From NCBI GenBank assembly GCA_035295165.1, contig DATGJN010000113.1, positions 1-64,000 of the forward strand: 64,000 nucleotides of DNA, written 5' to 3'. Positions 1 through 64,000 of the stretch are shown here, in pieces (the first letter of the stretch is position 1; each line of letters starts with the position of its first letter). The DNA is from a bacterium (lineage in GTDB: Bacteria > Sysuimicrobiota > Sysuimicrobiia > Sysuimicrobiales > Segetimicrobiaceae). Under the pieces are notes generated by a model. The model was not told the origin of the DNA. It searched no databases and saw nothing but the letters and a program-made list of their open reading frames with translations. The translations under genes and the position numbers were made by a program.

Positions 1-51
1 GCGTTGCATGAGCATGAGCCGATGATGGCGAACGCTGTCCTCGAGGGTCAC
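1..51 (-). CDS. Partial transposase/integrase-like protein (N-terminus only)
   Basis: Seventeen codons are visible before the gene leaves the window on the left. A GTG at 49-51 is preceded on the minus strand by a GGAAGGAGGGAG ribosome binding site, which fixes the start. The readable residues are MTLEDSVRHHRLMLMQR. Starts of this kind (LED-x-VR-x-HRL-x-x-LQR) are familiar from the helix-turn-helix end of IS481-like integrases, so a mobile-element gene is the best guess. Seventeen residues cannot prove it, and another HTH protein is possible. Confidence 0.4.
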   Translation of the reverse strand, partial: MTLEDSVRHHRLMLMQR

Positions 52-187
52 GTCCGTCTCCCTCCTTCCGAAACCCGCCAGGTCTCGGTTGGAGTATTCG
101 GAGGTTGGACTGTGACCCTCTTGCTGTCACGGGAGGTACCCTTCCAAGTGTCAACACTACATCCAATCAGTACATCCTAGGGGGCGC
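52..187. other. Intergenic strip between transposase-like start and kdpD
   Basis: No gene is seen here. If the left-hand gene is an insertion-sequence transposase, the 5' terminal repeat of the element should lie in this strip. The minus-strand stretch TGTAGTGTTGACA around 147-162 is a candidate end, but the other end is outside the window, so no inverted repeat can be shown. Confidence 0.3.
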
Positions 188-2893
188 TCACGCGCCCGCG
201 GCTTCCGTCGCGGACGGCCTCCGAGACGCTCCCAGCGGCAGCGCCACGGTGACCGCGAGCCCTCCCCCACCCCGGTTCTCCGCCCAGATGCGCCCCCCGT
301 GGAGTTCCACGATGCCCGCCGCGATCGTCAACCCGAGCCCGACCCCGCCCGCGTCGCCCGGCCGGCGGATGCGGTGGAACTTGTCGAAGATGCGGTTCAG
401 TTGGTCGTGCGGCACACCGGGTCCGCGGTCGGCAACCTGGATGCACACCTGCCCGTCCTCCCACCACGCGCGGACGTCGATGGCGGTGGTCGGCGGCGTG
501 TAGCGCAGGGCGTTGTCGAGGACGTTGATCAACGCCTGGATCATCAGCACAAAGTCCATCGGGATCTGGGGAAGGTTGGGTTCCACCGCGACCTTGATCT
601 CGCGTCCCGTGAGCGCGTCGCCCATCTGCGTCAAGACCGCACCGACCAGGTCCTCGATGTCCGCGCGCTCCAGCCGAAGCCTGACGGCCCCTCCCCCGAG
701 CCGCGTCATCTCCAACAGGTTGCCGACGAGCCGGTTGAGGTAGTCCGCCTGCTCCTTCGCGGTCTCCAGCAACTCCCGCCGCGTCTCGGCGTCCAGCACC
801 GCGTCTGCGTCGACGAGGCTGCTGACCGCGCCCGTGATCGAGGCGAGCGGCGTGCGCAGATCGTGCGAGATCGAGTTCAGCAGGGCCGACTGGAGCCTCT
901 CCGTTTCGCGCGACAGCTCCAGGCGGCGCGAGACGTCCGCGAGGTTGGCCCGCTCGATTGCGAGCGCGGCCTGACTGGCGAACGCCTGGAGCAGACGCCG
1001 CTGCTCCTGCGTAAGATGGTCCCCCTCGTCGGGCGGGCGCGTGATCCCGAGCACGCCGACGACGGCCTGGGCGGTCTTGAGGGGCAGATACCGCGCGCGC
1101 GCACCCGGCAGCGTGTCGGTGCCGTACCCGGCGGGCTCGCCGTGCCGGAACGCGTACGTCGCCACCGCCAGTTCGTTCTCGTCGAGCGGAAACTTCGGCG
1201 CCATCAGCGCCGGCCGGAGCGACTCCCCGGCCGGCAGGAGGACCGCGCCGTCGCGCCCGAACGTCGCGGCCAGATGCCGAAGGACGACGTCCACGATCCG
1301 GTCGACGTCTCGCGCGGCGGCGAGATCGTTGCTGAGCGCGTACAAGACCGTCGTGTACGCCTCGCGGCGCCTGACGGCCTGCGCCTGTTCCCGCGCGCGG
1401 CCCGCCAACGTGCTGATCACCAGGCCGACGACGAGCAGGCCCGCAAACGTGAGCAGATACTGCGTGTCGGACGCTCGAAACGAGAAGCGCGGGGGCGCGA
1501 TGAAGAAGTCGTACGCGAGGACACCGAGCGTGGCGGTGGTCACCGCCGGCCCCCGTCCCCACTGCAGCGCAACGATCACGACGGCGAGCATATACAGCAT
1601 CGTCAGATTCGCCGCGTCGATGAGCCCGCGGACGAGCAGGCTCACCGCGGTCACCGCGGCGACGATCGCGATGCTGTACAGGTAGGGCCGGCGCGGCTGT
1701 GACCGCCGTGCCGGCCGCGCCACCGCGGGGAGCGGGCCCGCCTCGGCCGGGCTGCTCACGACGTAGACATCCATGGCGCCGCTGGCTCGCATGACGCGGT
1801 CGACCACCGACTCCCGGAACCACTCGACCCAGCGCGGCCGGTGCGAGGCGCCCACGAAGATCTTCGTCACGTTCTGCGCGCGCGCGTACCGGATGATCTC
1901 TTCGGCGGGGTCAACGCCCGGCAGGGTCACGGTCCGCGCCCCGAGTTCCTCGCCGAGCCGAAGTGTGCGGGCGATCCGATCGAGCGCGGCCTCCGACAGC
2001 GAGCTCTCCTTGCTCGTCTCCACGTGGAGCACGATCCATTCCGCATCGAGCCCGGCGGCCAGTCGCCGGCCGGCACGCACGAGCCGCTCGCCGATCGGCT
2101 CCCCGTTGACGCACACGAGCACCCGCTCGCCCGCGGGCCAGGGCCCGGGGATGGCGTGCGCGCCCATGTACGCGCGCATCGCCTGGTCCACGTGGCCGGC
2201 CAGGTAGCGCAGCGCCAACTCCCGCAGGGCCGTCAGATTTCCGGGGCGGAAAAACTTCTGAATCGCCTGGACGGCCTGCCCCGGCACGTACACCTTGCCT
2301 TCGCGTAACCGCTCGATCAATTCATCGGGCGAGACGTCGACCAGCTCCACCTCGTCGGCCGTCTCCACGATACGGTCGGGGATCGTCTCCCGTACGGTGA
2401 TGCCCGTGATCTGCGCGACCACGTCGTTGAGGCTCTCGATATGCTGGACGTTCAGAGTGGTGAAGACGTCGATCCCGGCCGCGAGCACCTCCTCGACGTC
2501 CTGACACCGCTTGGGGTGCCGGGAGCCCGGCGCGTTCGTGTGGGCGAGCTCGTCGATGATCGCGAGGTCCGGGCCTGCGGCGAGCACGCCGTCGAGATCG
2601 AGCTCCTCGAGCGCGACCCCCCGGTACTCCACGCGGCGCCGCGGGAGCATGGGCAGCCCGGTGAGCAGCGCCTCCGTCTCCGCCCGGCCGTGGGTTTCCA
2701 CGTACGCGATGAGCACGCGGCGCCCGTGCGCCACTTGCGCCCGTGCGGCCTCCAGCATCGCGTACGTCTTCCCGACGCCGGCCGCGTACCCGAGGAACAG
2801 CTTCAGCTTGCCCCGCTGCCGGCGGCGCTCCTCGGTCTCGGCCTCGCGGAGGAACGCTTCCGGACGCGGCCGCTCGGCTTCACCGCTCCGCAC
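188..2893 (-). CDS. kdpD: KdpD osmosensitive K+ channel sensor histidine kinase
   Basis: Membrane sensor kinase that responds to K+ limitation and phosphorylates KdpE. At 901 aa it has the usual full length. The N-terminal KdpD domain carries a Walker-A-like GYAAGVGKT at about 35-43, followed by a universal-stress-protein-like domain (about 255-380). Four closely spaced membrane segments lie at about 403-495, then a GAF-like region, then the kinase core with the phospho-acceptor His677 in SISHDLRTPL and an N-box NVLDNALRYTP near 790-800. The start is a GTG. It lies 33 bp downstream of kdpE, so the pair is probably co-transcribed, in the reverse of the usual kdpD-kdpE order. No kdpFABC genes are visible in the window. 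Confidence 0.95.
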   Translation of the reverse strand: MRSGEAERPRPEAFLREAETEERRRQRGKLKLFLGYAAGVGKTYAMLEAARAQVAHGRRVLIAYVETHGRAETEALLTGLPMLPRRRVEYRGVALEELDLDGVLAAGPDLAIIDELAHTNAPGSRHPKRCQDVEEVLAAGIDVFTTLNVQHIESLNDVVAQITGITVRETIPDRIVETADEVELVDVSPDELIERLREGKVYVPGQAVQAIQKFFRPGNLTALRELALRYLAGHVDQAMRAYMGAHAIPGPWPAGERVLVCVNGEPIGERLVRAGRRLAAGLDAEWIVLHVETSKESSLSEAALDRIARTLRLGEELGARTVTLPGVDPAEEIIRYARAQNVTKIFVGASHRPRWVEWFRESVVDRVMRASGAMDVYVVSSPAEAGPLPAVARPARRSQPRRPYLYSIAIVAAVTAVSLLVRGLIDAANLTMLYMLAVVIVALQWGRGPAVTTATLGVLAYDFFIAPPRFSFRASDTQYLLTFAGLLVVGLVISTLAGRAREQAQAVRRREAYTTVLYALSNDLAAARDVDRIVDVVLRHLAATFGRDGAVLLPAGESLRPALMAPKFPLDENELAVATYAFRHGEPAGYGTDTLPGARARYLPLKTAQAVVGVLGITRPPDEGDHLTQEQRRLLQAFASQAALAIERANLADVSRRLELSRETERLQSALLNSISHDLRTPLASITGAVSSLVDADAVLDAETRRELLETAKEQADYLNRLVGNLLEMTRLGGGAVRLRLERADIEDLVGAVLTQMGDALTGREIKVAVEPNLPQIPMDFVLMIQALINVLDNALRYTPPTTAIDVRAWWEDGQVCIQVADRGPGVPHDQLNRIFDKFHRIRRPGDAGGVGLGLTIAAGIVELHGGRIWAENRGGGGLAVTVALPLGASRRPSATEAAGA

Positions 2894-2926
2894 GGCTACT
2901 CGCCTCGTTCCGAGATCCGGCGGCGC

Positions 2927-3634
2927 TCACGTTGCCGCGCGCAGCCGATACCCGACCCCGGGTTCCGTCAGGATGTACTGGGGTCGCGCAGGATCCGGCT
3001 CGACCTTGTGACGCAGCTTGCTGATGTTCACCCGCAGCAAATTCGTGTCGGGGTCGTACCCGGGGCCCCAGACTTCGCGCATAAGATGCCGGTGGATCAG
3101 GACCTTGCCGGCGTGCACCGCGAGCGTCTTCAGCAGGACATACTCAATCGGCGTGAGCGAGATCTCCCGCCCCGACACCGTCACGACGCGATGCGCGACG
3201 TCCACGACGAGGTCCCCCGTCGCGATTACGGGCTCTTCCGCCGGGCGGGCGGCGTGCCGCAAGGCCACGCGGACGCGCGCCAGCAGCTCGCCGGTGCTGA
3301 AGGGCTTGGTGAGGTAATCGTCCGCCCCGGCGTCCAACGCCGCGATCTTGTCCTCGTCCTGCCCCCGCACGGACAGCACCACGATAGGAATTGCGGACCA
3401 CTCCCGGAGCCGCCGGGTCACCTCGATGCCGTCCGTGTCAGGCAGGCTGAGATCGAGAATGATCAGGTCCGGCCGCTGCGCCGCCGTGGCCTCTTCACCC
3501 TCCTGCGCCGACGCCGCCTCGAGCACGCGGTAGCCGTGCGCGGTCAGCGACACGCGCAGGAACCGGCGGATCGCCAACTCGTCATCGACCACCAGAATGC
3601 GGGGTCCGTCCTCACCCATACCGCGGATCTTCAT
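2927..3634 (-). CDS. kdpE: KdpE response regulator
   Basis: OmpR-family response regulator of 235 aa, partner of the KdpD kinase encoded just downstream. The receiver domain has the acidic pair D17/D18, the phospho-acceptor D61 in LILDLSLPD and the conserved K110 in LTKPF. A C-terminal winged helix follows (about 135-232) with the typical ending VEPDPARPQYILTEPGVGYR. The ATG at 3632-3634 directly abuts an AAGGAG motif, which is too close for an ideal site; ATG at 3619 is an alternative start with the same motif 15 nt away. It is the first gene of the kdpE-kdpD pair and divergent from the M19 dipeptidase. In known systems the regulon is kdpFABC, which is not present here. Confidence 0.93.
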   Translation of the reverse strand: MKIRGMGEDGPRILVVDDELAIRRFLRVSLTAHGYRVLEAASAQEGEEATAAQRPDLIILDLSLPDTDGIEVTRRLREWSAIPIVVLSVRGQDEDKIAALDAGADDYLTKPFSTGELLARVRVALRHAARPAEEPVIATGDLVVDVAHRVVTVSGREISLTPIEYVLLKTLAVHAGKVLIHRHLMREVWGPGYDPDTNLLRVNISKLRHKVEPDPARPQYILTEPGVGYRLRAAT

Positions 3635-3775
3635 CTCCTTCCGTCCGGGAGCCCCCCGCCCGGCACGGCGCGCCGGGGGTCACTATCCACCCGGTTCAAC
3701 TCTAGCATAAACGGTCGAGGAGCGACGCGGCCAGCGTCGAACCCCCCGGTATCAGACCCATGAGGAGGGCTCGAC

Positions 3776-4861
3776 GTGCTGGTCGTGGACAGTCATCTCG
3801 ACCTGTCGATGAACGCGCTCCAATGGAACCGCAACCTGCTCGCCTCGGTACAGACGATCCGGACCCAAGAGAACTACACGCCGGGCAAGGGCCGAGGCCA
3901 GGGCACCGTCGCCTTTCCCGAGATGCGGCGCGGGCGCGTCGCGGTCAGCTTCGCCACGCTCATCGCGCGGTCGACGGGCAGGCCGGCCCCTCACATCGAC
4001 TACGCGACGACCGCCCAAGCCTACGGCGCGGCGCACGGCCAGCTCGCCTACTACCGCGCGCTTGAGCGACAAGGACACGTGCGTATCCTCGGCGACGCCG
4101 CCGGGCTCGACGCCCACGTGGCGGAGTGGGAAGCCTGGGACGCCGCGCACCCGAGTGACAGCCCGGCCCCCACGCCCCCGCTCGGGTTCGCGATCAGTCT
4201 AGAAGGGGCCGACCCCATTCTCGACCCCGACGATCTCGCCGCGTGGCACGCGGCGGGACTGCGGATGATCGGCCTGACGCACTACGGCCCCGGACGCTAC
4301 GCGGGCGGCACCGGCACGGAAAACGGGCTCTCCGACCTCGGCGTCGCGCTGCTGGCGCAGATGCAGCGGCTCCGCGTCGTCCTCGACCTCACGCACTCCT
4401 CCGACCAGGCGTTTTGGCAGACGCTTGACCGATGGGACGGCCGCGTCATGGCCAGTCACAACAACTGCCGCGCGCTCGCGCCCCATCAGCGCCAGTTCTC
4501 CGACGACCAGATCCGCGCCATCATCGAACGCGACGGGGTGATCGGGGCCGCGCTGGACTGCTGGATGATCATGCCCGGCTGGCGGCACGGCGACCCGAAC
4601 GAGCACATCACCCTGCGTCACGTCGTCGACCACATCGACCACGTCTGCCACCTCGCCGGCAACTGCCGGCACGTCGCGATCGGCACCGATCTCGACGGAG
4701 GCTTTGGCCGCGAAGGCACCCCGCACGACCTCGACACGATCGCGGATCTCCAGAACATCGCCGTCCTCCTCGAGGAGCGCCACTACCCGCCGGCGGACAT
4801 CGCCGCGATCATGCACGGCAACTGGCTCCGATTCCTGCGGGCCGAATGGGCGCACCCGTAA
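3776..4861 (+). CDS. Membrane dipeptidase (peptidase family M19)
   Basis: Zinc dipeptidase of the renal dipeptidase (M19) family, which hydrolyses dipeptides, often with a D-residue at the C-terminal position. The 361 aa protein shows the metal-binding His7-x-Asp9 in VDSHLDL, the bridging glutamate in ISLEGAD, the LTHSSD and ASHNNCRAL histidine motifs, and IGTDLDGGFG near the C-terminus. The GTG start is set by a strong GAGGAGG at 3762-3768, seven bases upstream. No signal peptide is seen, so it is probably cytoplasmic. It stands alone and is divergent from kdpED. Confidence 0.9.
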   Translation: MLVVDSHLDLSMNALQWNRNLLASVQTIRTQENYTPGKGRGQGTVAFPEMRRGRVAVSFATLIARSTGRPAPHIDYATTAQAYGAAHGQLAYYRALERQGHVRILGDAAGLDAHVAEWEAWDAAHPSDSPAPTPPLGFAISLEGADPILDPDDLAAWHAAGLRMIGLTHYGPGRYAGGTGTENGLSDLGVALLAQMQRLRVVLDLTHSSDQAFWQTLDRWDGRVMASHNNCRALAPHQRQFSDDQIRAIIERDGVIGAALDCWMIMPGWRHGDPNEHITLRHVVDHIDHVCHLAGNCRHVAIGTDLDGGFGREGTPHDLDTIADLQNIAVLLEERHYPPADIAAIMHGNWLRFLRAEWAHP

Positions 4862-4961
4862 CGGGTCCCGGGACGATAGCACGCTGCAGCTTGGGCCGGT
4901 CGGCGGCGAAGCCGTGGGGCGTCGGTCGAGTCTCGGGAACGGCCGCGGCGGCGTTTAGGCG

Positions 4962-5462
4962 TCAGTCGAACTCCCGCCTCGGCGGCGCTTGATCCACCCC
5001 CACCCGCCCCGCGGTGATTTCGGCGACGAAATAGTTCTCCCCGCGCACGGGAGCGCCGGCCAATCGCCGCCGGGTCGCGATCTGTCCGACATGCGTCAGC
5101 GCGTCGGCGATGGGACCCTGAAAGAGGCGCTCCACCGGAGCACGCAAGGGCGCATCCGAGGCAAGGTACGCGTCGAACGCTTGGAGCGAAACGAAGAAGC
5201 GCTCGATTTGCTCGGGCCATGCCAACACATGGGAGTTGTGCCACGCCTGCGTCCCCTTCGCCAGCGACAGCGCCCAATCGAGCAGGTCGCCCATGTGGGC
5301 GAGGATCTCCCCCGGGGTCCGGGCCGTGTCCGAGATCCGGAACTCCCCGAAGTCGGCCGGCGCGCCGCGCAGGGCCTTTGCGGCCCGGTACGCCAACGTG
5401 GCCACGCAGTGGCGAAGAACGCGCCGGCCGGAGCCGGCGGCCGCCTGTTCGATATCTGTCAT
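4962..5462 (-). CDS. DinB-like (DUF664-type) four-helix-bundle protein
   Basis: A 166 aa protein beginning MTDIEQ, with an AAGGAGG ribosome binding site just upstream; the open frame extends further but has no better start. It reads as a DinB/YfiT-like helical bundle: a histidine in RHCVATLAYR, another in ILAHMGDLLDWAL, and a third in ALTHVGQIATRRRLAGAP followed by GENYF. These match the three-histidine metal site of the superfamily. Members include thiol-dependent transferases and damage-inducible proteins, and the substrate cannot be told from sequence. It is transcribed alone, convergent with the M19 peptidase. Confidence 0.75.
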   Translation of the reverse strand: MTDIEQAAAGSGRRVLRHCVATLAYRAAKALRGAPADFGEFRISDTARTPGEILAHMGDLLDWALSLAKGTQAWHNSHVLAWPEQIERFFVSLQAFDAYLASDAPLRAPVERLFQGPIADALTHVGQIATRRRLAGAPVRGENYFVAEITAGRVGVDQAPPRREFD

Positions 5463-5882
5463 GATTGGTCGGCCTCCTTGGACACTCGCGCTCCCACCGC
5501 ACCATCGACGTGAGACACGCGCAGATAGACGGTCTGCCAATTGCGAGGGAATGCAACGATATCGACGCGTAGTTTAGCAGCGAACCCGCGGATCTCCTGG
5601 CAACGCCACTGCCCGTGGGGACGCGACGCCGTCACGTCCCTGCGGCCGACCGGCGAGGAAGGCGCGCTGATTGTGGAGAGGCTGCGCGGCGTTTGGGCGA
5701 GAAGCGGTGGAGGCGCGTACACGCCCGCCACAGTCCGCTGCGGGACGGCCGTGCGCATACCACCACGGCAGCGCATGCGCCGTCTCGACACGCGCCAGCG
5801 CGGAGCGCTGACAGAACCGGGGAGCCAACGGAGACGGTTGAACGGCGCGAGGATCTCGTTCTGAGCGCGGGGGGAGGTTGAG
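5463..5882. other. 420 bp intergenic region, no gene seen
   Basis: This region separates the divergent DinB-like and DUF4260 genes. Several short open frames exist on both strands, but none has a ribosome binding site or recognisable protein character. It presumably carries the two promoters; no convincing -35/-10 pair could be picked out. Confidence 0.5.
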
Positions 5883-6221
5883 ATGGGAAGGCTGCTCGGT
5901 CCCGACGTCCTCGTCCGTCTGGAGGGGCTTGTCGCACTTGTGCTAGCGGTGTGGGCGTACGGGATGCAGGGGGACGGTTGGTTGCTCTTTATCGCGCTGT
6001 TCCTCGTCCCCGACGCGGCGATGCTCGGCTACCTTGCGGGGCCGCGGGTGGGGGCAGCCATCTACAACGTGTTCCATACATACGCCCTTGCCGGTGCCGT
6101 GGCCGGCCTGGGTGTCGTGACCGGCCGCGATCTCATGGTGTCCTGCGCGCTCATCCTGACGGCGCACATCGGAATCGACCGACTGCTTGGCTTTGGTCTC
6201 AAATACCCGAGCGGATTCTAG
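5883..6221 (+). CDS. DUF4260 family membrane protein
   Basis: A 112 aa integral membrane protein that matches the DUF4260 pattern from start to end: RLEGLVALVLAVWAY near the N-terminus, then LFLVPDAAMLGYLAGPRVGA, YNVFHTYAL, and AHIGIDRLLGFGLKYP at the C-terminus. About four hydrophobic segments are visible. A GGGGGAGG motif five bases before the ATG supports the start. The family function is unknown. It is a single gene between an intergenic region and the convergent pilus operon. Confidence 0.85.
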   Translation: MGRLLGPDVLVRLEGLVALVLAVWAYGMQGDGWLLFIALFLVPDAAMLGYLAGPRVGAAIYNVFHTYALAGAVAGLGVVTGRDLMVSCALILTAHIGIDRLLGFGLKYPSGF

Positions 6222-6289
6222 GAAACGCACCTGCAGCGGCTGTAGCCAACCGGGTCAGGCAGCAGAGTGGGGCCGCCGCGGTCGCCCCG

Positions 6290-7111
6290 CTACGCCCGTA
6301 GTCCGTCGTACACCCACAGCACCGCCCACACATACCACTGCGTCTCTGCGTACGGAGGGATCCCGCCCCAACGCCGCACGGCCCCTCCGCCGGCGTTGTA
6401 CGCGGCCAGCGCAAGCGGAAGACTGTGGAACTCGTCGACATCCAGCCGCAGCAGCCACGCTGTCCCCATCAGGTTCTGCAGCGGGTCGCGGGGGTCGACG
6501 CCCAACCCGGCCGCGGTCTCGGGCATGAGCTGGCCCAGGCCTTCAGCGCCGGCGGACGAGACGGACTGGTGGTTGAACCGACTCTCGATGAAGACGACGG
6601 AGGCTACGATGCGCGGATCGATGCCGTAGCGCGTCGCCGCGCTGAGCAGCGTGGAGCCGAGCCACTGCGACTGTGCCGCGGACAGCGACGGGTTCACGGC
6701 GTGCACGAACACGGCATACTCTGCGGGTGAGCGCAGGTGCCAACGCGGGCGCGCCACTTCGACGCCGAGCTGCCGGAGCCAGGTGATCGCGCAACTCTGC
6801 TCGGCCAACGACGGATGTCGGCGGAGCGCCTCGTTGAACCACGCCAGGGCGACCGCACGATCCCCGCGCGCCATCGCGACCGCCCCGAGCCAGAGCGCCG
6901 GGCGCGCCGCCCCGGGCGCTTCGCTTGCCGCCTGGGCGAACGCGGTCCACGCCTCTTCGAGGCGCCCGCTCTGGTAGAGCGATTGCCCGCGGGCCAGCAG
7001 CGCCCACATGTCGGCCGCGTCGCTCCGCGCAGCGGCGCCCGCCACGAGAAGCGCGGCGAGCACAACGGCGGCGGCAATGCCGCGCCCTCTCCCCACGTTA
7101 TCCGGCGACAC
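6290..7111 (-). CDS. Secreted lytic transglycosylase (SLT) with N-terminal TPR region
   Basis: Predicted periplasmic peptidoglycan lytic transglycosylase of 273 aa. A signal peptide (about 1-33) is followed by a TPR-like helical part (about 35-100) and an SLT/lysozyme-fold domain (about 150-270). The catalytic glutamate is E176 in VVFIESRFNH, followed by the diagnostic GAEGLGQLMPETA and ALAAYNAGGGAV. The GTG start overlaps the end of pilD by 14 bp. It is the last gene of the pilM-Q operon, so a role in opening the cell wall for pilus assembly is a fair inference. Confidence 0.9.
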   Translation of the reverse strand: MSPDNVGRGRGIAAAVVLAALLVAGAAARSDAADMWALLARGQSLYQSGRLEEAWTAFAQAASEAPGAARPALWLGAVAMARGDRAVALAWFNEALRRHPSLAEQSCAITWLRQLGVEVARPRWHLRSPAEYAVFVHAVNPSLSAAQSQWLGSTLLSAATRYGIDPRIVASVVFIESRFNHQSVSSAGAEGLGQLMPETAAGLGVDPRDPLQNLMGTAWLLRLDVDEFHSLPLALAAYNAGGGAVRRWGGIPPYAETQWYVWAVLWVYDGLRA

Positions 7112-7874
7112 GGCTCACGTACCAGCGCAGGAGGCTGGGCCCCCACCACAACGCGAGCAGCGCCCCGCCGGCGAGCATCGGCCCGAACGGCACGTAGTCG
7201 CGGCGCCCCTTTGTTCGGCTGGCGAGCAGGACGACCCCGACGACGCCCCCCACAAAGATGCCGAGCAGGATCGCGAGCGCCCCGATCGGCCACCCGAGAA
7301 AGGCACCGATCATCGCCGCCAGCTTGACGTCGCCGAGCCCCATCGCTTCCGCCCCGGCGATCATGGAGCCCAGCACGGTGACCAGGAAGAGGCCCCCGCC
7401 GAGCGCGCCCGCCGTAAGCACCGAACCGGCGACGGCGCCCCACCCCGCCGGAACGGCGCCGAGGATCCCCAGGGCGATACCGGGATACGTGATCGCGTTC
7501 GGGATGATCCGGTGATCGAGATCGATGAAGAACACGATGACGAGGAGCGTTTCCAGCACCATCGCTCGGAGCGCCTCGAACCCCGGGCCGAACAGGAGCG
7601 CCGTCTGCGCGAACACCACGCCCATGAGCACCTCGAGCAGCAGGTATCGCCGCCCGATCGCGCCGCGGCAGTGGCGGCAGCGGCCGCGCAACAAGAGGAA
7701 GCTCAGGATCGGGATGTTGTCGTACCAGCGGACGGGCGCGCCGCACCCGGGACAGTGAGATCCGGGCCACACGATCGACTCATGCCGGGGCATCCGGCTG
7801 ATGCACACGCTCGCGAAGCTGCCGACGATCGCCCCGAGGCAGAAGGCGTAGATCCAGAGACCGAACGATATCAT
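7098..7874 (-). CDS. pilD: Prepilin peptidase / N-methyltransferase
   Basis: Inner-membrane aspartic peptidase (A24 family) that cleaves the leader of type IV prepilins and methylates the new N-terminus. At 258 aa it is full length. The cytoplasmic zinc loop has the four cysteines C41, C44, C66 and C69. The catalytic aspartates are visible in FFIDLDHRIIPN (D118/D120) and in GLGDVKL (D182). About eight membrane segments are present. It lies between the TPR gene and the lytic transglycosylase in the pilus operon. Its substrates are probably the major and minor pilins encoded elsewhere in this window. Confidence 0.95.
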   Translation of the reverse strand: MISFGLWIYAFCLGAIVGSFASVCISRMPRHESIVWPGSHCPGCGAPVRWYDNIPILSFLLLRGRCRHCRGAIGRRYLLLEVLMGVVFAQTALLFGPGFEALRAMVLETLLVIVFFIDLDHRIIPNAITYPGIALGILGAVPAGWGAVAGSVLTAGALGGGLFLVTVLGSMIAGAEAMGLGDVKLAAMIGAFLGWPIGALAILLGIFVGGVVGVVLLASRTKGRRDYVPFGPMLAGGALLALWWGPSLLRWYVSRVAG

Positions 7875-7942
7875 CGTCTAGGCCGCGGCACGTCCGCCCG
7901 ACCCGTGCATCCGGCGCCCCGTCGAGGCAGCGGCCGGCCGGG

Positions 7943-8617
7943 TCACGGGCACTGTTGCACCAGGGTGTACCCTCGGGAGACAGCATCCCACTTGTCGAGA
8001 AAGATGACAAGATGCCGCATCGGCGGGAGGTGGCACGACAGCGGGTACAGCTGCTTCGTGTCGGTATCCCCGGCGTAGACGAAATCCGACGCCCGGAACG
8101 CCGGGTTGGCCGGCGCCAGCGTGCTCGGCGCGGGCGGGATCACCACGGTCGGTCCGCCCCGCGGTGCCGCCGGCGGCATCGCGCCCGTGTATTGCGAAAG
8201 ATCCACGCTCAACGCATTCAGCCGATCCCCGGCGTCAAACGACTTGTCCACGTCCCCGGCCGTATAGTACGCCTCCTCCAGCAGCAGCCAGGCGCCGATG
8301 TTCTTCGGGTTCAAGGACACGGCGCGCTCCAGGGCGGCGATCGCGCGCTGCAGGTAGTCCGCGCCGTACGAGATCGTCCCGTTTCGGTTGAGACTGGACG
8401 CCTGCCAGTACGCCACCCCGAGCCAATAGTACGCGTCCGCGTCCTGATCGGACGCGGCGACGGCCTGCTGGTACACGGCGATCGACTGCTGGAACTCGGC
8501 CTCCGTCGGATGGATGACAGTGTCCGCGTACGGAGGCACGGCGGCGCCGGCCGTGGTCACAAACGCGACCACGGCGGCGACGCACAGCCCCACAACCTGT
8601 CCGACAGGTGACCTCAT
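7943..8617 (-). CDS. Secreted TPR protein of the pilus operon
   Basis: A 224 aa exported protein with a signal peptide ending near AGAA (about residue 25). It has two to three TPR-like helix pairs (about 40-135, with YYWLGVAYWQASS and ALERAVSLNPKN), a proline/alanine-rich linker, then a C-terminal piece of about 60 aa with two cysteines. Its ATG overlaps the stop of pilQ (ATGA), so the two are translationally coupled. The position next to the secretin suggests a pilotin-like or PilF/PilW-like role in PilQ assembly, although no lipobox is present. The C-terminal part is not recognised. Confidence 0.7.
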   Translation of the reverse strand: MRSPVGQVVGLCVAAVVAFVTTAGAAVPPYADTVIHPTEAEFQQSIAVYQQAVAASDQDADAYYWLGVAYWQASSLNRNGTISYGADYLQRAIAALERAVSLNPKNIGAWLLLEEAYYTAGDVDKSFDAGDRLNALSVDLSQYTGAMPPAAPRGGPTVVIPPAPSTLAPANPAFRASDFVYAGDTDTKQLYPLSCHLPPMRHLVIFLDKWDAVSRGYTLVQQCP

Positions 8618-10419
8618 GTGCCCACCTTGGGCAGGATGTGCGGGGTGATGATGAAGATCACTTCGTTGTCCTCGTGATCGGTGTTCGTCTCACGGAACAG
8701 CCACCCTACGATCGGGATATCCCCGAGCAGAGGCACCTTCACGGTCGTCCGCGTGTCGTTCTTCTGGATCAACCCGGCGAGGATGATCGACGTCCCGTCC
8801 TTCACCGTCAGCGACGTCGTGGCTTCGCGGGTGGTGATCGTTGGCGGCACGCCGTTCGAGGGCGGCGTCGCGATCGCGCTGACCTCGGGGTGCATGTTCA
8901 CCGTCAGGTTACCGTCGCGGTTCACGCGCGGCGTGATGTTGAGGATCACGCCGGCGTTGATGATCACGACCGACGGCACCCCCTGGGAGTTCAGTACCTG
9001 GAACGGGATCTGGCTGCCGATGTTCATGGACGCGGTCTGGCCGTCGAGCACCGCGAGCCGCGGGTTCGCGAGCAGCTTGGCCTTGCTCTGCGAGATCAGC
9101 AGGTTGAGCTGCGCCGTCACGGGAGCCGTGGTCGAGAACCCGAACGACAGCCGGCCGGTCGAGTTGTCCGTGCCGGTGCTGTTCAGGTTGAACGGAATCG
9201 GATTCTCCCACTGCACGCCCAGGTTCTTCGTTTCGCTGGTGGGGATCTCCACCACCGACGCCTCGATCAGCACCTGCGCCAGCGGCAGGTCTGTGCTCTT
9301 TTGGAGCGCCGCCACCTGCGCGATCTGCGCCGCGCTCGCGGTGACGATCACCGAGTTGCTGGCCTTGTCGAGCTTCGCAGTCTTGATGACGGCGTCGGGC
9401 AACTGCGAGCCCATGAGGTCAAGGAACGTCGAGGCGTCGATGTAGTCGAGCTTGAAGACCTGGGTCACGGTGCGCGCCGACGCGACGTCCACGCCGCCGA
9501 GGAGCGCCTGCACCTTGGCCTGGTCCTCGGCCGTCGCCACCACGTAGACCGTGTTGTTCGACGCGTCGACGGACGTCTGCTCCTTCTTGATCCCGGTGAC
9601 GGGGAGGATGTTCGCGACAAAGTCCGTCGCCAGGATGTTCGTCAAATGGTAGGCGCGCATGAACGGCTTCGCCAGCTTCGCCTGGTTCTCGACGATGATG
9701 TTGTTACCCACGGTCGTGTAGCCGAGCCCGTTGGGCTGCAGGATGAGCTGCATCGCCTGTTCGAACGTAACGCCCACGAGCCGCACCGTGATCTTGCCCT
9801 TGACGTCGGTGTCCGTGACGATGTTCTTCCCGGTCAGTTTTGCCAGCGCGGAAATCACATCGGCGATCTCGGCGTCGTGCAGCTCCAGGTTGATGGTCTG
9901 CGGCGAGGCCTGGGCTTGGGCCTGGGCCGCCGCGGCGGCGGTGATCGGACCCGGGGGCGTCGCGCCCGATGCGGGCGCCGCGGCCGGGCCCGCGGTCACG
10001 GTCTCGACCGGCACGCCGACCACGATCGAGCCACCGTCTGCCGGGGTCGTGACCGCGATCTTCGTCGGACGTGCGAGCTCGAGCACGAGGCGAACGACGT
10101 CTGGTTGGAACTGACCGATGCGTACCTGCCACACCGGCCCCTTCGCCAGCGGCAAAATGCCGCCCGGCATCCCGAGGACCGCCCCCTGCACGTCGATCAC
10201 GGCGGTGGCAGAGCCCCCGTTCACGACCTGGTAGTGTACCGGTCCGGACACCTCGGCCGTCACCAGGATGTCGGTGGGCGTGCTGGTCAGCGTGACACCG
10301 GTCACTCGGGCCGAGTCGGCGAGCGCCGGCGAGGCCGGCCATGCTGCGAACGCTAGGGCGACGGCGACCCCGATGACCAAGGGCAACGACAGCCGCCGAC
10401 AATGAGTCCTCACTATCAC
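8614..10419 (-). CDS. pilQ: Type IV pilus secretin PilQ
   Basis: Outer-membrane secretin through which the pilus passes. The 601 aa protein has a signal peptide (about 1-35), an AMIN domain (about 36-135), an alanine-rich linker, an STN-like domain starting near 173, two N-domain repeats, then the secretin barrel. The C-terminal signature VKDGTSIILAGLIQKN and VPLLGDIPIVGWLFR is clear. The start overlaps the stop of pilP by four bases, and the 3' end overlaps the TPR gene. A secretin implies an outer membrane in this organism. Confidence 0.95.
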   Translation of the reverse strand: MIVRTHCRRLSLPLVIGVAVALAFAAWPASPALADSARVTGVTLTSTPTDILVTAEVSGPVHYQVVNGGSATAVIDVQGAVLGMPGGILPLAKGPVWQVRIGQFQPDVVRLVLELARPTKIAVTTPADGGSIVVGVPVETVTAGPAAAPASGATPPGPITAAAAAQAQAQASPQTINLELHDAEIADVISALAKLTGKNIVTDTDVKGKITVRLVGVTFEQAMQLILQPNGLGYTTVGNNIIVENQAKLAKPFMRAYHLTNILATDFVANILPVTGIKKEQTSVDASNNTVYVVATAEDQAKVQALLGGVDVASARTVTQVFKLDYIDASTFLDLMGSQLPDAVIKTAKLDKASNSVIVTASAAQIAQVAALQKSTDLPLAQVLIEASVVEIPTSETKNLGVQWENPIPFNLNSTGTDNSTGRLSFGFSTTAPVTAQLNLLISQSKAKLLANPRLAVLDGQTASMNIGSQIPFQVLNSQGVPSVVIINAGVILNITPRVNRDGNLTVNMHPEVSAIATPPSNGVPPTITTREATTSLTVKDGTSIILAGLIQKNDTRTTVKVPLLGDIPIVGWLFRETNTDHEDNEVIFIITPHILPKVGT

Positions 10420-11045
10420 ACACCTCCCAGTGGCAACTCGAACGTCACGCCATCTCGCTTCAGCACAACCTTCTCCGGTTGAATCGACACGACCACCGCG
10501 CCGTTCACGTTCTCCCCCACGCCGACAACAAACGTCTGCCCGGCCGATTCAATGATCGCCACGCGCGGCTGATTGCCGACGATCCCCGTCACCGTCATGC
10601 CCACGCCGGGTGAGGCCGGCGCCATGCCGGCGCCGCCGGCGCCGGGCGGCAAGGGCAGGCCGACTCCGGTACCCGAACCCGGCGTCGACGTGCCGATCTG
10701 CGGTGCGGATCCCGCGGGTCGCTCGGCCGCGAGCGGCACGAACGGATCCGCGCGCCCGGTGGGCCCGGTCGGGATCGCCGGGGTGGCGGAAACGGCGGCC
10801 GACGACGCCGTCGTCCCCTGCGCCGGTCCGCCGCCCGCTGGCGGCGTCCCAACCGTCTGCTGCGACGCCGCGGTCTGGACCGTGGCCGACGCCGCAGGAT
10901 GCGCCGCACCGGTGTACACGAGGCGCGGCGACGAGACGTGCGCGGTTCCCCCGCCGCGTACGTTGACGTACAGCGCGGCGAGCGCCGCGACGACAAGCAC
11001 CCCGATCAGCCAGGGGAGTGACTTCGTGGACTGTCGCGCAGTCAT
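10416..11045 (-). CDS. pilP: PilP-like T4P alignment-complex protein
   Basis: A 209 aa protein with an N-terminal membrane anchor (about 11-28), a long Pro/Ala/Gly/Ser-rich linker (about 45-145) and a C-terminal beta domain, MTVTGIVGNQPRVAIIE followed by LKRDGVTFELPL, as in PilP/GspC proteins. PilP normally links the PilN-PilO complex to PilQ. Classical PilP is a lipoprotein, but this one has a transmembrane anchor and no lipobox, which is closer to GspC topology. The ATG overlaps the pilO stop (ATGA), and position between pilO and pilQ supports the call. Confidence 0.82.
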   Translation of the reverse strand: MTARQSTKSLPWLIGVLVVAALAALYVNVRGGGTAHVSSPRLVYTGAAHPAASATVQTAASQQTVGTPPAGGGPAQGTTASSAAVSATPAIPTGPTGRADPFVPLAAERPAGSAPQIGTSTPGSGTGVGLPLPPGAGGAGMAPASPGVGMTVTGIVGNQPRVAIIESAGQTFVVGVGENVNGAVVVSIQPEKVVLKRDGVTFELPLGGV

Positions 11046-11758
11046 CGCGCCCCTCCCGCGGGTGCGACGTAGGCCGTGGTCGAGATCTGCATCGACAGGA
11101 TCGGCGTGGACGACGGCGCCTGCCCCTTGCGGGGTTGCGCGGGCGTCAGCCGGAGGTCGGAGATTGCGAGAAACCGGGGAAAGCCCTCGATCCCCTTCGC
11201 AAACTTGAGCAGCGACGCGAAGTCTCCCTCGGCCGAGATGTCCACGCTGAACTGCTGGTACCCGGCGAGCGGTGCGGGCGCATTCTGCCCGGCGGGCGCA
11301 TTCTGGGCGGCGGGCCGCTGGGCCCCCCCGGATGTCGACGGGACCGTGGCCCCGACCTCCCCAGTGATCGAGGGCACTGGCGTGCCCGTCGCTCCCGGCT
11401 GCGGCGCCACTGCCGGCTTGAGCGCGCTCGGCCTGATGGATCTCAGGTCCACGCCCGACTGGTGCGCGAGGGCGTCGAGCTGCAGGAGCAGGGTCGGGAT
11501 CTCCCGGGCGGAGGGCAGCTTGCCCTGAAAGGCCTGAATGCTGCTCTGCATCTCGGCGATCTGTTGCTGCAACGCATCTTTCCGCTGTGCCTGGCCCTGT
11601 AGTTGCGTCAGATCCGCCCGGCTGGCCACGAGGCGCGCGGCCAACTCGGCGTTGACCTGGCCCCGGGGCACGTACACGAACATGTAGAAGACGACGACGA
11701 GCACGAGGAGCCCCACACCCCACAGTAGCGCCCGCTCACGCGGTTGAAGGGATTTCAC
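11042..11758 (-). CDS. pilO: PilO-like T4P alignment-complex protein
   Basis: Bitopic inner-membrane protein of 238 aa. It has a short cytoplasmic tail, a membrane segment (about 12-29), a periplasmic coiled coil (about 35-90) and a C-terminal ferredoxin-like part ending in STTAYVAPAGGAR. A low-complexity insert rich in Pro, Ala and Gln (about 115-160) interrupts the domain. PilO pairs with PilN to form the periplasmic scaffold. The gene overlaps pilN and pilP by four bases on either side, so expression is tightly coupled. Confidence 0.88.
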   Translation of the reverse strand: MKSLQPRERALLWGVGLLVLVVVFYMFVYVPRGQVNAELAARLVASRADLTQLQGQAQRKDALQQQIAEMQSSIQAFQGKLPSAREIPTLLLQLDALAHQSGVDLRSIRPSALKPAVAPQPGATGTPVPSITGEVGATVPSTSGGAQRPAAQNAPAGQNAPAPLAGYQQFSVDISAEGDFASLLKFAKGIEGFPRFLAISDLRLTPAQPRKGQAPSSTPILSMQISTTAYVAPAGGAR

Positions 11759-12333
11759 CGCGTCACCCCCTGCTGCGCCTGCGACGTGACGGGATGCGCA
11801 CTCAGCGTCCCGACCACCTCGAACCGCACGACATTGCGATCACCGATCGAATCTGCGTTCGTGCTGCTCAGATCGACGTTCTCGAAACTCCCGGACGCGC
11901 CGAGCTGGACCATGAACCGAGCCACCTCCGGATACGAGAACGCGTAGCCATCGAAGGTCGCGAGGTTCGCTCCCGACGTGGCCATCGACGTCAACCAGAC
12001 GTTCGATGGGATGACCGCCTGGATGGTCTGCAGCGACTCGGCGGCCGGCATCTCGAACGCGAGCAACTGGCGAACCACCGCCTCCTCTCCCTGGAGCGCG
12101 GCCGCCTCCTGTGACAGCTGTTGCACCTGCAGCGCGACCGGGCGGAGCGCATCGGTCTGGTGTGCGACGTCGTTGATCTGCGCTTGAAGCTGCCCGCTGC
12201 GGTGAATCAATAGGAAGCTCCACACCAGGAGAATGCCGACCACCGCGACTGTCGCGCCAATCCACAGTTTGCCGCCCGCCGGTGCCGGGCCGGCTCGCCG
12301 CCGTTCGGACGCCAGTAGGTTGATCGTGATCAT
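11755..12333 (-). CDS. pilN: PilN-like T4P alignment-complex protein
   Basis: Inner-membrane protein of 192 aa. The N-terminal peptide MITINLLASERR contains the INLL motif that in known systems inserts into PilM. One membrane segment follows (about 24-44), then a coiled coil and a periplasmic ferredoxin-like domain. The start overlaps the pilM stop and the end overlaps the pilO start, both by four bases. The role is to connect the cytoplasmic PilM ring to periplasmic PilO/PilP. Confidence 0.9.
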   Translation of the reverse strand: MITINLLASERRRAGPAPAGGKLWIGATVAVVGILLVWSFLLIHRSGQLQAQINDVAHQTDALRPVALQVQQLSQEAAALQGEEAVVRQLLAFEMPAAESLQTIQAVIPSNVWLTSMATSGANLATFDGYAFSYPEVARFMVQLGASGSFENVDLSSTNADSIGDRNVVRFEVVGTLSAHPVTSQAQQGVTR

Positions 12334-13427
12334 CGTTCGCGCGCTCCTCTCAGGGCCAGCCCCACGGCGACCGCCATCATCGGCCCGACCTCCGCCAGGC
12401 GGTCCGGCGGGAGCGCCGCATCCACCTGGTGCGTCTCAAACGGGTTGCCCACTTCGACGGGGACGCCGAGTTCGTCGCCGAGGTACCGGGCGAGGTTCGT
12501 GAGCTTCGCCGTCCCACCGGTCAGCACGACCTTGGCGATCGCCTGTCCGCGCGACCGGGCGGTGTAGAAGTCCATGGAGCGGCGCACCTCAGTGAAGATG
12601 CTGGTGATCACCGGGAGCATGGCCTCGTGCACGTGCTGTACCACCATATCCTCCGCCCGCTGGCCCTCCACCAAGATCTGCGCCTGCCGCTCCTTGAGCG
12701 TCTGGGCGGCGTCGAACTCGATGCTCATCGCCTCCGCGACCGCCTTGGTGACCGCGTTCCCGCCGATCGGGATGTTACGGGCCAGACGGAGACGATCGCC
12801 CTCCATCACGATGATGTCCGAGCTCTCGGCGCCGAGATCAACGTAGACCGTCGCATCGCCGTGCGGCTCGGCCGAGTCGTGGGAGCCGTTCGAGCCGTTT
12901 GTCTCGAACGCCCGCACCATGGAGAACGATGTCACCTCCATGACCGACGACGACAGGCCCACTGCCCGCAGCGGCGCGAGCTGGCGATCGACCAGTTCCT
13001 TGCGCGCAGCGACGAGGAGAATGTCGAGCTGTTTCTCCTCCAAGCTCTTACCGAGCACCTGGAAGTCCCGGCTCACGTCCTGGACGCCGGCCGGCAGGTA
13101 CCGCTCGGCCTCGAACGCGACCGCGCGCTCCAGCTCGATCTGCGGCATCTCCGGGAGCTTGAGCTCTCGGATGATGACCGCCTCGCCGCCGACGGCCGTG
13201 ACCACCCGCTTCGTGCGGATCCCGCCTTCCTCGAGCAGCGCGCGAATCGCGGGCGCCAGCACCGCGGGATCGGTCGCCACCCCTTCCGTCACCGCCCCGG
13301 CCGGGGTGGGCGCGAGCGCGACGCGAGAGATCTTCAACTTACCGTCGGCGGGCACGACCTCCACGGCCTTCAGCGCATGACTGCCGAGGTCCAGCCCTAC
13401 CGATGTCCGGTGCCTGTGTAGACCCAT
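12330..13427 (-). CDS. pilM: PilM, actin-like T4P assembly protein
   Basis: Cytoplasmic actin/FtsA-fold protein of 365 aa. The first phosphate loop is visible in TSVGLDLGSHALKAVEV and the second in VYVDLGAESSDIIVMEGD. The adenosine motif VVLTGGTAKL is near the C-terminus. The ATG at 13425-13427 is preceded by CAGGAG at good spacing; the frame extends further upstream without a site. It heads the pilM-N-O-P-Q-TPR-pilD-SLT operon, after a 276 bp gap from the minor-pilin genes. Confidence 0.94.
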   Translation of the reverse strand: MGLHRHRTSVGLDLGSHALKAVEVVPADGKLKISRVALAPTPAGAVTEGVATDPAVLAPAIRALLEEGGIRTKRVVTAVGGEAVIIRELKLPEMPQIELERAVAFEAERYLPAGVQDVSRDFQVLGKSLEEKQLDILLVAARKELVDRQLAPLRAVGLSSSVMEVTSFSMVRAFETNGSNGSHDSAEPHGDATVYVDLGAESSDIIVMEGDRLRLARNIPIGGNAVTKAVAEAMSIEFDAAQTLKERQAQILVEGQRAEDMVVQHVHEAMLPVITSIFTEVRRSMDFYTARSRGQAIAKVVLTGGTAKLTNLARYLGDELGVPVEVGNPFETHQVDAALPPDRLAEVGPMMAVAVGLALRGARER

Positions 13428-13703
13428 TGGCTCCTGTCTCCCTGACGGACCCACGCGGGTCCCAGAATCACTGCTTCTTGCCGCTGCCGGAGCGCGTCCA
13501 GAGTGGAACACGCGTTCTCACACCTCTGGCACGTCCCGCCAACAGTACCTGATGCCCAAAAGAGAGGACACATAGACGACACACTGGGTCGATATCCGCC
13601 GAACTTTTTACGGGAATCTCTGCGCACTTATGGAGAAATCCGAAAACTCCCTAGGAACGACAAAGCCGAGATGCGTGACGCGGGGCGCGTGTGGTGGCCG
13701 TGA
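13428..13703. promoter_or_regulatory. Leader/promoter region of the pilM operon
   Basis: This 276 bp gap is comparatively AT-rich in its middle part (13600-13660) and separates the minor-pilin genes from pilM, both on the minus strand. It is the only sizeable gap in the 13.4-21.1 kb minus-strand run, so a separate promoter for pilM is plausible. I did not find a convincing -35/-10 pair or any GEMM-type motif here. Confidence 0.35.
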
Positions 13704-14291
13704 TCAGTAGGCGCAGGGTTGCCCGCCGGCGGTGACGAGGCACGTCACCTCACCGCTGGCGCGCACCGTGATCGTCCTCGACCCGGCGCTGTTGCTGATC
13801 ACGACCGTCTGGTCCGTCGTGTACGCCGTGGCACCGGTGTTATTGAAGGGCATTCCGAGACACGAGAACAACAGCTGATTCGACGTGAGCGACGTGCTGT
13901 TCACCGTCACCCCGGACGGCAGCAGGTCGTTCTCGGCCGTCGACCACGTGCCGGAGACCGGGAGCGCGCACCGGTTCGTGATGGCGCCCCCGGTCGGCGA
14001 CAGCGCTTCAACGGCGTACGCCCCGCTCGCCGCCGTAAACGAGACCAGGCTCAGGTAATGTTGCGTACGCGCGCGATCCTCCGCGGCGCGGAGGTCACTC
14101 ACGAGTTGCTGGCCCCCGAGATCGAGGTTCCTGGACGCCTGGTACCCCGACAGCAACGGGATCGCGATAATAATGAGAAGCGCCATGATGGCGAGCGCCA
14201 CCGTGAGCTCGATCAGGCTGAGCCCGGCGTCCGCAGGGGCGCTCCCGGGCGTGCGCGGCGTCCACGCCGCGCCACGACTCATGCGTCCCAT
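13704..14291 (-). CDS. FimT/GspH-like minor pseudopilin
   Basis: A 195 aa protein with a class III signal: a leader ending in DAG, then LSLIELTVALAIMALLIIIA, with Glu at mature position 5 and a long hydrophobic helix. The remainder has the beta-rich GspH/FimT pattern, with GGQQLVSDLRAAEDRARTQH after the helix and a cysteine pair near the C-terminus (VTCLVTAGGQPC). It closes the minor-pilin set downstream of the PilX-like gene and probably forms part of the pilus priming complex. PilD is the expected processing enzyme. Confidence 0.87.
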   Translation of the reverse strand: MGRMSRGAAWTPRTPGSAPADAGLSLIELTVALAIMALLIIIAIPLLSGYQASRNLDLGGQQLVSDLRAAEDRARTQHYLSLVSFTAASGAYAVEALSPTGGAITNRCALPVSGTWSTAENDLLPSGVTVNSTSLTSNQLLFSCLGMPFNNTGATAYTTDQTVVISNSAGSRTITVRASGEVTCLVTAGGQPCAY

Positions 14292-14301
14292 CGCCCGCGC
14301 C

Positions 14302-16467
14302 TTAGAACACTTCCTGCCACGTCGCGTGGCTGGCCGGCGTATCGGTCAGGCCGGGGAAGTTCGCGGAGTAGTTCCCCGCGACTGGGAAGAACGGCGGCAC
14401 GATGCCGTTGTTGATCGTGCGCGAGTCGAACGTGATCGCGTTCGAATATCCGCTCACCGCACAGAGGTTGCTGGGGGGATTCGTGCAGCTCCGGAACGTC
14501 CCGATGAACCCGGCGTAGTTCGCGATCTTCCCGCCGAGCAGCGTCCACGTGCCGGGGGAAATCGAGTCGTAGTTGTTGACTTGGATCATCCCGGTCGCCG
14601 ACATCAGGAACGCGTCGGTCTCCAGGTTCGTCGGCGCCTGGTTGATGTTGACGTTCCCGCCGGCCGAGAAGACGCCGAGGATGTTGTTGGGCTGCGTGCC
14701 GCTCGACGTCGGCTCCGTCTGGTAGCGCAGGTTCTCGTTGATGTTGATATCGCCGCCCGCGGCCACCGTCATCGCGGTGTTCGAGCTGATGCACGAGCCG
14801 ACCAGGTTGGTGTTGTTGCTGTTTTGGCCCAGGTCGGTGCTGTCCGACGGGCACGACGACGACGAGCTCTCCGTGCGTCCGCCGAGTGCCGCGATGCTGC
14901 CGCTCGTGTAGACCATGCCGTTGGGCTGGCCCGCGTAGGTCGTGGAGTTGTTGGTGACGCTCCCGCTGTTCGCGGTCGACTTCGTCGCGACGACCGTCTG
15001 ATTGCTGGTCTGGTTGACCGTGATCGTGGTCACGAGATTCCTGACGCCTGAGGACGGGTTCGATTGGGTGACCGTGGTGACCTGATTGCCGTTGCTGTCC
15101 AAGGAGAAGCTCATCCCCGTCAGATTGTTGTCCTGGATGTAGATCCCCCCGGTCAGCGTCTTTGAGCTGCCGGAGCCCGTCGACGGGAGATAGGTGCCGT
15201 TCGGCGGGGGGTTGGAGCTGCAACTGCCGCTGCACAGACCCAGGTCCTGGTTGATCTCCTGGTTGGTCACGGCGGTCACGGTGTTGGGGTTCCCCCCGAT
15301 CGCCGCGCGCACCTGGCTGAACGCGTCCGTGGGCATGGGGATCAGGCTCGCCAGCCGGTTGAACGCCGACCCGCCCTGCGCGTATGTCGGGTTGTCCACG
15401 TTGCACGTGCCACCCGGAGGCGGCGGCGAGCACCAGTAGTTCTTGTCCTGCGGGTTGCCGTTGTTGTAGAAGTGCACCAGCCCTTGGGCGGCCTGGGTCC
15501 CCACTACGCACTGACCGTTACTGTACGTGAAGCTGTAGTCTGCCTGCTCGACCGAGCCGTTGAATGTCGGGTCTCCCGCGAGCTGCATGCGCCCGTTGGT
15601 GTGCACCGGTCCGTTGAACGAGTTCGACGTCGTGAAGTACCCGCCGCTCGTACACTGTCCGAAGGTCGGCGCCTGCCCGAAGAAGTTGAGGAAGTACGCA
15701 TAGTCGGCGAAGCTGCCGGGCGTCACCACCACGTCGAAGTTCTTGCTCAGCTGCACCTGGCGGGTCGCCTGCGAAGACACCCCGCGCGACAGGATCGTGT
15801 AGGTAAAGTGGAACGTGTACGTCGGGACCGTGGCTGGGCCCGTCTGTTCGATGTACGTGCCGGCCGGGTAGCTGGCGTTGGTTACGAGCCGCGGAGTGAT
15901 CGTGACCTTGGTCGCGTACGAGCCGTCCCCCAGCGACTGCAACTGATCGGTCGTATAGGCCGCGAGGTACATCGTCGGGTAGTTCGCGACCTGGGCGACG
16001 ACCGCGTAGCTCGCGCCGCTCGTCTGGACGGCGCCGGTGGTTGTCCAGGCGTTGTTGGTGATCGTGTTGCAGCACGCGTTCGTGCTGCTCGCGAAGCCCG
16101 CGTAGTTGAGGATCGCAAGCGGAGTCTCCCCGCTGGCGGGACTGCCGTTGGCGTACATCGTCGACATCGCCGTCTGCAGCGCGGTCGAACCGCCGGACAC
16201 CTTGGTGGCATTCGTCGAGAGGTTTTCCACCAACTGATAGACCGACTCGCGCGCGACCGTCGCGCCCCCGTCGGCGAGGTAGAATGCGTCGGTGGCGGTC
16301 AGCTGTTGCCGCCCGGAGATGAGCTCCTTCCCCGTGAGGTACATCACGAGGACCGCGAGCAGCGAGATCACAAAGACGATCGACAGCACCGTGATCAATG
16401 CGATGCCTGACTCCGAACCTTGCCGTCGAGCCCGGCGGAACCGCGCGCGCAGTCCGGCTGCCGTCAT
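14302..16467 (-). CDS. PilX-N/DUF4900-like large pilus-associated protein
   Basis: A 721 aa protein. The N-terminus carries a PilX-type segment GIALITVLSIVFVISLLAVL followed by GRQQLTATDAFYLADGGA, which is typical of PilX_N proteins. The long C-terminal part is Ser/Thr/Asn/Gly-rich and looks like the DUF4900-type beta-helical region of large pilus proteins (for example FNGPVHTNGRMQLAG). Cysteines are scattered, including adjacent pairs. The ATG at 16465-16467 follows a GGGGGAAGG site; a TTG seven codons upstream is less likely. It sits between PilW-like and FimT-like genes, and a tip or adhesin role is inferred. Confidence 0.75.
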   Translation of the reverse strand: MTAAGLRARFRRARRQGSESGIALITVLSIVFVISLLAVLVMYLTGKELISGRQQLTATDAFYLADGGATVARESVYQLVENLSTNATKVSGGSTALQTAMSTMYANGSPASGETPLAILNYAGFASSTNACCNTITNNAWTTTGAVQTSGASYAVVAQVANYPTMYLAAYTTDQLQSLGDGSYATKVTITPRLVTNASYPAGTYIEQTGPATVPTYTFHFTYTILSRGVSSQATRQVQLSKNFDVVVTPGSFADYAYFLNFFGQAPTFGQCTSGGYFTTSNSFNGPVHTNGRMQLAGDPTFNGSVEQADYSFTYSNGQCVVGTQAAQGLVHFYNNGNPQDKNYWCSPPPPGGTCNVDNPTYAQGGSAFNRLASLIPMPTDAFSQVRAAIGGNPNTVTAVTNQEINQDLGLCSGSCSSNPPPNGTYLPSTGSGSSKTLTGGIYIQDNNLTGMSFSLDSNGNQVTTVTQSNPSSGVRNLVTTITVNQTSNQTVVATKSTANSGSVTNNSTTYAGQPNGMVYTSGSIAALGGRTESSSSSCPSDSTDLGQNSNNTNLVGSCISSNTAMTVAAGGDININENLRYQTEPTSSGTQPNNILGVFSAGGNVNINQAPTNLETDAFLMSATGMIQVNNYDSISPGTWTLLGGKIANYAGFIGTFRSCTNPPSNLCAVSGYSNAITFDSRTINNGIVPPFFPVAGNYSANFPGLTDTPASHATWQEVF

Positions 16468-16501
16468 ACCTATGCACCTTCCCCCCAAGAGTCCGACTCG
16501 C

Positions 16502-17047
16502 CTACTTGTTACGGAAGAACACGTCCGACGTGAACGTGCGGGTCTGCGCGCCCAACGTCGCCGTGATCGACACGGTGACGCGGTACGCGTTGCCGGCGTT
16601 TGCCACGGCCAAGGTATTGGCCGGAACGGCGTTGTCGTAGTAGGTTAGCGTGAACGCCGTGACGTTCGCGGCGACATCGGAGGCCGTCCCGCCGTTCACG
16701 GCGCGCGTGATCGTGCTGCTCCCCGTGAGCGCGTACTGAACGGTATAGGCCGTCCCGGGGCTGACCGGATTGTTCGCCGGGATGCTGAACGTCACCGACG
16801 GTGTCGCGCCCCCGCTCGCGGTGGACACGCCGCTGGCCCACTGCCCCTCCTCTTCGAACCGTTCCATGGCGTAGCGCGCGTTCTGCTGCACCTGCAGAAA
16901 GTTGTTGGTCAGCCGAGACGACTGCGCCTGCGTCGCAAGCAACCCCCAGATGCCGCCGGCCGTAATGGAGAAGACGGCCATCGCCACAACCATCTCGACA
17001 AGCGTGAACCCGCGCGTCGAGCGGTGGGGATCCACGGGCCGGGTCAT
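16502..17047 (-). CDS. PilW-like minor pilin
   Basis: A 181 aa prepilin with a short leader MTRPVDPHRSTRG and mature start FTLVEMVVAMAVFSITAGG, with Glu at position 5. The post-helix part (SSRLTNNFLQVQQNARYAME) is typical of PilW/PilJ-like minor pilins. No cysteines are seen. The ATG overlaps the end of the upstream PilV-like gene by four bases. It is a presumed component of the priming complex with the neighbouring PilV-, PilX- and FimT-like proteins. Confidence 0.85.
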   Translation of the reverse strand: MTRPVDPHRSTRGFTLVEMVVAMAVFSITAGGIWGLLATQAQSSRLTNNFLQVQQNARYAMERFEEEGQWASGVSTASGGATPSVTFSIPANNPVSPGTAYTVQYALTGSSTITRAVNGGTASDVAANVTAFTLTYYDNAVPANTLAVANAGNAYRVTVSITATLGAQTRTFTSDVFFRNK

Positions 17048-17493
17048 TGTCCGACCACCGTCGTCAACGTCGCCAGCGGCGTCGCGTTGGCGCCAAGATA
17101 CACGCTCGCCGTGACCGTCTGATAGTTCATCGTGGCGTTCGTCGTCACCGCCGTCTGAAGCTGGTACGGGGTGCCGGCCACGGCGGCGCGGGCCTGTGCG
17201 GTGACCGGATACCCGCCGGTGGCGGCCGCCTGCGCCCGCGCCTGCTCCAGGGCCTGCCGCGCGAGGTTCGCCGCCGCGGTCTGTTGGTTGGTCACGGAGG
17301 TCTGCCCCATGCTCCAGTCGAACCCGGACATCAGCGGGATGAGGACCACGGCGAGAATGGCGAGCGACACCATCACCTCGATGAGGGTGAACCCGCCCTC
17401 GACGCCGGCCGCACGATGCGGTCGGCCCGCCGCCTCCGCGGCCAGCGAGACGTCTTGTCGAGCAACTGTCGATCTTGGAATCCAGCGCCTCAC
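17044..17493 (-). CDS. PilV-like minor pilin
   Basis: A 149 aa prepilin. The mature N-terminus GFTLIEVMVSLAILAVVLIP is a clear class III signal, followed by QQTAAANLARQALEQARAQA as in PilV proteins. The leader is unusually long (about 34 aa), because the GTG start is fixed by overlap with the stop of the WbaP-like gene (GTGA); no closer start codon is available. The protein has no cysteines. Coupling to an exopolysaccharide initiating transferase is unusual (see findings). Confidence 0.85.
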   Translation of the reverse strand: MRRWIPRSTVARQDVSLAAEAAGRPHRAAGVEGGFTLIEVMVSLAILAVVLIPLMSGFDWSMGQTSVTNQQTAAANLARQALEQARAQAAATGGYPVTAQARAAVAGTPYQLQTAVTTNATMNYQTVTASVYLGANATPLATLTTVVGQ

Positions 17494-18956
17494 GCCGTGC
17501 TCACCTCGTCTGCGACCTCGTCGATGGATGCAGCCGCCGCCCGCGTCTCACCGCGCAGCACGACCGGCATCGTCTTTGCCAGCACGATCATATCCAACCA
17601 GAGTGACCAGTTGTTCACGTACCAACGATCGAGCCGCGTCCGCTCCCGGAACGGCAGCGCGTTCTTCCCGCTGACCTGCCACAACCCGGTGAGCCCTGGA
17701 CGAACATCAAGCATACCATCCTCATCCACGAGCGTCATCTCCCGCGGCAGATACGGCCGCGGCCCGACGAGACTCATGTCGCCCCGTAACACGTTCCACA
17801 GTTGCGGGACTTCGTCGAGACCGTACCGGCGGAGCACGCGGCCGACCGGGGTCACCCGCGGATCGTCCCCCCGGAGCTTCCGATAACGGGCCCACTCGGC
17901 TGCGGCCCCCCCGTGCCGCGCCAAGTGCGCCTCGAGCCGCTGGTCCGCATCCACGTACATCGTCCGCAGCTTGTAGCACGCAAACCGCCCCTGACCCCGC
18001 CCGATCCTGGGCTCGACGTGAAACGCGGGGCCCGCGGAGCCGATCCGGATCGCTGTCGCCGCCGCAGCCACGACGGGGAGGCACAGCACGGCAAGCGCGG
18101 TCCCCACACACAGGTCGAACCACCGCTTCACGGCCAGGTTCCAGGGCTTCAACAGATTGTTGGGCACCCGGAGCAGCAGGGCGCGGTCCTCCACGAACCC
18201 CAGCACCTCCACCCCCAGCACGGGCACCTCCCACAGATCCGGCGCGATCAGGACGTTCTCGGCGACCGGACGAACGCGCTCGACCAGCGTCAGGAGTTCC
18301 GCCCGCCCCAGCGCCGACGTCGTCACGATGATCTCTCGGGCGTCCAGCGCGACCGCGCGGCGCGGGACCGCGGCCGGGTCGGTCAGGACCTCGACGACCT
18401 CGTACCCGAGGGTCTTGTGCCGACGCAGCGCCGCAACGACGGCGTCCGCCACAGGCCCGCACCCGAGGAGCAACGCCCGCTTGCGCCACGGGCCAAGCGC
18501 GACCAGCGCTTCCTTCGTCGCCAGCCGGAGCAACGGCAGGACCACGAGCAGCCCCGCCCACGCCAGCACCACAACCGGCCGCGACATGTCGTCGCTGATC
18601 TTGGCCGCGGAGAGCACCGCGAGGATGACGAGCCCGCTCGCGGACGCGCCGAGGAGGCAGCGCCGCACTTCCTCCCAGTAGGGGTCCCGGCGCGTGTACA
18701 GCCCGGCGTACGCCAGGCAGCCGAGATACGCGACCGGGACCCACCAGAGAGCAAGATAGTGCACGAGCGGGTACGTTGGGCGGGCAAACGCCGGCGAGAT
18801 CACCGGAAGGATCTCGGCGCGTACCGCCACCGCGGCGGCGAGCGCCAGCGCTAGCGCGGCGAGGTCGCAGGCGGCAAGAGACACCGCCGATACTGCCCGC
18901 GCCGCCGCGCGGGACACGACCCGTTGCCTCGGCACCGCAACGACGAACTCTCTCAT
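17490..18956 (-). CDS. WbaP-type undecaprenyl-phosphate sugar phosphotransferase
   Basis: Polyprenyl glycosylphosphotransferase of 488 aa that transfers a sugar-1-phosphate to undecaprenyl phosphate, the first step of exopolysaccharide synthesis. N-terminal membrane helices (about 25-150) are followed by a CoA-binding-like domain (about 155-285). The catalytic bacterial sugar transferase domain comes last, with VKRWFDLCVGTALAVL, YKLRTM, RRYGLDEVPQLWNVLRGDMS, LVGPRP and RPGLTGLWQVSG. The ATG at 18954-18956 overlaps the preceding stop (ATGA). The donor sugar cannot be told. Confidence 0.92.
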   Translation of the reverse strand: MREFVVAVPRQRVVSRAAARAVSAVSLAACDLAALALALAAAVAVRAEILPVISPAFARPTYPLVHYLALWWVPVAYLGCLAYAGLYTRRDPYWEEVRRCLLGASASGLVILAVLSAAKISDDMSRPVVVLAWAGLLVVLPLLRLATKEALVALGPWRKRALLLGCGPVADAVVAALRRHKTLGYEVVEVLTDPAAVPRRAVALDAREIIVTTSALGRAELLTLVERVRPVAENVLIAPDLWEVPVLGVEVLGFVEDRALLLRVPNNLLKPWNLAVKRWFDLCVGTALAVLCLPVVAAAATAIRIGSAGPAFHVEPRIGRGQGRFACYKLRTMYVDADQRLEAHLARHGGAAAEWARYRKLRGDDPRVTPVGRVLRRYGLDEVPQLWNVLRGDMSLVGPRPYLPREMTLVDEDGMLDVRPGLTGLWQVSGKNALPFRERTRLDRWYVNNWSLWLDMIVLAKTMPVVLRGETRAAAASIDEVADEVSTA

Positions 18957-19846
18957 CGTCCCCCTGGTCGGAAGCGCACCCGACACCATTCCGTGAAGCA
19001 TATGCCCAAAAAGACGACGTTCAGGACCAAATATCGCCGCCACAGGCGGCGCGGCTCGCCCGCCAACCGCCAGAACCACTCCAGACCGGCGCGCCGCATC
19101 CACCCCGGGGCGCGCCGTCTCGTGCCCGCGGCGTAGTCGAGGGCCGCCCCGCAGCAGACCGCGACAGGCACGTGGAGTTGGTCCCAATGCTCATGGACCC
19201 ATGCCTCCTGGGTCGGCGCGCCGAGGCCGACAAACAACACGTCCGGTCGAGCATCCCGCACCGCTCGCACAGCGTCGTCCCCGGCTTCCCCCACCCAGTG
19301 GAATCGCTCCGCGGGCGTAAAAGTGCCGGCAACCCGCAGCCCGGGATACCTCCGCGTGAGGGCTTCAGCGGCCTGCTGCGCCACCCCTGACCGTCCGCCA
19401 CACAAGAAAATGGTCTTCCCGCGAGCCGCCGCGACTCGGCACACCGCCGGGAGGAGGTCAGAGCCGGCGACCCGCGCCGGCAGCGGGCGACCGAAGAAGC
19501 GGGACGCCCAGACAAGGGACATGCCATCTGCCAGCCGAAGCGCCGCTCCTTCGCACGACGCGCGGAAGACAGGGTCCCGGCGGAACAGCACCACGTGCTG
19601 CGCATTGGGCGTGACGACATACCCGCGGCGGCCTCCGTCGATCGCCCGGAAGATCGCCGCGACTGCACCATCGAGATCCACGTCGTGGAGCTGCATCCCC
19701 AGTAGGGGCACGACCGGCGCCCAGTCGTCGTCCTCCGCCCCTGAGGCTCCCGTCTCGGGCTCCCTCCTCGCCGTTGCCCCTGTGGGACGGCGCTCCTCGA
19801 TTCGGTGCCAGTCGTCGTTGGGCAGGTCCGCGGAACGTCGCGTCAT
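18953..19846 (-). CDS. WecG/TagA/CpsF family glycosyltransferase
   Basis: GT26-family transferase of 297 aa, which adds the second sugar (typically an N-acetylmannosamine-type residue) to a lipid-linked intermediate. Family motifs are present: VVTPNAQHVVLFRRD, RLADGMSLVWASR, FLCGGRSGVAQQAA, VLFVGLGAPTQEAW and the C-terminal RAGLEWFWRLAGEPRRLWRR. About 45 residues at the N-terminus are hydrophilic and unlike the family. It overlaps both neighbours by four bases, and pairing with the WbaP-like transferase suggests consecutive steps in one repeat-unit pathway. Confidence 0.92.
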   Translation of the reverse strand: MTRRSADLPNDDWHRIEERRPTGATARREPETGASGAEDDDWAPVVPLLGMQLHDVDLDGAVAAIFRAIDGGRRGYVVTPNAQHVVLFRRDPVFRASCEGAALRLADGMSLVWASRFFGRPLPARVAGSDLLPAVCRVAAARGKTIFLCGGRSGVAQQAAEALTRRYPGLRVAGTFTPAERFHWVGEAGDDAVRAVRDARPDVLFVGLGAPTQEAWVHEHWDQLHVPVAVCCGAALDYAAGTRRRAPGWMRRAGLEWFWRLAGEPRRLWRRYLVLNVVFLGICFTEWCRVRFRPGGR

Positions 19847-21063
19847 GGCTGTCCGCGTCGCGACGGTCGAGGAATGGGTCGAGTGACGCGGCTCTTTCCC
19901 GACACCTTCTCGGCGAGCGCCGCGAGCGTGGCGTCCCTTCTTTCGACGGAGAACCGATCGAGGACGTGGGCCCGCCCCTCGGCTCCCAGCCGTCGTCGAA
20001 GTTCCGGATCGCGAAGCACGCGAAGGACCGCCGCCGCGAACTCGCGCGGGTCGTCCGCGACGAGCAGATGTCGGTCGGGCACCAAGTCAAGGCCCTCGCA
20101 CCCCGCCGTCGTCGAGACCACCGCGAGCCCGCGCGCGAGCGCATGCAGGATCTTCAGACGCACCCCTCCCCCGATGCGGAGCGGTACCATGAAGACCGCA
20201 GCGCTGTGGTAGATCGAGTCGGTGTTCTCCACATACCCCAACACCCGGATGCCGCCTCGCTCCGCTGCACTCTGGACGTCATGCGGCGGTCGCGGTCCGG
20301 CAAACACAACCTGCGCGTGTTGCAGGTGCGGAGAGACATGTGGGTGCACCTCGCGGAGGTACCAGCGCAACCCGTCGGCGATCGGCGGCCAGTGGTGCGT
20401 CCCCAGATAGACCACGTTCCGGCGCTCAGGACCGTCCGGTGTGGCCTCAACCGGGTCCACCGCCGGCGGCGCAACGGTGATCGGGCCACGCACCCCAAGC
20501 GCCTCAAGCCGCCGGCGATCTAGGTCCGACAACGCCACGATGGCGTCGAACACGTTGCAACTGTCCCGTTCGAACGCACGGAGGTGCCGCAGCTCGAACT
20601 GCCCCGCCCCCGACGCCAGCGGGCCCCGGCGGGAGAGAAACGCCTCCACGAGATGGCTCTCCACGTTGTGCTCCTGCAAGATGCGAGGCCGATCCAGATC
20701 CGCGACGTATGGGGCCGTGTACAATGAGTCGGCCACGATCACGTCATACGCGGGCGCCATCTCCCGAATGCGCCGCCGCATCGCGTCCGAGTAGTCCCGC
20801 AGGATGTAGTACGGCACGCCGCGGGCCGCGCACAACGGCAGGAAGAACACCCGAGGTGACCGGCGGCGGAGCGGCAGCGTCACCACCCGCCCGGCGACTT
20901 GGGATACGTGCTCCATCCCGTCGACCCGGGTCCACGGAGGTACGAACGCGCACAGGTCAACGGATCCCAGGCGCGCCAGACTCCGCAATGTGTCCCACGC
21001 AACCGCCTTGCCTCCCGTGTCGGGAGGGTACGGGATGAGGTGGGTGACCAGTAGGGTTCGCAT
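19843..21063 (-). CDS. GT4 glycosyltransferase (TIGR03087-like)
   Basis: GT-B glycosyltransferase of 406 aa. The N-terminal domain starts MRTLLVTHLIPYPPDTGG and contains RILQEHNVESHLVE. The C-terminal nucleotide-sugar domain has RNVVYLGTHHWPPIADGL and VPLRIGGGVRLKILHALARG. This layout resembles sugar transferases of exosortase/EpsH-linked exopolysaccharide loci. The ATG at 21061-21063 is chosen because homologous sequence starts there; the long upstream extension looks non-coding, and the ribosome binding site is weak. It heads the chain of overlapping genes leading into the minor pilins. Confidence 0.87.
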   Translation of the reverse strand: MRTLLVTHLIPYPPDTGGKAVAWDTLRSLARLGSVDLCAFVPPWTRVDGMEHVSQVAGRVVTLPLRRRSPRVFFLPLCAARGVPYYILRDYSDAMRRRIREMAPAYDVIVADSLYTAPYVADLDRPRILQEHNVESHLVEAFLSRRGPLASGAGQFELRHLRAFERDSCNVFDAIVALSDLDRRRLEALGVRGPITVAPPAVDPVEATPDGPERRNVVYLGTHHWPPIADGLRWYLREVHPHVSPHLQHAQVVFAGPRPPHDVQSAAERGGIRVLGYVENTDSIYHSAAVFMVPLRIGGGVRLKILHALARGLAVVSTTAGCEGLDLVPDRHLLVADDPREFAAAVLRVLRDPELRRRLGAEGRAHVLDRFSVERRDATLAALAEKVSGKSRVTRPIPRPSRRGQP

Positions 21064-21271
21064 GGGTTGGTTGCGTGTGCATCCTCGCGAGGCAACGACA
21101 CACGTCAGCAGCATCTCCGACAGAGCATATGCCCACAACAGCGCAAACTCCAGACGGGTCACGGATGTGGCGCACCTCGCCATCGACCAGCGCAACATCC
21201 CGAGCATAGGACTTGATCCGCGGAGAGAGAATGTGCGGAGAAGTCTAACGCTCCAGTGAGACGGAGGGCCC
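21064..21271. promoter_or_regulatory. Divergent promoter region of the polysaccharide genes
   Basis: A 208 bp gap between the minus-strand glycosyltransferase-to-minor-pilin chain and the plus-strand methyltransferase block. It must hold promoters for both directions. No clear -35/-10 elements could be assigned with confidence. Confidence 0.35.
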
Positions 21272-22171
21272 ATGCCACAGCATCCTGCCAAGTTTGGCGT
21301 CGCGCGGCGGCTGTCCAGAGCCATCAATCGGGCGCTGGGCGTCGCTGGCGTCCGCCTGGTCCGGACGTCAACGATCAGAAACCTGCAGGCGGCGCGGGAT
21401 GCGGCGGATCGGTATCGGATCATCGCGGTTGAAGACTACCTAGTCGATCTGCTGCGACTCTCCCTCCGGCCGCTCGACCCCGAAGGTCTCGTGAGGCTCC
21501 AGATTGTAACCGATCATCCTGTCGCGATACATAGTGCCGACCACCTCGTTCCACACGGTGCGAAGCACGATAGTACCCGGCATCCTCGTTTCGTCGTTGC
21601 GTGCGGTAAGTTCTTTGGCAAGAAGATCTTTCATCTCGATTTGGGATGTGCCGGAGGGGGGCTGGTGTGGGATTTCCTCATCGCGGGACACCAGTCCTAC
21701 GGCATCGAGGGCAGCGACTACCCGCTCGTCAACCAACGAGCCCTGTGGCGCGTAATCCCCGATAATTTGTTCACCGCGGACGTGACCGAACCGTTCCATT
21801 TCGTCAACGGAGAGGGTGCGCGACGCAGGTTCGACCTCATCACCGCCTGGGAAGTGCTCGAGCATCTTCCGCGAGAATCGCTGCCGCGGTTCTTTGAAAA
21901 CCTCCGCCACAACCTCGGTGATCGTGGCCTGTTTGTCGCCTCGGTCGCCACCGTGCCGCACGTGGACATGGAGACCGGTACAGTGTGGCATGTTACGGTC
22001 GAGCCCAGGACATGGTGGGTCGAACAGTTCGAACGCGCGGGGTTCGAACGCGTCTTTGACGTGTTCGCCCATCGAGACTATGTGAGGGGGTCGGCGAACC
22101 CGAGGACCGATGACCCGGACCACGAGGCGGATCCGGACAGAGGGTTCCATCTCGTCGTCAGGGCACCATAG
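21272..22171 (+). CDS. Class I SAM-dependent methyltransferase
   Basis: A 299 aa protein with a Rossmann-fold methyltransferase domain. Motif I is FHLDLGCAGGGLVWDFLIAG (about 118-137), followed by YGIEGSD for motif II and FDLITAWEVLEHLPRESL for motif III/IV. The C-terminal part has the post-domain pattern WWVEQFERAGFERVFD. A GGAGGG motif precedes the ATG. FkbM/UbiE-like small-molecule or sugar methylation is likely in this exopolysaccharide setting, but the substrate is unknown. Codon use is visibly less GC-biased than in neighbouring housekeeping genes. Confidence 0.85.
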   Translation: MPQHPAKFGVARRLSRAINRALGVAGVRLVRTSTIRNLQAARDAADRYRIIAVEDYLVDLLRLSLRPLDPEGLVRLQIVTDHPVAIHSADHLVPHGAKHDSTRHPRFVVACGKFFGKKIFHLDLGCAGGGLVWDFLIAGHQSYGIEGSDYPLVNQRALWRVIPDNLFTADVTEPFHFVNGEGARRRFDLITAWEVLEHLPRESLPRFFENLRHNLGDRGLFVASVATVPHVDMETGTVWHVTVEPRTWWVEQFERAGFERVFDVFAHRDYVRGSANPRTDDPDHEADPDRGFHLVVRAP

Positions 22172-22628
22172 CGCGTTGGGGAGGCGCGAGAACCGGGTAG
22201 GCCGCGGATGATCTGTGCGGGTCTCGACAATGCAAAGACGGGGAATGAAGTGTCTTGGTAGCGGCGTTCGTGGGCTGCGTGGCGGCATCGCGCCTTGCCC
22301 CGGCGGGACGGGACGGCGACTCCACGCTATGGAGGAGCTGCATGGAGACCACACCGAGTCTGATCTTGTCTAGAGGACGGGGCAGCCGGCTGGGCCCGCG
22401 AACGTGCACGTTTGCAACGCCACCGAGTCCAATCGACGCCGGCGTGAGAGACGTCAGCGTCGCCATCGGTCCCGCGACTGGCAACGAGATCCGCAATGCC
22501 CTGTGGGACCGGGCGCGCTCGGGGGCACGGTTCACCCACCCCGTCCCGCAGGCCCAGACGATCCAATGGGATGCCGATCACAGAGCGTAGTGGCAGCGAG
22601 CACGCCACGCGCGGGACCTGCTAAGAGG
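22172..22628. other. 457 bp region without a recognised gene; near-palindrome at 22398-22415
   Basis: Between the methyltransferase and the flippase no open frame looks like a protein. The only structure noticed is the 18 bp near-palindrome GCGAACGTGCACGTTTGC at 22398-22415, one mismatch from perfect, which could be an operator. The flippase frame is open upstream of its likely start, but the translation there is unlike the family. Confidence 0.4.
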
Positions 22629-24098
22629 ATGGCGCACCGAGCGATAAGCTATTCGCCGGCCGACGTTGCCCGCAAGTCGCTGCGGGGTGCGGTCGCGCTC
22701 GGGATCCGGCAGGTAATCACGCAAGGCGCGAACGCGGCCGGCAGCATCCTCCTGGCGCGCGTGCTCTCCCCAACGCAATTCGGCTTGGTGGCCGTGCTCA
22801 CGTTCGGGATCAGCTTCCTCACATCGTTTGGAGGGACCGGGTTTGCTGCGAGCCTCATCCGGGAGCCCGCTGAACCGGTGGAAGATGACTATCGTGCGCT
22901 CTTCACCGTTCAGGAACTGGTGGTCTTGGTCATTGCCGCCGCAGTCGTCGTAATCGCCCCCAACATCGCACGTACGTACCATCTCCCTCCCGAGAACGCG
23001 TGGCTCTTCCGGCTCGCCGCACTGGCCTTCGCGCTCACATCCCTCATGGTCGTCCCGCAGGTGCGTTTGGAACGCCACCTCGACTTCGGACGATTGGCCG
23101 TGGTCGAGGTCGCCCAGGCGCTGGTGTACAATGCCGTGGCGGTGCTGCTTGCCCTGCGTGGATGGGGCGCCCTCTCTCTCGCGGTGGCGCTCGTCGTGCG
23201 CTCGGCGATGGGGGCGGCCATGATCAACCTGGTCAATCCATGGCGCCCCGCACTGCGCTGGGATTGGGCACGCGTGCGAACCCATCTGTCCTTTGGACTG
23301 CCGTACCAAGGAATCGCGGCGGTGTCCCTGATGAAGGACAGCGTCACCCCGGTGTTCATCGGTCTTCTGCTTGGGACCCAAAGCGTAGGCTATATCAGTT
23401 GGGCTTCGTTCGTCTCCACGTACCCGGTCCTCGCCTTGTTCGCGCTTCAGCGGATGTACCTTCCGGTGTTTGCGCGGCTGCAGACCGCCCCCGGGCTGGC
23501 GCGCTACGTCGAGCAAACGATCTGGGCGACAAACGCCTTGGTCGCACCGCTGGCCGTGTTGACGCTCGCCTTCATCACCCCGATCACCCATCTTGTGTTC
23601 GGCGACCAATGGCTCGGCGCCCTCCCCCTCTTCTATATTCTGTGGGTTGCGAATCTCTCCATCGCCACCGCCACGCCGGTGCTCGGCCTCCTCAATGCGC
23701 TCGGCAGGTCGCGCACGACGTTCGCATTCGCGGCGATCTGCGCGGCCACGATGTGGGCGGCGGGCGTGCCGCTGAGTTGGAGATTCGGCGCGGTGGGCAT
23801 CGCCTGGGCGGACCTCGCCGTGCAGGTACCCACCCTATTGTTCTTCCGCGCTGCGCAAGCGCGCGTCCCGTTTCGCATCCTGCCCGTCGTCGTCCCGCCT
23901 TGGATCTGGGCTGCGATCGTCGGACTGCTCCTGTTCGGGGCCCAACATTTCCGTCCGATCACCCGGTTGACGGACCTCGTCGTCTATTTCGCCTGCGGCC
24001 TGACGGTCTACGGAGCAGGACTCGCCGGCGCGTACCGGCGCGAACTCGGCCGGGCGTGGTTGTCGTGGAAACGTAGCATCTGGTCCCCAGCATTCTGA
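22629..24098 (+). CDS. Wzx-like polysaccharide flippase (MATE/MOP superfamily)
   Basis: An inner-membrane protein of about 489 aa with 12 or more predicted membrane helices. It has the polysaccharide-biosynthesis pattern near the N-terminus (KSLRGAVALGIRQVITQGAN, ILLARVLSPTQFGLVAVLTF) and middle (LSFGLPYQGIAAVSLMKDS). It is expected to flip the lipid-linked repeat unit to the periplasm. The start is uncertain: ATG at 22629 has AAGAGG directly abutting it, and GTG at 22590 is an in-frame alternative. The stop overlaps the next ATG (TGATG). Confidence 0.88.
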   Translation: MAHRAISYSPADVARKSLRGAVALGIRQVITQGANAAGSILLARVLSPTQFGLVAVLTFGISFLTSFGGTGFAASLIREPAEPVEDDYRALFTVQELVVLVIAAAVVVIAPNIARTYHLPPENAWLFRLAALAFALTSLMVVPQVRLERHLDFGRLAVVEVAQALVYNAVAVLLALRGWGALSLAVALVVRSAMGAAMINLVNPWRPALRWDWARVRTHLSFGLPYQGIAAVSLMKDSVTPVFIGLLLGTQSVGYISWASFVSTYPVLALFALQRMYLPVFARLQTAPGLARYVEQTIWATNALVAPLAVLTLAFITPITHLVFGDQWLGALPLFYILWVANLSIATATPVLGLLNALGRSRTTFAFAAICAATMWAAGVPLSWRFGAVGIAWADLAVQVPTLLFFRAAQARVPFRILPVVVPPWIWAAIVGLLLFGAQHFRPITRLTDLVVYFACGLTVYGAGLAGAYRRELGRAWLSWKRSIWSPAF

Positions 24099-25228
24099 TG
24101 AGCGCGCGCCACGAGGACGCATCTCGACCAATCGGATCGCAACCGTCCATTTCCTTCGTTCTCCCCGGGCCCGGACGGACGCCGATTGGCGGATTCAAAG
24201 TCGTCTATGAGTACGCAAACCGCTTGAGCGAGCGAGGCTACGGCGTCACGGTCGTGCATGCTGCCGGCGTCGAGTCCGATACCCCCTTGATGCGGATGCC
24301 AATGCTCACGGCACGGTATCTCCGCCGACGGCTGTTGGGGGGATACCGCCCCGATGCGTGGTTTACGCTCAACCCGCGGGTCTCCATCGCATGGGTGCCG
24401 TCCCCCGCGGCTCGATACGTGCCCGACGCGGACGTCGTGGTGGCCACGGCCTGGCAAACCGCCGAGTGGATCGCGACATATCCTCCGGTCAAGGGCAAGA
24501 AACTCTATCTCATACAACACCTCGAGAGTTGGTCCGGGCCGGCGGACCGTGTCCTCGCCACGTGGCGGCTACCACTCCGCAAGATCGTGATCGCCGAATG
24601 GTTACATAACTTCGCTGCCACGCTTGGGGAGGCCGCCGACTACGTCCCAAATGGACTCGATTTTGCAACTTTCGGATTGGACCGCCCGCCTGAACTGCGG
24701 GACCCCGACACTGCATTGATGCTGTACCATACCGCAGAGTGGAAGGGCTCGTGCGACGGACTGCAGGCGCTCCGCTTGGCCAAGATCGAGCGCCCGGCGC
24801 TTCACGCGACGCTGTTCGGGATCCCCGAACGGCCACGCGATCTCCCCGGCTGGATCGAGTACCGCCGGATGCCGGAGCAAGGGGTGCTTCGGCAACTCTA
24901 CAACGGCGCCGCGGTCTTTCTCGCGCCGAGTTGGTCCGAGGGGTGCGCCGCGCCGCCTGGAGAAGCCATGATTTGTGGATCCGCTGTCGTCGCCACTGAC
25001 ATCGGCGGCCACCGCGAGTACGCGATTCCCGACAAGACTGCCCTCCTGGCGCCCGCGAAAGACCCGCCCGCGTTGGCACGCGCGCTCGTGCGCATGATCC
25101 GCGACGATGCCCTTCGCCTGCAGCTTGCCGGCGCCGGGCATGCGTTCATCCGACGGTTTACATGGGAACGCGCCGCAGATGCCTTCGAACATGCGGTCCG
25201 AGCGGCCCTCGGACCTAGGCGGTCGTGA
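24098..25228 (+). CDS. GT4-like glycosyltransferase
   Basis: A 376 aa GT-B glycosyltransferase. The N-terminal part has FVLPGPGRTPIGGFKVVYEY, typical of family-4 enzymes acting on rhamnan or O-antigen chains. The C-terminal domain has LAPSWSEGCAAPPGEAMICG followed by VATDIGGHREYA, the usual nucleotide-sugar binding region. It overlaps the flippase stop by one base and the following GT2 gene by four, so all three are one transcription unit. The acceptor and sugar are unknown. Confidence 0.88.
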   Translation: MSARHEDASRPIGSQPSISFVLPGPGRTPIGGFKVVYEYANRLSERGYGVTVVHAAGVESDTPLMRMPMLTARYLRRRLLGGYRPDAWFTLNPRVSIAWVPSPAARYVPDADVVVATAWQTAEWIATYPPVKGKKLYLIQHLESWSGPADRVLATWRLPLRKIVIAEWLHNFAATLGEAADYVPNGLDFATFGLDRPPELRDPDTALMLYHTAEWKGSCDGLQALRLAKIERPALHATLFGIPERPRDLPGWIEYRRMPEQGVLRQLYNGAAVFLAPSWSEGCAAPPGEAMICGSAVVATDIGGHREYAIPDKTALLAPAKDPPALARALVRMIRDDALRLQLAGAGHAFIRRFTWERAADAFEHAVRAALGPRRS

Positions 25229-26097
25229 CGCCACTAGTGTACGTCGTGATCGTCAACTGGCGCGGCTGGCGCGACACGCTGGCGTGTCTTGCGTCGCTCG
25301 GGAAATTGAACTACCCGCGATACAAGATTGTGGTCGTCGATAACGGTTCCGGCGACGACTCGGTCGCCCGCATTCGCGCGGCGCACGCCAGCGTGACGCT
25401 GCTTGAGACAGGATGCAACTTGGGATTTGCGGGAGGCAACAATGTCGGCATTCGCCACGCGCTGTCCGACGGCGCGACCTACATCTGGCTCCTCAACAAC
25501 GACACCGTCGTCGATCCGAATGCCCTGACCGCCATGGTCGCTGTCGCGGAAGCCGACGCCCACGTCGGCGCCGTCGGCGTCGTGCTGCTCGACATGACAA
25601 GCCCGGACCGGATCCAAGCGTGGGGCGGTGGCCACGTGAATATGTGGCTTGGGCGCTCACGCTATTGCGCCGCGCCGACTCCGGCGGGGCGTCTCGACTA
25701 CCTGAGCGGGGCGAGCATGGTCGTTCGGGCCGACGTCTTCCGACGCATTGGCGCGCTCGATGACGGCTTTTTCATGTACTGGGAGGACACCGACTTCGCG
25801 TTCCGCCTGCGTCGCTCGGGTTACCGCCTCGCCGTCGCGGAGCACGCCCGCGTATGGCACAAAGAATCTGCCAGCACCGGCAAGAACAGCGCGGTGTTGG
25901 ACGCGTACTTCAGCGCCTCAGCGGTACGTTTTTTCCGTCGGTACGCCCCGCTCGCCGTCGTACCCATCACGATCGGCGCAGGCAGCAAGATCTTGAAGCG
26001 CGTCTGGCAAGGGGATTGGGAACGCGTGCACGCGGTGTGGCACGGCCTTCGCGGACATCCGCTGCGCGGTTCGAATCGTCAGCACCGATCACCGTAG
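25225..26097 (+). CDS. GT2 family glycosyltransferase (rhamnosyltransferase-like)
   Basis: A 290 aa GT-A enzyme. The fold starts at VYVVIVNWRGWRDTLACLASL, with VVVDNGSGD for the nucleotide site, the metal-binding motif LLNNDTVVDPNAL, and LSGASMVVRADVFRRIGALDD followed by YWEDTDFAFRLRRSGY as the acceptor/catalytic region. This pattern fits WbbL-like rhamnosyltransferases. The GTG start overlaps the upstream stop (GTGA). It is the last gene of the plus-strand exopolysaccharide block and converges with a GT39-like gene. Confidence 0.9.
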   Translation: MTPLVYVVIVNWRGWRDTLACLASLGKLNYPRYKIVVVDNGSGDDSVARIRAAHASVTLLETGCNLGFAGGNNVGIRHALSDGATYIWLLNNDTVVDPNALTAMVAVAEADAHVGAVGVVLLDMTSPDRIQAWGGGHVNMWLGRSRYCAAPTPAGRLDYLSGASMVVRADVFRRIGALDDGFFMYWEDTDFAFRLRRSGYRLAVAEHARVWHKESASTGKNSAVLDAYFSASAVRFFRRYAPLAVVPITIGAGSKILKRVWQGDWERVHAVWHGLRGHPLRGSNRQHRSP

Positions 26098-26177
26098 CAC
26101 GGCACACGGTCCTGCGTCCGTTCGTGGACATCCCGGTGTCGAAACCCGGGCACCGCGATCGCCACGGACCGACCGCA

Positions 26178-27986
26178 CTATGGCGCGGACCGCGGACCAC
26201 GACCGAGCGTGCCCGCGAACGTTACAAGACGCAGCCCTGCCTCGGTCCGATCATCCGCGACGTGAAAGCGGTACGACGGCGACCCCCACTGCTCGACTGC
26301 CTGCGGCGAGAAGAACGGGCCGGACAGCGGGATGTATGTCCATCGCGCCACGTGCGCGGTCGCGAGCCGTGTCACCAGCGCGTGGAAGTCGTTGGGTTGC
26401 GCCACGAACATCAGGGATTTCTCGAAGTAAACCGGCCCCGACCCCAGCGTCACCCACTCCAACGGGGTCACAACAACGTCGGCCAGCGCCGCCCGCAACG
26501 CCGCGTTTGTCCGTGCGTTGGTGGCCATCATCTCCGCGACCTGATCCACCCCCGACGCCTGGATGAGCAGGCTCACCGCGACTAACCCACCCGCCGCCAA
26601 GCGGAGTGAAGGCCAGAGCGCCGGTGCCGTTGCGCGGGCGCGGGCCACCGCCGCGGCAGACAGCCACACCAGCGGAGGCAGGATCGGCAACAGGTACCGG
26701 GGCCCCCACTGGAGCCCACCATGCGTCCCTGTAACGATGATGCCGCCGGTGAAGAGGCCGACGACCAGCCACAAAAAGCGTTCCCACCTCGCGAGCGGCC
26801 CCGGCAGGAGCGCCAGCAGGAAAAACGGCGCTGCGGGGAGCAGACCTGAGACGTCCGTCCTGCCCGCGAACAGCAACAAGCCGACGGTGACCCCGAGAAC
26901 GCCGCCGGCCGCGAGTGCGCGTTCGCCGCCTCGCGCGGCCCCCGCGCGCAGCAATAGACCGGCGACCAGGAGCCCGGTCGCCAGCAGCGCGCCGACGCCG
27001 ACCGCGTGCGGGTTGAACGAATAGTAGTCGATCGAGATCAGCTGGAAGTACGCGTTCCCCAGTTTGTCCGTAATCCACGCCGCGGCCTCGTGGCCCGTTG
27101 CGGTTGCCACCACGCCGTGCACGCGGCTCGCGGCCAAGCCCTCGCCTTTCCACCCGAGCAGGCTGCCGCTCAATGCACGGTTCAGCGCCCAGAGGACCCC
27201 GACCGGGACGACGAGGCCCGCGATCATGGCTATCGCGCCCCGGACGCGGTCGCGCGCGGCGACGCAAACCCACGCGGCGAGCACTGCCGGAATCAGCACG
27301 TATATCTCATTCCGAAGCCACAGCGCCAATCCCAACAGGGCGCCGGCGAGCTCAAGATCGAGCGTCCGACGTGCGGATTCGGAGTCGCACGCTCGCACCG
27401 CGAGCGCGAGCGCCGCCGCGCTGAGGAACACGACGGGCGCGTGGTCCCAGAACACCGCGCTGTAGATGGCCAACGGCGTGGCGAGCCCGAGTGCGAGCGC
27501 TCCCCACCCCGCCAACACGGGTGCGGTTCGCGCAAGCACCCCGTGCGTCACCCAGACGGTTCCGAGGCCCGCGAGGAACGGGAGCAAGACCAACCCGGCG
27601 TTCCCCAGACTGCGGTACAGCGGGGCGACGAGCGCCGGAAAATACGGCGGGTACGAGACATAGTATCGGCCGTGGCGGACAAAATGGAACCACGGGCCAA
27701 ACGGAAAGTACGTCCCCGCGGGATCGAGGGACGCCGCCGGATACGTCACGGCCACGCCGTCGGCGCCGTGGCGCAGCAAGCTCTCGACCTGCACGAACCG
27801 CACTGCGGAGTCCGGGGACCAGAATCCCCGGCTGGACGAGAATGTCAACCCAACGGTGACATAAGCCGCCGCACAGACGAGCAGCACCATCCAGACGGAC
27901 GCGATACTGCGACCGGTCGTCCTGGCGGCCTCGTTCGGTGCGCACACGGAAGTCAGCTCACGAATCGCTCGTGCATCGTTCACCAT
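26178..27986 (-). CDS. GT39-like polyprenyl-phosphate-dependent membrane glycosyltransferase
   Basis: A 602 aa polytopic membrane protein with about 12 hydrophobic segments. The first periplasmic loop has GFWSPDSAVRFVQVESLL, where the aspartate matches the catalytic acid of the PMT/ArnT-like fold, and FVRHGRYYVSYPPYFPAL. The C-terminal soluble part is about 110 aa. Enzymes of this kind transfer sugars from polyprenyl phosphate donors on the periplasmic side. It is only distantly similar to the two other GT39-like proteins here. The downstream end converges with the GT2 gene. Confidence 0.75.
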   Translation of the reverse strand: MVNDARAIRELTSVCAPNEAARTTGRSIASVWMVLLVCAAAYVTVGLTFSSSRGFWSPDSAVRFVQVESLLRHGADGVAVTYPAASLDPAGTYFPFGPWFHFVRHGRYYVSYPPYFPALVAPLYRSLGNAGLVLLPFLAGLGTVWVTHGVLARTAPVLAGWGALALGLATPLAIYSAVFWDHAPVVFLSAAALALAVRACDSESARRTLDLELAGALLGLALWLRNEIYVLIPAVLAAWVCVAARDRVRGAIAMIAGLVVPVGVLWALNRALSGSLLGWKGEGLAASRVHGVVATATGHEAAAWITDKLGNAYFQLISIDYYSFNPHAVGVGALLATGLLVAGLLLRAGAARGGERALAAGGVLGVTVGLLLFAGRTDVSGLLPAAPFFLLALLPGPLARWERFLWLVVGLFTGGIIVTGTHGGLQWGPRYLLPILPPLVWLSAAAVARARATAPALWPSLRLAAGGLVAVSLLIQASGVDQVAEMMATNARTNAALRAALADVVVTPLEWVTLGSGPVYFEKSLMFVAQPNDFHALVTRLATAHVARWTYIPLSGPFFSPQAVEQWGSPSYRFHVADDRTEAGLRLVTFAGTLGRGPRSAP

Positions 27987-28032
27987 GCAGACACCGTCCC
28001 TCGTGTACGAGCCGGGGCCGCGAGGACACGCG

Positions 28033-29610
28033 CTACTGAGCGCGCGCCGCGTCTTTGGCGACGATCAGCGTCACCCAGACGGCCTTGAAGTCGTCGATTC
28101 TCACCAATCTGTACCCGGTCTCGAGATCGGATTGCAACCGCTGTTGCATCTGCGGTGAAAACGGCAGGGTCGTGATGACCCACACCCGCGGATAGCGCAC
28201 GCTGAGACGTCTCACCCACGCCGAGTCGAACGTGGCCCGGCGACTGCCGGAAGGCAGCGCCTCAACAGGGGTGAGATCGAGCGAGTCGTTGTGCCCGCGA
28301 AAGTAGTACGTGAACGCGATCTTGGCGGCAGGACCGTTGTAGAGGATGAGATCCCCGGGGCTCACACGAGCCCGCACAAGCTCGGCGGCGGCACGCCAAT
28401 TGTACAGGCGGTAGTTGGGGTCGAAATAGTACCGCGACAACACGGGTACGCTGTACGCGAGGAGCCCGACGACCATCAGCGCAACGATGCGGTCTCGCTG
28501 CCCGCGGAACCGGTCGGCAAGGGCCAGCACGCCCGCGGCCGTCAGCATCGCGTAGAACGGCCCAAGAAACGAGAACCACCGCATGTAAAACATCGGCTCC
28601 CGCAGGGACACGATGAACATGATCCCGATCGGCATCACGAACACTGTGCCGACCAGCGCAGCTGCGCGCCCGTGAAACGCGGGGGACCTCAGGCCCCACC
28701 AGAGCGCGAGCAGAAACGGCAGTAGAATAGTTAACTCTTCGAGCGGGGGTCGGGAGCCAACCGCAAAATACGTGCCAAGCCCGAACAGGGTCCCGCCGAA
28801 GGAGTAGAGCGCCAGCAGGTCGCCCAACATCGACAGCGTAGCCGGGTTCCGGTACCAGGCCCAGACGTGTCCATTCGTCGCCTGATACCAGAGAGATGGC
28901 ATCCAGGGAAGCACCACCGCCAGGGTCGCTGCAGCAGCCGCGAACCACTGCCAGAATACGCGGCGCTCGCCGCGCAACATCCACACCCCTTGCGCGCCGA
29001 TCACCAGGGCGCTGAGGTAGTGCGTGTAGGCCATCGCGGCGCTCACCGCCACGTACGCCGCCCAGCGACCCCAACCGCCGCGCTCAACGGCGGTCAAAAG
29101 CAGCAGTGTCGAGGCGAGCCCCAGCGTGCCCAGCAGCGGATACATCCGAGCTTCCTGGCCGGCCATGATCTCAAACGGCGAGACCGCAACGATGAACGCC
29201 GCGAGCAGGGCCACGCGCTCCGACGAGAGCCGGCGCGCAAGAAGGTACGTCAGCCACACCGAGGCCGCGCTGAAACACGCCGAGGGCGTTCTCAATGCGA
29301 TCTCGCTGGTGCCGGCGAGCCCGGTCCACTCCTTCATCAGGGCGTAGTACAGCGGAGGGTGCGCGTCCTCCAGGCGAAGATGGAGCAGCATGTCAGACCA
29401 GCTCATGCGGGTGATGTGGTACACGAACATCTCGTCGAACCACAGGCTGTTGCGACCGAGCAGGGCGAACCGGAGGAAAATCGCGAGGGCGATCACCGCA
29501 CCCAGAACCGTGGACGGAGCGAGCTGGATCTCTCGCGCCCACCACGACGCTCTCGGAACCTCCGGCCGGAGAAACTCCGTACCGATCCCGATCTCGAGAT
29601 GATCGCTCAT
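28033..29610 (-). CDS. GT39-like membrane glycosyltransferase, paralogue 1
   Basis: A 525 aa protein with about ten membrane helices. The N-terminal loop NSLWFDEMFVYHITRMSW carries the Asp-Glu pair typical of PMT/ArnT-type glycosyltransferases, followed by AHPPLYYALMKEWTGLAGT and IMAGQEARMYPLLGTLG. A soluble C-terminal region of about 100 aa follows. The ATG has GGAG five bases upstream. It lies directly after pilA1, separated by a perfect stem-loop. It is clearly paralogous to the plus-strand gene at 30783-32378. Pilin or exopolysaccharide glycosylation is the inferred role. Confidence 0.85.
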   Translation of the reverse strand: MSDHLEIGIGTEFLRPEVPRASWWAREIQLAPSTVLGAVIALAIFLRFALLGRNSLWFDEMFVYHITRMSWSDMLLHLRLEDAHPPLYYALMKEWTGLAGTSEIALRTPSACFSAASVWLTYLLARRLSSERVALLAAFIVAVSPFEIMAGQEARMYPLLGTLGLASTLLLLTAVERGGWGRWAAYVAVSAAMAYTHYLSALVIGAQGVWMLRGERRVFWQWFAAAAATLAVVLPWMPSLWYQATNGHVWAWYRNPATLSMLGDLLALYSFGGTLFGLGTYFAVGSRPPLEELTILLPFLLALWWGLRSPAFHGRAAALVGTVFVMPIGIMFIVSLREPMFYMRWFSFLGPFYAMLTAAGVLALADRFRGQRDRIVALMVVGLLAYSVPVLSRYYFDPNYRLYNWRAAAELVRARVSPGDLILYNGPAAKIAFTYYFRGHNDSLDLTPVEALPSGSRRATFDSAWVRRLSVRYPRVWVITTLPFSPQMQQRLQSDLETGYRLVRIDDFKAVWVTLIVAKDAARAQ

Positions 29611-29625
29611 AGGCGCTCCAAGACA

Positions 29626-29653
29626 CCGAGGGGAGGCGCTCGCCTCCCCTCGG
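29626..29653 (-). terminator. Strong stem-loop downstream of pilA1
   Basis: A 12 bp perfect stem (CCGAGGGGAGGC pairing with GCCTCCCCTCGG) with a four-base loop lies between the pilA1 stop and the GT39 start, on both strands. There is no run of T after it, so it may act as a partial terminator or a 3' RNA stabiliser for abundant pilin mRNA rather than a full stop. Confidence 0.6.
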
Positions 29654-29671
29654 TACCGGATCGAGCCGTGG

Positions 29672-30079
29672 CTAGAACGACGCGCTCGTCTGCGTACTCC
29701 CGTCGCTGCTCAACGTCAAGGTCATCGTCTGACCCGCAACTGGGGTGCCTGTAGTCCCGGTCGCGGTCGCAACGACGCTCGCCGCGGTCCCCGTGCCCAC
29801 CGTGTACGTCCACTTCGCGTTACCCGGCTGGACGAACCCGATCGACGGGAGTGTCCCGTTCACGAACGTGTTGTACTGCTGGTAGTAGGCCCACTCCATG
29901 GTCTTGATCTCCTGGAGCGCGTTGCTCGCCTCGGCCTTGTAGGCCTTCTGGCGGGCGCCGAGGTACAGCGGCACCGCCGCCGCAATCAGAATGCCGATGA
30001 TCGCGAGCACGACCACCAATTCGATCAGGGTGAAACCCCGATCTTCCTGCCGGATCTTGTCGTGCAGCCACTTAAACAT
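29672..30079 (-). CDS. pilA: Major type IV pilin, paralogue 1
   Basis: A 135 aa prepilin. The 15-residue charged leader ends KIRQEDRG and the mature protein begins FTLIELVVVLAIIGILIAAA, with Phe1, Glu5 and Pro22 conserved. The rest is YKAEASNALQEIKTMEWAYY, then a Thr/Gly-rich C-terminal half ending in SASF. There are no cysteines, so the classical disulfide-bounded D-region is absent. The mature chain of 120 residues has 12 aromatic residues, half of them between 48 and 67. It is the last of three pilin genes here, followed by a stem-loop and a glycosyltransferase. Confidence 0.93.
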   Translation of the reverse strand: MFKWLHDKIRQEDRGFTLIELVVVLAIIGILIAAAVPLYLGARQKAYKAEASNALQEIKTMEWAYYQQYNTFVNGTLPSIGFVQPGNAKWTYTVGTGTAASVVATATGTTGTPVAGQTMTLTLSSDGSTQTSASF

Positions 30080-30208
30080 TGCCCCTGTCCACCCCCTCTG
30101 ATTCCCTTGCGCCGGCGCCGGCCGGTTCGAAGTTGATCCGTCTCGTACATACCCACTCCGGTCAGATTCAGGACATCACTCGGACAGGTACGAGTCGAAC
30201 GATTCCTG

Positions 30209-30613
30209 CTAAAACGTGGCGGCCGCGCTCGAACTCCCGTCGCTGCTCAGCACCACCGACATGGATTGATTCGCCACCGCAGTCCCCGTGCTCCCGATAG
30301 CGCTCATGGTCACGACCCCGGGGCCGACCGTGGGATTGCCGTACGACCAGATCTGGCTGCTCGGTGGCTGAAACCCTATCGACGCCAGTACGGCCGTAAA
30401 CGCATCGTACTGCTGGTAGTAGCCCCACTCGAGGGTCTTGAGCTCCTGCAGGACCGTGGCTGCTTCGGCCTTGTACGCCTTCATTCGGGCGCTGAGGTAG
30501 AGTGGTACGGCCGCCGCAACGAGGATCGCGATGATCGCCAGCACGACGACGAGCTCGATCAGCGTGAATCCTCCGCGCCTGTCGTTCCGGTGGAGCCGGG
30601 ACCGTCTGCGCAA
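30209..30613 (-). CDS. pilA: Major type IV pilin, paralogue 2
   Basis: A 134 aa prepilin with leader MRRRSRLHRNDRRGG and mature start FTLIELVVVLAIIAILVAAA. It shares the YKAEA-x5-QELKTLEWGYYQQY block and the SSDGS C-terminal block with the other two pilins. No cysteines are present. The start is a TTG at 30611-30613, supported by a strong AAGGAGG seven bases upstream; no ATG or GTG is better placed. The 129 bp between it and pilA1 contains no recognised element. The leader is more basic than in the other two copies. Confidence 0.92.
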   Translation of the reverse strand: MRRRSRLHRNDRRGGFTLIELVVVLAIIAILVAAAVPLYLSARMKAYKAEAATVLQELKTLEWGYYQQYDAFTAVLASIGFQPPSSQIWSYGNPTVGPGVVTMSAIGSTGTAVANQSMSVVLSSDGSSSAAATF

Positions 30614-30782
30614 CGTCGCCCTCCTTCACCGATGACGTCGACTGTGGCCGATGCGTCCGAGCCAACCATCCTTCCCGCAGAAGCAATACCCAAACACGCA
30701 CCGTTAGGGACATGCGGAGACCGCACCTGGGACAGGGCCAGGGGGGCGTCTAAACTCTTGTCGCGGTTGGGCATGATACCCG

Positions 30783-32378
30783 GTGGTGGAGACTCACGTG
30801 ACGTCTCAGGGCGATGCCATGGCCATGCAACGGGCGGCCGGCCAGCCGGCGCCGTCGATGGCAGGGCGTCGGGGCTGGACCCGCGACATTCACATGAGTC
30901 CCAGCCTGATCTTCTCGGGTATCCTCGTGCTGGCGGCGGCGCTCCGCGTAGTCGAACTCGGCTGGCACAGCGTGTGGCTCGACGAGGCGTTCGTCGTCAG
31001 CGTTACGCGGGAGTCCTGGAGGGGTCTGCTGACGACCCTGCGGGCGGCGGATTCTCATCCTCCGCTCTACTATCTGCTCATCAAAGCCTGGACCGATGTG
31101 GCGGGGACGGGAGAAACGGCGCTGCGGTTCCCGTCGGCGTTCGCGAGCGTGGCCACGGTGGCGCTCACCTACGCGCTCGCGCGCCGCGTCGCGGGCACAC
31201 CGGCAGCCCTCCTCAGCGCGTTCCTCGTGGCCATGTCTCCGTTTGCGATTATGGCCGGACAGGAAGCCCGGATGTACGCCCTCTTGGGCATGCTCGCAGT
31301 GGGCTCCACCCTCGCCCTCCGCACCGCAGTCGACGAGGGCGGACGGCTGCGCTGGGGCGTCTACGCGCTGACCGCGGTCCTCATCGCCTACACGCACTAC
31401 TTGGGCCTGCTCGTCCTGATCGGCCACGGTCTCTGGATCGTGGGGTACGAGCGGAAACACACCGGTGCGTGGCTCGTGAGTATGGCCGTGGTGGCGGCGG
31501 CGTTTGCGCCCTGGCTGCCGGCGCTCGTGCACCAGACACTGCACGCCCCCACGTCCGGATGGTACCGGAGCGGCGACCTACCGATGGCGCTCGCGGATCT
31601 CGCGGGGTTGCTCGCGTTCGGCGGGTCGCTCGTCGGAACTGCGGGCTATCTCACCTGGTATACGGGCGGGCTGGGACCGCTCGAGACGATCGTCCTACTC
31701 TTCCCGTTTCTGGTGTTGCTGTGGTTTGGCGGGCAGGCGCTGCGAGCGCGCCATAGCTCGCTCCCGCTCGTCGCGCTCCCGGCACTCGTCCCGATCGCCG
31801 TGCTGTTCGGGATCTCGCTTGTCCACCCCATGTTCGTACCCCGCTGGTTCTCGTTTGTGGCGCCGTTCTACGCGATGGTGGTGGCCGCCGGGGTCTGGCA
31901 CATCGTGGAGCGCTTTGAGGGCAGGCGGGACCAGGCGATCGTGTTCCTTGTCGCGGCGTTGTTCCTATACAATGGTCCGGCGCTCGGCGAGTACTACTTT
32001 GCTCCGGACGCCAGGCCGTTCCAATGGCGACAGGCAGCGGCGGTCGTGGGAGACCACGTGCGTCCCGGTGACTTCTTCCTGTACGTGAGCCCGGCGGATC
32101 TGCCGTTTCGATATTACTTCCGCGACCCCTATCCCTCGACCGTTCTCCCATCGCCCGAGGCGCCGGTCGCAACCGGCGGGACGCTCACCGCGCCGGGTGC
32201 GCGCGACTTGGCGCGCCGGTACCCACGTGTCTGGCTCGTGGCCACGCTGCCATTCGGCGGTCCGGCACAGGACCGGCTGTTTTCGGCGCTCAACGGCGTC
32301 TACGGCATGGTGTGGCACGGAGACTTCGGCGGAGCGCACGTGTTTCTGCTCGAGCGCCGCGGCGCGGCGGTGCGGTAG
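30783..32378 (+). CDS. GT39-like membrane glycosyltransferase, paralogue 2
   Basis: A 531 aa polytopic protein, about ten helices, paralogous to the gene at 28033-29610: HSVWLDEAFVVSVTRESW carries the catalytic-type Asp-Glu, followed by HPPLYYLLIKAWTDVAGT and IMAGQEARMYALLGMLA. The soluble C-terminus has ARDLARRYPRVWLVATLPFG, nearly the same block as in paralogue 1. The start could be the GTG at 30783 or the ATG at 30819 or 30825; the first 12-14 residues look dispensable. It is inserted on the opposite strand between pilA2 and pilA3. Confidence 0.83.
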   Translation: MVETHVTSQGDAMAMQRAAGQPAPSMAGRRGWTRDIHMSPSLIFSGILVLAAALRVVELGWHSVWLDEAFVVSVTRESWRGLLTTLRAADSHPPLYYLLIKAWTDVAGTGETALRFPSAFASVATVALTYALARRVAGTPAALLSAFLVAMSPFAIMAGQEARMYALLGMLAVGSTLALRTAVDEGGRLRWGVYALTAVLIAYTHYLGLLVLIGHGLWIVGYERKHTGAWLVSMAVVAAAFAPWLPALVHQTLHAPTSGWYRSGDLPMALADLAGLLAFGGSLVGTAGYLTWYTGGLGPLETIVLLFPFLVLLWFGGQALRARHSSLPLVALPALVPIAVLFGISLVHPMFVPRWFSFVAPFYAMVVAAGVWHIVERFEGRRDQAIVFLVAALFLYNGPALGEYYFAPDARPFQWRQAAAVVGDHVRPGDFFLYVSPADLPFRYYFRDPYPSTVLPSPEAPVATGGTLTAPGARDLARRYPRVWLVATLPFGGPAQDRLFSALNGVYGMVWHGDFGGAHVFLLERRGAAVR

Positions 32379-32478
32379 TCTACCGCATGAAGATCGCTCA
32401 TGCGCGCCGCGCGACGCATGGCGCGTGGACGCGATGGCGCGGCGTGGGCGCAGGTGGCGTGAGGCGGCGGCACCAACG

Positions 32479-32507
32479 AGACGGGAGGCCCTGCGGCCTC
32501 CCCGTCT
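32479..32507. terminator. Bidirectional stem-loop between convergent GT39 and pilA3
   Basis: AGACGGGAGGCC and GGCCTCCCCGTCT form a near-perfect stem of about 12 bp with one bulge and a short loop. It lies between the stop of the plus-strand glycosyltransferase and the stop of the minus-strand pilin, so it can serve both directions. No long T run follows on either strand. Confidence 0.6.
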
Positions 32508-32526
32508 GATCGGTCCCGGACTGGAA

Positions 32527-32934
32527 CTAGAATGACGAGCTGGTCGTGACGCTTCCATCGCTGTTGAGCGTCAAGGTCATCGTCTTCCCGACGACGGGGC
32601 TCCCCGCCACTCCCGCCGCGCTCGCCACGATGTTCGCCGCCGTACCCGTTCCGATGGAGTAGTTCCAGTTGGCGCTGGCCGGCGCCGCAAAGCCGATCGC
32701 CGCCGGAGTCGCGTTCACGAACGTGTTGTACTGCTGGTAGTACCCCCACTCCATCGTCTTAACATCCTCAAATGTGCGGTTGGCCTCGGCCTTGTAGGCG
32801 CTGAGCCGGGAGTTCAGGTACAACGGCATCGCCGCCGCCAACATGATGCCGATGATCGCAAGCACCACCACCAACTCGATCAAGGTAAACCCGCGGTCCT
32901 CTTGCCGGATCTTCGCACGCAGCCGCCTGTACAT
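32527..32934 (-). CDS. pilA: Major type IV pilin, paralogue 3
   Basis: A 135 aa prepilin with leader MYRRLRAKIRQEDRG and mature start FTLIELVVVLAIIGIMLAAA. It shares DVKTMEWGYYQQYNTFVN with paralogue 1 and ends in NSDGSVTTSSSF. There are no cysteines. The ATG at 32932-32934 follows GGAGGGGGAAG at good spacing; an upstream in-frame ATG overlaps that site and is unlikely. It lies directly downstream of pilC in the motor operon, after a strong stem-loop. Confidence 0.93.
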   Translation of the reverse strand: MYRRLRAKIRQEDRGFTLIELVVVLAIIGIMLAAAMPLYLNSRLSAYKAEANRTFEDVKTMEWGYYQQYNTFVNATPAAIGFAAPASANWNYSIGTGTAANIVASAAGVAGSPVVGKTMTLTLNSDGSVTTSSSF

Positions 32935-33086
32935 CGCGTCTTCCCCCTCCATCCGCGCCCTCGGCCGTCCCGGCCGGTTCGTGTCCTCACCTCCTAGGTA
33001 CCCGGTCCCGCCGGCGGCCGCGACGTGTCGCTTGAAGGGTTCGAACGGTTCATTGGAGGCCTGCCTGACGCAAAAGGGGGAGAAAC

Positions 33087-33122
33087 GCAGCGGGAGGGGC
33101 GCGGACACCCTCTCCCGCTGCC
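33087..33122 (-). terminator. Stem-loop between pilC and pilA3
   Basis: GCAGCGGGAG and CTCCCGCTGC pair perfectly around a GC-rich loop. On the minus strand the hairpin is followed by GTTTCTCCCCCTTTTGCG, a weak T-containing tail. It could end pilB-T-C transcripts partially, or mark the 5' end of a separate, more abundant pilin mRNA. Confidence 0.55.
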
Positions 33123-33150
33123 AGATCGGACCCGGCCGCTGCCGGGGAGG

Positions 33151-34368
33151 TTACTTGATCGCGTTCGCGAGTCCGAAGATGGGGAGGTAGAGCGCGAGCA
33201 GCAGGCCGCCGATCACGGCCCCCATGCCGATGATCATGAGCGGTTCAAGGATGGAGGTCAGGCTGGCCACGGCCGCCTCTACTTCGGAGTCGTAAAAGTC
33301 GGCGACCTTGTTCAACATATTGTCGAGGGCGCCCGTCTCCTCGCCGACCCGCACCATCTGGACGACCATGAGCGGGAAGATGCCGCTGGCTCCAAGCGGG
33401 ATCGCAATACTCTCGCCCTCGCGGATGCTCGAGCGGATCGAGTCGACGGCACGCCCCAGTACCGAGTTGTCGATCGCCTGGCCGACCACCTCGAGCGCCC
33501 GCATGATCGGGACGCCGCTGCTGACGAGCGTGCCGAACGTGCGGGTAAAGCGCGCCACAACGATCTTCTTGACGAGCGGTCCGAGCACCGGCAGGCGTAG
33601 CTTGAGCCGGTCGTACTGCTCGCGGCCGACCCGCGTGCGGACGTACCGGCGTAGGGCGAAGACGGTGCCCCCGATCACGATGGTCGCCAACCACCAGAAG
33701 TGCCGGATGATCAGGCTCACCCCGACGGCAATCTGAGTCGGGATCGGCAGCGGCGCGTTGCCCCCGAGCTGTTTGAAGAAGTCGGCGAACTGCGGGATGA
33801 TGACAATCGTCATGAACATGAGGGCGCTCAACGCCGCGACCGCCAGCAGGATCGGGTAGGTCATCGCCGACTTGATCTTGTGGCGCAGCGCCATCTCCTT
33901 CTCGAGGAAGGTGGCAAGCCGCAGTAGGACGTCGTCGAGCACGCCGCCGGCCTCACCGGCGCGCACCATGTTCACGTACAGGTTGTTGAACACCCGTGGA
34001 TGCTTCGCGAGCGCGGCGCTCAGGGTGGACCCGCCCTCGATGTCGACGCGGATGTGCCCGATCGTCTCCTTGAGGATCGGCTGCGTCACCTGCTCTTCCA
34101 AAATCGTGAGGGTCCGCACGAGCGAGAGGCCGGCGTTGATCATCGTCGCGAACTGCCGGCTGAACACCACGAGGTCCTTCAGCCCGACGCCGCGCCAGCG
34201 CCGGAAGATGTCCTCGACGTTCTGCGACTTCTTCTTCTGATGGAGCGCCGTGACGAAGAACCCCATGTCCCAGAGCTTCTGGGCCACGATCGCCTCGCTG
34301 TCGCCCTCCAGCGCGCCGGCCAAGAGCTTGCCGCTGTTGTCCCGCGCCGTGTACTCAAACACAGCCAT
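33151..34368 (-). CDS. pilC: Type IV pilus inner-membrane platform protein PilC
   Basis: A 405 aa protein of the T2SF/PilC family that couples the PilB and PilT motors to pilin assembly. Two cytoplasmic T2SF helical domains (about 70-190 and 275-395) are each followed by membrane helices; the usual three segments are visible (about 170-190, 220-240, 375-395). Motifs include FSRQFATMINAGLSLVRTL, PRVFNNLYVNMVRAGEAGG and FTRTFGTLVSSGVPIMRAL. It is full length and lies directly downstream of pilT. Confidence 0.95.
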   Translation of the reverse strand: MAVFEYTARDNSGKLLAGALEGDSEAIVAQKLWDMGFFVTALHQKKKSQNVEDIFRRWRGVGLKDLVVFSRQFATMINAGLSLVRTLTILEEQVTQPILKETIGHIRVDIEGGSTLSAALAKHPRVFNNLYVNMVRAGEAGGVLDDVLLRLATFLEKEMALRHKIKSAMTYPILLAVAALSALMFMTIVIIPQFADFFKQLGGNAPLPIPTQIAVGVSLIIRHFWWLATIVIGGTVFALRRYVRTRVGREQYDRLKLRLPVLGPLVKKIVVARFTRTFGTLVSSGVPIMRALEVVGQAIDNSVLGRAVDSIRSSIREGESIAIPLGASGIFPLMVVQMVRVGEETGALDNMLNKVADFYDSEVEAAVASLTSILEPLMIIGMGAVIGGLLLALYLPIFGLANAIK

Positions 34369-34401
34369 GCTGGTGTGCCTCCCTTCCGACCCGGGCGTCC
34401 G

Positions 34402-35589
34402 TCACCGCGCCTTGCGCTCCTCGCTCGTGCGCCGTCCGCCCCCAAGGATCTTGCTCATCTCTTCCGGGTGAATCGCCCGGTTGATCGCGGTCTCGTTGCT
34501 GATCAACCCGCGCCGGTGCAGCTCGGCAAGCGCGCTGTCCATCGTCTGCATGCCGAACTGGCCCCCGGTCTGGATCGCGGACTCGATCTGGTGGCTCTTC
34601 GATTCCCGGATCAAGTTGCGGATCGCCGGGGTCGCGATCATCACTTCGACCGCAGGCAGACGCCCCACTTCCTCAATTGCGATCCGTGCCCGCTTGATCG
34701 TCGCGACGGCCCCATCGCCGGCGACTCGCGCCGCAGCCTGTTCCGCCGGCCGCCGCGCGCCCACATATCGCTCGTTCGGCACGAGTTGCTGCGCGATCAC
34801 CGCCTCGAGCACCGAGGACAGCTGCGTCCGGATCTGCGGCTGCTGGTGTGGCGGAAATACGTCGATGATCCGGTCGATGCACTGGGCCGCGGTGGCCGTG
34901 TGCAGCGTCGCGAACACCAGGTGACCGGTTTCGGCGATCGTCAGCGCCGCGGCGATCGTCTCGAGGTCCCGCATCTCGCCGATCAGCACCACGTTGGGAT
35001 CCTCGCGCAGCACCCCGCGCAGCGCATTGGGGAAGCTTTGCGTGTCAAACCCGAGCTCGCGCTGATTGACGATGCTCTTCTTGTTCGTGTGCAGGTACTC
35101 GATGGGATCCTCGACGGTGACGATGTGGCACGCGCGCTCGCCGTTGATGAAGTCCACCATCGACGCGAGCGCCGTGCTCTTGCCGTTTCCCGTCGGCCCG
35201 GTGATCAGCACCAACCCGCGGTGCCTCCGCGCCAAATCCAACAGGATCGGCGGCAGGTTGAGCTCGTCGATCGACGGGATCGCCGACGGGATGGTGCGCA
35301 TCGCCACGCCCACCGCGCCGCGCTGCCGGTAGAGGTTCACGCGGAACCGGCCGAGTCCCGTGACGCCGTACGAGAGGTCGAGCTCCCAGGTCTTCTCGAA
35401 CCGCTGCTTCTGAAACGCGTTCAGCATGCTGTATGCGAGCTGGGACGTGTCCTCGGGCTCCAACAGCTCGTGGTGTTCGAGCGCTACGAGCTTCCCCCAC
35501 ACGCGGATCGTCGGTTTCGCGCCTGCCGTCAGGTGCAGGTCGCTCGCGTGCGCCGCCACCGTTTCGCGCAGCAGATCGTCTACGTGCAT
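34402..35589 (-). CDS. pilT: Pilus retraction ATPase PilT
   Basis: A 395 aa hexameric ATPase that drives pilus retraction. An N-terminal PAS-like domain starts HVDDLLRETVAAHASDLHLT. The Walker A is GPTGNGKST at 131-139, followed by the Asp box VTVEDPIEYLH, VLIGEMRDLETI for Walker B, and the His box GHLVFATLHTATA. The retraction-specific segment IIDVFPPHQQPQIRTQL is present, which separates it from PilB. The ATG at 35587-35589 has GGGGGAGGA upstream. Confidence 0.95.
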   Translation of the reverse strand: MHVDDLLRETVAAHASDLHLTAGAKPTIRVWGKLVALEHHELLEPEDTSQLAYSMLNAFQKQRFEKTWELDLSYGVTGLGRFRVNLYRQRGAVGVAMRTIPSAIPSIDELNLPPILLDLARRHRGLVLITGPTGNGKSTALASMVDFINGERACHIVTVEDPIEYLHTNKKSIVNQRELGFDTQSFPNALRGVLREDPNVVLIGEMRDLETIAAALTIAETGHLVFATLHTATAAQCIDRIIDVFPPHQQPQIRTQLSSVLEAVIAQQLVPNERYVGARRPAEQAAARVAGDGAVATIKRARIAIEEVGRLPAVEVMIATPAIRNLIRESKSHQIESAIQTGGQFGMQTMDSALAELHRRGLISNETAINRAIHPEEMSKILGGGRRTSEERKAR

Positions 35590-35763
35590 GCTCGTCCTCC
35601 CCCTGGTCCACCGTCTCGCCATGCTCGAACGCGTTCGCGCGGCCCGCGAGGCCCGACCCGCGCCCCCAGGCCGGCACCGATGGCGCTCACCGCCACGCCA
35701 CCCCGCGATCCGCCCGTGACGAGTTGGCCCGTCCGGCGGGGCCCTACCGCCAGCGTCCGGACC

Positions 35764-37539
35764 TCAGTCCTCCACATATACTGCCCGTAGTACTTCCTCC
35801 GCAGACGTGATGCCCAAAAGCACCTTCGTGAAGCCATCCTGCCCTAGCGTCCGCATCCCGGCGCGGATCGCCGCCTGCCGGACGTCGGCCACCGACGCTT
35901 GCTTCGTCACCAAGGAGCGGATCGTGTCGTCGATCGACATGATCTCGAACAGCGCCGTGCGCCCGAGGTAGCCGATGTTCCCGCAGTGGTCGCATCCCTG
36001 CGGCCGGTAGAACGTGGCGGCACCGGCCTGTTCGGCCGCCAGCGCCCCGAACCGGTCGAGGAGTTCCGCCGGGGGCAGATACGGCTGTTTGCACCGATCG
36101 CAGAGGACGCGCACGAGGCGCTGGGCGATCACGCCCACCATCGACGACGCCACGAGGAACGGCTCGATGCCCATGTCCACGAGGCGCGCCACGGCCCCAG
36201 GCGCGTCGTTCGTGTGGAGGGTGCTCAGGACGAGGTGGCCGGTCAGCGCCGCATGGATCGTGATCCGCGCGGTCTCCTCGTCGCGGACCTCGCCGACCAT
36301 GATGATGTCCGGGTCCTGCCGGAGAAACGACCGCAGACCGTTCGCGAACGTGAGCCCGGCCTTCGGGTTGACCTGCACCTGGTTGATGCCCGGGAGCTGG
36401 TACTCCACCGGATCCTCCACGGTGATGATGTTGGACTCGGTGGAGTTGAGCCGATTCAGGATCGAGTACAGGGTCGTGCTTTTGCCGCTGCCGGTCGGCC
36501 CCGTGAGCAGGATGATCCCGTGCGGCCTGGAGATCATCGCGTCGAACCGCGGAAAATCGACGGGCAGGAGGCCGACGCGCTCGAGTCCCACGACCGTCGC
36601 GCTCTTGTCCAGGATGCGCATCACGACCTTCTCGCCGAACACGGTCGGGATCGTGCTCACGCGCAGATCGTAGTCCTTGCCTTCCGCTTTGTATGCGATG
36701 CGGCCGTCCTGGGGCACGCGCCGTTCCGCGATGTCGATGTCCGCCATGATCTTGACGCGCGAGATGACCGCGGCCTGAATGTCGCGCGCGGGGGTCATCA
36801 CGTTGTACAGCGCGCCGTCGATGCGGTAACGGACCCGCATCCGGAACTCCTGCGGTTCGATGTGGATGTCGCTCGCTCGTTGACGGATCGCCTGCAGGAT
36901 GATCATGTTGACCAGGCGCACGACCGGGGCCTCGTCGACGAGCGCCCGAAGCTGATCGACGCCCATCTCGTCCTTGGACAGCGCCTTGGCCTTGATCTCC
37001 GTGATCACCGTCTCGACGCTCTCGTCGAGCGCGGGATACTGGTTGATCGCCCGCTGAAAATCTTCCGGCGTGATGACCACGGGCTCGATCTCGCGTGCGG
37101 TCCGCGTGTGGACGTCGTCTAGCGCCAGGACGTCCAGCGGATCGACCATCCCGACCGTGAGCTTGTCGCCGTCGATCGCGATGGGGATCGTCTGAAACCG
37201 GCGCGCGAGATGTTCGGGCAGCAGCAACATCGCCTGCTCGTCGGGGACGGTCTCCCGCAGGTCGACGTACCGGAGCCCGAGCTGCAGCGCCAGCGCCTCG
37301 CCGATCCCTCGCTCGGTGGCGCATCCCATGTCGACGAGCACTTGCCCGAGGCCGCGGTGCCGCCCCGCGCGCTTCTGTTCGCCGAGCGCCTCGGCGAGTT
37401 GCTCGAGCGTGATCACGCCCGCGTCGACCAGAATCTCGCCGAGCCGGCGGCGGCGCAGCGCGGCCCCCGGGCGTGCCTTCTGCGCGTCGCCAGGAACCGG
37501 GATCTGCACCAGCTTGTCGTCCATCGCTCGTGCGGCCAT
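35764..37539 (-). CDS. pilB: Pilus extension ATPase PilB (copy 1)
   Basis: A 591 aa GspE/PilB-type ATPase. The N-terminal T2SSE_N domains span about 30-180, then the catalytic core with Walker A GPTGSGKST at 347-355, VEDPVEYQLPGINQVQVN, MVGEVRDEETARI and GHLVLSTLHTNDA. The zinc-binding tetracysteine CDRCKQPYLPP and CDHCGNIGYLGR near the C-terminus is complete. The ATG is preceded by GGGAG and lies two bases after the stop of the DnaB-like gene. It drives pilus extension; the presence of a second, longer copy 1.6 kb upstream is notable. Confidence 0.94.
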   Translation of the reverse strand: MAARAMDDKLVQIPVPGDAQKARPGAALRRRRLGEILVDAGVITLEQLAEALGEQKRAGRHRGLGQVLVDMGCATERGIGEALALQLGLRYVDLRETVPDEQAMLLLPEHLARRFQTIPIAIDGDKLTVGMVDPLDVLALDDVHTRTAREIEPVVITPEDFQRAINQYPALDESVETVITEIKAKALSKDEMGVDQLRALVDEAPVVRLVNMIILQAIRQRASDIHIEPQEFRMRVRYRIDGALYNVMTPARDIQAAVISRVKIMADIDIAERRVPQDGRIAYKAEGKDYDLRVSTIPTVFGEKVVMRILDKSATVVGLERVGLLPVDFPRFDAMISRPHGIILLTGPTGSGKSTTLYSILNRLNSTESNIITVEDPVEYQLPGINQVQVNPKAGLTFANGLRSFLRQDPDIIMVGEVRDEETARITIHAALTGHLVLSTLHTNDAPGAVARLVDMGIEPFLVASSMVGVIAQRLVRVLCDRCKQPYLPPAELLDRFGALAAEQAGAATFYRPQGCDHCGNIGYLGRTALFEIMSIDDTIRSLVTKQASVADVRQAAIRAGMRTLGQDGFTKVLLGITSAEEVLRAVYVED

Positions 37540-37541
37540 AG

Positions 37542-39107
37542 TTATCTCCCTTCCCGGTGTCCGGCGGCGGCCAACGGCAGCACACCGGTGTCGATCAGCT
37601 GGGCGTAGATGCTCTGCAGCTTCGTGAACGCGTGGTAGTCCGGCCGGTACTCGCGCTCCAGCTTGTAGTCCAGCTCGACAAACTTGTTCAGCGTCACGAA
37701 GAACGCATACTGGATGATCGTCGCGGCGTGCTCGGGCGCGTCGCGGTTCTTGTCGAAGTGCAGATTCACGATGTCCAGCTTCGGCAGGAGGTCCGGGTCC
37801 ACGTTGGCCGCCTTCGCCCGGTTCTCCACGAACTGCCCGAACTCGGCGGTGGCCTTCCAGTCTTTGGCCAGCACCATCGCCACGTCCAGGTCGTACTCCA
37901 GGTCGCCGCTCCCCACGCTGTGGTGCATCGTCGGGCGATGGTACTGGGAGTAGGCGTCGTCCTCTTCTGCGGGCCGCTCGTCGAGCCGACAGCCTTCCTT
38001 GTCGAGCGGCGAGATCGCCAGGATCGGCACGTTGAGCTCGAGGCTCAGCTCGGCCAGATCGGTCGAGATCCGGTCGGTGCGCGCCTTCCAGTCCTCCAGA
38101 TGCTCCCCGAGGGGGATCTTCTGCAGGTAGTCGAAGAACAACGCGACCTCGCTGGTCTGGAACTCCTGCATCACGTTGTAGGCGTGTGACCGGATCCGTG
38201 CGATCGTGTCCTGGCGGCCCGCCTCGATCAGAAACATATAGGGTGCAAACGAGCCCATCCGCTCCTGGGCCGAGCGCACCGCCGCCGCGACCGGCCGATC
38301 GTCGGGCTGCCCGCCGCCCAGAATGGCGGCGGGGCTGATGCCGCTCTCCTTGGCGATCAGGCGCGCGCCCAACACCTGGGCGGTTTGCTCCCACGAGTAG
38401 AAGAGTACCGGGATGTGGTTATTCGCCGCGATGTACATCGCCAGCTGGAGCGCTAGGTTCGTCTTGCCGCGGCGTGGCGCCCCGGCGAGCCCGTAGTAAA
38501 ATCCGCGGCGCATGCCGGACAACAACGTGGTGAGACGGTCGAACGGCGCCAGCGAGTACCCCAACAGCCCCGGCAGGTCGTGACGTTGCTCCGCCTCATT
38601 CGCGAGCCGCGCGACCACCTCGGTCACCGGCTGCAAGTGCGCCTGCATCCGCTGCCGCTGCATCTCCACGAGCTCGTGGATGATCCCCGACGCAAGCTGT
38701 TGGACCTCGCTGTCCGACCCGCCAGCCCCCCCCAGAAACGTGCCGAGGCGGGCGTGCAACGTCGACAACCGCTCGCGACGCTCGCGGACCCGCAGTTGTT
38801 CGATAAACTCCATCAACTGCCCGGCGTTCGGAATCTTCACCGCCGCGACGCGTTGCAGATACCGGTCCATCTCGGGCGTGGCGAGCCCGAGCCGCTCGAT
38901 CGCCGCCCGGACTGCCACGGGGTCGATCACCGCATCGCGCGTCGCGTAGAGCTCCATCACGACCCGGCACAGCCGGGTCGCGGCGGGCACGCGCAAGAGC
39001 TCCTGCTTGAACCCTTCGCGCATGGCGAGGGTCACGAGGTGTCGGTCCCGAATGAACCCATGCAGGATCGCAGCTTCTACGACTTCATCTGGCGTCTCGT
39101 ACGGCAC
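37542..39107 (-). CDS. DnaB-like SF4 hexameric ATPase/helicase in the pilus operon
   Basis: A 521 aa protein with the DnaB layout: a reduced N-terminal helical domain (about 5-120, with AILHGFIRDRHLVTLAMREG and IDPVAVRAAIERLGL) and a RecA-like core. Visible motifs are Walker A GAPRRGKT (209-216), catalytic-type Glu240 in LFYSWEQTAQVLGARLIAKE, Walker B with D326 in VALFFDYLQK, SGDLEYDLDVAMVL (400-413) and the Arg-finger-like KNR (453-455). All residues needed for ATP hydrolysis appear intact. The glutamine of the usual SQL motif is replaced (ISPLDK). The GTG start has AGGGAG six bases upstream. It lies between the two pilB genes, with a two-base gap to pilB1. Its role in the pilus context is unknown. 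Confidence 0.85.
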   Translation of the reverse strand: MPYETPDEVVEAAILHGFIRDRHLVTLAMREGFKQELLRVPAATRLCRVVMELYATRDAVIDPVAVRAAIERLGLATPEMDRYLQRVAAVKIPNAGQLMEFIEQLRVRERRERLSTLHARLGTFLGGAGGSDSEVQQLASGIIHELVEMQRQRMQAHLQPVTEVVARLANEAEQRHDLPGLLGYSLAPFDRLTTLLSGMRRGFYYGLAGAPRRGKTNLALQLAMYIAANNHIPVLFYSWEQTAQVLGARLIAKESGISPAAILGGGQPDDRPVAAAVRSAQERMGSFAPYMFLIEAGRQDTIARIRSHAYNVMQEFQTSEVALFFDYLQKIPLGEHLEDWKARTDRISTDLAELSLELNVPILAISPLDKEGCRLDERPAEEDDAYSQYHRPTMHHSVGSGDLEYDLDVAMVLAKDWKATAEFGQFVENRAKAANVDPDLLPKLDIVNLHFDKNRDAPEHAATIIQYAFFVTLNKFVELDYKLEREYRPDYHAFTKLQSIYAQLIDTGVLPLAAAGHREGR

Positions 39108-39141
39108 GGACCGCTCCCTTCTTCCACCATGCGCCCAACGA

Positions 39142-41616
39142 CTAGTCGGCGACGAACACGACGCGAAGCATCTCTTCCATCGTGGTGGTGCCCTCGAGTA
39201 CCCGCTGGATCCCATGCTGCCGGAGCGTGCGCATCCCCGCCTCCTGGGCGGCCTCGCGCAGCCGGTCCGCCGATTGGCCGCCCAACACCAACTTCCGCAG
39301 CGCCTCGGAGACCATCATCAACTCGAACACGCCGATGCGCCCGTGGTATCCCGTCTGGCGGCACGCGTCGCACCCGCGGCCCCGGTAGAACTGCGGCGCG
39401 TCGCCCGCCTGGACGGCCCCGATGTGGCGGAGCGCTTCCGCGGGCGGCGCGTACGCTTCTTTGCAGCGGCTGCAGACGACCCGCACGAGGCGCTGGGCGA
39501 GGACGCCGATCAGCGATGAGGAAATCAGGAACGGCTCGACGCCCATGTCGACGAGGCGCGTCACGGCGCTCGGGGCGTCGTTCGTGTGCACGGTGCTGAG
39601 GACGAGGTGGCCCGTCATCGACGCCTGGATCGCGATCTCGGCGGTCTCGCGGTCCCGGATCTCGCCGATCAGGATCACGTCGGGATCCTGGCGCAGGATC
39701 GTCCGCAGACCGTTCGCAAACGTCAAGCCCACCTTGGGGTTCACCTGAACCTGATTCACCCGCGGGATCTGGTATTCGACCGGATCCTCCACGCTCACGA
39801 TGTTGCGCTCCGGCGTGTTGATGCGCGCCAGCGACGTGTAGAGCGTGGTGGTCTTGCCGCTGCCGGTCGGCCCGGTGACGAGGATGAGCCCGTACGGCTT
39901 CGTAATCAGGTTCTCCCACGTGGCCAGCAGGTGATCCGCGAACCCCAGTTGGGTCAGCGTAATCCGGGTGCGCGACGGATCGAGGATCCGCAGCACCACC
40001 TTTTCGCCCAACACGGTGGGCAGGCTGCTGACCCGCAGATCGAAGTCCTTGCCGTTCACGCGGAGGTGGATATGCCCATCCTGCGGCAATCGGCGTTCCG
40101 CGATGTCCATGTTCGCGAGAATCTTGATGCGCGAGATCAGTGCCGCCTGCACCGCCTTGGGTGGGGTCATGAAGTCCTGCAAGATCCCGTCCACGCGGAA
40201 ACGCACCTTCACCTCTTGCGCGTGCGGCTCGATGTGAACGTCGCTCGCCTCGGCAAACACGGCCTGCGTGAGGATCTGGTTGACGGCCCGCACGATCGGG
40301 GCGTCTTCCACCATCGCGCGGAGATGTTCGACCGTGACGTCCTCGGAGGGCGCCTCGCCGATCGCCTCCGGCTCCACCGTCCCCTTGAGCATCTCCTCGA
40401 TGTCCGCGTGGCCGCCGTAGATCATGCCGTGCACGCGGGCGAGATCCACCGGGCTCGCAACCATCAAGTCCACGTCGAGCCCCGTGACGAGGCGGATGTC
40501 GTCGATCGCGACAACGTTGGCGGGATCGGCGATCGCGACGACCAGCCGGTTGCTGGCGCGCCGAATCGGCACCACCCCGTGGCGCCGCGCGAGATACGCC
40601 GGGAGGAGGCGGGCGGACTCGAGGTCCACATCGCGGTCGGGCAGGCTCGTGTACGGCAGATTCCACTGCAGGGCCAGCGCCCGGGCGAGTTGCTCCTCGG
40701 TCAGCGCCTGCATGTTGACCAGGATGCGTCCGAGTGGGGCGCCGTTGCGCTGCTGCAGTTGCAGCGCATCCTTGACCTGGTCCCGGGTGACCCACCCCTG
40801 CCGCACCACGATCTCGCCCAGGAGATCGCCCCATCGCTGCCGACCTGCCGCGCTCTCAACCGATGGCGCGCCCGCCGCCGCGGATGTCTCGGAGACCGGC
40901 GCGGACCCGCCGCTGCCGTTGCCGCTGGGCAGCCGCGCTGCTGCCGGGCCAGCGTCCTCTCGCTCGACGGACGGCGCGCGCGGGACCTCTCGAATCTCCA
41001 CGATCTCGAGATCGGTCTCGCCCACGTCGGCCGCCGGGGTGGAGGCGGACGCCTGAGGCACGGCCGCTTCGGTTGCGTCGAGGACCGGACGTTCCTGAAC
41101 CGGCGCTGCGGAAACGTGCCGTTCCCGGGCGGCGCGAATGGCTGTGTCGAGCTGCGGCAGCGCCCGTTTCTGCCCGGCCTGCTCGGTCACCTCGCGCAAC
41201 GATGTGAGGATGTCCACGTCGTCAGGCGCGAGCTCCGCGGCGCGCGCGAGCGCCCGCGCGGCCTCGTTCCATTGGCCCCGTGCGACGCACCGGTCGGCAA
41301 ACGCCCCGAGCACGACCACGGCCGGCCGTGCATCCGCCTGGAGGGCGTACACATCGGCTAGTTCCCAGTACGCCCAGGGATCGTCCGGGGCTAGCTCGAT
41401 CGCCTTCTTGAAGCACGCGACGGCGTCATCGAGCTCTCCGGCCCGGTGGCGGGTCACGCCGGTATGGAACCATATCGCGACGTCCAGGGCGCAGTCCCGC
41501 TCGGCCAGCCCCAAGACCTCCCGGTAGGCGGCCAGTTGCTCCCTGACGTCCCCCACGCCGTCGCCGGCGGTCTGTTCCCCGGGCGTCCGGATGACCTCGG
41601 CGCGATCTACAGGCAC
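39142..41616 (-). CDS. pilB: TPR-fused PilB/GspE-type pilus ATPase (copy 2)
   Basis: An 824 aa protein, about 250 aa longer than usual. Residues 45-135 form TPR-like repeats (AVACFKKAIELAPDDPWAYW), then a disordered Ala/Pro/Ser-rich linker (about 150-260). T2SSE_N domains follow from about 262, then the ATPase core with Walker A GPTGSGKTT at 582-590, VEDPVEYQIPRVNQVQVN, LIGEIRDRETAEI and the zinc cysteines CSRCKEAYAPP and CDACRQTGYHGR. The GTG start overlaps the end of the roadblock gene by 10 bp, so translation is probably coupled. The TPR module suggests a partner protein that regulates this motor. Confidence 0.9.
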   Translation of the reverse strand: MPVDRAEVIRTPGEQTAGDGVGDVREQLAAYREVLGLAERDCALDVAIWFHTGVTRHRAGELDDAVACFKKAIELAPDDPWAYWELADVYALQADARPAVVVLGAFADRCVARGQWNEAARALARAAELAPDDVDILTSLREVTEQAGQKRALPQLDTAIRAARERHVSAAPVQERPVLDATEAAVPQASASTPAADVGETDLEIVEIREVPRAPSVEREDAGPAAARLPSGNGSGGSAPVSETSAAAGAPSVESAAGRQRWGDLLGEIVVRQGWVTRDQVKDALQLQQRNGAPLGRILVNMQALTEEQLARALALQWNLPYTSLPDRDVDLESARLLPAYLARRHGVVPIRRASNRLVVAIADPANVVAIDDIRLVTGLDVDLMVASPVDLARVHGMIYGGHADIEEMLKGTVEPEAIGEAPSEDVTVEHLRAMVEDAPIVRAVNQILTQAVFAEASDVHIEPHAQEVKVRFRVDGILQDFMTPPKAVQAALISRIKILANMDIAERRLPQDGHIHLRVNGKDFDLRVSSLPTVLGEKVVLRILDPSRTRITLTQLGFADHLLATWENLITKPYGLILVTGPTGSGKTTTLYTSLARINTPERNIVSVEDPVEYQIPRVNQVQVNPKVGLTFANGLRTILRQDPDVILIGEIRDRETAEIAIQASMTGHLVLSTVHTNDAPSAVTRLVDMGVEPFLISSSLIGVLAQRLVRVVCSRCKEAYAPPAEALRHIGAVQAGDAPQFYRGRGCDACRQTGYHGRIGVFELMMVSEALRKLVLGGQSADRLREAAQEAGMRTLRQHGIQRVLEGTTTMEEMLRVVFVAD

Positions 41617-41978
41617 TCGGCCACCATGGCGCGGACGCGCTGGGTCTCGACCCGGATCCGGCCGAGGTTGCAGAAGCGGCTCCCCATCAACACGAGCATG
41701 GAATCCTTGTTGACCTGGGTGACGGCGATCGGCCCGGCCGGGAACTCGGCGAGCAGCACGTCAGGCGGACCGGCGGCCTGGATCTCGGTGGCGACACCCT
41801 CCCACGCGAGCATGGCGCTGCTCACGAGCGCGCCGACCGCGTCCAAGTCGACTTCCTCAGACTTCGCTGCGTCGATGACGAACCCGTCGCGGCTCACGGC
41901 GATCGCGGCGACGATCGCGCCTTTGTGTGTCAAGTCGTTCAACACGTCTTTGAGGTTCAATGTGAGATTCGTTGCCAT
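41607..41978 (-). CDS. Roadblock/LC7 domain protein 1
   Basis: A 123 aa single-domain protein of the roadblock/LC7 (MglB-like) fold: NLTLNLKDVLNDLTHKGAIV, then AVSRDGFVIDAAKSEEVDLD, GALVSSAMLAWEGVATEI and a C-terminal helix. MglB-type proteins are GAPs for small GTPases that place T4P machinery at cell poles. The ATG follows a GGGGGGTG site, and the frame extends upstream without a better start. It lies between the second roadblock gene and pilB2. No GTPase gene is visible in the window. Confidence 0.85.
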   Translation of the reverse strand: MATNLTLNLKDVLNDLTHKGAIVAAIAVSRDGFVIDAAKSEEVDLDAVGALVSSAMLAWEGVATEIQAAGPPDVLLAEFPAGPIAVTQVNKDSMLVLMGSRFCNLGRIRVETQRVRAMVAECL

Positions 41979-42006
41979 GGCGCACCCCCCGAGTGACTGT
42001 GGTCGA

Positions 42007-42381
42007 TTATCCTGCGACTGCCTCGTTGATTGCCGCAAGCTCCGGTACGTGCCGGCGAAGCTGAACGCGGGCCGTGCCCACGTTGGCCTTGCCGTTGAGG
42101 AACACCGCCACGCACCGGTCGGGCGCGGGCGCTGCCACGAGTACCGTGAACCGCTCGCAGCTCATCATGAAGTCGTTGAACCCCGAGGCGTGCAGCTTCC
42201 GGCACATGTAGATCAGGAGCTTGGTCAGCGTCGTGATCTCGTGGTTGACCGCTTCCAGCGGAAAGTGCGCGTCGAGCTTGACCACGTCGATCGGCGTGCC
42301 GTCCATCGCGATCACGCCTGCGCCCATCGCGCCGGGGGTGCCTGACACAATCGCATCCAAGATCTCGCGCACTCTGGTCAT
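42007..42381 (-). CDS. Roadblock/LC7 domain protein 2
   Basis: A 124 aa protein with the roadblock/LC7 pattern: VREILDAIVSGTPGAMGAGV, then IAMDGTPIDVVKLDAHFPLE, a central helix, and a beta strand CERFTVLVAAPAPDRCVAVF. It is divergent from the first roadblock protein, so the two could form a heterodimer. It is separated by 28 bp from the next gene and by 76 bp from the sigma factor upstream. Function in pilus control is inferred from position. Confidence 0.8.
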   Translation of the reverse strand: MTRVREILDAIVSGTPGAMGAGVIAMDGTPIDVVKLDAHFPLEAVNHEITTLTKLLIYMCRKLHASGFNDFMMSCERFTVLVAAPAPDRCVAVFLNGKANVGTARVQLRRHVPELAAINEAVAG

Positions 42382-42457
42382 TCACCGCTCCGCCGATCGT
42401 CTTGAGCATCGTCCATCGTCCTTGTCGCGGCCTGCGCACCCACACGGCGGTGAGCGC

Positions 42458-43288
42458 CTACCGATGGTGCAGATCACTGACATGGGTCATGGTGGACAAG
42501 CGTTTCAGTGCCGCCGACAGGACCCGCGACACGTGCCGCTGCGAGATCCCAAGCCGCGCGGCCACCTCGCTGTGACTCAGATCCATGTAGAACAGGTAGT
42601 AGACGATCTTCCGCTGCAGATCCGCAAGCCGTTCGATGGCCTGCAGCAGCACGATCCGGTCCTCGACCGGCAGCTGAAACGAGATGTACCGCTGGTGCGT
42701 GATCATGTCGCGCCGAACGTTCGTCTCGCTGATCGTGTCGTCCATCGACCGGACGTTCGTGGTATCGTAGGCGCGCACAATCTCGTCGACGCCCTTCTCG
42801 GTCATGTTCATTTTGGCCGCGATTTCCGCATGCGTCGGGGTCCGCCCCAGCAGCTGCTGCAGTTCCGCGACCGCGCCCACGAGTTCCCCATAGAGTTTAC
42901 GGGCCCACCGCGGCACCTGTACGGCGTCGGCGTCGTCTCGCAGGTAGTGACGGATCTGGCCCGAGATGTGGCTGTACGCGTACGCCTCGAATTTCACGTT
43001 GCGGTCGGGATCGAAGTGCCGGACCGCGTGCATCAGCCCGATCGTGCCAACCTGAGTCAAGTCCTCGAGAGACACCGAAGGCCGCACGTACCGGTGGGCC
43101 ACCTTGCGCGCCAGCGGCAAGAACCGGCAGACGAGATCTTCGAACAGGGTCGTGTCCCGCGTCTGTCGGTACTCGCGAAACAGGCCGAGGACCTCTTCGT
43201 CTGGCGCCTCAGCGACATCAGGCAGCCACGCCGGCCGAGTGGCGGCCGCAGGGCCTTCCGCGGGCGCGTGCCCGGACTGCGGGGTCAT
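42458..43288 (-). CDS. SigB/WhiG/FliA-like RNA polymerase sigma factor (copy 1)
   Basis: A 276 aa sigma-70-family group 3 factor. Region 2 is VCRFLPLARKVAHRYVRPSV and LEDLTQVGTIGLMHAVRHFD, ending FEAYAYSHISGQIRHYLRDD. Region 3 has TPTHAEIAAKMNMTEKGVDE, and region 4 has LSHSEVAARLGISQRHVSRV. A 40-residue acidic N-terminus precedes region 2 and region 1.1 is absent. It lies between the MerR-like gene and the roadblock genes, and is about half identical by eye to the second sigma factor. It probably directs transcription of pilus or surface genes. Confidence 0.9.
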   Translation of the reverse strand: MTPQSGHAPAEGPAAATRPAWLPDVAEAPDEEVLGLFREYRQTRDTTLFEDLVCRFLPLARKVAHRYVRPSVSLEDLTQVGTIGLMHAVRHFDPDRNVKFEAYAYSHISGQIRHYLRDDADAVQVPRWARKLYGELVGAVAELQQLLGRTPTHAEIAAKMNMTEKGVDEIVRAYDTTNVRSMDDTISETNVRRDMITHQRYISFQLPVEDRIVLLQAIERLADLQRKIVYYLFYMDLSHSEVAARLGISQRHVSRVLSAALKRLSTMTHVSDLHHR

Positions 43289-43324
43289 CGTCGCACCGCC
43301 GACGGACCGGATCGGCCCGCTCGG

Positions 43325-43666
43325 CTATCCATTGTGCCGCCGACCCGCAGCGACGGCCGCCTCCGGCACGTCACGCGACGTCGACGGGTCCGACGGCTCG
43401 TCATCCCCATCCGCGGCGATCGGCTGCGCGGCGAGCCACGCGCCCACGCCCTGCAGGCTCATGCCCTGCTCTTCAATCAGGCGCCGGATCTGGCGGATCA
43501 GCTCCAGGTCTTGCATTGAGTAGAGGCGGTGATGCCCCCTGGTGCGAGCCGGTTGCAGGAGACGATACTCCACCTCCCACATCCGCAGGCGTCGAGGTTC
43601 GACCCCCGTGAGCGCTGCCGCGGTTCGGATCGGGTAGATTGGTAGATTCCCGAGCCTCGGTCCCAT
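43325..43666 (-). CDS. Small MerR-type (HspR-like) transcriptional regulator
   Basis: A 113 aa protein with one MerR winged-helix domain: LPIYPIRTAAALTGVEPRRL, RMWEVEYRLLQPARTRGHHR, LYSMQDLELIRQIRRLIEEQ, then GMSLQGVGAWL. The ending resembles HspR-type short MerR proteins with no effector domain; about 35 residues of polar tail follow. The ATG has a GGAGAGG site. It is flanked by two sigma-factor genes of the same family, and overlap and spacing indicate a single transcript. Confidence 0.85.
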   Translation of the reverse strand: MGPRLGNLPIYPIRTAAALTGVEPRRLRMWEVEYRLLQPARTRGHHRLYSMQDLELIRQIRRLIEEQGMSLQGVGAWLAAQPIAADGDDEPSDPSTSRDVPEAAVAAGRRHNG

Positions 43667-43706
43667 GACACCACCTCTCCTTGAGCCCTGAGAGCCCTGA
43701 TCTGCG

Positions 43707-44486
43707 TTATGCACCGCCGGCACCGACGGTCTGCACGAGCGGGGCGAGGCGCTTGAGCGCCGCGGCCAGCAACCGGGACACGTGCCGCTGCGAGATACCC
43801 ATCAGCTTGGCAGTCTCGCTCTGGGTGAGATCGAGATAGAACAGGTAGTACACAGCCTTCCGCTGGACCTCAGCCAGCCGCTCGATCGCCTGGAGCAGCA
43901 TCACGCGGTCTTCGATCGGGAGCTGGAACGACACGTATCGCTGGCGTGGCGCGGGCTGGGCGTCGCCGCCGGCCTCGTCGTTGATGCGCTCGACGCGGGT
44001 GGCCCCGTAGGCCTGGAGCACCTCCAGGAGCTCATCGTCGGTGATCCGCATGCGCTTGGCGATCTCGGGCAGCGTCGCGGATCGCCCGAGCTCCTGCTGC
44101 AACTCGGCGCCGGCGGCTTTCATTTCACCGTAGGCCTTGCGGGCCCACCGCGGAGTGCGCATGAGGTCGACGTCGTCGCGGAGGTAATGTCGAATCTCGC
44201 CCGCCACGTGGTGGTAGGCGTACGTCTCAAACTTGACGTTGCGCGCCGGGTCGAAGGTGTTGACCGCGGTCATCAACCCGATCGCGCCGACCTGGATGAG
44301 ATCATCGAGCGGTATGGACTGCCGGACATACCGGCGCGCGATCTTGCGCACAAGCGGAAGATACTGGCACACCAACTGGTGATACAGTCCGACATCCTTC
44401 GTGCGCCTGTACTGATGGAACACTTCCGAAATCGCGGGCCCGTTTGAACCCGAATCTTCCTGAATGGCCATCGCACTCGTGCCCAT
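43707..44486 (-). CDS. SigB/WhiG/FliA-like RNA polymerase sigma factor (copy 2)
   Basis: A 259 aa group 3 sigma factor, first gene of the motor operon. Region 2 is VCQYLPLVRKIARRYVRQSI and LDDLIQVGAIGLMTAVNTFD, region 3 has TLPEIAKRMRITDDELLEVL, and region 4 is LTQSETAKLMGISQRHVSRL. The ATG at 44484-44486 has GGGGGGGAG upstream; longer open frame to 44555 lacks a better start. The 5' leader of over 200 nt carries a GEMM-I riboswitch and a terminator, so expression of this factor and the downstream pilus genes should respond to cyclic di-GMP. Confidence 0.9.
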   Translation of the reverse strand: MGTSAMAIQEDSGSNGPAISEVFHQYRRTKDVGLYHQLVCQYLPLVRKIARRYVRQSIPLDDLIQVGAIGLMTAVNTFDPARNVKFETYAYHHVAGEIRHYLRDDVDLMRTPRWARKAYGEMKAAGAELQQELGRSATLPEIAKRMRITDDELLEVLQAYGATRVERINDEAGGDAQPAPRQRYVSFQLPIEDRVMLLQAIERLAEVQRKAVYYLFYLDLTQSETAKLMGISQRHVSRLLAAALKRLAPLVQTVGAGGA

Positions 44487-44694
44487 GCTCCCCCCCCATC
44501 CAATGCCACCCGCCGACCACCTGCGCGCCGGTGTCCTGTCTCGGCTCTGGCGCACAGATGCCGGCCCTTCCGTCGCCTCCGCGCTTCCGCGGGGAACGGA
44601 CCGGCTTATATCGCGGTTGGATCACTCTGTTGGGGGCAATCAGACAGAAGACAGAAGACAGAAAGACAGCGGGACCTGTGGTACGCGGGTGTTT
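44487..44694 (-). other. Untranslated leader between terminator and sigma-factor start
   Basis: About 208 nt of the leader after the terminator. It contains a short GAAGACAGAA-like repeat tract (around 44640-44670) but no open frame with a credible start. It may hold sequences that affect translation of the sigma factor; nothing specific is recognised. Confidence 0.4.
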
Positions 44695-44731
44695 TTGGAG
44701 AAAAAAGAAGCCTCCCACGCACCACGGGAGG
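44695..44731 (-). terminator. Intrinsic terminator of the riboswitch expression platform
   Basis: On the minus strand CCTCCC and GGGAGG pair (extended by two G-U pairs) around a short loop, followed by CTTCTTTTTTCT, a proper T run. It lies 11 nt downstream of the aptamer. The 5' arm CCCGTGG (44722-44728) is complementary to CCACGGG (44786-44792) inside the aptamer, so alternative pairing between the two is possible. Confidence 0.8.
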
Positions 44732-44742
44732 TTTCCGGTTGT

Positions 44743-44835
44743 CGCTCCGGCAACCCGGCTGACTTGCCAGCTCGCGCTGGCCTGTCCCGTGGCTTTGCGT
44801 CCCCAGATCTCTCTGGGTTTGCCCCTACAGAAGCG
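44743..44835 (-). promoter_or_regulatory. GEMM-I cyclic-di-GMP riboswitch aptamer
   Basis: Read on the minus strand, the RNA has the GEMM-I core in order. The GGGGCAAACC segment is followed by a hairpin CCCAGA-GAGA-TCTGGG with a GNRA loop (44802-44817). Then come GGACGCAAAGCC, a second hairpin CCAGC-GCGA-GCTGG, and the closing GTCAGCCGGGTTGCC. A closing helix CGCTTC/GGAGCG (44830-44835 with 44743-44748) bounds the domain. Nucleotides equivalent to the ligand-contacting G20, A47 and C92 of the Vibrio Vc2 aptamer appear as G, A and C, which favours cyclic di-GMP over cGAMP. It is followed by an intrinsic terminator and the sigma/pilus operon. Confidence 0.82.
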
Positions 44836-44854
44836 GCACAGCTATGAAGTTGTA

Positions 44855-44915
44855 CCTACTAAGTAATCATATTCATGGAAACTTGTCAAGACACTGTCTG
44901 AAAGATTATAACCGC
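44855..44915 (-). promoter_or_regulatory. AT-rich promoter region of the riboswitch transcript
   Basis: This stretch is strikingly AT-rich for the window. On the minus strand it has a perfect TATAAT at 44905-44910 and a TTGACA at 44884-44889 with TATGAT at 44866-44871, but no pair has standard spacing (TTGACA to TATGAT is only 12 nt). An inverted repeat AGACA-C-TGTCT (44890-44900) lies between them. Which element starts the transcript is not resolved. Confidence 0.4.
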
Positions 44916-45001
44916 CCGTTGACCCAGCCTCTTGAGATCTTCCGCCATGCCGTCACGCCGCTCGGCCGCAGGCAATGCCGTGTCGTGGCGCTGACGGGTG
45001 A

Positions 45002-45020
45002 CTCGCGATTTTATCGCGAG
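45002..45020. other. Perfect palindromic hairpin downstream of ruvX
   Basis: CTCGCGAT and ATCGCGAG form an 8 bp perfect stem with a TTT loop, 32 bp after the ruvX stop. No T run follows on the minus strand, so it is a weak terminator at best; it could also be an operator for the riboswitch promoter nearby. Confidence 0.45.
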
Positions 45021-45051
45021 GAACACCCGCTCCACGGCACCCCGACGGCGA

Positions 45052-45468
45052 TCATGACCGTCGCGCGTCGAGCCGTGCTTGGAGCACGACGGCCGCTGCC
45101 ACGCGGTCGCGCGCGTGGCGCCGTTCCTCTCGACGGGCACCCCCGCGGATCAGCGCGCGTTCCGCCGCGACCGTCGACAGACGCTCATCCCACAGTTCCA
45201 CGTGGAGTCCGGTGTGCGCGCGCAGCCGCTCGGCGAACGCCTCCGCGTCCCTCGCCGCCGGACCGGACGTGCCGTCCATGTTGCGCGGCCACCCGACGAT
45301 CACGCTCGCAACCCCATGCGCCGCGCACAACGCCGCCACCTGTCCTACGTCCCCGCGCGCCGACCGATGGGGGATCGTCGTCAACGGGGACGCGACGGTC
45401 CCGGTCGGATCGCTGAGCGCGATCCCGATGCGCTTCGTACCGAGGTCGACCCCCAGCACTCGGCTCAC
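45052..45468 (-). CDS. ruvX: Putative pre-16S rRNA nuclease RuvX/YqgF
   Basis: A 138 aa RNase H-fold nuclease involved in 16S rRNA 5' processing. All family motifs are present: VLGVDLGTKRIGIALSD at the N-terminus, VIVGWPRNMDGTSGPAA, ELWDERLSTVAAERAL and the final DRVAAAVVLQARLD with the catalytic aspartate. Its ATG overlaps the alaS stop by four bases. The alaS-ruvX pairing is a common bacterial arrangement. Confidence 0.93.
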   Translation of the reverse strand: MSRVLGVDLGTKRIGIALSDPTGTVASPLTTIPHRSARGDVGQVAALCAAHGVASVIVGWPRNMDGTSGPAARDAEAFAERLRAHTGLHVELWDERLSTVAAERALIRGGARREERRHARDRVAAAVVLQARLDARRS

Positions 45469-48176
45469 CGCGGCCCTCCCGTCGCCCCGGCGATCACTTC
45501 GCGGACGATCTCCGGCAGCGCATCGATCGCCTCGGCCAGACGCTCCGGGTCACCCCCGCCCCCCTGCGCCAGTTCGGGTCGTCCACCGCCCCGCGTGCCC
45601 AGCCGCCGGTTGAGCGCCTGCATCACCTTGGATGCGGCCGCGCCGCGCTCCACGGCACCGGGCGTGGCCATGACCACCAGCTCGATCCGGCCGTTCGCGC
45701 CGCCGGCGGCCACGATGACGCCGGCCGGAAGGCGCGGCTTCACGCGGTCCCCAAGGGCGCGCAGCGCCGCCTGATCGGCGCCCGCGACGGTCACGCCGAC
45801 GACCGCGATCCCATCCACGTCCCGCGCCGACCGCACGAGCGCATCAAGATCCGGAACCGCGACGCCTACCCTGGCGCGCTCCGCGCCACGCTCCACGGCC
45901 CGCCGCCGTTGTTCGAGCTGCTTCACGCGCTCGGGCAACGCGTCGGGCGCCACGCGCAACTCGGCGGCGGCCTCCCGCAGCTTCGTCTGGGCCGCGTGAA
46001 CCCGGTCTGACGCGCCCCGGCCGGTCACGGCTTCGAGGCGGCGGGTCCCGGCGCCGACAGAGCCTTCGTTCGTCACGAGAAACAGACCGATCTCCGACGT
46101 CACCCGCACGTGCGTGCCGCCGCACAACTCGCGGCTGTACGCGTCGATGCTGACGACACGCACCTCGTCGCCGTACTTCTCCCCGAACAGGGCCATCGCG
46201 CCGGCATCGACGGCCTCACGGTACGACATCACCGCGGTCTCGACCGGCAGCGCGCCCAGAATCTGCGCGTTCACGCGATCCTCGATCCGGGTGAGCTCGT
46301 CGGGCGTGAGCGCGGCCATGTGCACGAAATCGAAACGCAGGCGGTCGGGCGCCACCAGCGACCCCGCTTGGCGCGCGTGCTCACCGAGGATCTCGCGCAG
46401 CGCCTTGTGCAACAGGTGCGTCGCGGTGTGGTTGCGGGCGATATCGCTCCGGCGCGCCGCGTCGACCGCCAGCCGGACGCGGTCCCCTTCTCGCAGCAGC
46501 CCCGCCGCGATGCGCCCGTGGTGCACCCACACCCCGGGCACGGGCCGCTGGGTGTCGCGCACCTCGACCGCCCCCCTCGCCCCGCGAATCTCGCCCGTGT
46601 CGCCGACCTGCCCGCCGGCCTCCCCGTAGAACGGGGTCCGGTCGCAGACGATCTCCACGTCCTGGCCGGCCTCCGCCGCGCGCACCCGCCGCCCGCCGGC
46701 GAGGAGCGCCACGACGCGGCCCTCGGCCTCGAGCGCATCGTACCCGAGGAACACCGTCTCGGTGCCCGCGTCCCGCAGTTCGCCGTATGCGGTTCGATCC
46801 GGGGCATCGAACTTGAACGCCAGCGCCCCGCGGGAGCGTTCGCGCTGCCGCTCCATCTCCGACGCAAACTCCGCCTCGTCGATCTCCATCCCGGCCTCGC
46901 GGGCGACGTCCCGCGTCAGATCAGGCGGGAAGCCATACGTATCGTACAGCCGGAACACCTCGGCGCCCGGCAGCGACGACCCGCCGCGTGCGCGGGTCTC
47001 GGTGATCAGCGCGTCGAGCCGCTCGAGCCCGGCGTCCAGCGTGCGCTCGAATCTCGCCTCTTCGGCCCCGAGCACGTCGCGGATGTACGGCCGCTGCTGC
47101 ACCACTTCGGGGTACGCATCCCCCATGACGGCGATCACCTCGTCTGCGACGCGGGGGAGCAGCGCCTGCGGTCCCTCGGTGGCGTGCGTCGATCCCGGAT
47201 CCTCGGCGATCATGCGCCGGGCGAACCGCATCGCGCGCCGCATGATCATCCGAAGGACGTAGCTGCGCCCCTCGTTGCCTGGCACGACGCCGTCGGCAAC
47301 GAGAAACGTCATCGCGCGGCCGTGATCGGCCAGTACCCGATACGCCACGGCGTGCGCCGCCCGCTGCGCCGCGCTGTGGCCCAGGATTCTGGTCTGGATC
47401 CCGCCGAGAATCGGCAGGAACAGGTCGGTATCGTAGTTCGTCGGCACGTGCTGCAGCACCGAGACGATGCGCTCGAACCCCATGCCGGTATCGACGCCCG
47501 GCTTCGGCAGCGGCGTGCGGACGCCGCCGGGCGCCTGGTTGAACTGCATGAACACCAGGTTCCAGATCTCGATCCACCGGCCGCAGCCATTGTCGAGGGC
47601 GACGCTGCAGTCCGCCCGGCCGCACGTACACGCCTCGGGCCCCCAATCGTAATGCAGTTCGCTCGTCGGTCCGCACGGCCCGACATCGCCCATCATCCAG
47701 AAATTCGTCTTCTCGCCCATCCGCAGCACCCGCGCGGGGGACGCGCCGACCGCGGCCCACGCGTCTGCGGCCTCGTCGTCGTCGTGGAACACCGTGAAGA
47801 CCAGGCGGTCCTGCGGAATACCCAGCGGACCGGTCACCAGCTCCCAGGCGAACCGCACCGCGTCGCGCTTGAAGTAGTCGCCGAAACTGAAGTTGCCGAG
47901 CATCTCGAAGAACGTGTGATGCCACGGCGACGGGCCAACGTTCTCGAGATCGTTGTGCTTGCCGCTCACCCGCATGCATTTCTGGACGGTGGTCGCGCGG
48001 AGGTACGGCCGCTGCTCCAGCCCGAGGAACACGTCCTTGAACTGGACCATCCCCGCGTTCGTGAAGAGCAGCGTGGGATCGCCTGCGGGAACGAGCGACG
48101 CGCTGCGGACGCGCCGGTGCCCCTGCCCCTCGAAGTAGCGAAGGAAGATTTCCCGGACCTCGGCGCCCGTCTTCAT
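45465..48176 (-). CDS. alaS: Alanyl-tRNA synthetase
   Basis: A 903 aa class II synthetase that charges tRNA-Ala. The N-terminal aminoacylation domain has REIFLRYFEGQGHRRV, LVPAGDPTLLFTNAGMVQFK and FGDYFKRDAVRFAWE. The editing domain has HTATHLLHKALREILG and CGGTHVRVTSEIG, giving the zinc/editing residues. A C-terminal DHHA1-like domain ends the protein. It is full length. It is preceded by the aminotransferase gene (16 bp gap) and followed by ruvX. Confidence 0.96.
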   Translation of the reverse strand: MKTGAEVREIFLRYFEGQGHRRVRSASLVPAGDPTLLFTNAGMVQFKDVFLGLEQRPYLRATTVQKCMRVSGKHNDLENVGPSPWHHTFFEMLGNFSFGDYFKRDAVRFAWELVTGPLGIPQDRLVFTVFHDDDEAADAWAAVGASPARVLRMGEKTNFWMMGDVGPCGPTSELHYDWGPEACTCGRADCSVALDNGCGRWIEIWNLVFMQFNQAPGGVRTPLPKPGVDTGMGFERIVSVLQHVPTNYDTDLFLPILGGIQTRILGHSAAQRAAHAVAYRVLADHGRAMTFLVADGVVPGNEGRSYVLRMIMRRAMRFARRMIAEDPGSTHATEGPQALLPRVADEVIAVMGDAYPEVVQQRPYIRDVLGAEEARFERTLDAGLERLDALITETRARGGSSLPGAEVFRLYDTYGFPPDLTRDVAREAGMEIDEAEFASEMERQRERSRGALAFKFDAPDRTAYGELRDAGTETVFLGYDALEAEGRVVALLAGGRRVRAAEAGQDVEIVCDRTPFYGEAGGQVGDTGEIRGARGAVEVRDTQRPVPGVWVHHGRIAAGLLREGDRVRLAVDAARRSDIARNHTATHLLHKALREILGEHARQAGSLVAPDRLRFDFVHMAALTPDELTRIEDRVNAQILGALPVETAVMSYREAVDAGAMALFGEKYGDEVRVVSIDAYSRELCGGTHVRVTSEIGLFLVTNEGSVGAGTRRLEAVTGRGASDRVHAAQTKLREAAAELRVAPDALPERVKQLEQRRRAVERGAERARVGVAVPDLDALVRSARDVDGIAVVGVTVAGADQAALRALGDRVKPRLPAGVIVAAGGANGRIELVVMATPGAVERGAAASKVMQALNRRLGTRGGGRPELAQGGGGDPERLAEAIDALPEIVREVIAGATGGPR

Positions 48177-48192
48177 CCGACGCGGACCGTCG

Positions 48193-49548
48193 TCACGCGC
48201 CCTCGACCGCGGCCGCGCGCACCGACGCGAGCAGGCGGTCCGTCTCCGCGACGGCGCCGTCGATCCCGACTGCGGCGCGATCGACCAGGTCCGGCGTGAT
48301 CGTCAGTGGCGGCGCGACCCTGATGACCTCGGGCTTGTTCAGGGTATAGAAGGTGATCACGCCCCGGTGGCCGGCCTCCGCCGATACCATGAGCGCATAG
48401 TCGCTGTGCACGAACTCCACCCCGAGCAGCAGCCCGCGGCCCCTCACGTCGCGGATCACCGACGGATATCGCCGCTGGATCTCGCGCAGCCGCGCCAGGA
48501 ACCGTTCCCCCATCGTCACCGCCCGCTCGGCCAGCCGCTCCTCCACCAGCACCTCGAGCGTCGCGATCGCCGCGCGGCACGCCAGGGGGTTCCCGCCAAA
48601 CGTGGACGAGTGAATGTAGGGCTGGCGCTGGAACTCCTCCCACAGGGCGGGCCGCGCGATGAACGCGCCGATCGGGATCACCCCGCCGCCGAGCGCCTTC
48701 GCCATCGTCAGGATGTCGGGGACGACGCCGTCGTGCTCCACGCAGAACAACCGCCCCGTCCGCCCCAGCCCAGTCTGGATCTCGTCGGCGATCAGGAGGA
48801 CCCGACGGCGGTCGCAGATCTCGCGCACCCGCCGCAGGTATCCGGGCGGCGGTACGATCACGCCGGCCTCGCCTTGAATCGGCTCGAGGATCACCGCGGC
48901 GGTGTCCGGTCCGACCGCCCGCTCGACCGCGTCCGCGTCCCCGAACGGCACGTGCGTGAATCCCGGCACAAGCGGTCCGAACGGCCCGCGGTAGTACTCC
49001 CGCCCCGTCGCTGACAACGCGCCGAGCGTCTTGCCGTGGAACGCCTCCTGCATCGCGACAAACCCGGGACGGCCCGTCGTGAGCCGCGCCAGCTTGAGCG
49101 CCCCCTCCACCGCCTCGGCGCCGCTGTTGCAGAAGAAGCTGTACTGGAGGTCGCCGGGCGCAAGCGCCGCGAGCCGCTCGGCGAGCTCGGCCGGCGCGGC
49201 GCTCGGCATCGTCCGCACCGACATCGGCATCCGGTCCAGCTGATCGCGCACCGCGGCCAGCACGCGTGGATGACGGTGGCCGACGTTGAAGATCGCGGGG
49301 CCGCACGCGCAGTCGACGTACTCCCGGCCGTGCGCGTCCCAGACGATGCAGTCTTCCGCAGCCCACTCGATCGTCTCGGACCCGCCGAACTTGAACAGCC
49401 GCGCGAGCCCCGGGTTCACGTACCGGCGGTACCGCTCGATCGTGTCCGCGACCAGCCGCTCGCGTTCCGCGGCGGGAAGCAACGCCACCGGCGGCACGCG
49501 AGCGCCCCCCGCCGGCGCGCCGGCGGCGTCACGCGACTCCGGGGTCAC
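48193..49548 (-). CDS. Class III aminotransferase (putrescine/4-aminobutyrate-like)
   Basis: A 451 aa PLP enzyme of the acetylornithine/GABA/putrescine aminotransferase class. Lys284 in MAKALGGG is the PLP lysine, D255 in ADEIQTGLGRTG contacts the pyridine nitrogen, and CNSGAEAVEGALKLAR binds phosphate. The N-terminal block ERYRRYVNPGLARLFKFGG and EYVDCACGPAIFNVGHRHP resembles putrescine aminotransferases more than ArgD. The GTG start has GGAGG six bases upstream and overlaps the NUDIX gene by 20 bp. A role in putrescine catabolism is inferred and gains support from the polyamine operon nearby. Confidence 0.82.
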   Translation of the reverse strand: MTPESRDAAGAPAGGARVPPVALLPAAERERLVADTIERYRRYVNPGLARLFKFGGSETIEWAAEDCIVWDAHGREYVDCACGPAIFNVGHRHPRVLAAVRDQLDRMPMSVRTMPSAAPAELAERLAALAPGDLQYSFFCNSGAEAVEGALKLARLTTGRPGFVAMQEAFHGKTLGALSATGREYYRGPFGPLVPGFTHVPFGDADAVERAVGPDTAAVILEPIQGEAGVIVPPPGYLRRVREICDRRRVLLIADEIQTGLGRTGRLFCVEHDGVVPDILTMAKALGGGVIPIGAFIARPALWEEFQRQPYIHSSTFGGNPLACRAAIATLEVLVEERLAERAVTMGERFLARLREIQRRYPSVIRDVRGRGLLLGVEFVHSDYALMVSAEAGHRGVITFYTLNKPEVIRVAPPLTITPDLVDRAAVGIDGAVAETDRLLASVRAAAVEGA

Positions 49549-50044
49549 CGCGCACCTCCGCCGAGCCCGCGGTCCCCGGCGCCAGCCGGGTCAGCGCCGC
49601 CTGGGCGCGGCGGACGACCTGGCGGGTCTCTTTGTATTTGATGCGGTCCAGCGCGTCGTCCAGCGTCACCCACTCGCACCGGACGAATCCCTCCTCGCGC
49701 TGCGGGGACGGTTCTTCACCGCCGAGGAACTCCATCAGGTAGTAGTGCACGGTCTTGTCGTAGTATGTATCTTCCGCCTTCCAGAAGAAGACGTACCGCT
49801 CTTCGCCGAGATCCGACACGATCCGGACGTTGTGGATCCCGGTCTCCTCGGCCACCTCGCGCCGCGCGACAGCCTCCGGAGTCTCCCCGGGCTCGATCGT
49901 GCCCTTCGGGAGCATCCATTTGCCCGTTTCGTGCTGCAGGAGGAGGATGCGGAAACCGTCCCCGGATACGTCTGCCGCGCTCCGCCGGAACACCACGCCG
50001 CCCGCGCTGCGAGCGGGCTTGATCTTGCGCCACGGCTGCGGCAC
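49529..50044 (-). CDS. NUDIX hydrolase
   Basis: A 171 aa pyrophosphohydrolase. The Nudix box is complete: GTIEPGETPEAVARREVAEE followed by TGI, matching GX5EX7REUXEEXGU. Strands around it read SAGGVVFRR and LQHETGKWMLPK, resembling MutT/Ap4A-type proteins. The GTG at 50042-50044 is preferred because AGGAGG lies six bases upstream; the longer open frame to 50161 lacks a ribosome binding site. The substrate is unknown. It heads the aminotransferase-alaS-ruvX run. Confidence 0.88.
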   Translation of the reverse strand: MPQPWRKIKPARSAGGVVFRRSAADVSGDGFRILLLQHETGKWMLPKGTIEPGETPEAVARREVAEETGIHNVRIVSDLGEERYVFFWKAEDTYYDKTVHYYLMEFLGGEEPSPQREEGFVRCEWVTLDDALDRIKYKETRQVVRRAQAALTRLAPGTAGSAEVRGDPGVA

Positions 50045-50191
50045 CGTCAACCTCCTGCGTGTGCGCGATGGCATCGCCCGAGAGGCGAGGCGGGCCGTCT
50101 CCAACCTCGGATACGGGGGCGGCCCCACGAGGCCCCCACCCACGTCCTGCCGTTTCGGCACGCGGCCGGCGGCAACCCGTCGAAACCGGGG

Positions 50192-50362
50192 TCAGTGGCT
50201 GCGCTTGCGTCGAACGGCGCGGCGGCGGCGCTTCTGGCTCGGCTTCTCGTAGTGCTCGTGGCGCTTCGCGTCTGTGAGGATTCCGGACCGCTTGACTTGG
50301 CGCTTGAACCGACGGAGGGCGCTGTCCAGCGTCTCGTCCTTGCCAACTCGAACCTCGGTCAA
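50192..50362 (-). CDS. rpsU: 30S ribosomal protein S21
   Basis: A 56 aa basic protein: [20 protein letters not shown], then [20 protein letters not shown], ending in [12 protein letters not shown]. This is the full S21 length and pattern. A TTG start is chosen because GGAGGTG lies six bases upstream and homologous proteins start here. The frame is open to 50431 but without family similarity. Confidence 0.93.
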
Positions 50363-50555
50363 CCGGCCCACCTCCAGGACAACCAGCCCTGCGATGCCGC
50401 CATTATACACGACCGACACGCGAGTCGCCAAGACGGTCGTGACATCGAAGGATGTCGAGGCGAACGTGAGGCGATGACCTCACGGAGAAGCGCACCGGGC
50501 TGATGCGTCGACGGTCGGAGCTCGCGATGCCGCGGCTCCGCGCGGGGACGACGGC

Positions 50556-52217
50556 TTACTGCGTCGACGCGCTCGCGGGCACGCGCTTCACCGTGACAGA
50601 CCGGACGACCAGGTTCTCCTTACGGTCGCCGGCCCCGTTGACGGCGAAATCCCAACCCCACGTCTTCGAGAAGTCTGCGTCGGAGATCCGGAAGGTGTAG
50701 GTCGTCCAGCCAGCGCCGGCGTCGACCCACTGCCACGGGCCGAACCGGTATCCCGTCATCGAGTCGTACATCAGGTTGAACCCGACCAACTGAGCTGCAC
50801 TGGCCCGGTGCACCTCGACCGTCACCAGAAAGTCGTAGCGTCCGTCGTTGAAGTACGCGAACGAGTCGTCGATGTTGAAGTAGACGTACACCGCTTCCGA
50901 GGTCGGGTCGGTCCGGACGGCGGGGCTCCCGTCCATGGTCACGGCCACCACAGCGCCGGACGGGAGGCCGCGAAGGCGCTGATTGTACAGCCCGTGCTCA
51001 TCATCCACCGCGCCGAGTTTCACGGAGACCGTGTCCGCGTTGGAAAAGTCGGACGCCGGGTCCCGAGGGATCACGAGCGGTCCCTGCTCCGCGGTCCGGA
51101 CGGCCTCCTGCGCCACCGCGACACCGGGGTTGGTGACAAACACCGGCTCGGGGCCGAAGGACACCGTGCCGACCGGCCCCGGGGCGGCAATGAGCGGCTG
51201 CCCCGTGGCGCCGACGAGCGCCGGTACGCCGGCGGTGACAAGCGGCACGGATTGCGTCCCCGTCGCGGTCCATCCGACGACGACCGGCGCCCCGGCCTTC
51301 ACGAACACGAGCGCGGCCACACCGGGACCGCGGTCGAGGCGTCCGATGAACCTCGCGCCGTCAAGGTAGCGCATCGCCGTCGTCACCGCGGGATCGACCG
51401 TCGGCCAGAACTCACGCGTCACGCCCTCCGCGAGGCCGACCGCGGCGAGCTGGACGGGCGCCCCCCAGGCCTGGACGCTGTTCAACCAGAGCTGGTGTCG
51501 CGCGTCGTTCAAGATCCGCGCGCGGATGGTGCTGAGCGCGCGAAGCACGTCCGCCGGCTGTCGGCCGCGCGGGTAGAGCATGATCGCGTCGAAATCGTTG
51601 CCGTCCTTCCGGAGCATCGCCTGCACGTAGGGGAGATCGAGCCCGCCGGGCGCCGCGGCGACGACGAGCGCGTTGGGATCGGCGTGGCCCGCGGCGACGC
51701 GCACGGCGTGGAGCATCTCTTGATAGTCGCGCGTGGTGCCTCGGAAATCCGCGAGGTCGAGCGACGGCTCCACCTGCCACGCCGCGACCCGCCCGTGGTA
51801 GCGCTGCGCCGCCGCGGCGACGAACCCGCTCCAATCGGCGACGCGCTTCGGCGGTTGGTGGCTCCAAACGAACGGCGGGGCGTCCGGGGTCATCGCGGCC
51901 CACTGCGGCACGTGCTCGAGCAGCACGACGACGTGGCGGCGCTGGGCATCGGCCTGGCGGATCTCAGCGTCGAGGGCGCCCCACGAGTACACGGCCCGCT
52001 TGGGCTCGATCGCCGACCAGTCGGCCGGGATCCGGATCCAATCGATCCCGGGCGGATCCACGACCGCTGCCGCGCCGGCGGCCGCCGCGTCCACACCGAA
52101 CGCATGGACCGCCGCGGCGCCGGCCACAGGCGAGAGCGCGGACTGCGCCCGCGCCGCAGGTGGGATCGCGACCAAGAACACGACGATGGCCATGACCGAC
52201 ACGCGCACGATTCCCAC
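50556..52217 (-). CDS. Secreted glycoside-hydrolase-like TIM-barrel protein
   Basis: A 553 aa exported protein. A signal peptide (about 1-25) precedes a domain resembling the GH-A clan: PGIDWIRIPADWSAIEPKRA, VVVLLEHVPQWAAMTPD, WSGFVAAAAQRYHGRVAAWQ, then VEPSLDL where a catalytic acid motif (usually NEP) would lie. A C-terminal beta domain of about 150 aa (YVYFNIDDSFAYFNDGRYDF, WTTYTFRISDADF) looks like a carbohydrate-binding module. The start is GTG with GGGGAGG upstream. The Asn of the NEP motif is Val here, so catalysis is uncertain. It may act on an exopolysaccharide. Confidence 0.65.
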   Translation of the reverse strand: MGIVRVSVMAIVVFLVAIPPAARAQSALSPVAGAAAVHAFGVDAAAAGAAAVVDPPGIDWIRIPADWSAIEPKRAVYSWGALDAEIRQADAQRRHVVVLLEHVPQWAAMTPDAPPFVWSHQPPKRVADWSGFVAAAAQRYHGRVAAWQVEPSLDLADFRGTTRDYQEMLHAVRVAAGHADPNALVVAAAPGGLDLPYVQAMLRKDGNDFDAIMLYPRGRQPADVLRALSTIRARILNDARHQLWLNSVQAWGAPVQLAAVGLAEGVTREFWPTVDPAVTTAMRYLDGARFIGRLDRGPGVAALVFVKAGAPVVVGWTATGTQSVPLVTAGVPALVGATGQPLIAAPGPVGTVSFGPEPVFVTNPGVAVAQEAVRTAEQGPLVIPRDPASDFSNADTVSVKLGAVDDEHGLYNQRLRGLPSGAVVAVTMDGSPAVRTDPTSEAVYVYFNIDDSFAYFNDGRYDFLVTVEVHRASAAQLVGFNLMYDSMTGYRFGPWQWVDAGAGWTTYTFRISDADFSKTWGWDFAVNGAGDRKENLVVRSVTVKRVPASASTQ

Positions 52218-52364
52218 GATGTCCTCCCCGGTCGGCGGGTGACCCGTCTCGGGAGCACCCGTTCCCCCATGCTAGTATTCTTACCCCGTCTCCGCAACTC
52301 TCGCGCAGCCGGCGCGCCTGCCGGCACCACGCGCTTCGAGGCGCGCGGCGCACCGGAGGAGCGG

Positions 52365-52871
52365 GTGCGATGGGGTGGAATATCTAGCGCCATGTGGCAA
52401 TCACCGAAGGCGATCTCCCTCGTCGCGGGGCACGGCGAAGGAGGCACCGAGCTCAATGCGTTTGATCGCGCCCTGATGGACGCCGGCGCCGCCGACCTCA
52501 ACTTCCTGCGTGTTACCAGCATCCTGCCGCCCGGCGCGCGGGTCATCGAGCTGCCGCCGTATCCGCCCGGTCTCTTGATGCCCGCGGTGTATGCCCGCAT
52601 CGTCAGCACGCGTGCCGGTGACCGCATCAGCGCGGCGATCGGCGTCGGGGTCTCGCGCGACAGCCACGGGGTGATCATGGAATACACCGGCCACACGTCG
52701 CGCGCCGAGGCGGAACAGATCGCTCGGCAGATGGTCGTCGAAGGGTTCGAGATACGCCGCCTGGCGCTGGACGAGGTCGTCGTCGCCGCCGCCGAGCACA
52801 GGGTTGAACGGGCCGGGTGCGCCGTGGCGCTCGCCCTATTCTGGCCGACGCCTACCGGGCTGCCGCGGTGA
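52365..52871 (+). CDS. Pyruvoyl-dependent arginine decarboxylase
   Basis: Proenzyme of 159-168 aa that self-cleaves at a serine to create a pyruvoyl group and converts arginine to agmatine. The family pattern is clear: ISLVAGHGEGGTELNAFDRA, then DLNFLRVTSILPPGARVIEL with the cleavage site at Thr-Ser (Ser43 counting from the ATG), VYARIVSTRAGDRISAAIGV, and VIMEYTGHTSRAEAEQIARQ. GTG at 52365 has GGAGG five bases upstream; ATG at 52392 is the alternative. It is the first gene of an arginine-to-spermidine operon. Confidence 0.9.
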   Translation: MRWGGISSAMWQSPKAISLVAGHGEGGTELNAFDRALMDAGAADLNFLRVTSILPPGARVIELPPYPPGLLMPAVYARIVSTRAGDRISAAIGVGVSRDSHGVIMEYTGHTSRAEAEQIARQMVVEGFEIRRLALDEVVVAAAEHRVERAGCAVALALFWPTPTGLPR

Positions 52872-53716
52872 AGGGTGCCTGGATCACCGATCAGGGGTGT
52901 GTGGACTTCACCTCCACCTTCCAGGTCACGCGCCGTCTGCACGACGAACAAACGCCGTATCAGCACCTGGAGATCTACGAAAGCCCCCGGTTCGGCCGGA
53001 TGCTCGTGCTGGATGGCGCGGTGCAGACGACCGAGGGCGACGAGTTCGTGTATCACGAGATGCTCGCGCACCCCGCGCTCCTCACCCACCCGGCGCCCCG
53101 CCGCGTGCTGATCGTCGGCGGCGGTGACGGCGGGCTGCTGGAGGAGGCGTTGAAACACCCGGTCGAGCGGGCCACGATGGTCGAGATCGATGACGCCGTC
53201 GTCCGGACGAGCCGCCAGTACCTCGACCTCATCTCGGGCGGTGCGTTCGACGACCCGCGCACGCAGCTCGTCATCGGGGACGGCATCGCCTACGTCACGG
53301 AGGGGCACGACCCGTTCGACGTGGTCCTTGTGGATTCGACCGATCCCGCGGGACCGGCCGTGGGGCTGTTCAGCCAGGCGTTCTACGCCGCGATCGCCCG
53401 GCGGCTCGCGCCGCAGGGTGTGGTCGCCGTGCAATCAGGCTCCGCCGTGTACCAGCAGGACCTCATCGCGATGGTGCACCGGAATTTGGCGCCGTCGTTT
53501 CCGATCGTGCGCACGTACGTGGCAACCGTGCTGGCGTACCCGGGCGTCGTATGGTCGCTCACGTTGGGCTCGCTCGGCCGAGATCCGCTCGCGCTCGGCG
53601 TCGATGAGATCAACCGCCGCACGCAGGGGTTCGGCCTCCGCTACTACACCCCCCGGGGCCACCACGCCGCGTTCGACCTCCCACCGTACCTGCGCGCGGG
53701 CATCGGGCCTCGATGA
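52868..53716 (+). CDS. speE: Spermidine synthase
   Basis: A 282 aa aminopropyltransferase that makes spermidine from putrescine and decarboxylated SAM. The N-terminal strand domain has TPYQHLEIYESPRFGRMLVL and DGAVQTTEGDEFVYHEMLAH. The catalytic core has RVLIVGGGDGGLLEEALKH, MVEID and the signature VVLVDSTDPAGPAVGLFSQA. The GTG at 52868-52870 overlaps the decarboxylase stop (GTGA) and gives the expected length; the frame is open further upstream. Confidence 0.93.
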   Translation: MKGAWITDQGCVDFTSTFQVTRRLHDEQTPYQHLEIYESPRFGRMLVLDGAVQTTEGDEFVYHEMLAHPALLTHPAPRRVLIVGGGDGGLLEEALKHPVERATMVEIDDAVVRTSRQYLDLISGGAFDDPRTQLVIGDGIAYVTEGHDPFDVVLVDSTDPAGPAVGLFSQAFYAAIARRLAPQGVVAVQSGSAVYQQDLIAMVHRNLAPSFPIVRTYVATVLAYPGVVWSLTLGSLGRDPLALGVDEINRRTQGFGLRYYTPRGHHAAFDLPPYLRAGIGPR

Positions 53717-54531
53717 CGTTTCTCGCGGCACGCCGCCCGGGCGCTGGGCCGCCCGCGCGGGTGACGCTGCTCGGGGTTCCCTACGACACGACGGCGTCCT
53801 TTCGGCGCGGAAGCCGGTTCGGACCGGACGCGATCCGCCACGCGTCGGACAGCATCGAGACCTACAGCCCCACGCTGGACCGGGATCTCGAGGACGCGTC
53901 CTTTGTCGACGCCGGCAACCTGAACGTGGAGGGGCTCCACCCCACCGCCATGGTGAGGGCGATTCTGCGGCAGATGCCCCCCGGCGTGCCGTTCTTGCTC
54001 GGCGGCGAGCACACGGTCACCCTCGGCGCGGTTCGAGGGATCACACCCAGGTTCCCCGACGTCACGGTGCTGCAGTGGGACGCTCACACGGACCTGCGCG
54101 ACGCCTACGACGGCCAACACACCGCCCACGCCACGGTGATGCGGCGATTGCTCGACGGGGCGCTCCCGTTGGTCCAGTTCGGCGTGCGAGCGGGAACGCG
54201 CGAGGAGTTCGCGCTGGCACGCGAACGGTGCCTCCACTCATCGCGAAGCCTGACGCCGCCGCCCGGCTTGCTGGACATGCTGCGGACCCGATCCCTGTAT
54301 CTGACGGTCGACATCGACGTCCTGGATCCCGCCGTCGCGCCCGGCACCGGGAACCCGGAGCCCGACGGCGCGGCCTATGCCGATCTGCTCGGCGCGCTGC
54401 GGGGCCTTGCCGGATGCCGCATCGTGGGGATGGACTTGGTCGAGGTCGCGCCGGCACTGGATCCGAGCGGCCGAACCGCGATTATCGCCGCGTCGCTCGT
54501 GCGCGAGATGCTGCTCCTGTTCGGCGCGTAG
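53713..54531 (+). CDS. speB: Agmatinase (ureohydrolase family)
   Basis: A 272 aa manganese enzyme that hydrolyses agmatine to putrescine and urea. Mn ligands are visible in FLLGGEHTVTLG, VLQWDAHTDLRDAYDG and LYLTVDIDVLDPAVAPGTGN. It matches the speB size and pattern rather than arginase, and the context agrees: the arginine decarboxylase upstream supplies agmatine, and spermidine synthase uses putrescine. The ATG overlaps the speE stop (ATGA). The 3' end overlaps the convergent MazG-like gene by 50 bp. Confidence 0.93.
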   Translation: MTFLAARRPGAGPPARVTLLGVPYDTTASFRRGSRFGPDAIRHASDSIETYSPTLDRDLEDASFVDAGNLNVEGLHPTAMVRAILRQMPPGVPFLLGGEHTVTLGAVRGITPRFPDVTVLQWDAHTDLRDAYDGQHTAHATVMRRLLDGALPLVQFGVRAGTREEFALARERCLHSSRSLTPPPGLLDMLRTRSLYLTVDIDVLDPAVAPGTGNPEPDGAAYADLLGALRGLAGCRIVGMDLVEVAPALDPSGRTAIIAASLVREMLLLFGA

Positions 54532-54910
54532 CACCCCGCCGTCGCGCGCGCTTCACCGGGACCCGCCGCTCCGCTGACATCCCGGCCGTCCAGTCCTGCG
54601 GACAGCGGCACGGCGACGTCCCGCATCGCGGACACCCCCGGGCGTACCGCGCCACCGCCCGGTCGACGTCTACGCCGCACAGCGCCGCCACGCTGAGCGT
54701 CCACGCCACGACGTCCGACAGTTCAAGCGCAAGCTCCTCCGGATGCGCACCGCGGAAACTCTTCGCGACCTCGCCGAGTTCTTCGACGAGCCGGCGAAAC
54801 GTGGCGTCCAGCCCGCGGGCGCGGTCGCGCGCGCCGAACGTCCGCGCGATCTGCGCCTGCAGGGCCCGCACGTCGATGCCGCGCCGGGCGCGGGGCCGCC
54901 TGCGGGTCAC
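54482..54910 (-). CDS. MazG-like nucleotide pyrophosphohydrolase
   Basis: A 142 aa protein of the all-alpha NTP pyrophosphohydrolase type. The metal-binding pattern is LVEELGEVAKSFRGAHPEEL and ALELSDVVAWTLSVAALCGV, giving EExxE and ExxD. A cysteine-rich stretch CPRCGTSPCRCP follows, then a basic tail. The GTG start overlaps the DUF5666 stop (GTGA). The 3' end runs 50 bp into the convergent agmatinase gene, so the last residues are overlapped coding. Confidence 0.8.
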   Translation of the reverse strand: MTRRRPRARRGIDVRALQAQIARTFGARDRARGLDATFRRLVEELGEVAKSFRGAHPEELALELSDVVAWTLSVAALCGVDVDRAVARYARGCPRCGTSPCRCPQDWTAGMSAERRVPVKRARRRGATRRTGAASRARATRR

Positions 54911-55833
54911 CGCATCACGACGACGCGGGCTTCGAGGCCGATCGACGTCCCGCCATCAGTCACCGGGACGCCGTACACCGTCATCGGCCTCCCCGACGCC
55001 GTCTGCGAGAGATCGGCGCGCGCGCCGCCGCGGAGCACGTAGGTGTCGGCCGAGGTCGAGATCATCGTGTCGGCGACGACGAGGCCGCCGAGCCCGCTGA
55101 CGAGTTGCTCAACGGGGCCGGAGACCTGCGCGGCGTCCGGCGCGGAGAACGTGACGTCGATGCGGGTGGCCACGAGGCTCCCGTCTGAGTTCAGCGGGCC
55201 GGCGACTTGGAGAATATCGTACGGGGCCACCGTGCCCGGCGGCACCGTCAGGCCGTTGACGCGGACGACCGTGGCGGTCGTCATGACGATGCTGCGCCGG
55301 CTCCCGACGCTGGTGAGCACGTCGACCGTCGAGCCGGAGCGGCCGACAACCACGCCGGCGCGGGAGATCGGGCCCGGTGTGACGGCGGCCGCGGTCACCT
55401 GCGGCGACGCGACTTCCACGATGAGCCCGAGCATCTGCGCGTCCGGCCGCGCCACCGCCCACAGCATCGCGGGTTCACCGGCCCGCACGGCCGCGAGCGG
55501 GATCGCGTGGGCCCCCGCATCGAGAATCAAGGTCGCACCGAGGAGGCGGATCGTCCGCGTCCCGGTGAGCGCCACCTGGTGCCATGCCGTCCCGCCCTGA
55601 AACCAGTCCACGCGACCGTCGCCAGCGAACGTGAACGCCAACGTACTTCGGGACCGATCGATCCCGGCCACGGTGCCCGAGGCGACGACGCGTCCCCAGC
55701 CCTTGGCGAGCGGCGCCGGGCCGCCCGGGGCCGTGACGCCGACGACCGGCGCGGTGAGCCACGCCAGGGCCAGGATCACCCCCGCGAAGATGCCCCTGAT
55801 CCACGGCGATCGTCTCACGCTACCGCTCACCAT
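54907..55833 (-). CDS. Secreted DUF5666-like beta-repeat protein
   Basis: A 308 aa exported protein. The N-terminal membrane or signal segment (about 12-33) is followed by beta-rich repeats of the DUF5666 type: ASGTVAGIDRSRSTLAF, VRVNGLTVPPGTVAPYDILQ, ATRIDVTFSAPDAAQVSGPV and LSQTASGRPMTVYGVPV. No catalytic motif is seen. The ATG at 55831-55833 has GGAG upstream. It follows the MucB-like gene by 47 bp in the sigma-factor operon, so it may be part of an envelope-stress or surface regulon. Confidence 0.75.
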   Translation of the reverse strand: MVSGSVRRSPWIRGIFAGVILALAWLTAPVVGVTAPGGPAPLAKGWGRVVASGTVAGIDRSRSTLAFTFAGDGRVDWFQGGTAWHQVALTGTRTIRLLGATLILDAGAHAIPLAAVRAGEPAMLWAVARPDAQMLGLIVEVASPQVTAAAVTPGPISRAGVVVGRSGSTVDVLTSVGSRRSIVMTTATVVRVNGLTVPPGTVAPYDILQVAGPLNSDGSLVATRIDVTFSAPDAAQVSGPVEQLVSGLGGLVVADTMISTSADTYVLRGGARADLSQTASGRPMTVYGVPVTDGGTSIGLEARVVVMR

Positions 55834-55880
55834 CCCCGTCTCTCCGGCCGCCGCGCGCCCACGCACCCACCCGGTCGCCG

Positions 55881-57209
55881 CTACCGTCGGGGCGGCGTCA
55901 GCTGCGGACCGACCGACGACGCGCGGTGGAGTGCGCCGTCCACCGTCTGCTGCAACGCGTCCGGGGTTACGCCGAGATCCCGCGCGAGCCGAGTCGCGGG
56001 GAGACGGCCCTGCAAGAACTGCACGGCCGTCGGGACATCCACCTGAAGAGCCTGCGACAACATCACCGCGCGCGTGATCTCGGTAAACGTGAGCCCCTGG
56101 CTCCGCAGCCGGCCGACGATCTCCGGATCCACCGCGGCCTTCTCCGAGACGGTGTGCACGAGCGCCTGTTCCTGCCCCGAGACGAATTGACCGGCGATCG
56201 CCATCAGCGTGTCGGTCGGCACCGTTCCCACCGCCGTGAGGTGCAGGCCGCGCTGCTCCCAGATCACCACGCGGAAGTAGCCGAGATCGACGAACCGCCC
56301 GGGTTGCCCGCCGACCCGGACCGGCTGTCCGAACGCCGGCGCGCCGATCGACCCGGCCGGCGCCTCGAACAGCGACAGCAGCGTCTCCCCGTCGCTGTAC
56401 CGAAGGTACACGGACGTCAGGCTGCCGAACCGGCTGACGGCGCCGCCGCTGAACGTATAGCCCTCCGGCAGCACCGGCGGGACGAGCACCGGGAACCCCG
56501 CCTGTCGCGCGAGCGCCTCCGGGCTCGCCGACTCCGCAGTGGTCGTGAGCATCTGGAACACCCGCGCGCCGGCGGGCAGCCGGAACCGGAAGTACGCGGC
56601 CGGAAGGTTCAGGCTGAAGCTGATGCGCGAGAAGTAGGTGGTCAGCACGACGCCGCGCGATGGATCCCGCTCCTCGGTGCGCAACACGGTCCCGGTGGCC
56701 TGATCGACCCACAGCTCCCGGCTGACCCCCGGACCGTTCGGCTCGAGCAGCACGACGTACGCCTGACGCCCGATCACTTCCTCGCTACCGAGCCCGGTCA
56801 CCCGGTAGTTCCGATGCAGCAGGCTGAGATTGCCGCGGAGAGGATCGCCGTCCATCGTCGGGCCGTCGAACGCCAGGTTCAGACGCGGCTCGTAGTGCCA
56901 CTCCGTGGCGCCGTCGTCCACGATCAGGCGGCCGGCCACGTCCTCCGGCGACAGGTATTCCAGACGCGTCATGTTCGGTCGCTTGTGGAACTCCGCCGCC
57001 GTGACCGTCTCGGCGCGCCCGTTGCGCAGCACCGTGATGATCTTCGTGCCCTCATAGTCGATGAGCCGGGGCGCATCCAGCGCGAGCTGCAGCACGCGGT
57101 CCGGGGTCACCGGCAGCTGCGGCACCGGTGCCGCGAGATTCGCGCCCGCGCCCAGCAGCACGAGCGTCGCCGCCGCGACGAGTCCCCGGCCGAGCCGGAG
57201 CCGGCTCAT
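55881..57209 (-). CDS. MucB/RseB-like periplasmic sensor protein
   Basis: A 442 aa exported protein with a signal peptide (about 1-27). The MucB/RseB lipoprotein-like fold spans about 30-220: DYEGTKIITVLRNGRAETVT, PNMTRLEYLSPEDVAGRLIV, YRVTGLGSEEVIGRQAYVVL. A DUF4367-like domain follows (about 250-345), then a C-terminal helical region with two repeats of an HTH-like pattern. RseB proteins bind anti-sigma factors in the periplasm. The ATG overlaps the anti-sigma stop (ATGA). Confidence 0.82.
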   Translation of the reverse strand: MSRLRLGRGLVAAATLVLLGAGANLAAPVPQLPVTPDRVLQLALDAPRLIDYEGTKIITVLRNGRAETVTAAEFHKRPNMTRLEYLSPEDVAGRLIVDDGATEWHYEPRLNLAFDGPTMDGDPLRGNLSLLHRNYRVTGLGSEEVIGRQAYVVLLEPNGPGVSRELWVDQATGTVLRTEERDPSRGVVLTTYFSRISFSLNLPAAYFRFRLPAGARVFQMLTTTAESASPEALARQAGFPVLVPPVLPEGYTFSGGAVSRFGSLTSVYLRYSDGETLLSLFEAPAGSIGAPAFGQPVRVGGQPGRFVDLGYFRVVIWEQRGLHLTAVGTVPTDTLMAIAGQFVSGQEQALVHTVSEKAAVDPEIVGRLRSQGLTFTEITRAVMLSQALQVDVPTAVQFLQGRLPATRLARDLGVTPDALQQTVDGALHRASSVGPQLTPPRR

Positions 57210-57712
57210 CGCGCGGCCGCTCCCGCGGGCGTCGCATCGCCCGACAGCACGAGGTCGGCGTCGCCGGTCATCAGCCCAAGATAGGCCCGATCGACGAACG
57301 GTTCCGCACTCATCGCCTGCGCATGCTGCCTGACGTAGAGGTCGACGCCGATCTCCGACGCGTGCAGGCGGTCGATCGTGCCCTTGACGAGCGGCGTGGT
57401 CGCGAGCGCGAGCGCCACGATCGCCGCCGCAGACGCCCACACCACCCGCCGCCCGAAGACCGGACGACGCACGGCCACAGTGGCCGGACGCGCGCGCTGC
57501 GGCGTCCGCACCGCCGCCCAGAACTCCGCCGGCGGCTCCGCGACCGGCAGTTCGCCGAGAAGCGCCTTCGTGGCCCGAAGCCGGTCGTAGGCGTCCCGGC
57601 ACACCGCACAGTCCAGCAGGTGCTCCTGGACGGCGGCGGTCTCGGCCGCATCGAGCTCGCGATCAAGGTACGCCGAGAGCAGCCGGCTCGCGCGAGCGTG
57701 GTTCAGCGTCAT
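57206..57712 (-). CDS. Zinc-finger anti-sigma factor
   Basis: A 168 aa single-pass membrane protein. The cytoplasmic zf-HC2 domain has the pattern SRLLSAYLDRELDAAETAAV then EHLLDCAVCRDAY, giving the His-x3-Cys-x2-Cys site. One membrane segment follows (VVWASAAAIVALALATTPLV) and a short periplasmic tail. It probably binds and silences the ECF sigma factor encoded upstream. The ATG overlaps the sigma stop (ATGA), and it overlaps the MucB-like gene downstream. Confidence 0.9.
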   Translation of the reverse strand: MTLNHARASRLLSAYLDRELDAAETAAVQEHLLDCAVCRDAYDRLRATKALLGELPVAEPPAEFWAAVRTPQRARPATVAVRRPVFGRRVVWASAAAIVALALATTPLVKGTIDRLHASEIGVDLYVRQHAQAMSAEPFVDRAYLGLMTGDADLVLSGDATPAGAAAR

Positions 57713-58332
57713 CGCTCCCACCCCCGCCGCCGGGCGTCCACGTACGGCCCGAGCCGCTGTTGCAGGATCTGCCGGGCGCGATGTAGCCGGGATTTCACCG
57801 TGCCCAAAGGCACACGCAAGGACATCGCGATCTCCTCGTACGAATAGCCTTCCACGTCGCTCAGCACGACCACCATCCGAAGATCCTCGCTCAACGTCCC
57901 GAGCACCCGCTGAATCGTCGCGTCCAGTTGCTCGCGCTCGATGATCGCCTCGGGGCTCGACGCCGGATCCGGCATCTCGCGCAGGAACTCGCCGCGCGGG
58001 GTCTCCACTGGCGCATCGAGCGACTCGACACGCCCGCGCGGACGCTTGCGCAGCAGGTCGATGTGCAAGTTGCTCACGATCCGGTACAGCCAGCTCTCCA
58101 GCGGCGCGTCAGGCTCGACCCGCCGCAACGCTCGGTAGACGCGGAGGAACGCCTCCTGCGACAGGTCCCGGGCGTCGGCCTCATTGCCCGTCATCCGATA
58201 CGCGACGTTGTAAACATGGCGCGCGTACCGCTGCACGATCGCGTCGTACCGCGCCAGTTCCTCGGTCGTATACGAGACGGGCTGCGAGGCGTTGGGTCGC
58301 GCCATCGACACCACCGCGGCCGGCCTGCCCAT
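57709..58332 (-). CDS. RpoE-like ECF sigma factor
   Basis: A 207 aa ECF sigma factor. Region 2: RYARHVYNVAYRMTGNEADA, RDLSQEAFLRVYRALRRV and SWLYRIVSNLHIDLLRKR. Region 4: TLSEDLRMVVVLSDVEGYSY, EEIAMSLRVPLGTVKSRLHR. It is followed by overlapping genes for an anti-sigma factor and a MucB/RseB-like protein, the usual RpoE layout. The start at 58330-58332 has AAGAGAG upstream; ATG at 58305 is a shorter alternative. Confidence 0.93.
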   Translation of the reverse strand: MGRPAAVVSMARPNASQPVSYTTEELARYDAIVQRYARHVYNVAYRMTGNEADARDLSQEAFLRVYRALRRVEPDAPLESWLYRIVSNLHIDLLRKRPRGRVESLDAPVETPRGEFLREMPDPASSPEAIIEREQLDATIQRVLGTLSEDLRMVVVLSDVEGYSYEEIAMSLRVPLGTVKSRLHRARQILQQRLGPYVDARRRGWER

Positions 58333-58380
58333 TTGCTCTCTTACAACGGGCGGGGTCGGGGAAAAGTTCGCGACGCGCGC

Positions 58381-60822
58381 CTACCGCGCGACGACGTTGA
58401 CCAGCTTTCCGGGCACGACGATCACATCCTCGACCGACTTGCCGTCTAGGAACTTCCGGACCTTGTCGCTGCCGAGCGCCGCCTCCTTGAGGTGCACATC
58501 GTCGAGACCGGCGGGCACCGTCACGCGGTCGCGGACGCGGCCGTTCACCTGCAACACCAACGTCATGGTGTCCTCGTGCACGGCGGCCGGATCCCAGGCG
58601 GGCCACGGCTGCCGGTGCACGCTGTATGTCCCGCCCAAGCGCGCCCACAGCTCCTCCGCGAGATGCGGGGTCAGCGGCGCGAGCATGAGCGCGAGCGTGC
58701 GCAGTGCCGGGTGCCACTCCGCGGTCTCGGCCGCCCCCTCCTCGCGGAGTCGTCCCAGCGCGTTCGCGCACTCCATCAGCGCCGCGACCGCGGTGTTGAA
58801 CCGGAAGCCCTCGAGATCCTCGGTGACACGCCGCAACGTTTGGTGGATCGCGCGCCGGACCTGCGCCGGGACCTCCAGCGACGGGGCCCGGCCGTCCGGC
58901 GGAGGATCGACGACGAGATGCCACACCCGCAGGAGGAACCGGTGCACGCCCTCGATCCCCTTCGGGTTCCACGGCCCGCCGCCGTCCCACGGCCCGATGA
59001 ACATGAGGTACGCGCGCACGACGTCCGCACCCATCGTCCCGACGTAGTCGTCGGGGTTGACGACGTTGCCGCGGGACTTGCTCATCCGGTTCCCGTCGGG
59101 ACCGAGGATGATTCCCTGGTTGAACAACCGCAGCATCGGCTCGTCGAACGGCACGAGCCCGAGGTCGCGCATCGCCTTCGTGAAGAACCGCGCGTACATC
59201 AGGTGCAAGACCGCGTGTTCGATCCCGCCCGTGTACTGGTCGACCGGCGCCCACGCGCGGAGCTTGGCCGCATCGAACGGCGCCGCCCCGTTGTGGGGGT
59301 CGAGGTACCGGAACTGGTACCAGGACGAATCGACGAAGGTGTCCATCGTGTCGGTCTCCCGCTCGGCGGTTCCGCCGCACGTCGGACACGTCGTCCGGCG
59401 GAACCCGTCGTTGTGCTTGAGCGGGGACTCGCCCGTCGGCAGAAACTCGGCGTCCTCCGGGAGCACGACCGGCAGATCGGCGTACGGCACCGGCACCGCC
59501 CCGCAGGCGGGACAGTAGATGATCGGGATCGGTGTCCCCCAGTACCGCTGGCGGCTGATGAGCCAGTCCCGCAGTCGGTACGTGACGGCCGCCCGGCCGC
59601 GGCCGGCCTGCTCGAGCGCCTCGGTGATGCGCCGCTTCGCGTCCTCGCTCGGCAGTCCGTCGAACGCGCCCGAGTTGACCAGCACGCCCTCGCCGGCGTA
59701 CGCCTGTGCGAGCGGCTTGCCGTCCCAGTCCGGGGGCGAGATCACCACCGGGATCGGCAGGCGGTACTTCCTGGCAAATTCGAAGTCCCGGCCGTCGTGC
59801 GCCGGCACCGCGTGGATCGCGCCGGTCCCGTACGTGAGCAGCACGTAGTCGCCGATGTACATCGGCACCCGCGCGTTCGTCAGCGGGTGCCTGGCGTACG
59901 CCCCGATGAACACGCCCGTCTTCTCTCGGTCCTCGGCGAGCCGTTCGATCTCCGTCTGCCTGCGGGCCCGGTACACATAGGCTGTGACCTCGGCCCGATG
60001 CTGCGACGTCGTCAGCTTCTCAACCAGCGGGTGCTCGGGCGCGAGTACCAGGAACGTCGCGCCGAACAGCGTGTCCGGGCGCGTCGTGAAGACGGTGATC
60101 GGATCGCCCTGCTCGCTCGTGTAGACGATCTCCGCCCCCTCGCTGCGTCCGATCCAGTTGCGCTGGAGCGTCTGCACGCGCTCGGGCCACTCCATCTTGC
60201 TGAAGTCGAGCAACTCGTCCGCGTACTTGGTGATCCGGAAGAACCACTGCTCGAGGTCCTTCTTGATCACGGGGGTCCCGCACCGTTCGCAGACGCGGTC
60301 GGCGCCGACCACCTGCTCCCGCGCCAGCGTGGTATTGCAGTTCGGACACCAGTCCACGGCGGCCAGGGCGCGGTAGGCCAGCCCCGCCTCGTGGAACTTC
60401 AGGAAGAACCACTGGTTCCACGTGTAGTATTCGGGACGACAGGTCACCACCTCGCGCGACCAGTCGAACATCGCGCCCATCGAGCGTAGCTGGCCCCGCA
60501 TACGCTCGATGTTTGCCATCGTCCACTTGTAGGGATGGATCCCGTGCTGGATCGCCGCGTTTTCCGCGGGGAGCCCGAACGCATCGAACCCCATCGGGAA
60601 CAGGACGTTGTGCCCGCGCATCGACAGATACCGCGCCTTCGCATCCGACGGCGTCATCGCGTACCAATGCCCGATGTGCAGGTCTCCGCTCGGGTAGGGA
60701 TACATCGTCACGAAGAGGAACTTCGGGCGCGACGGGTCGTTGCCGACGCGGTACAGCCCGTCGGCGTTCCATCGGGTCTGCCACTTGGCCTCAATCACGC
60801 GTGAGTCGTACGATTCGCTCAT
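58381..60822 (-). CDS. leuS: Leucyl-tRNA synthetase
   Basis: An 813 aa class I synthetase that charges tRNA-Leu. The HIGH motif is in MYPYPSGDLHIGHWYAM, the KMSKS-type motif is GNRMSKSRGNVV, and the zinc region has CPNCNTTLAREQVV with CERCGTPVIKK. The CP1 editing domain (about 210-420) has TTRPDTLFGATFLVLAPEHP. The ATG at 60820-60822 has GGAG seven bases upstream; the long open frame beyond it is not coding. It stands as a single gene. Confidence 0.96.
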   Translation of the reverse strand: MSESYDSRVIEAKWQTRWNADGLYRVGNDPSRPKFLFVTMYPYPSGDLHIGHWYAMTPSDAKARYLSMRGHNVLFPMGFDAFGLPAENAAIQHGIHPYKWTMANIERMRGQLRSMGAMFDWSREVVTCRPEYYTWNQWFFLKFHEAGLAYRALAAVDWCPNCNTTLAREQVVGADRVCERCGTPVIKKDLEQWFFRITKYADELLDFSKMEWPERVQTLQRNWIGRSEGAEIVYTSEQGDPITVFTTRPDTLFGATFLVLAPEHPLVEKLTTSQHRAEVTAYVYRARRQTEIERLAEDREKTGVFIGAYARHPLTNARVPMYIGDYVLLTYGTGAIHAVPAHDGRDFEFARKYRLPIPVVISPPDWDGKPLAQAYAGEGVLVNSGAFDGLPSEDAKRRITEALEQAGRGRAAVTYRLRDWLISRQRYWGTPIPIIYCPACGAVPVPYADLPVVLPEDAEFLPTGESPLKHNDGFRRTTCPTCGGTAERETDTMDTFVDSSWYQFRYLDPHNGAAPFDAAKLRAWAPVDQYTGGIEHAVLHLMYARFFTKAMRDLGLVPFDEPMLRLFNQGIILGPDGNRMSKSRGNVVNPDDYVGTMGADVVRAYLMFIGPWDGGGPWNPKGIEGVHRFLLRVWHLVVDPPPDGRAPSLEVPAQVRRAIHQTLRRVTEDLEGFRFNTAVAALMECANALGRLREEGAAETAEWHPALRTLALMLAPLTPHLAEELWARLGGTYSVHRQPWPAWDPAAVHEDTMTLVLQVNGRVRDRVTVPAGLDDVHLKEAALGSDKVRKFLDGKSVEDVIVVPGKLVNVVAR

Positions 60823-60965
60823 GCGATCTCCGGTTGCGGCCGGGGTCTCGGAACGGCCTGTTCGGCGGCGTGGCCTCCGAATACCACCATAGTACCGCGA
60901 ACTGCTCCCGTTGAGACGACGGAAACGTCCCGAATATTTCGAGGCGGCGGAAAGTGAGCCCTGCC

Positions 60966-61364
60966 CTACATGGCGTCGCGCACCCCGGCGCCGAGGTACC
61001 CGGTCGCGGCGATCAGGACGGCGCCGAGGAGCGACAACGGCAGCAGCGCCCACCCGGGCGAGTTCTGCGTACGCCACCGCCACAGGAAGTTCGCGAGGTA
61101 CACCGCCGTCGTGGCGTACGCGACCCAACTGTGGAGTTGGTGGCGGACGACGAGCGCAGTCCCTACGCCCTGCGCTTCGACCGCAAACAAGTCCGTCCAG
61201 CCGAGCGCGATCGACGCGCCCGCGCCGATCAGGCCGAGGCCAACGAGCCAGTAGGCCGCGCGACGATAGTGGAGGTCCGGCGAGCGCGACCCGATGACGT
61301 CGAACAGGGTGCTCGCAAGAAACAGCGCGATCGGGAAGTGCACGACGAGAGGGTGGATCAACAC
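60966..61364 (-). CDS. DUF2231 family membrane protein
   Basis: A 132 aa integral membrane protein with four predicted helices. The N-terminus IHPLVVHFPIALFLASTLFD and the internal RRAAYWLVGLGLIGAGASIA are the DUF2231 signature; VVRHQLHSWVAYATTAVYLA forms the third segment. Conserved histidines suggest heme or metal contact, but the function is unknown. A GTG start with GGGGTGG upstream is used. Confidence 0.85.
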   Translation of the reverse strand: MLIHPLVVHFPIALFLASTLFDVIGSRSPDLHYRRAAYWLVGLGLIGAGASIALGWTDLFAVEAQGVGTALVVRHQLHSWVAYATTAVYLANFLWRWRTQNSPGWALLPLSLLGAVLIAATGYLGAGVRDAM

Positions 61365-61578
61365 GACCGTCCACCCCGGACGGCACGCGACTCCACGGTC
61401 GCCCGCACCTGAGCCACCTCGCTCCCCCCTGACACCGGCTCGGCGGACGCCACCGCTGTCTCGCTGCGCCCCCGCAACGCCTGAGAGTTACTCCGCGCGC
61501 GGTCCCATCCCTCCCCGCGGGCACGGCGGCCGCGACCGGCGAGTGCATGGCCGCGCGGGAGCCGGGCGGGCGTGCCAC

Positions 61579-61603
61579 GGCCCCGGCGGACGCCGCCGGG
61601 GCC
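61579..61603. terminator. GC-rich stem-loop downstream of the small secreted protein gene
   Basis: GGCCCCGGCG and CGCCGGGGCC form a strong stem around a short loop, shortly after the stop of the minus-strand gene at 61623. No T run follows, so termination strength is uncertain. Confidence 0.5.
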
Positions 61604-61622
61604 GGGATGCGCTGCGCTGAGT

Positions 61623-62090
61623 CTACTGGCCGAGATCCTGGGACGCCGCCTGGAGGTGGCGGGACACGACCAACACGAACGGCTGGGCCTCATTGATGTC
61701 CTTGGAGGCGAGGGCCTGCTTCGCCAGGCTCTGGGAGATCATCGCCTCCTGGAGCGCGGACTGCGCGCCCGGCATCATGTGCATCACGGCCGCCTGGAGG
61801 TCGGGGATGATCCCGTTGCCCTGGCCCTGGCACGGGTTCCCCGCCTGCGCGAAGAAGTCCGGGCCGTTCGGGCCCTCCAGGCAGTTCAGCACATGGTGCG
61901 TGTGCAGCTGGACTGCCGCGAGCGCGTTGGCCTTCTGGGCAAGCTCGCCCGCATGGAACGTGGCGGTCTTCAACTCCGTCTGAATCTGCGCGGCCGTGCC
62001 CATCATCATGTTCTGCGCAGATCCTGTCAGCGGCATCCCGAGTACTACCGCGCACACGAGCACAAGCGCCCCCGCTGCGATCGTCCTCAC
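61623..62090 (-). CDS. Small secreted alpha-helical protein with His/Cys motif
   Basis: A 155 aa exported protein of no family I recognise. The GTG at 62088-62090 has GGAGGATCAC upstream, and a signal peptide follows (about 1-26, ending GSAQ). The mature part is helical, with a central block ALAAVQLHTHHVLNCLEGPN then FFAQAGNPCQGQGNGIIPDL. Two cysteines and three close histidines could bind a metal or heme, or the cysteines could pair. A C-terminal helix follows. It is transcribed alone. Confidence 0.7.
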   Translation of the reverse strand: MRTIAAGALVLVCAVVLGMPLTGSAQNMMMGTAAQIQTELKTATFHAGELAQKANALAAVQLHTHHVLNCLEGPNGPDFFAQAGNPCQGQGNGIIPDLQAAVMHMMPGAQSALQEAMISQSLAKQALASKDINEAQPFVLVVSRHLQAASQDLGQ

Positions 62091-62338
62091 GTGATCCTCC
62101 CTCGAAACGGTTTTGATCAATCCTCGCCCATGATCCTCGTCGAATGTAACGGCGGTATGTCGCCGCTTCTCCGCCTGTGCCGGGGACATTCGGCCGCGAG
62201 ACGTCTCGGTTGTCGGACATTGGTGCATCGGCACCGCCCGGTCCGGATCCTCCCGGTGGTTTCTCACGGCGCAGGACCATTCCCTCTCGGCACAAGGACC
62301 CGATGACGCCGCCGGGGTGCTCACGCGGCGGACCTGTC

Positions 62339-62787
62339 GTGTCAACGCGAACCCGCGTCTCGGCCCCCCTGGCGATCGTCCTCGCAGTGGTGCTCTGGAG
62401 CGGCGTCCTGTTCGCCGCGTCCGCGACGCCCGGGGCTCCTCCTCCCCCCGCACCGCCGGAGCGCACGGGCCCGCCGCGGAACATTCGTCGTGAGTCGTGG
62501 ACTACAGCTGGCCGGGCCGGGTCGTGGTGGTGACGCGCGCCGGCCGGATCGTCTGGTCGTACGCACCCGCCAGCGGTGACGGACGTCTCGACCACCCGTC
62601 GCTGGCGATCGGGCTTTCGAACGGCGACTTTCTGCTCAACGACGACTTCCACGACCGAGTGCTCGTCCTCGGACGCGACATGCACATCCGCTGGCAGTGC
62701 GGGCACACCCGCGTCCCGGGCCGAGCGCCAGGCTACCTGAACGACCCCGGCGGCGTCGACCTCAAGCCGCCATCGTTCGGGCGCTGA
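62339..62787 (+). pseudogene. Frameshifted, truncated beta-propeller (PQQ/NHL-like) protein remnant
   Basis: The first part (62339 to about 62490) encodes a signal-peptide-like start (APLAIVLAVVLWSGVLFAAS) and a proline-rich linker. The second part is in another frame from 62497 and encodes propeller blades: PGRVVVVTRAGRIVWSYAP, HPSLAIGLSNGDFLLNDDFH and RVLVLGRDMHIRWQCGHTRV. A stop directly precedes the second part, so a one-base shift near 62480-62497 splits the gene. It ends after about 95 residues with GYLNDPGGVDLKPPSFGR, too short for a propeller. A sequencing error at the shift cannot be excluded. Confidence 0.65.
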
Positions 62788-62878
62788 CGCGCACGACGCC
62801 GCGTCCGCGCGCCCGTCATGGGTTTGTCATCATCGCCCGCTACGCTGGATGCGACCGATGACAGAGGAGGTCGGCGTC

Positions 62879-63037
62879 GTGAAAAGCCAACAGGAGATGG
62901 CCGAGCTGGCCATGACGGAAGCACAACTGCGGATCGTCCGCTCGAAGCTCCGCGAGTGGCGAAAGGTGCAGCGCCGGTTGGAGCGGCGCGCGCGAATCCT
63001 CCGGCGCGTCCTCGGCGAGACCCGGATCGTGCACTGA
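62879..63037 (+). CDS. Short coiled-coil protein, unknown function
   Basis: A 52 aa basic protein, almost all helical: KSQQEMAELAMTEAQLRIVR, then SKLREWRKVQRRLERRARIL. The GTG at 62879-62881 has GAGGAGG eight bases upstream, which makes it more likely than the in-frame ATGs at 62849 and 62858. No family is recognised. It lies alone between the pseudogene and the convergent M23 gene. Confidence 0.5.
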   Translation: MKSQQEMAELAMTEAQLRIVRSKLREWRKVQRRLERRARILRRVLGETRIVH

Positions 63038-63063
63038 TCGCGGCCCGCCGCGTTGGTCTCGCC

Positions 63064-64000
63064 CTACGGCTCAAGCGGATCGACGGGTCGCCCACCCTCG
63101 CGGATCTCGAAGTAGAGGTGCGGGCCGGTGCTCCAACCCGTGCTCCCGACGCGCGCGATGACCTGGCTCTTCCACACGTGCTCGCCGACCCGCACCGCGC
63201 TGGATGAAAGGTGCGAGTACGTCGTGGACAGTCCGTTGCCGTGGTCGAGGATCACCAGCATCCCGTTCGCCGGCATCCACCCGCTGAAGATCACCGTACC
63301 ATCGGCCGGGGCGCGGACCACCGTCCCCATGGGGGCGGCGATGTCGATGCCGGTGTGAAACTCTGGGGTGTGGAAGATCGGATGAATGCGCCATCCGTAC
63401 TCGGACGTGATGTCGCCTTTCACCGGCCACGGTAGCCTGCCGTTGAGCAGGGTCGGGACCGGCCCGCGATGCTCCCCAGAGCCGGACCGCACGACGATCG
63501 CGCGGATCCGCGCGGACTCGGCCTCGAGGTCAGCGAGCACGTGGTGTTCTTGCTCGGCGATCCGTACCAGGCGTTCGCGGCGCTCGCCGCTTTGTTGAGG
63601 AACCGCCAATGCGGCTCCAGGCCAAACCCACGCGTCGGTCCCGGACGGGGGCGCGGCGGCGGGTCGTCCGGCCGGGGGATCGATCGCGCCGGGGGCTGGT
63701 GAACCCGCCGGCACCGCGTCAGGGGCGCCTGCCGGATCGATCGCGATCAACATCACACGTTGGTCCGTCCGCACGCGTTGCCCCGGTGCCACGGCGCTGT
63801 CCATGATCCATCCGCTCGCCGGTGCGCGGATCACCGTCTGTGCGAGCGCAACGTCGGCGCTCCGAGCGGCGTCCTCCGCGTCGATGACGTCGGCCTGTGC
63901 GGCGGCAAGGTCGCGAGCGCGCCGCTGGGCCTCGACGATCTGCGCTTCTGCCCGGCGGGCCAGCCCTTCCGCACGCGCGACCTGCCGGGCGGCCTCGGCG
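63064..64000 (-). CDS. Adaptor-like coiled coil fused to M23/LytM peptidase domain (5' end outside window)
   Basis: The gene runs off the right edge; 312 codons are visible. Upstream part: a long coiled coil (ARDLAAAQADVIDAEDAARS) leading into VALAQTVIRAPASGWIMDSA and APGQRVRTDQRVMLIAID, the barrel-sandwich (lipoyl-like) pattern of HlyD/periplasmic adaptors. Next is a proline/alanine-rich linker, a short second coil, and an M23 domain with FHTGIDIAAPMGTVVRAPAD and TGPHLYFEIREGG. The usual second histidine of HxH is Tyr here. It probably acts in the cell envelope, either cleaving peptidoglycan or activating an amidase, and the fusion is unusual. Confidence 0.75.
   Translation of the reverse strand, partial: AEAARQVARAEGLARRAEAQIVEAQRRARDLAAAQADVIDAEDAARSADVALAQTVIRAPASGWIMDSAVAPGQRVRTDQRVMLIAIDPAGAPDAVPAGSPAPGAIDPPAGRPAAAPPSGTDAWVWPGAALAVPQQSGERRERLVRIAEQEHHVLADLEAESARIRAIVVRSGSGEHRGPVPTLLNGRLPWPVKGDITSEYGWRIHPIFHTPEFHTGIDIAAPMGTVVRAPADGTVIFSGWMPANGMLVILDHGNGLSTTYSHLSSSAVRVGEHVWKSQVIARVGSTGWSTGPHLYFEIREGGRPVDPLEP

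Follow-up and report, generated by a model that had tools for sequence, protein, structure and literature searches.

The ring helicases of the DnaB family are regarded chiefly as machines of replication and recombination. The replicative helicase (TIGR00665; structures 4ESV of Bst and 4NMN of Aquifex) is built of an N-domain, a linker helix and a RecA domain. In Bst DnaB, K418 and R420 complete the ATP site of the neighbour, and the phosphates of ssDNA are contacted by R381, E382 and G384 (PMC6391071, PMC8421360), the contacts of E382 and G384 being partly main-chain (PMC8421360). RadA/Sms is a DnaB-type helicase that acts outside replication (PMC5512693). Two further groups are of interest here, the PilB/PilT secretion ATPases, which are also ring ATPases, and divDNAB (PF20307), a DnaB-derived ATPase by its Pfam name.

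The gene compared with these systems, DNAB2, was found in a Sysuimicrobiota genome, in a stretch of 64,000 nucleotides that was analysed as a whole and is called the window. This phylum corresponds to CSP1-3, which is listed under Candidatus Sysuimicrobiota (PMC11604079). No relevant paper on a DnaB paralogue linked to pili was found in the open-access library searched, and the DNAB2 family is apparently undescribed so far.

DNAB2 is encoded between two pilus motor genes

The DNAB2 gene is intact, with 521 codons for a 521-aa protein, a GTG start at 39107 and a TAA stop at 37544-37542 (Table 1); the purine-rich stretch gggagcgg lies directly 5' of the GTG. Upstream, pilB2 ends at 39142, 34 nt before this start, and downstream the DNAB2 stop is separated by 2 nt from the ATG of pilB1 (37539). 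After pilB1 come pilT, pilC, pilin-like genes and glycosyltransferase-like genes, and pilB2 is preceded by two small Roadblock-type/unnamed genes, two sigma factors, a MerR gene, yqgF and alaS. Of the annotated genes around DNAB2 in the window, none could be recognised as a replication gene. The original prediction was right on this last point, as it was on the coordinates, the distance to pilB1 and the presence of the full set of ATPase motifs.

A promoter scan of the operon gave no sigma-70-like site and was uninformative. The unnamed 124-aa gene adjoining the Robl_LC7 gene matched no Pfam or NCBIfam family. The order alaS-yqgF-(...)-pilB-pilT-pilC, which covers 33151-48176 of the window, is common to Sysuimicrobiota and one Caldisericota genome (L214), and is an old synteny of the pilus locus that is independent of DNAB2.

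Table 1. Features of the DNAB2 operon and protein, with positions in the window
Feature	Position	Strand	Basis or remark
DNAB2, divergent DnaB-family ring ATPase	37542..39107	-	Pfam DnaB_C, DnaB fold, separate clade
pilB2, TPR + MshEN + T2SSE motor ATPase	39142..41616	-	Pfam and NCBIfam
pilB1, MshEN-type PilB/GspE motor ATPase	35764..37539	-	NCBIfam
pilT, retraction motor ATPase	34402..35622	-	NCBIfam TIGR01420, over cut-off
pilC, platform protein	33151..34368	-	NCBIfam PilC/GspF matches
Two small conserved operon genes	41607..42381	-	Both kept in the operon of relatives
Robl_LC7 gene	41607..42038	-	Pfam
Unnamed 124-aa gene	42007..42381	-	Operon conservation
Walker A, GAPRRGKT	38460..38483	-	Residues 209-216; R212, R213, G214, K215 and T216 invariant in 50/50
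Rebuilt DNA-contact loop, RPTMHHSVGSGDLEYD	37889..37937	-	Residues 391-406; V398 at the Bst R381 position
Trans-acting KNR motif	37741..37751	-	Residues 453-455; invariant in 50/50

Distribution of DNAB2

Relatives of DNAB2 were detected in 36 of the 43 Sysuimicrobiota genomes, at one locus each except for one draft in which the gene is split across contigs, and in 34 of the 54 genomes of the Caldisericota/Cryosericota group. A scan of GTDB representatives revealed 111 encoded relatives, 80 of which were kept. These belong to about nine phyla (Caldisericota, Cryosericota, Sysuimicrobiota, Riflebacteria, Wallbacteria, Muiribacteria, Mcinerneyibacteria, Acidobacteriota and Desulfomonilaceae), some records labelled only as 'bacterium' having been assigned to groups by similarity. 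The UBP16 records among them are nearly identical to one Wallbacteria record. As DNAB2 is present in most genomes of the phylum and 52 columns are invariant over 50 DNAB2 sequences from about nine phyla, the observation goes beyond chance.

Family f1 (G000-G011), that of the window's genome, is as a whole devoid of ComEC, which almost all other Sysuimicrobiota keep.

Domain plan and ATPase residues

The Pfam DnaB_C domain was matched by the window protein with E=2e-23 (83.5 bits, cut-off 27) and by all 50 DNAB2 members, and full-length DnaB models could be aligned with residues 10 to 477. Nevertheless, the window protein stayed far below the cut-offs of both the replicative DnaB equivalog TIGR00665 (106.5 bits vs 385.25) and the phage DnaB-type helicase TIGR03600 (99.6 bits vs 498.65). 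It had no match to the NCBIfam sms model of RadA/Sms, and the RadA model gave 15 bits, with a cut-off of 403, for one Riflebacteria member. Unlike the PilB/PilT ATPases, with which it shares an operon and a ring form that is predicted for it, DNAB2 had no match to the Pfam T2SSE domain. A weak match to divDNAB was detected in five of the 50 members and none in the window protein; all 50 match DnaB_C, the best E values being 2.4e-38 for DnaB_C and 1.1e-5 for divDNAB.

A structural model predicted from the 50-sequence alignment (mean pLDDT 84, pTM 0.81) comprises a helical N-domain, a linker helix and a RecA domain, the same plan as in replicative DnaB, and its residues 6-484 match DnaB structures (VIA Z about 27). 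Two inner stretches were poorly modelled, 370-380 and 384-403, and these take in the region of the DNA-contact loop. The RecA-type ring domain is also shared with RadA/Sms (VIA Z about 21.6), but DNAB2 differs from the latter in its DnaB N-domain, and a separate RadA-like protein is encoded in the window's genome.

Every catalytic and trans-acting ATPase residue of replicative DnaB is conserved in DNAB2. None of the 50 sequences departs from the Lys-Thr pair of Walker A, the catalytic Glu240, Asp326 of Walker B or the trans-acting pair Lys453 and Arg455. In the window protein, Glu240 stands in YSWEQT and Asp326 in FFDYLQ, and ISPLDK is present at 365-370 and SGDLEYD at 400-406. In contrast, overall identity to the DnaB of its own phylum is about 19%, and the SQL motif of DnaB is replaced by S-P/S-L-D-K.

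DNAB2 is separate from replicative DnaB

A second DnaB_C protein, on contig C103, is the canonical DnaB of the window's genome. Likewise, 15 of the 18 DNAB2-bearing genomes from other phyla contain a strong canonical DnaB match (E<1e-65); no strong second match was detected in G128 and G130, and G119 was ambiguous. In a maximum-likelihood tree of 63 sequences (35 DNAB2, 19 chromosomal DnaB, seven phage, one plasmid and RadA), a branch with 100/100 support and a length of 3.0 changes per site separated all the DNAB2 rows from housekeeping DnaB, the phage and plasmid copies and RadA. This tree was used for the DNAB2 branch only, because its bootstrap had yet to settle fully and there were very long rows in the outgroup.

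The resident canonical DnaB and the tree both bear out the proposal of a divergent DnaB-type ATPase that is not the replicative one. There is a strong case for DNAB2 as a family of its own that is not replicative and, by its residues, competent as an ATPase, and it can be firmly placed as an ancient paralogue family within the DnaB (SF4) ring helicases. The original prediction spoke of a neofunctionalised helicase; its divergent and non-replicative character holds, but 'ancient paralogue' is the more apt term because the split is far deeper than Sysuimicrobiota. The automatic label 'replicative DNA helicase' would be wrong for the whole DNAB2 family.

The canonical DnaB of the window's genome (L194:1286-4444, minus strand of contig C103) is a 1052-aa open reading frame interrupted by two inteins: one follows ARPSVGK in Walker A, the other follows SHLRE inside the RE/SG DNA-contact loop. 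The DnaB of the close relative G002 is of ordinary length.

Changes in the DNA-contact loop

The position equivalent to R381 of Bst DnaB was occupied by Arg in all 19 canonical DnaB proteins of this comparison, whereas DNAB2 is divided here into two branches. In the branch holding the window protein (Sysuimicrobiota, Caldisericota, Cryosericota, Mcinerneyibacteria, Acidobacteriota and Desulfomonilaceae) the residue is Thr, Val or Met, with Val in the window protein itself, and in the sister branch (Riflebacteria, Wallbacteria, Muiribacteria, U126 and UBP16) it is Lys. The equivalent of E382 is Gly in 50 out of 50 DNAB2 sequences. The alignment of both positions is secure, since the spacing from RP to SG is equal in DNAB2 and canonical DnaB. 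Most of the Lys branch (23 of the 25 scanned proteins) has an N-terminal Zn-ribbon, as does RadA/Sms; none was found among the scanned proteins of the Thr/Val/Met branch.

Taken at the level of residues, DNAB2 would be a functional ring ATPase whose grip on nucleic acid is different or weaker. DNA may still be bound, because the contacts of E382 and G384 in the Bst enzyme are partly main-chain.

Pilus genes around DNAB2 in relatives

In the Sysuimicrobiota families f1 (genera g1 and g2), f6 and f4, DNAB2 was located among pilB, pilT and pilC genes. This was also so in f6 with pilB inverted and a MerR gene inserted, and in f4, where DNAB2 adjoins pilT. In the f1 genome G005, DNAB2 is missing from the pilB2-pilB1 operon and belongs to another pilus locus, which also contains pilins, PilM and PilN. 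Family f2 has an intact orthologous pilB2-pilB1-pilT-pilC operon that does not include DNAB2; there the gene is solitary and located elsewhere. The expectation that the position beside pilB would be conserved was thus borne out for most Sysuimicrobiota, but not for family f2 or for several other phyla.

Outside Sysuimicrobiota, minor pilins, pilB and pilC were detected at about 2-10 kb from DNAB2 in Riflebacteria, and pilB at about 1.5-3 kb in two Wallbacteria and the lineage U126. A split secretin adjoins DNAB2 in Muiribacterium, and a MshEN-SPOR protein, a looser link, is encoded near it in Mcinerneyibacteria. The Muiribacterium secretin (L142:697-1761) reads as two open reading frames, whether through a stop codon, a frameshift or faulty assembly. 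No pilus genes were found within the fetched DNAB2 flanks in Caldisericota, Cryosericota, Acidobacteriota and Desulfomonilaceae.

Altogether, pilus-type genes were present at 43 of the 102 DNAB2 loci compared to three of the 34 canonical dnaB loci of the same clades used as control (pilM once and pilin-like ORFs twice), counts in which the loci of one clade depend on each other and some DNAB2 genomes are included from both collections and so counted twice. Counted by clade the enrichment is modest, so the strong per-locus figure is not to be over-read, and the link between DNAB2 and pili outside Sysuimicrobiota is suggestive. In the Caldisericota group, families f28-f30 have neither strong PilM matches nor DNAB2; the pilus-bearing f31 is also without DNAB2. 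In all, several genomes with pili have no DNAB2.

Possible functions of DNAB2

From gene order, the best single guess for Sysuimicrobiota would be a pilus-linked function. We tentatively favour DNAB2 as a ring ATPase that works off the replication fork and has an accessory or regulatory role for the pilus, other than in DNA uptake. The protein would form a hexamer-type ring, as predicted, and its ATP cycle would drive a movement or conformational change on something besides the fork, candidate substrates being ssDNA or RNA, held through the altered grip, or a protein partner. In Sysuimicrobiota it would be co-expressed with the type IV pilus, given its tight position between or beside the genes of PilB, PilT and PilC. 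This role is favoured because DNAB2 stays among pilus genes through the rearranged orders of f1, f4, f6 and G005 and has pilus-type genes near it in some other phyla, and it is weakened because the f2 operon does without DNAB2, four groups have no pilus genes nearby, several genomes with pili lack DNAB2 and the enrichment by clade is modest. If true, this would mean that the motor of a replicative helicase was recruited to another cell process, in a paralogue that is deeply conserved, keeps its motor intact, has its DNA-contact loop rebuilt and recurs beside type IV pilus genes. It seems rather unlikely that DNAB2 goes as far as being a further cytoplasmic ring ATPase of the pilus, with its DNA grip lost and a role as cofactor, switch or adaptor of PilB/PilT, in Sysuimicrobiota and probably in other deep phyla.

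Nearly as likely as a pilus accessory ATPase, and thus a quite credible alternative, is a general role as a nucleic-acid helicase or remodelling ATPase, in repair of the RadA kind, in restarting replication or in work on RNA; the presence of DNAB2 in a pilus operon would then be incidental. The DnaB fold with its intact motor is consistent with such a function, as is the maintenance of DNAB2 away from pilus genes in f2 and several phyla; the sister branch has, besides the Zn-ribbon, a basic residue where DNA is contacted, and RadA provides the precedent of a DnaB-type recombination helicase (PMC5512693). However, the recurrence of the pilus neighbourhood through rearrangement in Sysuimicrobiota argues against it, and so does the fact that the window's branch no longer has the Arg that grips DNA. 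The same neighbourhood would suit a role in natural transformation, with DNAB2 processing the DNA imported by pili, and RadA, a DnaB-type helicase, does act in transformation in Firmicutes. Many other DNAB2-bearing genomes have ComEC, which was matched in 50 of the 54 Caldisericota-group genomes. Nevertheless, no ComEC match was obtained in the window's genome or its 11 family relatives (0/12), whereas the same search was positive in 27 of the 31 remaining Sysuimicrobiota genomes. As ComEC is missing from the whole family, the DNA-uptake role put forward in the original prediction is improbable here. DprA had no match in the window's genome either, which adds little weight because 10 of the 12 family members keep it. 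Least probable by far is an additional replicative helicase, or one that the chromosome acquired from a phage or plasmid; the full-length matches to models of DnaB and phage DnaB, which are weak, could point this way. Against this, the virus-contig scan gave nothing above 24% identity to DNAB2, the listed phage and plasmid matches were weak (about 23-33% identity over partial lengths), and DNAB2 is a single clade of bacterial chromosomes from many phyla, with neither replication nor phage genes recognised among its neighbours; a phage or plasmid origin was rejected on these grounds. A defence gene was also discarded, with no PADLOC match.

Other genes next to DNAB2

A partner gene conserved across all the DNAB2 phyla was not found. 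In Riflebacteria and Muiribacterium, DNAB2 is followed by a TPR-like lipoprotein with a weak similarity between the two (24% identity), and the resemblance of U126 to this protein is too weak to claim. Only in Caldisericota and Cryosericota (L085-L088, L092-L101) does the gene of a GerMN-domain (Germane) protein lie a short way upstream of DNAB2; in Caldisericaceae the two are separated by an amidohydrolase gene.

Follow-up and report, generated by a model that had tools for sequence, protein, structure and literature searches.

On the minus strand of the window, by which we mean the whole 64,000-nucleotide stretch of DNA analysed, a class I c-di-GMP (GEMM-I) aptamer and a terminator-like hairpin (CCTCCCGTGGTGCGTGGGAGG followed by CTTCTTTTTT) stand ahead of a long series of sigma-factor and type IV pilus genes (Table 1). 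The leader occupies an intergenic region of its own, with ruvX and alaS as the upstream genes. The series opens with a sigma-70 factor, whose ATG start we place provisionally after GGGGGGGAGC, and the description given in a first-pass annotation of this DNA, in which pilus motor genes come after a sigma factor, is borne out by Pfam and NCBIfam matches on the same strand. Because a terminator scan returned no second strong minus-strand match from the aptamer to the pilin genes, it is plausible that leader through pilin genes form one transcript. The DnaB-like ATPase lies between the two PilB genes, and in several further genera and families such a protein is likewise kept close to pilus or sigma genes. 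The roadblock/LC7 protein and its small neighbour (41607-42381) recall the MglB-type control of pilus polarity.

A promoter built on TTGACA likely serves the leader. The putative −35 and −10 elements were read from the sequence, and a consensus promoter scan called no promoter at this TTGACA; TTGACA or TTGACT, again with a 17-nt spacer, is found 5' of most relatives from the window's family (f1), and several relatives carry TTAACT at the position of the window's putative −10. Many leaders, from f1 as well as from the sister families f2 and f6, also have a short box resembling ACTTCATAGC or TTTCATAGC 15-30 nt 5' of the aptamer (44840-44852 in the window); this box may belong to a start site or a promoter.

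Table 1. Features of the leader and of the genes downstream, in window coordinates
Feature	Coordinates	Strand	Basis
Putative −35 element TTGACA	44884..44889	-	read from sequence
Putative −10 element TTACTT	44861..44866	-	17 nt past the −35; putative
c-di-GMP-I (GEMM-I) riboswitch aptamer	44746..44833	-	RF01051, 70.3 bits, E 9.6e-12
P1 5' strand CGCTTC	44830..44835	-	best P1 helix computed
CCACGGG, P3 5' strand and one candidate antiterminator strand	44786..44792	-	sequence and folding
P1 3' strand GGAGCG	44743..44748	-	terminator overlap 0 nt
Intrinsic terminator hairpin	44711..44731	-	terminator scan; stem changes compensated between genera
CCCGTGG, terminator 5' arm plus loop and other candidate antiterminator strand	44722..44728	-	CCGTG invariant in ten relatives
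Terminator T-rich tail CTTCTTTTTT	44701..44710	-	terminator scan
Sigma-70 factor, SigB/SigF/SigG-like	43707..44486	-	PF04542, PF04539, PF04545; best NCBIfam SigBFG, below its cut-off
MerR-type HTH protein (ORF bounds)	43325..43723	-	PF13411
Second SigB/F/G-like sigma factor	42458..43288	-	Pfam and NCBIfam matches
Small protein, roadblock-like by position only	42007..42381	-	kept in relatives; no Pfam match
Roadblock/LC7 protein	41607..42038	-	PF03259
PilB/GspE-type ATPase with TPR repeats and MshEN c-di-GMP-binding domain	39142..41616	-	PF00437, PF05157, NF053729 c-di-GMP motif
DnaB-like ATPase in pilus operon (ORF bounds, true start later)	37542..39215	-	PF03796; kept in relatives
Second PilB-type ATPase with MshEN domain (start approximate)	35764..37500	-	PF00437, PF05157
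PilT	34402..35622	-	TIGR01420, above cut-off
PilC (T2SSF)	33151..34368	-	PF00482
Type IV pilin-like protein (ORF bounds)	32527..33108	-	motif GFTLIELVVVLAIIGI

When the window was scanned with cmscan against all Rfam families, RF01051 gave the sole match above cut-off, a full-length alignment on the minus strand (model positions 1-87 of 87) in which no non-canonical pair was marked and whose score far exceeds the gathering score of 35 bits. The aptamer contains each of the core motifs GGGGCAAACC, GGACGCAAAGCC and GGGTTGCC, and its P2 (CCCAGA-GAGA-TCTGGG) is capped by GAGA, a GNRA tetraloop. The complete GEMM-I core that had been claimed for this strand, with an Infernal search against RF01051 proposed as its check, is thus confirmed, and judged by this model the RNA is a real, conserved member of the class I c-di-GMP aptamer family.

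The ligand predicted for this aptamer is c-di-GMP. We mapped the ligand-contact residues named for Vc2, G20, A47 and C92 (PMC4744006), onto the RF01051 model, and in this mapping of our own they correspond in the window to G at model position 11, to the A that follows GC in ACGCAAAG and to the CC of GCCGGA. Recognition of cGAMP goes with A at the G20 position (PMC6274999, PMC9262584); because the window has G at this specificity base, cGAMP specificity was rejected for its aptamer. A main ligand of 3',3'-cGAMP or another cyclic dinucleotide would have precedent in the Geobacter GEMM-I RNAs that bind cGAMP (PMC8835794, PMC9262584), and A does occupy the G20 position at one orthologous site of the order, but we consider it very unlikely, since the form studied bound to cGAMP is G20A (PMC6274999) and since G stands at that position in the window and in the sigma-linked relatives, L037 excepted. 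The exceptional sigma-linked aptamer (L037:1235-1312, genome G037) reads GAGCAAACC where its congeners read GGGCAAACC; this cGAMP-type base is known from one MAG and may be a sequencing error.

Sysuimicrobiota (CSP1-3) comprises one class and one order (PMC11604079), and conservation was followed across 43 genomes of that order, the window genome included. In 27 of the 43, the orthologous sigma gene is preceded by an aptamer at a distance of no more than about 400 bp; in 23 of these the aptamer stands directly 5' of the best match to the sigma factor, and in the other four (G020, G032, G041 and G042) it was placed by coordinates. Four further genomes (G004, G005, G007 and G009) have the aptamer at the head of an operon in which one or two pilT genes come before the sigma gene. 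Family f4 has no aptamer at the sigma-linked site. A full-length, high-scoring aptamer is kept at the sigma site in four families, and other genera, as well as family f2, share the gene order sigma-MerR-roadblock-PilB-PilT-PilC, so that the association of aptamer and operon, as mapped in these genomes, is far beyond chance. At the sigma loci of 13 relatives the orthologous site holds c-di-GMP-I-GGC (RF03167), a family of the same clan, with GGC or GAC in the relatives' J2/3, whereas the window RNA is scored best by RF01051. J2/3 alternates between GAC and GGC at one orthologous site (L012, L014 and L015 vs L009-L011), so that members of RF01051 and RF03167 replace one another within one family. 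In the aptamers of four f2 genomes (L025-L028), the conserved GGCAAACC has become GGCTAACC, an unusual change beside the binding pocket.

The clean intrinsic terminator noted in the first-pass annotation was located as a hairpin with a T tract, and the two segments singled out there as complementary, CCACGGG in the aptamer and CCCGTGG in the terminator arm, lie exactly where they had been placed. The 11-nt distance given for the terminator holds approximately when counted from the P1 3' strand but not from the end of the Rfam aptamer, which is 14 nt away. Ten leaders from three genera of f1 were compared downstream of the aptamer, and the only invariant run of their platforms is CCGTG, which pairs with CACGG of the aptamer; around it the terminator stem varies between genera with compensated pairs (CCTCCC/GGGAGG, CTCCCC/GGGGAG and CTCTCC/GGAGAG). 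CCGTG is missing in one f1 relative (G005, L087). The aptamer bases complementary to CCGTG are invariant as well, and the antiterminator thus carries no covariation signal.

Folding was computed as partition functions at equilibrium, with the bound state imitated by forcing the aptamer core. While the terminator 3' arm is not yet made, the free RNA is predicted to form the antiterminator with a probability of 0.65-1.00 in all ten f1 leaders; with the core forced, the antiterminator falls to 0 and the terminator reaches 0.97-1.00. For the window, the CCACGGG/CCCGTGG antiterminator has a predicted probability of 0.99 in the free RNA and 0 with the core forced, and the terminator probability of the full-length RNA is 0.01 in the free vs 1.00 in the holo state, in keeping with the mutually exclusive pairing that had been suggested for aptamer and terminator. 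At equilibrium, the terminator is also the end state of the free full-length RNA in most relatives, where switching would therefore need to be kinetic. Shuffling of the loop, or of loop and spacer together, lowers the mean antiterminator probability in every leader, with a single-leader significance that is mixed to moderate because the CCC arm often pairs with the aptamer GGG by chance. Duplex tests of the anti-aptamer strand in single f1 leaders come out mostly weak, with z near 0, owing to the high GC content.

These calculations bear on two rival readings. An ON switch, in which c-di-GMP would block termination and activate the operon in the manner of Geobacter pilM or the pili of C. difficile, would accord with the many cases in which cyclic dinucleotides raise pilus genes (PMC6200980, PMC9262584) and with the ON architecture of two GEMM-I RNAs of the same genome (C57b and C57c), whose P1 3' strand overlaps the terminator arm. 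In the window, however, neither P1 nor the aptamer has a base in common with the terminator, which is predicted to form fully when the core is forced, and ON logic is disfavoured as unlikely. The aptamer might also have decayed, leaving a constitutive attenuator that sets a fixed level of termination regardless of ligand, as the shuffle controls are not strong throughout and some class I riboswitches of C. difficile showed no function in vivo (PMC6200980); the retention of a high-scoring, full-length aptamer in four families, together with the invariance of the antiterminator strand, nevertheless makes this highly improbable.

The window RNA is, in our assessment, quite probably a GEMM-I transcriptional OFF switch, through which high c-di-GMP would lower expression of the sigma/pilus operon. 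Without c-di-GMP, the P3 5' strand CCACGGG would pair with the terminator 5' arm and loop CCCGTGG, the freed 3' part of the aptamer would pair with the spacer, and RNA polymerase would continue into the sigma/MerR/sigma/roadblock/pilB/pilT/pilC operon. With c-di-GMP bound, P1, P2 and P3 would be kept together and the CCCGTGG strand let go, and this released strand would pair with its own 3' arm as the terminator; a high level of c-di-GMP would then mean less sigma factor and less pilus machine. The same OFF logic had been offered in the first-pass annotation, and as a reading it is strengthened by the ten orthologous leaders with their invariant CCGTG and by the folding predictions. Since two motor ATPases of the operon match the MshEN family of c-di-GMP-binding domains, the signal probably sets how much pilus machine is made as well as how active it is, which suggests a two-level control of pili by one signal. 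For an uncultured soil lineage, the Sysuimicrobiota, this amounts to a testable rule in which c-di-GMP would act on a sigma-factor cascade, with its presumed regulon, and through it on pili.

In the sister families, the same pair of aptamer and sigma gene is joined to other platforms. Hairpins that bury the Shine-Dalgarno sequence, as read from the leaders, follow the pair in f2 and f5, and in f6 it is followed by a strong hairpin whose T tract is weak; on this reading, the target is kept and the platform swapped. Several f2, f5 and f6 leaders carry a strand complementary to the aptamer 3' GGGYTGCC (for example GGGCAGCCC in f6), so that the ligand-free RNA would open the downstream structure, which is OFF logic, and it is suggestive that these platforms may also be OFF switches. 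The corresponding anti-aptamer duplex is strong in only some of the f2/f5 and f6 leaders (L019, z −3.4; L022, −2.7; L028, −2.3; L038, −3.1), and Shine-Dalgarno accessibility clearly favours OFF in L020, L025 and L028 only, the two states being indistinct in most other f2/f5 leaders and in f6 (L037 left out). The orthologous leaders form a natural series in which the aptamer-target pair is fixed while the platform changes, a rare view of how the output of a riboswitch is rewired.

With 27 GGDEF domains and ten RF01051 matches, nine of them above cut-off, c-di-GMP signalling is well developed in the window's genome. Three GEMM-I RNAs lie within 1.4 kb on contig C57 (L078:3992-5316, genome G000), the last two, C57b and C57c, as a tandem pair (4949-5028 and 5237-5316). 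In the tandem RNAs a terminator arm overlaps the P1 3' strand, as in a pilM-like ON switch, and the pair stands before a secreted Gly/Ser/Asn-rich repeat protein and a CHASE3-GGDEF protein; further GEMM-I RNAs of the genome stand before CAP-domain or Gly-rich proteins. We tentatively put forward, as a possibility somewhat short of an even chance, that a single RNA class gives one signal opposite effects within the same cell, with a Cd1-like OFF switch on the sigma/pilus operon and tandem pilM-like ON switches on secreted repeat-rich proteins, and that the aptamer-target pair has been kept across most of the order while its output shifted between termination and Shine-Dalgarno masking and one lineage took up a cGAMP-type base. 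If confirmed, c-di-GMP would activate surface proteins and shut off the sigma/pilus operon in the same genome.

Among known systems, a first comparison is with the C. difficile flgB operon, of which we take sigD to be a member. This flagellar operon is under Cd1, a GEMM-I OFF switch whose terminator is compatible with the folded aptamer and whose antiterminator unfolds the binding pocket (PMC9262584), and SigD is thereby under c-di-GMP control (PMC6200980, PMC9262584). The window RNA resembles Cd1 in its class I aptamer, its predicted transcriptional OFF logic, the predicted coexistence of the aptamer with a downstream terminator, a predicted antiterminator drawn from aptamer bases and a sigma factor under the same control. 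Cd1, however, has a flagellar operon as its target, in which the sigma gene is not first, whereas the window leader has a well-formed P1, a much shorter platform and a sigma gene in first place with pilus genes after it. The pilM RNA of Geobacter metallireducens likewise places a GEMM-I aptamer and a terminator ahead of a type IV pilus operon, but it is a cGAMP ON switch (PMC9262584) whose terminator overlaps the aptamer 3' strand, and a sigma factor is not reported as its first gene. In C. difficile, a class II c-di-GMP riboswitch upstream of pilA1 (PMC6200980, PMC4744006) also puts type IV pili under c-di-GMP through a leader RNA, but this is an ON switch whose aptamer fold is unrelated to GEMM-I. 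The newness that had been claimed for the window RNA therefore stands only in part, since a GEMM-I RNA before a pilus operon (pilM) and one before an operon that includes a sigma gene (flgB/sigD) are both known; our limited literature search found no earlier description of a sigma-first pilus operon under GEMM-I. As far as we have searched, what is new here is the lineage, the sigma gene as the first target, the deep conservation with swapped platforms and the presence of apparently opposite ON GEMM-I switches in the same genome.
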